From positions 1 through 23,278 of IMG/VR virus record IMGVR_UViG_3300009001_003397: a DNA stretch of 23,278 nucleotides; one strand, 5' to 3'. Shown here in pieces: positions 1 to 23,278 of this stretch. The first letter of the stretch is position 1. Each line of letters begins with the position of its first letter. Below the pieces are notes generated by a model. It made no database searches, had not been told where the DNA came from, and saw only the letters and a program-made list of their open reading frames with translations. Made by a program: the position numbers and the translations under genes. Source of the DNA: a virus.

Positions 1-18
1 CTTAAATTATATACTTAC

Positions 19-576
19 TTATCTCAAGAACTCTCTCCAATCCAGGTCATACTGGATTGAATTTATTCTATGTACACCTATCAAATACAGCACATAACTC
101 GCCACACTTGATCCACGTCCTACCCCCCAAACAATGTTATTCTCACGCATAAAGTCTACAAGATAAACCATATAGCGTAGTAAGTCAATCATACTACGCT
201 TTCTGTATTCTTCATATTCTTCAGAAACTCTTGTCCATTCTTTTGTCGTTAAGACATTATTATCATCTGGGTCTTGTAGTTTTTCCATTAAAGTTGCTTG
301 TAGCCAGTTTAATACATTTAAGTTTTTGTATTCTTCAGGCATAAACCATTCGCCTTGACACACACCGTCAAAAGTCTTTTGATCTACATCTAGTGAGATA
401 TACTTTTGCAATGGATCCATACCTTGTTCTTCCATTGCACTATTAAACTTATCTACGTCATCACTTGGATCACATAGTACAACGTGTACTTTATCGCTAT
501 GACCACTATAGATCATATCGATAAGATCGCGGTTAGAGAATCGTGGTATTCCTAAAGAATCTGTTTTCATAAGCAT
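19..576 (-). CDS. Stand-alone DNA polymerase III alpha (DnaE/PolC)-like fragment protein
   Basis: A 185-residue protein whose second half aligns by eye with the start of the catalytic core of bacterial C-family DNA polymerase III alpha. Residues 78-90 (F-M-P-E-E-Y-K-N-L) match the region before the palm. Residues 124-150 form the helix leading to a glycine-rich G-V-G-R-G-S-S motif at 151-157, followed by an S-Y-V-L-Y-L-I-G helix and D-L-D-W-R-E-F-L at 177-184, matching the family's GRGS...LLFERFL stretch. The stop falls right where DnaE continues into its catalytic P-D-x-D-x-D motif, and no PHP domain is present, so the protein cannot be a polymerase alone. ATG codons lie at 576 and 570; neither has a clear Shine-Dalgarno. 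It follows the small helical gene by 9 bases and may be read from the same late transcript. It could be a regulatory or decoy nucleotide-binding protein, or half of a split gene continuing beyond the window. Family likeness is fairly secure; function is unknown. Confidence 0.6.
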   Translation of the reverse strand: MLMKTDSLGIPRFSNRDLIDMIYSGHSDKVHVVLCDPSDDVDKFNSAMEEQGMDPLQKYISLDVDQKTFDGVCQGEWFMPEEYKNLNVLNWLQATLMEKLQDPDDNNVLTTKEWTRVSEEYEEYRKRSMIDLLRYMVYLVDFMRENNIVWGVGRGSSVASYVLYLIGVHRINSIQYDLDWREFLR

Positions 577-585
577 ATGTATATA

Positions 586-828
586 TTAACTGATATTAAT
601 CAGATTGTCAAGAGAATTATCGTCATCCCCTTGCATTTGTTTTTGTTTTTGGGCTTCTAATGCTCTACGTGTTCTTGCTTCGTCTCTATAGATTTCTAAA
701 AAGTTAGAAATTTGTGCTTGTACACTAGGATTGTGGGTTAAAAAGTATTTGCGCTGGAGGTCAATTATTTTATCCTCCAGCTCATTAATTGATAGTTCAG
801 ATAGATTTTTTATTAACGGATTATGCAT
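586..828 (-). CDS. Small helical/coiled-coil phage protein of unknown function
   Basis: An 80-residue protein from ATG at 828. An in-frame TTG at 843 would give 85 residues. From the ATG the gene overlaps the stop of the upstream 216-residue tail gene by 8 bases (ATGCATAA). From the TTG the overlap is 23 bases, but an AGGA lies 4 bases ahead of it, so the start is not settled. The product is predicted to be mostly helical: an E-L-E-D-K-I-I-D-L-Q-R-K-Y-F heptad-like stretch, then a charged helix rich in R, E, K and Q, and an acidic tail G-D-D-D-N-S-L-D. No enzyme motif is visible. Overlap with a tail gene suggests co-translation with virion genes, perhaps as an assembly factor; that is inference. 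It looks like a conserved small protein of T4-like marine phages, but I cannot name it. Confidence 0.7.
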   Translation of the reverse strand: MHNPLIKNLSELSINELEDKIIDLQRKYFLTHNPSVQAQISNFLEIYRDEARTRRALEAQKQKQMQGDDDNSLDNLINIS

Positions 829-1471
829 CTGACGATTTAGCAAACTGTCCTAAATAATTTGCATACACTGTTGTTCCTGAATCATAACTCCATAAGTCAA
901 TTATGACAGGTTGTGTTGAACTATTTACAACTACAGGAGCAGAATCATCTGAGGATGAATCACCGACAGGTAATGGCCAATCAGAAGTTTTATAAATTGC
1001 TCCATTGTTTGCTGATACTAGCCTTACAGTAATAGGATTGTCATTTCCGTATATATGTAACGATACTCTAGCAACTCCGTCATTTGTATTTCTAATAGGC
1101 CAAGATTCCAATGAAAATGTAATAGCTTCTGTAATTTCTGGTCCTAATGTATACACCTGATAATGGCCTCTACCAATGTCTACATTTACTTGTGTTTGTT
1201 CATTCCACGTTTGGTTTGGCTTTAATTTAGACGTAACATTATCTAAAGAAGCATTTAAAATACTGCTTTCTCTAAAATTGTTTTCAACTACACCGTTATT
1301 TTCATCAGTGACTTTTGCTGTTTGATCTTGCAAAGATGTTATTTCGCTTTTAGCTGTTAAAAGTCCATCTTTGATTATTTGAAAATTATCACGAAACCCT
1401 TGAGTGTCGTTGTCAACACCTGCTACAGGATATGCTGCATCAATTGTTTCACTTACTATGTTACTGGCCAT
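821..1471 (-). CDS. Phage tail/baseplate-associated structural protein
   Basis: A 216-residue protein. The N-terminus (residues 14-37: Y-P-V-A-G-V-D-N-D-T-Q-G-F-R-D-N-F-Q-I-I-K-D-G-L) looks like a diverged version of the N-terminal peptide on the other fibre proteins here, keeping the N-D-T-x-G-F-R-x-N-F pattern. A short coiled region follows (38-70). The C-terminal half (95-210) is beta-rich and ends in I-I-D-L-W-S-Y-D-S-G-T-T-V-Y-A-N-Y-L-G, a pattern common at the end of small phage tail proteins. The start at 1471 is supported by GAGGA placed 7 bases upstream and by a CGATAAATAC late-promoter match just beyond. The gap to the preceding 1,475-residue gene is 33 bases. No catalytic motif is seen. 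Role as a peripheral tail or baseplate component is inferred from neighbours and the N-terminal motif. Confidence 0.75.
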   Translation of the reverse strand: MASNIVSETIDAAYPVAGVDNDTQGFRDNFQIIKDGLLTAKSEITSLQDQTAKVTDENNGVVENNFRESSILNASLDNVTSKLKPNQTWNEQTQVNVDIGRGHYQVYTLGPEITEAITFSLESWPIRNTNDGVARVSLHIYGNDNPITVRLVSANNGAIYKTSDWPLPVGDSSSDDSAPVVVNSSTQPVIIDLWSYDSGTTVYANYLGQFAKSSDA

Positions 1472-1491
1472 TTTTATTCCTCATTGTAAAA

Positions 1492-1501
1492 GTATTTATC
1501 G
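1492..1501 (-). promoter_or_regulatory. T4-type late promoter upstream of the 216-residue tail gene
   Basis: The minus strand reads CGATAAATAC, containing the T4 late-promoter core ATAAATA (family consensus TATAAATA). It lies 20 bases before the ATG at 1471, leaving room for a very short leader carrying GAGGA. A second partial match (TTAAATAC) directly precedes it. The same 10-mer is repeated upstream of the gene starting at 5932. Confidence 0.7.
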
Positions 1502-1504
1502 TAT

Positions 1505-4500
1505 TTAAGTATTGAACTGATAATTTGCGAACACAATATACTGTTCTTCGTTTGAATCTTTTGAACGTTTTAAAATATATCTATCAATATCAAAGTCCAT
1601 AACCTTAGGGTCGAACTCAGAATTATTTATATTTCTAATAATATCATCTGCTGTTCCTGGCAAGCAATAACACAACGGTACTGCACTTACATAATCTAAT
1701 TCTTGTAAACCTTGTTGTGCAGTTCTCATCCATAGCGGAAGATAGTTTCTTTCGTTTTTACCAACTTCTTTTAAGTTATCTCTCATATTTTTTATATTTG
1801 AAATATATCGAACATCATCCTTACTATTACTTACTTTTATAGCATCGGAATCTGATTTAATTGTATTAGTAGGATTTGGTCGCAGTCTATACGGTTCGGC
1901 TGGTGTAGTTTCTAGTATTACTTCAACAGACCCATTTCTGACTTCTAATTCAAAGTCATTGTTGTCTACATTTACATCTATAGCGTTGCCTTCGCGTGTT
2001 TCAATAACCAAAGTTTCGTTTTCTACAAAAACAAATCTAACAAGTTGTCTTCCATAAACTGGTAATTGATCAGCACCTAATCCAGTTTTAGTTACATCAT
2101 CTTTACCTGCGTACTGTATAGAATCCATTGTAACTTTTTCTTCTGTGTTTATACGGAAGCTTTTTCTAGTTTCGCCTTTTTCTGGCATAGCCGGATCAAC
2201 AACATCTATATAAACTACTTCATATATAGTTTCGCCTGTTACAGGATCTTTAGCCTTTGCACTTTTAATATCACCTAAAATATATTTTTTTCTTTTGTGA
2301 TTTTTTGCAGAAGCAGCTACAAATTTATCTACATCAGTTGCTTCTATGCCTGCATACACTAACACTTCTGGAACTTCTTGAATACCAAATTTTGGATCAG
2401 TTGGTCTGTATATTTTTGATGGTGTAAACACATCAGTATTACTTACAAAATTTTTGTAATACTCACGTTGATCTATAGGCAGTAATGGCCTCATAATTAC
2501 ATCAGTATATACTGTATTGTCTAAGTCTGCAACTTTTAAAGTGAATTCTTTTTGAATTGCAGTATAATCAAATCTATCTTTTGCCTTTATAGTAAACTTA
2601 TATTCTCTATCAAAAGTAGTGTCTCCTGGAAGTTTACCATCCCAAGTAACTGTTTTGTTTTCGAAAGTAGTTAGTCCAGGATTTGTTAGTGTTCCAAACT
2701 GTCTTGCTGCTCCTAAAATTTCTCCAGTGTAAGATAAAGTCATACCGAACGGAAGTTTTCCTGCTTCTAGTGTATAAACCATTTTTGTATCAGGAACAGT
2801 TGTTTGTGCTACAACTTTTAGTGTTGAATCAAAATTAGCATTAATAATTCCTAGATTACTATCAGTAATCCAATTGATGTTAGTGTCAACTTCTCCTAGA
2901 ATTTTTATTTCAAATGTTTTCTTACTCGATGGTATGTTTACAGGGTCTTCACTTGTAACAATAATATTTTTAAAGAATGCGTCATTTTTAAATAGTCCAA
3001 TACCTACATTAGAGCCACTTTGTATTTGGCGAGATAAATTTCTATCTAGCAAAATTCTATCTTCGTTGTCTCTTACTAGTTCTACTGTAATGTCTGTACT
3101 ATCTGTTCCTACAAAAAATTCTTTTATGTTACCGATAATTCTAGATCTACTGGTGCTAGGTATACGTATATTCCATACGTTGTTTGTAATTCTTCTTACA
3201 TATGATTTAGAACCATAAGTGGCCTCGAACGCTTGTTCTGTTGCTCTAATTCTATTTACTAAACTTAGCTTTTCTAAACTCTCTGCAACTTCTATCCATT
3301 TAGTTTGATCAAAGTCAACTTGTGGTTCACCTTGATCGTTTAAAATAAGCTCATTGTTTTCATTAAGTATAGGTGACATACTATGTGTAACTGTACATCT
3401 AAATATTCTTCCGTTGCCGCCACTTTCTAATGGCCATATTGCAAAGTCACCTACGTAATAATTTTCATATATCTCCATTATTTTAGGAGAAGCAGCAGGA
3501 TAAATTTCGTCATTAGATGGATTTGTCTGTCTAATATTATATTCTATGTAAGGAGAAATATTGCTTATTACATATGATTCAGATTCGCTAAATTTTAAAG
3601 TTCTTGACTGATATTTGTCTTTATTCTTTTCTGATAATCTGCTAACAAAGAAATGATCAGATCCTGAAGATGATGTTCTGCTTACTAATAGATTAATTTT
3701 TGGAGCAATTGTTTCGTCAACAACTATTATATCGTAATCTAGATTTCTATCATCTACACTTACAACTTTGTATAAATTTCCTTCTATTAAAACGTCTTGT
3801 CCTACTAGTTCAAATAAATCATTAATACCGTCAGCTGTGCCTGTTAAATCAGTTTTGTATATCTTAAAACTATTTTTCCCTAACAATGTATCTTCATAAA
3901 ATGTTCCAAATATTGTTAAAGTTTCTAAGTCAGATACTCTGCGTGTTGCTCTTACAGTAAATTTATAGTCTTGTATAATTGCAGGTTGATAAGGAATATT
4001 TCCGTAAAGTTCGCCTGTATTTTTATCTAAACTTAACCCTTTAGGAAGTTCACTTACTGATTCGTCATCGTTTAAATCTTCTAAACTATAAGTTACGGCA
4101 CCTTCTAATGTTGGATTGTTAATAATATCTAATACTATTGTAGTATAATTATTAGCCCTTCTATAACCTAAATCTCTAGGAGTTATCCAGGTTGGATTTC
4201 TAACATTAGTTGCATCGGCATTAAACAATGTAGTGCCTGCTTCCATTTCTGTGTTATCAGCTTTTAAGAAGTCATCTCCTACGACATAAATTCTAAATTC
4301 TCTGCGTTCAATGCTATTACCGTCACTTACTGTAACTGCAAACGGATAGTAGCGATTTAATTTAATTAAGTTACTACTTGGTGTTACAGTGTCTGGATCT
4401 CTTGTACCGTAGTAATCACTTACTGCTGCATAGTCCATTGGTAATGCACTATACGGAGCATCGTCATATCCTCCGCCTTCAAATCTTTTATCTAAACTTA

Positions 4501-5932
4501 GTAACGGTTCTGTTACGCCATAAATTCTTCCGTCTTCGGTTAGCGTTATGCCCGGAGGTAATACACCATCACCGTCAGCAATAAAGTATCTTAATTCATC
4601 TCCTGCACTCAGATCTGTATCTGTAGCTTGTAATTGGAAATCGATATACTCGCTATCTAAAATATAAAAAGTGTTGTTCGGTCCTACAGGTAACAGGCCA
4701 GGTGAAGTAAGCCAGGTCGGAGCATCAGGTCCTGAAACAGCAAGCTCGATAGTTTTATCTTCAAAAATATTTTTATATGTTGCTCTTATAACTGCATTAA
4801 ATGATTTATTGTAGGCAACTTCGTACACTGTACCCACAACGTTATTATCTTCAAATCTCAGTCCCGGCGGCAATTCACCGCTTATAAGTTCTGTTTGAAT
4901 GCCTTCTATATTATACAAAGGTAACGGAATGTTAACTATATTCCTTTCAATTAGTGTTGATAATCTTTCACCAGTATTTGATTTCCATAAGCTATTGCTA
5001 ATGATTGCTTCTTCAGGAACTGGTGTATCAAATGTCTTTGCGTTTTTAGTTGATGTTCCTACGATGTATGGATATTCTGGTATTGAAAGAGATTCATCTT
5101 CAAAAGTTAAAAAGTATGCATAGGTACCATCTGGAAAGTCTGGGGTTACACAGTATCTTCCATTAAATGTATCAAGTTCACTTCTTGTTTTTACATATTC
5201 ATAATCTTCTAAGAAGGTACCTGCAGATAATACAACTGCTTCACCGTCAGATAGTGTTATAGTATCTGTGTATTTCCAATTAATATTTCTGTGAGAGTCG
5301 CCTAATTTTTTTCTATAGCTTGATCTAATTTGTTCTACACCTGAAAAACTATCGGTGCCTGTTGTGTAACCGTATGGACCGTATATAGGATAGCCGTCAA
5401 AACAGAATCCTAAAATTTTACTATGTCCGTCTGGATGTCTATAGTGGTCTCCTTGAAAACTAGTTTCACTGTAATAAAGTCTACTTCCCCACACATTAGG
5501 ATAATTCCAACTGTTGTTTAAAAAGCTACCTGTTCTATAATGATATTCGCCAGCAGCAATACTTGCACCATCAACATCAATATTAAAGATATCCGGAAAA
5601 TTAATTTTATTAAATGTAAGATTAACAGGAGGTAATTTGCTTAGTTTTGGAAATTTCTTTGTTCCAAAACTTTGTTTGAATACAACACCGTTTACAAAAA
5701 TACCAATCGCTTCGTCTGTATTAGCTTGCGGATACTGTGAATTGTCACCAGCTCTGTATAAAAAACTATAGTTATAATTTTGTTTTTCTATGTTGCTAGT
5801 GTCTGTTCTTGCAGGCACAGGATATCCATCCCCAACTACGGTTAAAAAGTTTTTGTTCTTTAAAAACACAGTTTCAGATCTACCAATGCCGGTAGTTGAT
5901 ATTAAACCTAATCCTGATGGGTCAAACGTCAT
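1505..5932 (-). CDS. Virion structural protein with YHYH domain and Ig-like (He_PIG-type) domains
   Basis: A 1,475-residue protein. Residues ~110-292 match the YHYH family: Y-H-Y-R at 130-133, G-D-H-Y-R-H-P-D-G-H at 161-170, F-D-G-Y-P-I-Y-G-P-Y-G-Y at 178-189, N-G-R-Y-C-V-T-P-D-F-P-D-G-T-Y-A-Y-F at 257-274 and Y-P-Y-I-V-G at 287-292. The last histidine of the family's naming motif is arginine here. Downstream are at least four Ig-like units of the putative He_PIG type, each marked by an L-P-x-G-[LIM]-x-L...G-x-[IL]-x-G signature: LPPGL at 354, LPPGI at 458, LPKGL at 629 and LPFGM at 1060. The C-terminus is rich in basic and aromatic residues (L-P-L-W-M-R-T-A near 1400). The start at 5932 has AAGGA 10 bases upstream and a CGATAAATAC late promoter. 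No signal peptide is seen. It is probably a long tail or baseplate appendage; the ligand of the YHYH domain is unknown. Confidence 0.85.
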   Translation of the reverse strand: MTFDPSGLGLISTTGIGRSETVFLKNKNFLTVVGDGYPVPARTDTSNIEKQNYNYSFLYRAGDNSQYPQANTDEAIGIFVNGVVFKQSFGTKKFPKLSKLPPVNLTFNKINFPDIFNIDVDGASIAAGEYHYRTGSFLNNSWNYPNVWGSRLYYSETSFQGDHYRHPDGHSKILGFCFDGYPIYGPYGYTTGTDSFSGVEQIRSSYRKKLGDSHRNINWKYTDTITLSDGEAVVLSAGTFLEDYEYVKTRSELDTFNGRYCVTPDFPDGTYAYFLTFEDESLSIPEYPYIVGTSTKNAKTFDTPVPEEAIISNSLWKSNTGERLSTLIERNIVNIPLPLYNIEGIQTELISGELPPGLRFEDNNVVGTVYEVAYNKSFNAVIRATYKNIFEDKTIELAVSGPDAPTWLTSPGLLPVGPNNTFYILDSEYIDFQLQATDTDLSAGDELRYFIADGDGVLPPGITLTEDGRIYGVTEPLLSLDKRFEGGGYDDAPYSALPMDYAAVSDYYGTRDPDTVTPSSNLIKLNRYYPFAVTVSDGNSIERREFRIYVVGDDFLKADNTEMEAGTTLFNADATNVRNPTWITPRDLGYRRANNYTTIVLDIINNPTLEGAVTYSLEDLNDDESVSELPKGLSLDKNTGELYGNIPYQPAIIQDYKFTVRATRRVSDLETLTIFGTFYEDTLLGKNSFKIYKTDLTGTADGINDLFELVGQDVLIEGNLYKVVSVDDRNLDYDIIVVDETIAPKINLLVSRTSSSGSDHFFVSRLSEKNKDKYQSRTLKFSESESYVISNISPYIEYNIRQTNPSNDEIYPAASPKIMEIYENYYVGDFAIWPLESGGNGRIFRCTVTHSMSPILNENNELILNDQGEPQVDFDQTKWIEVAESLEKLSLVNRIRATEQAFEATYGSKSYVRRITNNVWNIRIPSTSRSRIIGNIKEFFVGTDSTDITVELVRDNEDRILLDRNLSRQIQSGSNVGIGLFKNDAFFKNIIVTSEDPVNIPSSKKTFEIKILGEVDTNINWITDSNLGIINANFDSTLKVVAQTTVPDTKMVYTLEAGKLPFGMTLSYTGEILGAARQFGTLTNPGLTTFENKTVTWDGKLPGDTTFDREYKFTIKAKDRFDYTAIQKEFTLKVADLDNTVYTDVIMRPLLPIDQREYYKNFVSNTDVFTPSKIYRPTDPKFGIQEVPEVLVYAGIEATDVDKFVAASAKNHKRKKYILGDIKSAKAKDPVTGETIYEVVYIDVVDPAMPEKGETRKSFRINTEEKVTMDSIQYAGKDDVTKTGLGADQLPVYGRQLVRFVFVENETLVIETREGNAIDVNVDNNDFELEVRNGSVEVILETTPAEPYRLRPNPTNTIKSDSDAIKVSNSKDDVRYISNIKNMRDNLKEVGKNERNYLPLWMRTAQQGLQELDYVSAVPLCYCLPGTADDIIRNINNSEFDPKVMDFDIDRYILKRSKDSNEEQYIVFANYQFNT

Positions 5933-5952
5933 AATAATATTCCTTATACAAC

Positions 5953-5962
5953 GTATTTATCG
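5953..5962 (-). promoter_or_regulatory. T4-type late promoter upstream of the YHYH-domain gene
   Basis: The minus strand reads CGATAAATAC, identical over 10 bases to the element at 1492-1501. It sits directly after the stop codon of the 235-residue gene (stop at 5965-5967) and 20 bases before the ATG at 5932. An AAGGA ribosome site lies between. Confidence 0.7.
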
Positions 5963-5964
5963 GA

Positions 5965-6672
5965 TTATACAAATGTACCAAAATCACTTATTGCATTTGC
6001 AGGTGTACCGAAAGATCCGTAATCTAAGTCTACAGTTGCCATAAAAAATTCTAATGTAGTTGACACATTATAATTTATTCTTCCAAAATCTAGTTCAGCA
6101 ACGTTAATATCTCTTACATCAATTCCGTTTACTAGACCTGTAAGATCTCCTATTATTTCAGGAGATCTAATTTCAGTTGCTTCTAGTACAGCAACATTTT
6201 GAATATTATAATCGTTTGCATCTAAATTAGCCGATAATTCAGGAGTTGGATCATCTGCTAAAGTAGTTGGACCTGTGTAAGTTACATATAACGCACCATC
6301 AATTAGTGTAGTGCCAATATTATTGCCGCCATAAATTTTTATATTTGCGTCTTCAGATAATTCACTAAAATTAACATCTGAAGTTAAAGAAACTGATTTT
6401 GTTCCACCATTTGCATTTATAGTGATAGCTGTCGGTGAAGCCTCTAAAGTAATATCAGTTCCAGCTTTTAATGATTTAAATTGTAAATCATAGTTAATTT
6501 TTTGTGCAAATAAACCTTGTCCGCCGAAGTCTAAATTACTGGCAGTAGTCTGTTCGTCGTCTCTTAAGTCTAGTTCTTCAAAGTTTTGATTTATCTTGAT
6601 CATCGCTTCACGAAGATCATCACCAGTTCCGTCGTTTGCTACATTGCCCACATTAATTAAATTTATAGCCAT
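5965..6672 (-). CDS. Short fibre/baseplate appendage protein with shared N-terminal anchor motif
   Basis: A 235-residue protein starting M-A-I-N-L-I-N-V-G-N-V-A-N-D-G-T-G-D-D-L, then R-E-A-M-I-K-I-N-Q-N-F-E-E-L. This ~35-residue motif is common at the N-terminus of phage tail proteins and is repeated on the 476- and 3,041-residue proteins here. The middle and C-terminus are beta-rich with fibre-like modules: residues ~146-165 read D-P-T-P-E-L-S-A-N-L-D-A-N-D-Y-N-I-Q-N-V, resembling D-P-A-P-T-L-G-G-P-L-D-G near residue 113 of the 3,041-residue protein. There are no Cys or catalytic motifs. The start at 6672 is backed by AAAGGA about 10 bases upstream; the gap to the preceding protease gene is 12 bases, so the two are co-transcribed. 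Likely a trimeric tail spike or fibre piece; the exact location on the virion is unknown. Confidence 0.75.
   Translation of the reverse strand: MAINLINVGNVANDGTGDDLREAMIKINQNFEELDLRDDEQTTASNLDFGGQGLFAQKINYDLQFKSLKAGTDITLEASPTAITINANGGTKSVSLTSDVNFSELSEDANIKIYGGNNIGTTLIDGALYVTYTGPTTLADDPTPELSANLDANDYNIQNVAVLEATEIRSPEIIGDLTGLVNGIDVRDINVAELDFGRINYNVSTTLEFFMATVDLDYGSFGTPANAISDFGTFV
6565..6672 (-). repeat. N-terminal anchor-like motif, copy in the 235-residue protein
   Basis: Codons 1-36. The pattern I-N-V-G...N-D-G-T-G-D..R...K-I-N-Q-N-F-E-E-L is shared in protein sequence with the starts of the 476- and 3,041-residue proteins. Attachment of the fibre to the baseplate is an inference from its fixed N-terminal place. 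Confidence 0.75.
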
Positions 6673-6684
6673 AATATTTTTCCT

Positions 6685-8232
6685 TTATCCGCCGATGCGT
6701 AACTTTGTAGAACTGTTGAATTTGTTAAACAAATATCTATTTCCACTTCCTAGTAAACTTCTGTATTCACTATAGTCGTTGTCAAGCCCAGTTGAATATA
6801 GTTGATCAGCTTTTGCTGAGTTTTGTATAAACGCTTTTGCTTCTGCAACAGTTGCATTTGGATTTAATTGTAACCATAGTGTAATCATACCTGCTACTTG
6901 GGGTGCTGCCATTGACGTACCGGTAATATTACAAATTCTAAAAGTTTCATCTAGTGGATAAGGACCATCAGTAAATTTATTTACATTACTAGTTGCACTC
7001 ATTATATCAGTGCCGGGAGCAAACACATCAACACCTGGTCCTGTTTCAGAACTTTCTGTTTTTTGTTCTAGTCCGCCTGTATGTTCTGCACTATCTATAT
7101 TACCTACATTTAATGCACGTTCGCTATAAGGACTAGAACCTCTATGATATTGTACAGATCCTGTATCTGCTGCAATAAAGTTATCATAATCAACGCCGCC
7201 GGTTATATCTATTTTATGATAGTTATTCCCTGCTGCGATAATAACGTGTACACCTGCATCAATAAGTTCTTCTATATCTGTATCAACAGAAGTAATTCTT
7301 ACATTAGTTTTAAAATTAAATCCACCTGCTGCACCTGATAGTGGAACAAGGCCAAATGCTAGTCTTTCAGATGTTGAATCAATATCTGTACCTGTATACA
7401 ATGTTCCTCTGTGTGTAAGGTTAATTACAGAGTTGTAAAATCTGTTGTAGCCCCAACTCATATTAACAACAGTAGGTCTTTTATATCCTGTAGCAGGATC
7501 GACTGGTTTGTTTTGGTGCCATTCTTTGATTACATCGAAACAATCACTTATAGGTATGCCGCTATTAGGGTCATCAACACCTTGTAATCCAGCTACTTTG
7601 ACTGCATATATTTTTGCATTTTTAGCCCAACCGTATGTTTTACCCGCAGTAATACCTGCACAGTGAGTGCCGTGACCGTCGTAGTCTGTGTAATGTCCTG
7701 CAGGCATAGTGCCACCACCACTAAATCCGTTATACCAGTCTAGTTGTTGCACTCTAGTTACACCATTAGCATCCTGAAATTCAGGATGATCTGCTTGTAT
7801 GCCGCTGTCTTGAATAACTACGTCAACTCCAGTACCATCTAGTGTATAGTTGTATCCACCTGTTACAGTAAGCCCGTCATATGGGTTAGTTGCTTCGTTA
7901 ACTCTGCGCAATCCCCAATTAACAAACTCGCCTCTATCTAAAGTTGTTTTAGTAAAGTCGCTGTTTTGTACTGCTCTAATACCAATTTCTAGTGAAGGAT
8001 CTAAGTCCGGACGTAGTGTTACGCCATACACTCTTGGATCTGATCTAAGTGTTTCAGCCTCTTCGTCAGTAAGCATATAGTGTGTATTGCGCTGAGAAGC
8101 AGGGCGGGCATTTGCAACAGTAGCACTCCTGCTTGGAATTGCACCAGCCCCAGTAGTAGCGATCATTTCTTGATTAAATGCTTCGTAGTCTACACCTTTG
8201 TTTAAACTTACAATATATTCTTTTTCGCTCAT
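6685..8232 (-). CDS. Subtilisin-family (S8) serine protease encoded within the tail-fibre cluster
   Basis: A 515-residue peptidase S8 homologue with all catalytic elements visible: Asp142 in V-V-I-Q-D-S-G-I, His187 in D-G-H-G-T-H-C-A-G, oxyanion Asn336 in I-I-A-A-G-N-N and Ser440 in G-T-S-M-A-A-P-Q-V-A-G. Residues 1-~78 resemble an I9-type pro-region: Y-I-V-S-L near the start and L-T-D-E-E-A-E-T-L-R-S-D-P-R-V at 55-69, just before the mature-domain lead-in. No hydrophobic signal peptide precedes it, unlike secreted bacterial subtilisins, so it should fold in the infected cell's cytoplasm. The start at 8232 follows AGGAAGC; gaps are 14 bases to the 1,060-residue gene and 12 to the 235-residue gene. 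Co-transcription with fibre genes suggests it is a virion part or matures fibre proteins; both are inference. Enzyme family is near certain. Confidence 0.93.
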   Translation of the reverse strand: MSEKEYIVSLNKGVDYEAFNQEMIATTGAGAIPSRSATVANARPASQRNTHYMLTDEEAETLRSDPRVYGVTLRPDLDPSLEIGIRAVQNSDFTKTTLDRGEFVNWGLRRVNEATNPYDGLTVTGGYNYTLDGTGVDVVIQDSGIQADHPEFQDANGVTRVQQLDWYNGFSGGGTMPAGHYTDYDGHGTHCAGITAGKTYGWAKNAKIYAVKVAGLQGVDDPNSGIPISDCFDVIKEWHQNKPVDPATGYKRPTVVNMSWGYNRFYNSVINLTHRGTLYTGTDIDSTSERLAFGLVPLSGAAGGFNFKTNVRITSVDTDIEELIDAGVHVIIAAGNNYHKIDITGGVDYDNFIAADTGSVQYHRGSSPYSERALNVGNIDSAEHTGGLEQKTESSETGPGVDVFAPGTDIMSATSNVNKFTDGPYPLDETFRICNITGTSMAAPQVAGMITLWLQLNPNATVAEAKAFIQNSAKADQLYSTGLDNDYSEYRSLLGSGNRYLFNKFNSSTKLRIGG

Positions 8233-8246
8233 TTTTGCTTCCTATG

Positions 8247-11200
8247 TTATACTATTTCTTTTAATCCAAATGTGTCACCACTAATGCCGTACCACATTCT
8301 TAAATCTTCGCTACTGTAACCATTGGCCATATCATTTACAAGTTTGTATTCAATTAATGCTCCAGGAACTTGTCCGTGGTCATCAACAAACATAAATTCT
8401 ACCCCGCCATAATAGTTAGATCCTGCTGGGAATATAAATCTTTTAACTGTTGTTCCAGCACCACCGTTTACACTTCTTTCTAAACTAACAACTGCTTCAG
8501 TGCTTGTATTAATTGGATTATGTATGTTTGCACTTAGCATTACTTTCATTTTGCTAAAGCCACTTGTTACTGATGCACTTACTGCAATATCATTTGTGTC
8601 TGCTTCGTTTCTAAAGTAACTACCAGCAGTAACATTAGCACTACTTGCTGCATTTAATGATGTAGCAAACACATCGTATTCTTCTTGGCCACCACCGGTA
8701 AATCCTGTAATAACACTCCACGGAATTGTACCATTTACACCGTCTACTATTAGTGTTGAGTCGTCTGCATAAATGGAGCCATTTACATCGCCTGTAACAG
8801 TACCATTAAGAGATCCAGTTACTGTACCAATTAAATCACCTGTGACAGTAGCATTATAAATTTCTACAGTCTGATTTCGTGTACTTGATGTTGTACCAAT
8901 AATAACATCGCCTGAATTAGTTTGTCCGTTAATTAGTATAGTTGCTGTATCGGCAACATCGCCTGGTGTATTAGGAGTTGTTTGTAACTCCATATAATTA
9001 ATACCAGCAGTGTCTAGTTGTATTTTACTTAATCCTGCATTTGCTGCGCCGCCGAAGAGTTCTAAAAATCCTTGCGCTTCTACATCAATATTACTACCAC
9101 TAGTTAAATTCTTTATTGACGGTGTTCTTACTAAATTTGAAGATATATCACCTACAATTTTCCCGTTTACACCATCAACAAGTAAACTTGAATCATCTGC
9201 GTATATGCTACCTTTTAAATCGCCTTCTATACCACCGTCTGCATTAATAGTTGTTGTAACCCTACCATTAAATCTTAAATTAGTTGCTGTTAAGTTAATA
9301 GCAGTGTTTGTACCTTGCGGCCCTAAACTAATTGCTTCGTTAGGTGAATTGCCTTCAGTAAGAATTGAAATACTATCGTCTGCTGTAATATTAGCAACAA
9401 TTAATGCTGTATCAAAAGTAACATTACCTAACAAGTTAGTTGTACTAGTTGCATTACCTACATTTACAGTAGTTGCCGTAGTACCTACATTAAGTGTCGT
9501 GTTATCAATATCACCTGTAAGATCAAATGCTGCGTTATTTACTGTTGCACCACCTAAGTCTAATGTTCCTGGTATTGATACAACATTTCCTGCGTGACCA
9601 ATTGTTGTTGTACCACTTGTGCCAGTACCTATATTAACTGCTGCTGTTGCTGCGCCTTCAATACTAACAGGACCTGTGGAAGCAACTTGTATTGCTCCTG
9701 TACTATCATTGTAATTAAAGCTACCTGCTGCACCACCTACTGTAATTAATTGTCCTGTAACAGGATTAATATTAGTTCCAATTATATTTGGTGAAGTTGT
9801 AGTAGTAAATGTTGCTGAATTTGCATACATTGCATTTCCAACAGCGTCTACCATAACACTAGAATCGTCAGCAAATACTGAACCTGTTATATCTCCTGTA
9901 TGATATCCAGTAGTATCACCAGTTACATCACCAGTTACATCACCAGTAAATGTTGCATTTGTGCCGTTAGTACCTGAATCTAATACTGTTGTACCGTTTG
10001 TTGCTTTTACGTCACCTGTTACGTTGCCGGTTATATTTCCTATAAATGCTGCTTCAACTGTGCCTGCAACAAATGTTTCACCGTTTATTGTCCATTTATC
10101 AACAGTGTCATTCCAGACTAAAGATTTATTAGCAGCAAGTCCTCTATCAATTTCTATACCACTTGTACCTAATGTTACACCTGTTCCTGCTTCACCTTCG
10201 TTTAGAGTGATAATATTATCAGAAATATTTGTATTAGTTGTATTAACTGATGTTGTTGTTCCGTTAACTGTTAAGTCACCTGCGATTACAACATCATTGA
10301 AATCCGATTGTCCTGTTGTAGCTTGTACATTACCGTTTACATCTCTCCAAACACCATCTTGGTACATTTGAAATCTGTTAGTAGTTGTGTTGTAAACAAC
10401 GTCACCGTTTTGCGGAATTATCAATGCTATATCAGCAGCACTTACTAGAGAGAATTTAAAAGGTAATCCGTTTGCAATTTTAATTCTGTTTTCTGCATCT
10501 AAAAGTAAATCTGTTGCGCCATATATTTCGCCAACACCTAAACCTGTACCTGCACCAAATGTATCTGCTTGGCTATTATATAAATTTACATTACCTGTAT
10601 TATTTTGGCCAATATTAATATCGTAATTTTCTGTAGCTTCAATTTTTAAATCTTGTCCATTAGTGCCTTCAACAAAACTTGTATTGACTACAGGAGATGT
10701 TAAACTAGTATTTGCTGTAATTTCATCTGCTGTAACTGTAGTAGTGTCTACCGGAGCAAGTATACGTCCGCTAATACCATCAACTAGTACTGTACTATCG
10801 TCTGCAAATACGCTACCTTTAATATCTGAATCAAATGCACGGCCTTCATCGAATAAGTTAGCAATACTAGAATCTAAATCTGCTTGACGTAAAAATCCTA
10901 TATCGTCTTGAAATTCTGAAAGGAAGCCTGGTGCACCTTGTAGTGCAGCATAACTTACTTTTCCAGTTGTTGCATCAAATACTTTAGAGCCGCCATAGCT
11001 TACAAGATCACCGACTAATTCATTAGCTGTAACAACATTCCATTTTGCAGCGTTTGTACCTACGTTGCCTATGCCATTAATAGACGGTAATAAGTTTCCT
11101 GTACTAACAATATTTGATACGTTAATTGTACCAATATCATCAAGTGGTCTAAATTCTATTCCAGAACCTGTTTCATTAACTTTTACAAAGTAGTTCTCAC

Positions 11201-11429
11201 TGCCTATAAAAGTGTTTGGAGTATCTGTTAAATCTTTAAAGTTTTGAGCAACTAGCTTATTGCCGTTAACTGTTACTTCTGCGGCATTTATAGTTCCTAA
11301 AGCAAATACGTTTTGAACATTGACAATTGAGTTTTCACGCAAGTCTAAGTTATCAGCTGCGGGCAACTCTTTAATTTTATTACCATCGGTAGTATCAAGT
11401 ATCAGTGGAAATCTATTTGCCATTCTCAT
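8247..11429 (-). CDS. Large repeat-rich tail fibre-type structural protein
   Basis: A 1,060-residue protein, very rich in Thr, Asn, Gly, Val and Ala, with a beta-repeat look throughout. It lacks the shared N-terminal anchor but carries F-K-D-L-T-D-T-P-N (64-72) and G-S-G-I-E-F (88-93), matching F-T-D-L-S-D-T-P-N near residue 46 of the 3,041-residue protein. A G-S-[VI]-[FY]-A-D-D-S repeat ending in V-D-G/A-V occurs at residues ~205, 516, 740 and 884. Runs of T-G-D-V tetrapeptides lie at 465-515 and 862-885. A beta-roll-like module (T-L-N-V-G-T-T-A-T-T-V-N-V-G-N-A) lies at 645-660. Residues 905-1060 form a distinct non-repetitive C-terminal domain, possibly the receptor-facing tip. ATG codons at 11429 and 11423 compete: AGGA is only 3 bases before the first and 9 before the second, and the second gives M-A-N-R-F, like the M-A- starts of its neighbours, so 11423 may be the true start. 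Confidence 0.8.
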   Translation of the reverse strand: MRMANRFPLILDTTDGNKIKELPAADNLDLRENSIVNVQNVFALGTINAAEVTVNGNKLVAQNFKDLTDTPNTFIGSENYFVKVNETGSGIEFRPLDDIGTINVSNIVSTGNLLPSINGIGNVGTNAAKWNVVTANELVGDLVSYGGSKVFDATTGKVSYAALQGAPGFLSEFQDDIGFLRQADLDSSIANLFDEGRAFDSDIKGSVFADDSTVLVDGISGRILAPVDTTTVTADEITANTSLTSPVVNTSFVEGTNGQDLKIEATENYDINIGQNNTGNVNLYNSQADTFGAGTGLGVGEIYGATDLLLDAENRIKIANGLPFKFSLVSAADIALIIPQNGDVVYNTTTNRFQMYQDGVWRDVNGNVQATTGQSDFNDVVIAGDLTVNGTTTSVNTTNTNISDNIITLNEGEAGTGVTLGTSGIEIDRGLAANKSLVWNDTVDKWTINGETFVAGTVEAAFIGNITGNVTGDVKATNGTTVLDSGTNGTNATFTGDVTGDVTGDTTGYHTGDITGSVFADDSSVMVDAVGNAMYANSATFTTTTSPNIIGTNINPVTGQLITVGGAAGSFNYNDSTGAIQVASTGPVSIEGAATAAVNIGTGTSGTTTIGHAGNVVSIPGTLDLGGATVNNAAFDLTGDIDNTTLNVGTTATTVNVGNATSTTNLLGNVTFDTALIVANITADDSISILTEGNSPNEAISLGPQGTNTAINLTATNLRFNGRVTTTINADGGIEGDLKGSIYADDSSLLVDGVNGKIVGDISSNLVRTPSIKNLTSGSNIDVEAQGFLELFGGAANAGLSKIQLDTAGINYMELQTTPNTPGDVADTATILINGQTNSGDVIIGTTSSTRNQTVEIYNATVTGDLIGTVTGSLNGTVTGDVNGSIYADDSTLIVDGVNGTIPWSVITGFTGGGQEEYDVFATSLNAASSANVTAGSYFRNEADTNDIAVSASVTSGFSKMKVMLSANIHNPINTSTEAVVSLERSVNGGAGTTVKRFIFPAGSNYYGGVEFMFVDDHGQVPGALIEYKLVNDMANGYSSEDLRMWYGISGDTFGLKEIV
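8730..8780 (-). repeat. ADDS repeat, copy 4 of the 1,060-residue protein
   Basis: Encodes G-S-I-Y-A-D-D-S-T-L-I-V-D-G-V-N-G (residues ~884-900). It is preceded by T-G-D-V-N units and followed by the unique C-terminal domain. Confidence 0.75.
9165..9212 (-). repeat. ADDS repeat, copy 3 of the 1,060-residue protein
   Basis: Encodes G-S-I-Y-A-D-D-S-S-L-L-V-D-G-V-N (residues 740-755), nearly identical in protein to copy 4. Confidence 0.75.
9843..9884 (-). repeat. ADDS repeat, copy 2 of the 1,060-residue protein
   Basis: Encodes G-S-V-F-A-D-D-S-S-V-M-V-D-A (residues 516-529), directly after the T-G-D-V tandem block. Confidence 0.75.
9916..9951. repeat. 12-bp tandem repeat (about 2.7 copies) encoding T-G-D-V units
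   Basis: The plus strand shows TCACCAGTTACA twice in a row, then TCACCAGT before diverging. On the coding strand this gives tandem T-G-D-V tetrapeptides in the 1,060-residue fibre protein. The repeat length is a multiple of three, so slippage would change fibre length without breaking the frame. Confidence 0.7.
10776..10817 (-). repeat. ADDS repeat, copy 1 of the 1,060-residue protein
   Basis: Encodes G-S-V-F-A-D-D-S-T-V-L-V-D-G (residues 205-218). The same motif recurs three times in the neighbouring 476-residue protein. Confidence 0.75.
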
Positions 11430-11446
11430 CTATCCTATTGTTTTAT

Positions 11447-11456
11447 ATATTTATCG
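11447..11456 (-). promoter_or_regulatory. T4-type late promoter upstream of the 1,060-residue fibre gene
   Basis: The minus strand reads CGATAAATAT, differing from the other late elements only in the last base. It lies in the 34-base gap after the 476-residue gene (stop at 11464-11466) and 17 bases before the first ATG at 11429. Confidence 0.65.
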
Positions 11457-11463
11457 TAATCAC

Positions 11464-12894
11464 TTAAAGCGCCGCTATCCTAGCTTGGAAGTCTGTAAAA
11501 TCTATACTTGCTGCCGCTGCTGCTTTTATATCAGATTTTAGTTGCTCTACACTAGGAATAACACCGTTCACGCCATCTATTAATGTTGTGCTGTCATCAG
11601 CAAATACACTACCCTGTATGTCTCCAACCATTCTTCCTATTACCGGACCGTTGAACACAATTCCGCCAGTGCCGTCGTAGTCGCCGGCTAAAATACTTAC
11701 AATACGTCCGCTTATAATTACGTCACCCGTTTGTTTGCCAGGATCTGCAATGCCGCCGGCGATCCATACACCGCCACCGTTGCCATCTGGAAGTGTTGCA
11801 CCGTAGATATCGAAAATGTTATCTGTGGTTGTTATACGGCCTCCCCTGTCACCTGGTATTGTTGCTGTGTTAAGATACAATGCTTCGTCGTTAATAGTAG
11901 AAATAGTATTGTTGAGCACAGTGTTTTGTAGATTTATTTTACTATTCACACCATCTACTAATAGTGTGCTATCATCACCAAACACACTACCAGTAATGTC
12001 ACCATCTACATTCAATCCATCTACAGTACCGTCACCTTTGAATTTCCATTCACGATCGCCAACAGTGATAGTTGCAGTTTCTGCTTCAATTTCATTCTGC
12101 CAAGCATTGTATGCGTTTAATACATTAAGTGCTTCATCTACTACTTCGTCTGGTATTAAAGGATTTAGAGCCTTTTGCTGTACAGCAATTCCATAGTATG
12201 TGTAATCTGATGGTGGTGCTAACTGTGCTCCATAATCGCCTGCGTCTAGTAGTGCATCTAATACAGCTCTTGCATCATCATAAGCAGTCTCAAGTGTTGG
12301 TATATTGCTACCAGCAGTTAAAGAGTTAATTCCTGCGGCAGTTACTACATCATTAATATCTGTGCCGCCAATCTGTAGTACACCGCCTACTACGCTTAGT
12401 GTAGTACCGCCTAAATCAATAGTGCTACCACTTAGATATATGTCACGGAATCTGTTTGTAGCACTACCTAAATCATATGCTTCGTTTGCATCTGGAACAA
12501 CGTCACCACTGATTGTCCCGTCTAGGTTGATTACATTATTAACACCATCTACTAGTGTAGTCGAATCGTCGCCGAACACACTGCCTTGTACATCTTGTAC
12601 TTCTGTAGGTGCTCCACCGTTTACAAGTAATGCACCTCCTGCTGTAATTTCAATTCTAGCACCGTTTAAGTAGATAAAGTCTGCAACGTGCAAGTCTGCC
12701 CATTGTTTAGCAGCACTTCCTAAATCATAAGTAGAATCTGTACTCGGTAAAACATCTGCAACCGCACCGGACACATTTCCGTTAGCAGTATAAAGCTCAT
12801 TAAAGTTTTCGTTTATTTTTCTAAATGCTGTGCGTAACGGATCTCCGTCGCCTTTATTAGCACTAGTACCTATATCAATTATTTGCTTTGCCAT
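11464..12894 (-). CDS. Tail fibre/baseplate appendage protein with anchor motif and ADDS repeats
   Basis: A 476-residue protein. Residues 1-35 carry the shared anchor motif (I-D-I-G-T-S-A-N-K-G-D-G-D-P-L-R-T-A-F, then R-K-I-N-E-N-F-N-E-L-Y). Two A/T-Y-D-L-G-S modules (55-78 and 139-158) of the kind found in many phage fibres follow, each leading into a D-I-Y-L/D-F-I-Y-L strand. ADDS-type repeats (G-S-V-F-[GA]-D-D-S-T) stand at 104, 302 and 428. Residues ~200-285 break the beta pattern with a predicted helical insert (A-Y-D-D-A-R-A-V-L-D-A-L-L). The C-terminus is a short helix (450-476). Its ATG shares one base with the TAA of the 49-residue gene (TAATG), and GGGGA lies about 11 bases upstream, so it is translationally coupled. 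Structural role is inferred from motifs and position. Confidence 0.8.
   Translation of the reverse strand: MAKQIIDIGTSANKGDGDPLRTAFRKINENFNELYTANGNVSGAVADVLPSTDSTYDLGSAAKQWADLHVADFIYLNGARIEITAGGALLVNGGAPTEVQDVQGSVFGDDSTTLVDGVNNVINLDGTISGDVVPDANEAYDLGSATNRFRDIYLSGSTIDLGGTTLSVVGGVLQIGGTDINDVVTAAGINSLTAGSNIPTLETAYDDARAVLDALLDAGDYGAQLAPPSDYTYYGIAVQQKALNPLIPDEVVDEALNVLNAYNAWQNEIEAETATITVGDREWKFKGDGTVDGLNVDGDITGSVFGDDSTLLVDGVNSKINLQNTVLNNTISTINDEALYLNTATIPGDRGGRITTTDNIFDIYGATLPDGNGGGVWIAGGIADPGKQTGDVIISGRIVSILAGDYDGTGGIVFNGPVIGRMVGDIQGSVFADDSTTLIDGVNGVIPSVEQLKSDIKAAAAASIDFTDFQARIAAL
11557..11613 (-). repeat. ADDS repeat, copy 3 of the 476-residue protein
   Basis: Encodes G-S-V-F-A-D-D-S-T-T-L-I-D-G-V-N-G-V-I (residues 428-446), close to the C-terminal helix. 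Confidence 0.75.
11938..11991 (-). repeat. ADDS repeat, copy 2 of the 476-residue protein
   Basis: Encodes G-S-V-F-G-D-D-S-T-L-L-V-D-G-V-N-S-K (residues 302-319). Confidence 0.75.
12532..12585 (-). repeat. ADDS repeat, copy 1 of the 476-residue protein
   Basis: Encodes G-S-V-F-G-D-D-S-T-T-L-V-D-G-V-N-N-V (residues 104-121), following the first Y-D-L-G-S module. Confidence 0.75.
12787..12894 (-). repeat. N-terminal anchor-like motif, copy in the 476-residue protein
   Basis: Codons 1-36. After M-A-K-Q it keeps I-D-I-G...N-K-G-D-G-D..R..F-R-K-I-N-E-N-F-N-E-L-Y, almost the same as the 3,041-residue protein two genes upstream. Confidence 0.8.
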
Positions 12895-13043
12895 TATTTC
12901 GGGTTCCCCACTTTAATTCTTAACTTCCCTGATGTTGCTACTGCTTGTCTAGGCTGTTGATTCTTTGTATCTTCACTTGTAGGAGCACCTTGTTTGATCA
13001 AGTTATTGATATTTTTTGTTTGTTTTCGTTCTTGTTCAGACAT
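12894..13043 (-). CDS. 49-residue basic/polar protein, stop-start coupled on both sides
   Basis: A small gene filling the space between two fibre genes. The protein begins M-S-E-Q-E-R-K-Q-T-K-N-I-N-N-L-I and ends G-K-L-R-I-K-V-G-N-P-K. It is Lys/Gln/Asn-rich, has no Cys and no membrane segment, and looks largely disordered apart from a short N-terminal helix. Evidence that it is real: its ATG shares one base with the stop of the 3,041-residue gene (TAATG), its stop shares one base with the ATG of the 476-residue gene (TAATG), and AGGA lies 8 bases before its start. No frame but this one bridges the 150-base gap. It could be a fibre-assembly chaperone or a minor virion peptide; function is unknown. 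Confidence 0.8.
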   Translation of the reverse strand: MSEQERKQTKNINNLIKQGAPTSEDTKNQQPRQAVATSGKLRIKVGNPK

Positions 13044-13507
13044 TAGTGCTTTCCTACTACAACTTCTATAATTCCACGGTCACCATCAGTTTTGTCTTCA
13101 AGTGCCTTACCAATAATAGTACCAACTTTAGGATCATTATCTACAATAGCATATCCTGGTACAGCACTAGTTACAAGTATATCACCTTTGTTAACTTTTC
13201 CAATAACTTTACAAGGAACTCGTCCTTGCAATGCTAGTGCTACAATATTGTCACCTTGTGCGTGTGAGTTCATTAAGTGTGCTGGATTAGTAGATACAAC
13301 TCCTGCTGCACTTCTTTGTCCTTTAGCAGTACATACAGTTACTTCTTGACCGCCGCCAAACACTAATACAGTACCTGGTTCATAATCAGCATCGGCCAAA
13401 TAGTTTTCTGCCAAGTCAGCGTAGTAAGCTTCGGTTGCAGTACCACGGAAGAACGTTGCATATACATTAGCATATTTTACAGTTGTACTACCGATATCGT
13501 AAGCATT
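13043..13507 (-). other. Peptidase G2-like C-terminal domain region of the giant fibre protein
   Basis: Codons ~2888-3041. The order Y-D-I-G-S, D-L-A-E-N-Y, E-P-G-T-V-L-V-F, A-G-V-V-S-T-N-P and G-D-I-L-V-T-S resembles the D-x-A-E...G-V-V-S-x-N-P pattern of G2-type self-cleaving C-terminal domains on phage fibres. Whether it cleaves itself cannot be told from sequence. Confidence 0.45.
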
Positions 13508-16500
13508 GTCTGTATCAGCTATTACGCCCGATGAACTAAAGATAAACGGTGTAACACTTGAACTTGTTGCACTATCTGCTGTAACAATACCTACTTCGCC
13601 GGCTGTAGTCTTACCTGTGTTTCCGCCGATTGCAATACCAGTTGAAGCCGAACCCTTTTCGCCCGGTGCCTCAATAAAGCTACTGTAGATCCAATCTACA
13701 GCAAGTGCCGACTCTCCGTTTAAGTTTGAAATATTTTTTAGAGTACTTTCAGTTACACCAGCTGAACCAATGTCAACACATCCTGGTATTTCTACATCCG
13801 GTCCAAATGATGTTGTGCCAGTTTGACCAACTGATCTCAATATTTCACCTTGAGCCGGCGTTTTAAATACAAGCTCTAGAGAGTTTAGACTTAATACTTC
13901 GTAACTCGGATCACCTCCAAGTATCAAGGAGTTAACCTGTATACTACCGTTTTGATCTGTTTTTACAATTGAGTTAGTTTCACCTGTAATACTAACATTT
14001 GAAATACCGTATGTTCCTTCGCCTGTTTTAATAAGTGCTTGACCAGGATCATCTGTAGGTAAAACTGCATCAACAAAGTCATCGTCTGTTAGGCCGCCGC
14101 CTTCTGATATCACTGTGCTAAATGGAATTTCATCTATATCGTTATCTGAACTATCTCCACTATAGTTACCTAGTACAGTTCCGTCTTGTATTCTTTGTAT
14201 AGCTCTTAATGGAAGATCTCCGTTTTCAATAGTTAACCAACCATTAATTGAAGTAAAGATACCGCTATCAAAACTTGCTACACCTAAATTACTTTGGTTA
14301 ATGTTTACAGGATTTGCTCTAGTAGTTGCTGCATTTAGGTTTAATTTACTTTGAGAAATGCCTGCGTTTGCTGCAATATCAGCATTAACAATAGTGTTTG
14401 GTTTAATTTGAACATCTATTTCTGTATAGCGATCAGTAACTTCATTACCTACTACTGTAGTTACTCTATTAGTTGATACTTGAATGTCGCTTGTTGTTGA
14501 ATATACACCATTTGCCCATTCGTCAACTGGACCGTCTACAACTAAACCTTCTGGACCACCAATAACTGTAATTACATCAGGATCAGGTGATGTTGCTACT
14601 GGCTTGCCGTCACTGAACTCGCCTAGTACAGGGTCGTATATGATTTCTACAATATTACCTTCAAGACCAACTAGTCCGTTCTTAACATCAACAATAGTAC
14701 CTGTTGCGCCTGTTATAGTACCACTGATAGTTTGGCCAACTTCAAACGGTCCACTTACTATTGTTCCAGCATCAATGATAAGTTTTTTATAACCAGTACC
14801 TACTAGCAACTGACCTTCGTCGTAATCATTATACTCTACTGAACGTAGATCTTTAATTTCGTCGCTTTCGCCGCCTCCTGCATCAACATATGCTTTAGTT
14901 GCAGCATCTGAATCTGAGTTAGGTGCTTTTAGGTTTGTAATTGTATTGCCTGCTGCATTCAAATCGTCTGTCATTGGAACAGCACCGTTTGGAGCAAGCA
15001 CACCTGGGCCTAATTTGTTAGCAACTGGATTACCATTTACATCATAACCTAAACGTCTGTTAACATATCCACGAACAGCACCTTCTGTTGGCACTGAGTC
15101 CGAAGCGTTATCTGTCATTGCTGTGTCTGTTGAGAATTCAGTAACAACAACACCACGTTTAAATCCTAGACCATCCACGTCCGAAAGCGCAATACTTGCA
15201 CTAAATGTAACTGTACCAGTACCTTGGTCAACGCTGAAGAATTTACCTACACGGAAAATACCATTTTGGTCTGTACTTACAAAGAACACACGACCTTTAC
15301 CACGTTCAACAGTTTCTTTGGATTCGTCCTTTTCACCTGGCTCACCAAAGATAACGTTTGGATAGTTTGAATCGTTAAATCCGCCAGTACCAATGTCTAA
15401 GAAGTCGTGTCCTGTAGCACGACAGGTTGAAATGTTAACTGTAACATCACCTTTTGCACCTGCTTTTAGACCTGCACGTAGAGTAATTAGCTCTGATCCT
15501 AGTACAACTGGACTGTGTATACCGGTTGCGTTTGTTTGGTTAATAGTATCTATGTCTGTTAGTTCTACAATTTGATATTGGTTATCTTCTGCAATTGGAA
15601 CAATAGTATCTCGCAAAGTAGTAATAGTACCAGCAGTTGTATATGGTCCAAATGTAGTGCCGTCAACTGTTGTTGTTAAACCACTATCACTGTAAAGTTC
15701 AGCAGTAGTTCCTGTAGTGTTGTTTACATAATAGCTATTGCTATTAAGTTGTGTCATACCTTCAACACCGGTAATTGTAATAAGTTGACCGTTTTCTAAA
15801 TTAATGTCTGTGTCAAAAGTAACAACTACTGGATTAGCTTGAGTTGCTCCAGTAATATTTGTTGTAACGGCAGTTGATTTCACACCTCTTGCATTATAAA
15901 CATAGTGCTTCTTACCTTGCCAAGTTATGATCGGTGCATATGTTGCTAAACTATCAGTAGTCCAACCTAGTGGTCTATTAGTAAGAGGTGTTCTTAAGTT
16001 ATTGTTTAAACGGAATACTTCGTTGTCATCTAGTACTGGTTGTACAGCTAATATTGTGTCTCCTGCTGTTCCACCTTTAGTAGTTCCGCTAGTAAGTTTG
16101 TTTATTCCTCCAGGTTCATAAACTTTGTTTACGGATTCTTGTGCCTTTGCACTATCAATAAGCATTCTAATATAATCGTAACCTTCGTCAAATCCAGCTT
16201 GTGACGTATTAGCAGGCAGTTCGTTGCCTAAACTGTCTGATGTTAAGAAGCTAATACTTCTGTATACAAAGCTTGGGTTTTCGTCAAATATTATCGCAGT
16301 CGAAGGACGAATTGTTAGTACATCTGGTCTTGCTAAGTCTGCAATAATATGTGTTTGGTTACGTCTGTATTGTATTATTGTTCCATAAGGTACAGGATTT
16401 AATAAACCATTTTGGCTAAACTGTGCATCGCCAGTTGAGAAGTTCAATTTATAAATTGTTCCTGTAAAGTACGGAGTAGTTGCTTCTACTGCAATAGTAC

Positions 16501-19500
16501 CTGTAATTGATACTCCGGTAATTAAACCTGCTGATGGTATAGCATCGCCGTTGTCAACTTCAGTAATTGTAATTGTTGCATCGTTTGTTGGAGTCGTACC
16601 ACCAAGTTGATCACCTGTAATTGTTAGTGAATCTCCAACTCGATATCCTGTTCCAGGATTTTGAAGTATTACGCCATATCCATCATTAATAGTTTTAGTA
16701 ATTGTAAAGTTTGCGCCTGCTTCTAGTCCTGTTGCATCAACTCCACCTACAAAGTTAGCGTTTATTTCACTTGTTATTTCGTCACCAACGTTTAGATATG
16801 ATCCTACAATATGCTGTACTACTTCTACGTTTGCTACTTCATAACGTGCAAACGCAGGACGAGCAGGATGATAAATGTCAAATTCTGATCTGTTTGACGG
16901 AGCATCTTTCATATCATAAACAAATAAGTTTAGACTTTCTGCTTCGTTTCTAAAACCAGTGCTGTCAACTCTAATCGGAACACCGTCGACCCCGTAATTA
17001 ACCGGTCCTGTTCCATTTGTAATCTGGTTTGTAGTATCAAATGCTCCATCTACGTTTGTTAGGTATACTGTTTTTGAACCGTTTACACTTGTGTCAACTG
17101 CTACAGTGCCTTCTGCTAGTGTAACTGCCTGTGTAAATACATCTCCAGCTACAGCAACGATTGGATTTGTTACTGTAAGTATTACATCATTTGTAAATGC
17201 TTTAGCTGGTTGCACCATATCTTGGTACAATTCAATCCCGTCTGGAATTTCGTTCGGATCTGCACCTTCAGCAACTAGGCCAAATTCACCATAACAACTT
17301 GAACCTGTCAGCGATCTAATCTCAGCACCGTTCTTTGAATAGTAAGAAACATAACAATAGTATGTAAACATACTAACCATTTCTGATAGCGCACCGTTCA
17401 CAGCAACTAGACCGTATCCTAAGTCGTTAATCTGTGTAAAGTCGTTACCAAGCATAGAACGGTTACCAGCTGTTTGTAATGTAATTGGAATCGGAGAATT
17501 TACACTTTGTACAGTTCTGTGAATAATTAAAGTTCTATTTGCAGCAATATCATTTGCTGCTGCGTGTAGATTAATATCAGCAATTAACGCTTCGTAGTCT
17601 GGGTATGTTGGATTGTCTGGCAAAATATTTAGATTGCCGTTTCTAACTACATCTTCAATTAATCCGATTCTATCAGTAAGTAGTGTTGATTCAGTAGCAG
17701 TTGCAAATGGAGCAACTTGACTCTGCACTTCAACGTTTCCTGTTGTAGGTGTAACTGCGACACCTTGAATAATATTAGAAACTACAGATGCTAAATGTAC
17801 ATATGCGTCAGCTGTTGCTGTTCTTTGATCTACTGGTAATTGTGCTACTGCACCGTCATAATAAGCACGAGCATTAGTTATTGTTGCACTATTACCACCG
17901 TATAAAACATCATATGTAAGTGCATCAACAATGTACCTTACATCTCTAGCACATTTAACTTGGTCGTATCCCGTTGGCGGCGTATTTGCATTTACATATG
18001 CAACAACTTCTGCTGCAATAAATGCTCTGTTAGCCTGTAATTGAGTTGCAGCATCATCTGCATCTGTTGTTGGCAATACATCTGGATTTGGAAAAACTAG
18101 TGCATCTGCAACACCGTCGCCTGGCTCACTTACGCTCTGTACACCATTAACGATAATGTCAACAACTTCGTCAAAGGCTGTAGTAACACGAGTTTCTGCT
18201 GTTACATAATCATCTACTTCAGCTAAAGATAAAACTTCGCCTTTAGCAAATTGTATAGCCTGTGTTGTTTGTGACTGTTGGTTTCCTTGTACATAAGATC
18301 CGGTTGCTCTTTGATACGCAAGACCATTATATACACTGTTATAGTTTGTTCCTAATGCAGTATCGTAACGAGCACCATCTAAAATGTATCCTGTGTCTCT
18401 AGCACACTTATCTTCGTTAAATTCAAAATCGCCTACGCTGTCAAGGTCAATACCTGTAGAAAGTTGCGAAGTAACACCTGTAAATCCTATACCATCGTTT
18501 GAGCTAGGATCAAGTATAATTTCTGCTGTGCCAGCAGCCGGATCATAATTTGTTACAGCGTTAACTTGGAAACGTCTGCCATCTACATAAAATGCACAAG
18601 GTACTTGAGGACGTCTTACAAACAAACCTTGTGGTTCTTGTTGGCTTCCAAGACTCTTAATTGCAAGTCTAAAGTTACTGCCATCTACTTTTTCTATAAC
18701 TTGTACTGCCGAGTTACCTACGAATGCATCAACAAACAATCCACCTCTAAAGTCTTGTCTGTTCACTGACCCAGAGAAACTTGAACCTGTTTGTACATAT
18801 GGTGATTTAGTTAATACTTGTCCTTCTGGGTCAAGTACAAGCATAAAGCCACCGTGTCCTTGTACAGTCATATTACGTAAGATAGTAGCATCGTTCATTA
18901 AGAACACATCCATTTCATCGTTGCGTAATGGTGGATTATATTCTGAGTTAAATGCAAACTGTACAGTATTAATTAAGTTTCTTAGTACTGTAGTAGGACC
19001 GTCAATCTCTCTCCAATATGCTGTAATTTCATTTGCGCCAAAAACACCGCCTGAAGTGTGTTCTTTAGTAGGAGTGTAGTAACGGTCTACGCCTGCTGCT
19101 GTAAATTTAACAACATTACCTAGTCTATAAACTTTTCCTGGTTGCCAAAAACTTGGTTCTCCTGAACCGTTAAATAAATCTTGCGAATATTCAGTGTTAA
19201 CACCTGGACTTGCTGGTGCGCCTTGGGGGCCATAGAGTGTTGTTGGTGATTCGCCTTTTATTAGTTTTGCTGCAACAGTATAAATGTGTTCTATACCTGC
19301 AACTGTTTCTGTTTCAGTTCCTGCTTCGACTGCTCCTGCGTAGTATTGGCCTTGTGCTTCTAGTGAAAACTCATTGCCGCCATTACGGAAGTCTTTAATA
19401 AGTGCATCAACGATCAAACGTGCATCGCGCTCACACTTAGTTCTCGAATATCCAGCTGAACCGATAAGTGCAGGATATGTAGTTTCTACATAGTTAACAA

Positions 19501-22168
19501 CTTGCTCTGCAATAAATTCTTTATTGTCAATAAGTGTAAGTGCATTTGTTTCCCATTTACCGACGTTTTCGTAACCTGCACCTGTATTTTTTAGTCTATC
19601 AGGTTTAGTTAAGTAATGATAACCAAAGTAACCGTCAACTGCATCTGTTAATGGGTTAACATACTTAATACCATTAGGAACTGAGTCTACAATAATAAGA
19701 ATATCTGCTGCTCCGTTGTTTCCTAAGAATTCATCACTAATAATAATTCTTTCACCTGCTTGAAAATCTTTACCTGCGTTTGTAATAACAACATTAGAGA
19801 CAGCACCGTCTGCATCAATAGTAATATCAAATGTTGCTTCTTTACCTAGTTTATCTGTAGACCATTGATCTACAGAATATACAGTTGTAGTTCCTGTACT
19901 TCTTAGTGCATCTATTTGAGATGTAAAATTAATATCGCTAATTGAGCTTGGGCCTAGTACAAGTCCGTCAAATTCTGCGTCACGGTAGAAGAATGTATTT
20001 GCCCAACGTGATTGTGATACACGATCTTTTGGACGTATAATTACACGGCGGAATTCGTCACCCTTGACTGACACGTTAGCCGGAACACGGATTGGATAAT
20101 CTTCTTCGTAAATACCACTTTCAATTCTAATTGAAATTTGAGTATTTCTTACATAGTTTCCGTATTCAATTTCTTCACCTTCTTCAAACTCAATTGGTTC
20201 AAGTAGCTGAATTTCAATTTCATCTGTTTCGGCTACGCTTACTACTCTCGGTCCTGCTTCGTATCTATAATCAATAATACGTCCAACTGCACCTGAGTTT
20301 TTACCACGTACAACTTTACCTGGAATGATATCTGTATTTTCTGGATCAGCCTGATCGATAAATCCTAAGTTTCCGTTTCCAACATTTAGTTTATATGTTG
20401 TTACACCGTCAACGATACTAGGAGCATCAAGGACACCTGCTGTTGGACCATTAATAATGTTTAAGATAATATTAAATTTTGATTCGATAACATTGTCTGC
20501 AAGGCTATCTGGAACAATAGCAGGCTCGATGTACTGAGCCACTCTATTTTGGTATGCAACAGGTGGTGCAGTATTAGTCAACACATAATTTGTAACTAGT
20601 TCTTTTGCATATTCAATGCCTGCTACAGTTTCAACTAATTGAGATCCAATTGCTTTTTGTGCGCTAACGTTTGAATAATAACGTATACCTGACCAACGTG
20701 ATAGATAGTTTGCGTTATCCCCTAGTAGTGCATCTAAGCTCACACTATCAAGAATATATTCTACATCTCGTTGACATATTTCTTCGCTATATGTACCTGC
20801 AAAGTCGGGGAAAGTTGCATTGATATATGCTGTAACTTCTTTAGCAACCCATTCTTTGTTGCGAACAATCAAACTTCTTGCGTTGTTTCTTCCAGAAGGT
20901 GGCGAAGCAACTCCGGCTGTTACAATAGAACTGTTCCCTGCACCTGTTCCAAATGTCATAGTTTGCATATAAGGACCTGGTTCTGCAGGAGCAGCAATCA
21001 TTATTTCTTCTGCTTTACGGGCGGCAGCATTTACAGTTCTAAATGAATATGCTGGTGCACGGCCTTCTTTCCCTTTCGGAACGCCAATCATTCTATCATC
21101 GCCTGATGTACTTACATACAGGTTAATATTTGTAAATGAAGCAGCGTTGTCTACATATAGTTTTGTTGCTGCTTGAAGATCGTCTGGTCCGTTTGGTAAG
21201 CCAGTCCCGACAAGTTCGCCAGGATGATCAAACAGATTAAGAGCACCAGTCATTGAATCGCCTTGACGTCTTACAATTGACTTACGTGGTAATGCAATAT
21301 TACTTAACCAGTTTCCTTCTAGTTCTGGATCGTATGCAGCATCTGTAATAGAGAACGATCCCGAGCCTCCTGCAAGTGGAATGCGTCCTGTTGCATTAAT
21401 TGCATCAGATTCTGTTTCGTATAATCCAATAGCATCTTGATTAATAACTTTAATATAATAAGTTGTTCCGGTAGTTACTCCAAACGGATCAGTACCAGAA
21501 GAAGCAAAAACAAATCCTGATCCGTTGTATGCTTCAGTTAGTCCGTGGCCTGGTATAGTTAAATTACCAATTGAGAGACCAGTTGCTGTCAGTGTATAAA
21601 TTGAAGAACTTGCAGGTTCATCACCTAGACGCAGGCCGCCACCTGCAACATCTTTAGACTGATAATTTCTATCAGCATATGATTTGTTAATAACAAGATC
21701 GTCTATTGAAATTTGGTTATCTGGACCTCTATGCACAGCGTTAAATGTGTCAACAGCATCTTGGTTAACAGTAATACCTGCTATTGCTTGTGTAGCACCA
21801 TCTAAAGGACCACCTAATGTCGGAGCAGGGTCGTTAGATACTTTAGATACAAGTTGTCTTAATATTACTTTACCGTCTATTGAAAAATCAAACCCAATAG
21901 TATCAGGTGATCCGTCCAAGCTATTATCAGAAGCAAGTTCTAAAAGGTTTAGTCCACTACCATCTGAACGTACAACAGGAATTTTGTTTTCATTCCCTTC
22001 ATAATTGTTAGGGGTATCACTTAGGTCTGTAAACGATATTTGTCCACCTATACCAAATACAGCATAAAGTTCTTGGAAGTTTTCGTTTACTTTACGAAAC
22101 GACTCGCGAATGCTATCGCCTGTGCCGTCATTACCTTCGATGCCGATATCAATTTGTTGCTTTGCCAT
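13043..22168 (-). CDS. Giant fibre/baseplate protein with beta-helix segments, cysteine-containing repeats and G2-like C-terminal domain
   Basis: A 3,041-residue protein. It opens with the shared anchor motif (1-35), then a D-L-S-D-T-P-N module (48-54). Tail-fibre repeats of the G-D-S-M-T-G...A-A-T-K-L-Y-V-D type lie at 303-340, and a second A-A-T-K-A-Y-V-D at 2422-2429. Predicted right-handed beta-helix stretches lie at ~675-750 and ~1085-1230 (I-L-R-N-M-T-V-Q-G-H-G-G). Four copies of a helical unit with C-x-R-D-x-x-x-I-[LV]-D lie at ~437-530, 882-970, 1250-1342 and 1379-1470. A module at 1562-1645 (A-G-N-R-S-M-L-G-N-D-F, then N-D-L-G-Y-G) recalls T4-like cyanophage structural proteins. The C-terminus, after Y-D-I-G-S at 2890, has A-D-L-A-E-N-Y and E-P-G-T-V-L-V-F (2917-2937), with A-A-G-V-V-S-T-N-P, resembling peptidase G2-like fibre C-terminal domains. 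The ATG at 22168 has CGGAG 10 bases upstream; it lies 15 bases after iscA and has no late promoter of its own. Confidence 0.85.
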   Translation of the reverse strand: MAKQQIDIGIEGNDGTGDSIRESFRKVNENFQELYAVFGIGGQISFTDLSDTPNNYEGNENKIPVVRSDGSGLNLLELASDNSLDGSPDTIGFDFSIDGKVILRQLVSKVSNDPAPTLGGPLDGATQAIAGITVNQDAVDTFNAVHRGPDNQISIDDLVINKSYADRNYQSKDVAGGGLRLGDEPASSSIYTLTATGLSIGNLTIPGHGLTEAYNGSGFVFASSGTDPFGVTTGTTYYIKVINQDAIGLYETESDAINATGRIPLAGGSGSFSITDAAYDPELEGNWLSNIALPRKSIVRRQGDSMTGALNLFDHPGELVGTGLPNGPDDLQAATKLYVDNAASFTNINLYVSTSGDDRMIGVPKGKEGRAPAYSFRTVNAAARKAEEIMIAAPAEPGPYMQTMTFGTGAGNSSIVTAGVASPPSGRNNARSLIVRNKEWVAKEVTAYINATFPDFAGTYSEEICQRDVEYILDSVSLDALLGDNANYLSRWSGIRYYSNVSAQKAIGSQLVETVAGIEYAKELVTNYVLTNTAPPVAYQNRVAQYIEPAIVPDSLADNVIESKFNIILNIINGPTAGVLDAPSIVDGVTTYKLNVGNGNLGFIDQADPENTDIIPGKVVRGKNSGAVGRIIDYRYEAGPRVVSVAETDEIEIQLLEPIEFEEGEEIEYGNYVRNTQISIRIESGIYEEDYPIRVPANVSVKGDEFRRVIIRPKDRVSQSRWANTFFYRDAEFDGLVLGPSSISDINFTSQIDALRSTGTTTVYSVDQWSTDKLGKEATFDITIDADGAVSNVVITNAGKDFQAGERIIISDEFLGNNGAADILIIVDSVPNGIKYVNPLTDAVDGYFGYHYLTKPDRLKNTGAGYENVGKWETNALTLIDNKEFIAEQVVNYVETTYPALIGSAGYSRTKCERDARLIVDALIKDFRNGGNEFSLEAQGQYYAGAVEAGTETETVAGIEHIYTVAAKLIKGESPTTLYGPQGAPASPGVNTEYSQDLFNGSGEPSFWQPGKVYRLGNVVKFTAAGVDRYYTPTKEHTSGGVFGANEITAYWREIDGPTTVLRNLINTVQFAFNSEYNPPLRNDEMDVFLMNDATILRNMTVQGHGGFMLVLDPEGQVLTKSPYVQTGSSFSGSVNRQDFRGGLFVDAFVGNSAVQVIEKVDGSNFRLAIKSLGSQQEPQGLFVRRPQVPCAFYVDGRRFQVNAVTNYDPAAGTAEIILDPSSNDGIGFTGVTSQLSTGIDLDSVGDFEFNEDKCARDTGYILDGARYDTALGTNYNSVYNGLAYQRATGSYVQGNQQSQTTQAIQFAKGEVLSLAEVDDYVTAETRVTTAFDEVVDIIVNGVQSVSEPGDGVADALVFPNPDVLPTTDADDAATQLQANRAFIAAEVVAYVNANTPPTGYDQVKCARDVRYIVDALTYDVLYGGNSATITNARAYYDGAVAQLPVDQRTATADAYVHLASVVSNIIQGVAVTPTTGNVEVQSQVAPFATATESTLLTDRIGLIEDVVRNGNLNILPDNPTYPDYEALIADINLHAAANDIAANRTLIIHRTVQSVNSPIPITLQTAGNRSMLGNDFTQINDLGYGLVAVNGALSEMVSMFTYYCYVSYYSKNGAEIRSLTGSSCYGEFGLVAEGADPNEIPDGIELYQDMVQPAKAFTNDVILTVTNPIVAVAGDVFTQAVTLAEGTVAVDTSVNGSKTVYLTNVDGAFDTTNQITNGTGPVNYGVDGVPIRVDSTGFRNEAESLNLFVYDMKDAPSNRSEFDIYHPARPAFARYEVANVEVVQHIVGSYLNVGDEITSEINANFVGGVDATGLEAGANFTITKTINDGYGVILQNPGTGYRVGDSLTITGDQLGGTTPTNDATITITEVDNGDAIPSAGLITGVSITGTIAVEATTPYFTGTIYKLNFSTGDAQFSQNGLLNPVPYGTIIQYRRNQTHIIADLARPDVLTIRPSTAIIFDENPSFVYRSISFLTSDSLGNELPANTSQAGFDEGYDYIRMLIDSAKAQESVNKVYEPGGINKLTSGTTKGGTAGDTILAVQPVLDDNEVFRLNNNLRTPLTNRPLGWTTDSLATYAPIITWQGKKHYVYNARGVKSTAVTTNITGATQANPVVVTFDTDINLENGQLITITGVEGMTQLNSNSYYVNNTTGTTAELYSDSGLTTTVDGTTFGPYTTAGTITTLRDTIVPIAEDNQYQIVELTDIDTINQTNATGIHSPVVLGSELITLRAGLKAGAKGDVTVNISTCRATGHDFLDIGTGGFNDSNYPNVIFGEPGEKDESKETVERGKGRVFFVSTDQNGIFRVGKFFSVDQGTGTVTFSASIALSDVDGLGFKRGVVVTEFSTDTAMTDNASDSVPTEGAVRGYVNRRLGYDVNGNPVANKLGPGVLAPNGAVPMTDDLNAAGNTITNLKAPNSDSDAATKAYVDAGGGESDEIKDLRSVEYNDYDEGQLLVGTGYKKLIIDAGTIVSGPFEVGQTISGTITGATGTIVDVKNGLVGLEGNIVEIIYDPVLGEFSDGKPVATSPDPDVITVIGGPEGLVVDGPVDEWANGVYSTTSDIQVSTNRVTTVVGNEVTDRYTEIDVQIKPNTIVNADIAANAGISQSKLNLNAATTRANPVNINQSNLGVASFDSGIFTSINGWLTIENGDLPLRAIQRIQDGTVLGNYSGDSSDNDIDEIPFSTVISEGGGLTDDDFVDAVLPTDDPGQALIKTGEGTYGISNVSITGETNSIVKTDQNGSIQVNSLILGGDPSYEVLSLNSLELVFKTPAQGEILRSVGQTGTTSFGPDVEIPGCVDIGSAGVTESTLKNISNLNGESALAVDWIYSSFIEAPGEKGSASTGIAIGGNTGKTTAGEVGIVTADSATSSSVTPFIFSSSGVIADTDNAYDIGSTTVKYANVYATFFRGTATEAYYADLAENYLADADYEPGTVLVFGGGQEVTVCTAKGQRSAAGVVSTNPAHLMNSHAQGDNIVALALQGRVPCKVIGKVNKGDILVTSAVPGYAIVDNDPKVGTIIGKALEDKTDGDRGIIEVVVGKH
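17759..18034 (-). repeat. Cysteine helical repeat, copy 4 of the giant fibre protein
   Basis: Residues ~1379-1470: N-R-A-F-I-A-A-E-V-V-A-Y-V-N lead-in, then K-C-A-R-D-V-R-Y-I-V-D-A-L, then a Gly-Gly-Asn turn and a further helix ending I-I-Q-G. Confidence 0.7.
18143..18421 (-). repeat. Cysteine helical repeat, copy 3 of the giant fibre protein
   Basis: Residues ~1250-1342: K-C-A-R-D-T-G-Y-I-L-D-G-A-R-Y-D without the usual N-K-E-F helix before it; ends V-V-D-I-I-V-N-G. Confidence 0.65.
19259..19525 (-). repeat. Cysteine helical repeat, copy 2 of the giant fibre protein
   Basis: Residues ~882-970: N-K-E-F-I-A-E-Q-V-V-N-Y-V-E lead-in, then K-C-E-R-D-A-R-L-I-V-D-A-L and E-T-V-A-G-I-E-H. Confidence 0.7.
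20579..20860 (-). repeat. Cysteine helical repeat, copy 1 of the giant fibre protein
   Basis: Residues ~437-530: N-K-E-W-V-A-K-E-V-T-A-Y-I-N lead-in, then C-Q-R-D-V-E-Y-I-L-D-S-V and E-T-V-A-G-I-E-Y. Confidence 0.7.
22061..22168 (-). repeat. N-terminal anchor-like motif, copy in the giant fibre protein
   Basis: Codons 1-36: M-A-K-Q-Q-I-D-I-G-I-E-G-N-D-G-T-G-D, then R-E-S-F-R-K-V-N-E-N-F-Q-E-L-Y. Protein-level copy of the motif opening the 476- and 235-residue proteins. Confidence 0.8.
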
Positions 22169-22183
22169 TTAAAAATGCTCCGT

Positions 22184-22549
22184 TTATATTGCTGGACTTG
22201 CTAATTTGTCCATATCAAAGTTAACACTAACACCGCATCCACAAGCTGATTGTGCATTAGGATTGTTTACTTCGAACATAGATCCCATAAGATCTTTTTT
22301 GTAATTTATTTCTGTACCAATTAAAAACATTAATGAGTGTTTGCCTATTACAAAGGTACAATTGTTATCTGTTTTTATAACTTCGTCACCTTTTTCTAAT
22401 TCTTCAGGAGACTGCATCATCCCCCATTCATACTCAAATCCTGCACAACCTCCGCCTTTAATATTCAATGTAATTGCATAGCACTCATTTTCTTGACATA
22501 GTGTGTCAATTTGTGCTTTTGCAGCGTCAGTTAGTGTACAGATACTCAT
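22184..22549 (-). CDS. IscA/HesB-like A-type Fe-S cluster carrier
   Basis: A 121-residue A-type carrier. The three family cysteines are present: Cys35 in G-G-G-C-A-G-F-E-Y-E-W, and Cys103 and Cys105 in A-C-G-C-G-V-S-V, preceded by the conserved F-E-V-N-N-P-N-A segment (92-99). A-type carriers hold or hand over [2Fe-2S]/[4Fe-4S] clusters to apo-proteins. Extra cysteines at 4, 18, 23 and 64 are not part of the family signature. Its length is slightly above the ~107 residues usual for bacterial IscA, mainly from the insert around 45-60. The ATG at 22549 has AAGGAC 5 bases upstream, and an ATAAATA late element precedes it. The gene is 15 bases ahead of the giant fibre gene and probably in the same late transcript. 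IscA-like genes are known as auxiliary genes in marine T4-like phages; the viral target protein is unknown. Confidence 0.9.
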   Translation of the reverse strand: MSICTLTDAAKAQIDTLCQENECYAITLNIKGGGCAGFEYEWGMMQSPEELEKGDEVIKTDNNCTFVIGKHSLMFLIGTEINYKKDLMGSMFEVNNPNAQSACGCGVSVNFDMDKLASPAI

Positions 22550-22568
22550 ATTTTGTCCTTCTATGATA

Positions 22569-22578
22569 GTATTTATTA
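22569..22578 (-). promoter_or_regulatory. T4-type late promoter upstream of iscA-like gene
   Basis: The minus strand reads TAATAAATAC, with the ATAAATA core and final C shared with the elements at 1492 and 5953. It is 19 bases ahead of the ATG at 22549 and would drive the iscA-like, giant fibre, 49-residue and 476-residue genes. Confidence 0.6.
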
Positions 22579-22586
22579 TTTAATTT

Positions 22587-22592
22587 TATAAT
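22587..22592 (+). promoter_or_regulatory. Possible sigma70-like -10 box for the plus-strand zinc-ribbon gene
   Basis: A perfect TATAAT lies 18 bases before the ATG at 22611. The -35 position (about 22564-22569, TGATAG) matches poorly. The region is AT-rich, so a chance match is possible. Confidence 0.3.
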
Positions 22593-22610
22593 CTTAATGT
22601 AAATATAGTT

Positions 22611-22898
22611 ATGTATTTGAATGAATATAAAAAGCAAACACGGCACGTTCGTAGTAGCAAAACAGGTAAAGAACACACTTACACACGTGAAGTAACTTAT
22701 TGTGTATTTCGATGTGACAGTTGTGATGCAGAGTTTGAACGTGCTAGAGGTTCAATGGATCCTAAACGGTTGAGCAATTCCTACTTTCACGTATGTAAGA
22801 ACTGTGATAGTAAGAAATTTGCTCAAAAGAAAGGCGTAGAGCAAAAACAGAAATGGAATATGACTGCTAGTAGCTCTACGCCTATAAGTAAATTATAG
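22611..22898 (+). CDS. Zinc-ribbon protein of unknown function
   Basis: A 95-residue basic protein, the only credible plus-strand gene in the window. Two C-x-x-C knuckles (Cys35/Cys38 in F-R-C-D-S-C-D and Cys62/Cys65 in V-C-K-N-C-D) are 23 residues apart, with R-G-S-M-D-P-K-R between them, and fit a single zinc ribbon. Cys31 and His60 are further possible ligands. The flanks are Lys/Arg-rich (residues 7-20 and 68-81), consistent with nucleic-acid binding. No Shine-Dalgarno is evident before the ATG at 22611; no better in-frame start is seen. It diverges from the late iscA-like gene and converges with the copper-domain gene, sharing 6 bases with it. Its opposite orientation suggests control separate from the late block. 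The tail of the gene contains one arm of a strong inverted repeat. Could be a small transcription or nuclease-associated factor; not determinable. Confidence 0.8.
   Translation: MYLNEYKKQTRHVRSSKTGKEHTYTREVTYCVFRCDSCDAEFERARGSMDPKRLSNSYFHVCKNCDSKKFAQKKGVEQKQKWNMTASSSTPISKL
22824..22883 (-). terminator. Probable terminator for the leftward copper-domain transcript
   Basis: Perfect 11-base inverted repeat: AGGCGTAGAGC at 22832-22842 and GCTCTACGCCT at 22873-22883, with a 30-base loop. Read on the minus strand, the stem is followed by TTTCTTTTG (plus-strand 22824-22832), as in an intrinsic terminator. It lies just inside the zinc-ribbon gene's 3' end. The loop is longer than usual. No T-tract follows it on the plus strand. 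Confidence 0.55.
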
Positions 22899-22899
22899 G
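22881..22899. other. Short hairpin over the two convergent stop codons
   Basis: CCTATA (22881-22886) and TATAGG (22894-22899) form a 6-bp stem with a 7-base loop. It covers the TAG of the zinc-ribbon gene and the TAA of the copper-domain gene. Weak by itself; it may be chance. Confidence 0.3.
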
Positions 22900-23278
22900 T
22901 TCTTCCAAGTAAATGCTCCGAAGAACATTTCGTCCTCTGACATCTGTCCCCACGGTACTTCTCTGCTTGGGTCAGGATTCATAGGATTGTTAGCTGAATT
23001 ATCAAACCAACCTTCTACGTGTAATCTTGTACCTTGTGGTAAAAACTTAGGTTCACGCCAAGTATAAGAAAGTTGCCAAGCATATTCATAACGTGGAATG
23101 TCGATAAGTTCTTCTACTTCACCGTTTGGATAGTATGCTGTTGCTCGCATTGCTTTACCTCGGAAGTGCATATGAGGTAAAAATGTATGCAACATTACAT
23201 CATTCTTTAGTACAACATCAGCTTCTTGTTTGAAGTTAGGATCGTATGGCGGAATAGGTGTCCACGTGTTAGGGAATA
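22893..23278 (-). CDS. C-terminal part of a copper type II monooxygenase-like (PHM/DBM C-domain) protein, cut by window edge
   Basis: The frame is open to the right edge, so the visible 127 residues are the C-terminal part of a longer protein. The in-frame ATG at 23195 is unlikely to be the start: the 27 codons before it (ending ...D-V-V-L-K-N-D-V) continue the domain. Recognisable are P-H-M-H-F-R-G-K, matching the H-x-H copper pair of the C-terminal domain of peptidylglycine and dopamine beta monooxygenases, and S-E-D-E-M-F-F-G near the end, matching the family's x-x-x-E-M-C stretch that gives the methionine copper ligand. The cysteine after that Met is Phe here. Also seen: D-N-S-A-N-N-P-M-N-P-D-P and W-Q-L-S-Y, typical of bacterial redoxin/cytochrome-linked versions. 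N-terminal domains lie outside the window. Its stop overlaps the zinc-ribbon stop by 6 bases. Whether it is active cannot be told. Confidence 0.75.
   Translation of the reverse strand, partial: FPNTWTPIPPYDPNFKQEADVVLKNDVMLHTFLPHMHFRGKAMRATAYYPNGEVEELIDIPRYEYAWQLSYTWREPKFLPQGTRLHVEGWFDNSANNPMNPDPSREVPWGQMSEDEMFFGAFTWKNL

Follow-up and report, generated by a model that had tools for sequence, protein, structure and literature searches.

A tandem pair of haem- and copper-site genes of PHM type in uncultivated T4-like phages, a candidate auxiliary metabolic module

We analysed the window, an entire IMG/VR record of 23,278 bases, which ends within a gene (here called B) that belongs to a pair of neighbouring paralogues, A and B, carried by many T4-like phages. 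With modest confidence, we regard A and B as a phage auxiliary metabolic gene pair for periplasmic, haem-fed copper monooxygenases, a reading in which export, metal loading and catalysis are predicted from conserved motifs and from structural models. The evidence comes from viral contigs that carry complete copies, from the invariance of the haem and copper ligands, from the modelled fold and from cellular relatives in one family of Pseudomonadales.

A truncated copper-domain gene among phage tail genes

At the edge of the window, B lies on the minus strand with codons at 22893–23276, a frame that is open to the contig edge and encodes 127 residues plus a stop (Table 1). The translation contains the motifs PHMHFRGK, DNSANNP and SEDEMFF. 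The preliminary description had read the H-x-H pair and the E-M motif as the three CuM ligands, and all three are present in the fragment. Because the window is the whole record, B could be completed only through the contigs of its relatives. The stops of B and of the small convergent gene share 6 bases (22893–22898), confirming the overlap from which B had been described as fixed in the viral genome.

The content of the window is that of a phage tail and baseplate region. A 1475-aa protein (1505–5932, minus strand) with a YHYH domain and putative Ig (He_PIG) domains matches phage virion structural and baseplate families, and a subtilisin-like protease gene (6685–8232, minus strand; PHROG 'protease') lies amid the tail genes. 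At the opposite end, positions 19–576 (minus strand) hold the beginning of a DNA polymerase III alpha gene of bacterial type, which is unusual in the company of T4-like tail genes.

Table 1. Position of B, its CuM ligands and its neighbours in the window.
Feature	Position	Strand	Remark
Gene B, truncated by contig edge: C-terminal CuM domain of haem c / PHM-type protein	22893..23278	-	
H-M-H, two CuM His (H321 and H323 in the full-length relative L002)	23166..23174	-	Invariant in 70/70 full-length B
Met of E-M motif, third CuM ligand (M403 in L002)	22926..22928	-	Invariant in 70/70 full-length B
Small convergent gene, 95 aa, weak zinc-ribbon resemblance	22611..22898	+	Kept beside B in the window's phage group
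IscA/ErpA-like Fe-S cluster assembly gene	22184..22549	-	PF01521, E 8.5e-17; conserved neighbour
Tail-fibre-like protein, 3041 aa, T4 gp9/10-type N terminus	13043..22168	-	Marks surroundings as phage

Relatives of B in many phage contexts

A scan of IMG/VR with the B fragment revealed 105 viral stretches encoding relatives, which excludes a chance open frame; the best 80 of these, taken as one per contig, were 80–98% identical over the fragment. The small convergent gene and the Fe-S gene adjoined B in 23 of these 80 contigs, with the tail-fibre gene also present in most. These shared neighbours rule out host DNA or a chimera near position 22900. The Fe-S gene adjoining B in the 23 contigs is possibly another auxiliary gene. 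Other copies of B occurred in at least eight very different phage contexts, and the flanks of B and A elsewhere included tail tube, UvsW-like helicase, NAD-dependent ligase, ribonucleotide reductase and tail fibre genes. Across 20 large records tested, T4 Gp23 was above cut-off in 5 and the large terminase in 6, and contigs bearing A or B together with Gp23 or terminase reached 340 kb. Tail sheath (PF04984) matched none of the records tested, and this is a profile that partial or divergent phages could escape. Shared synteny, phage flanks and the presence of Gp23 or terminase on the same contigs together identify B as phage DNA, and its carriers are many uncultivated, often large T4-like phages with one or two such neighbouring genes.

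A paralogous partner directly upstream

Beyond the preliminary description, full-length loci revealed that B is paired with a paralogous partner, A, which is not visible in the window and which, in the window's phage, would fall past the contig end. A comprises ~427 residues, lies directly upstream of B on the same strand and is 25–31% identical to it. This arrangement held in 99/99 B locus entries whose upstream sequence extended for 1.5 kb or more, and B lay downstream of A in 110 of the 129 A entries with enough downstream sequence (no recognisable B in 19), where both totals count some contigs twice because two scans overlapped. Scanning with A yielded 232 matching viral stretches, and A also occurs without B.

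Upstream of A, within up to 160 bases, the sequence TATAAATA was present in 8 of 50 viral loci versus 0.8 expected, these loci not being independent of one another. We take TATAAATA to be the T4 late promoter sequence, and its position is suggestive of expression during infection.

One haem site and two copper sites in each protein

Full-length B, recovered from related viral contigs, comprises ~412 residues, the haem site lying at the N terminus and a PHM-type copper core of two domains after it; the second copper domain that had been anticipated upstream of the fragment is thus seen in the full-length relatives. Its N terminus is hydrophobic and, as judged by eye, resembles a signal peptide; phage A and B alike start directly with such a signal-like sequence, followed by the haem domain. 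Motifs in B occur in the order CxxCH and MPP (haem c), VMHHML and LQLHY (CuH), and PHMHFRGK and SEDEMFF (CuM). Comparison with published PHM residues, by motif and by spacing, gave the copper ligands as H187–H188 plus H250 for CuH and H321–H323 plus M403 for CuM, with all six positions invariant in 70/70 full-length B proteins. The haem and copper ligand set of A is the same and was invariant in 55/55 sequences, with CuH formed by H184–H185 plus H231 and CuM by H311–H313 plus M396.

The CxxCH motif and the Met of MPP were likewise invariant in both sets (55/55 A and 70/70 B), and the combination of CxxCH with a distal Met is that of a mono-haem c-type cytochrome. A link to redoxin or cytochrome relatives had been proposed from the fragment; the cytochrome half of it stands, in the form of the N-terminal haem c domain, whereas the redoxin half applies only to cellular relatives. 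Phage A and B lack the N-terminal AhpC-TSA/redoxin domain of redoxin–cytochrome c–PHM proteins.

Profile searches placed these proteins poorly. A match to Pfam Cu2_monoox_C, as the copper-domain proposal implied, was not obtained: the window fragment scored 14.7 bits against a cut-off of 23, and full-length copies scored 11–16 bits or had no match, which is a limit of detection and not a defining biological feature. Full-length copies matched Pfam cytochrome c models only below cut-off, PHROGs held no family for B and NCBIfam returned none above its curated cut-off. Searching the PDB with A and B by sequence profiles alone did not reach PHM.

The assignment of fold comes from AlphaFold models built on the viral alignments, which were of low confidence (mean pLDDT 60.6 for A and 50.5 for B, with the haem domain modelled without confidence). 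For both models, all top Foldseek and VIA rows were PHM or DBM structures. The best matches of A were 6nck by Foldseek (E 7.6e-10) and 4zel and 1phm by VIA-align (Z 13.8 and 13.1), compared with Z 7.2 for unrelated rows; those of B were 8dsj (E 7.6e-7) and 3mic (Z 9.5), compared with Z 6.6. Matched ranges stopped near the CuM Met in both proteins, as expected. These low-confidence models support membership of A and B in the PHM/DBM copper type II monooxygenase superfamily by their two-domain fold, and so favour the original suggestion of a copper monooxygenase-like C-domain, with activity a prediction from that fold.

Cellular relatives in one family of Pseudomonadales

Searching 84,980 species genomes for close relatives of B returned a single MAG contig (L082:1-6996; public contig JALRBG010000283.1, titled Pseudomonadales bacterium), which carries a short A–B pair. 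We rejected it as a real host locus for the short pair, as it is a bacterium–phage chimera joined near position 4800: G+C is ~0.57 up to ~4,800 and ~0.43 thereafter, and A starts abruptly at residue ~176 in low-complexity DNA, with B next. The arrangement of A followed by a short B was found only in viral contigs and in this chimeric one.

Cellular B-type proteins are longer (570–700 residues) and begin with a redoxin domain (for example, PF00578 at 3e-10 in the protein of L206), which in the nearest relatives of B is mostly without the peroxidatic Cys, while cellular A-type proteins have ~450 residues and no redoxin. Both types share ligands and domain order with phage A and B. Within one GTDB family of Pseudomonadales, B-type proteins occurred in 104/137 genomes (E ≤ 1e-100) and A-type proteins in 106/137 (E ≤ 1e-60), with up to 12 A-type copies per genome among the matches listed, often in tandem; across the whole order, relatives were present in about 24 of the 294 genomes sampled. 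This is a very large lineage-specific expansion of cytochrome c–PHM paralogues. Four loci from the family (L256, L257, L258 and L259) hold tandem arrays of three to five such paralogues each. At another cellular locus (L205:6049-7731), a redoxin–cytochrome–PHM paralogue has lost the CuM His-x-His and Met while an intact A-type gene lies in the same operon, which suggests that the PHM scaffold can serve without CuM and counts against the monooxygenase reading. Cellular A loci encode a 312-residue secreted protein (24/26), and their other neighbours include MFS transporter, cupin and GMC oxidoreductase genes and TonB receptors.

Probable capture, exchange and selection

Against the sampled cellular proteins, phage A was up to 84% identical to its closest relative and phage B about 52%. 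In a maximum-likelihood tree, all phage B proteins grouped among the redoxin proteins as a single clade with its own long stem, and phage A fell in two places among cellular A proteins. These placements suggest that B was probably captured once, long ago, with loss of the redoxin domain, and that A was probably captured at least twice, the second time beside an already resident B; in one A/B clade, transfer may have run in reverse, from phage to cell. The same Pseudomonadales family is probably the source of phage A and B and may also include the hosts.

Movement between phages is evident at the level of DNA, since B in the window is closer to copies amid unrelated flanks (86–88% identical to B in L005, L007 and L009) than to the copy in L054 (81%), whose flanks are the best match to the window. 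Both genes are under strong purifying selection (median dN/dS, 0.10 for A and 0.11 for B). Decayed genes are ruled out by these ratios of about 0.1 together with the invariant ligands. The pair is thus host-derived by its cellular relatives, fixed in phages by its flanks and selected by its dN/dS, the properties of an auxiliary metabolic gene.

Proposed function and alternatives

PHM and DBM draw their electrons from ascorbate. From this chemistry and the anatomy of the proteins, we propose that A and B would be exported to the periplasm, each protein joining a cytochrome c domain with one haem to a PHM-type copper core of two domains, and that the haem, in the role that ascorbate has for PHM and DBM, would accept electrons from the respiratory chain of the host. 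The electrons would pass from the haem to CuH (His-His plus His) and on to CuM (His-x-His plus Met), where O2 would be activated and used to hydroxylate a small organic substrate at a C-H bond. Phages would have taken both genes from a host family running many such enzymes, dropping the redoxin domain of B, and would keep them to sustain or widen host oxidation during infection. Conservation of the export signal, of the haem motifs and of the ligands at each copper site points to a working periplasmic enzyme, whose role is best explained as the catabolic oxidation of an organic compound; the electron path and the benefit to the phage are likewise suggested by PHM/DBM chemistry and anatomy. A more specific version, which we hold tentatively, is that A and B form a two-enzyme, PHM-fold periplasmic module on one pathway, in which the B lineage was kept while A was replaced from hosts, reprogramming the substrate range of a bacterial family whose own genomes have a dozen or more such enzymes; A and B would then be the first copper monooxygenases of PHM fold encoded by phages.

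The substrate would differ from that of PHM, since the residues for peptidylglycine are replaced. Arg240, Asn316 and Tyr318 of PHM, which we take to be those binding the glycine carboxylate of peptidylglycine, correspond to Q/H/W in A and L/F/A in B in a motif alignment near the CuM ligands; a peptidylglycine hydroxylase proper is ruled out by their absence. It is quite improbable, on the same grounds, that the two proteins act as a PAM-like couple that oxidises N-acylglycines or C-terminal glycines and hands the products to an NHL-propeller lyase of the host. NHL-propeller proteins do occur in 6/26 cellular loci with A-type genes and partly resemble PAL, one half of PAM (E 2e-23 and 1.7e-13 against the PAL structure 3fvz), but other NHL proteins match these neighbours as well as or better than PAL, and tblastn of the cellular A-locus neighbours, NHL proteins included, against the viral loci found none, leaving no PAL-like partner within the phages by this search. 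The lack of conserved PHM substrate-binding residues would equally suit a periplasmic pair dealing with copper, oxygen, NO or peroxide, as redox buffering or detoxification during lysis, in place of organic hydroxylation. A cytochrome c with two copper sites could work as an oxidase or reductase, and cellular B relatives carry a peroxiredoxin-like domain. We nevertheless consider this unlikely, given that phages dropped the redoxin domain, whose peroxidatic Cys is mostly missing from the nearest cellular relatives anyway, and kept every CuM ligand although at least one cellular relative does without them.

Export, the strictly lytic look of the phages, and the spread of the genes over many lineages with exchange among phages would also suit modification of the infected cell's surface, or of a secreted peptide or lipid, so as to block superinfection or other competitors. 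The closest relatives, however, sit in metabolic-looking chromosomal operons (MFS, TonB, GMC, cupins) and not in defence loci, and we judge this idea improbable. That B is simply host DNA or an assembly artefact, a bacterial gene at a contig end, is extremely improbable: B does lie at the contig edge and the pair-bearing bacterial MAG contig is chimeric, but the same neighbours recur in 23 independent phage contigs, many other phage contexts carry the gene, and the G+C of B in the window (40%) is near that of the phage (37%) and unlike that of the nearest cellular loci (46–58%). The preferred reading thus remains a pair of haem-fed copper monooxygenases acting on an organic compound.

Relation to known systems and significance

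PHM and DBM are copper enzymes with which animals make hormones, and A and B have in common with them the two-domain fold and the order in which the copper ligands occur (HH ... H ... HxH ... M). They differ in having a cytochrome c domain at the N terminus where PHM and DBM rely on reduction by ascorbate, in being only 11–16% identical, in lacking the peptidylglycine-binding residues and in occurring as tandem paralogues in phages. Among published cases, the closest are pmoC, carried by large phages of fresh water (PMC7674155), and amoC, nirK and norB in marine viruses (PMC8115048). Phage pmoC and amoC are also phage-borne genes for copper-dependent oxygenases and are thought to boost host oxidation (PMC7674155, PMC8115048), but they encode single CuMMO membrane subunits that need host partners, whereas A and B are complete soluble proteins, predicted to be exported, with an unrelated fold and a haem of their own. 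The preliminary description had called the gene unfamiliar from T4-like phages, in keeping with our searches: neither A nor B matched any of 50,697 annotated phage records, and we found no report of PHM/DBM-like or PHM-fold genes in phages in the open-access literature (preprints aside), where absence is weak evidence. The auxiliary metabolic gene as a kind and the PHM fold are already known; new, as far as we searched, are their combination, the occurrence as paired paralogues and the loss of the redoxin domain.

Copper oxygenase genes of phages have so far been single membrane subunits (pmoC and amoC) in the literature consulted here. If the proposed reading is true, phages would encode an entire extracytoplasmic oxidation step, in the form of complete paired proteins in hundreds of viral contigs. 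The finding also points to a bacterial family whose genomes are full of such paralogues. That phages picked and preserved two of them would indicate which matter in infection, and would offer a compact pair in which to find the substrate.
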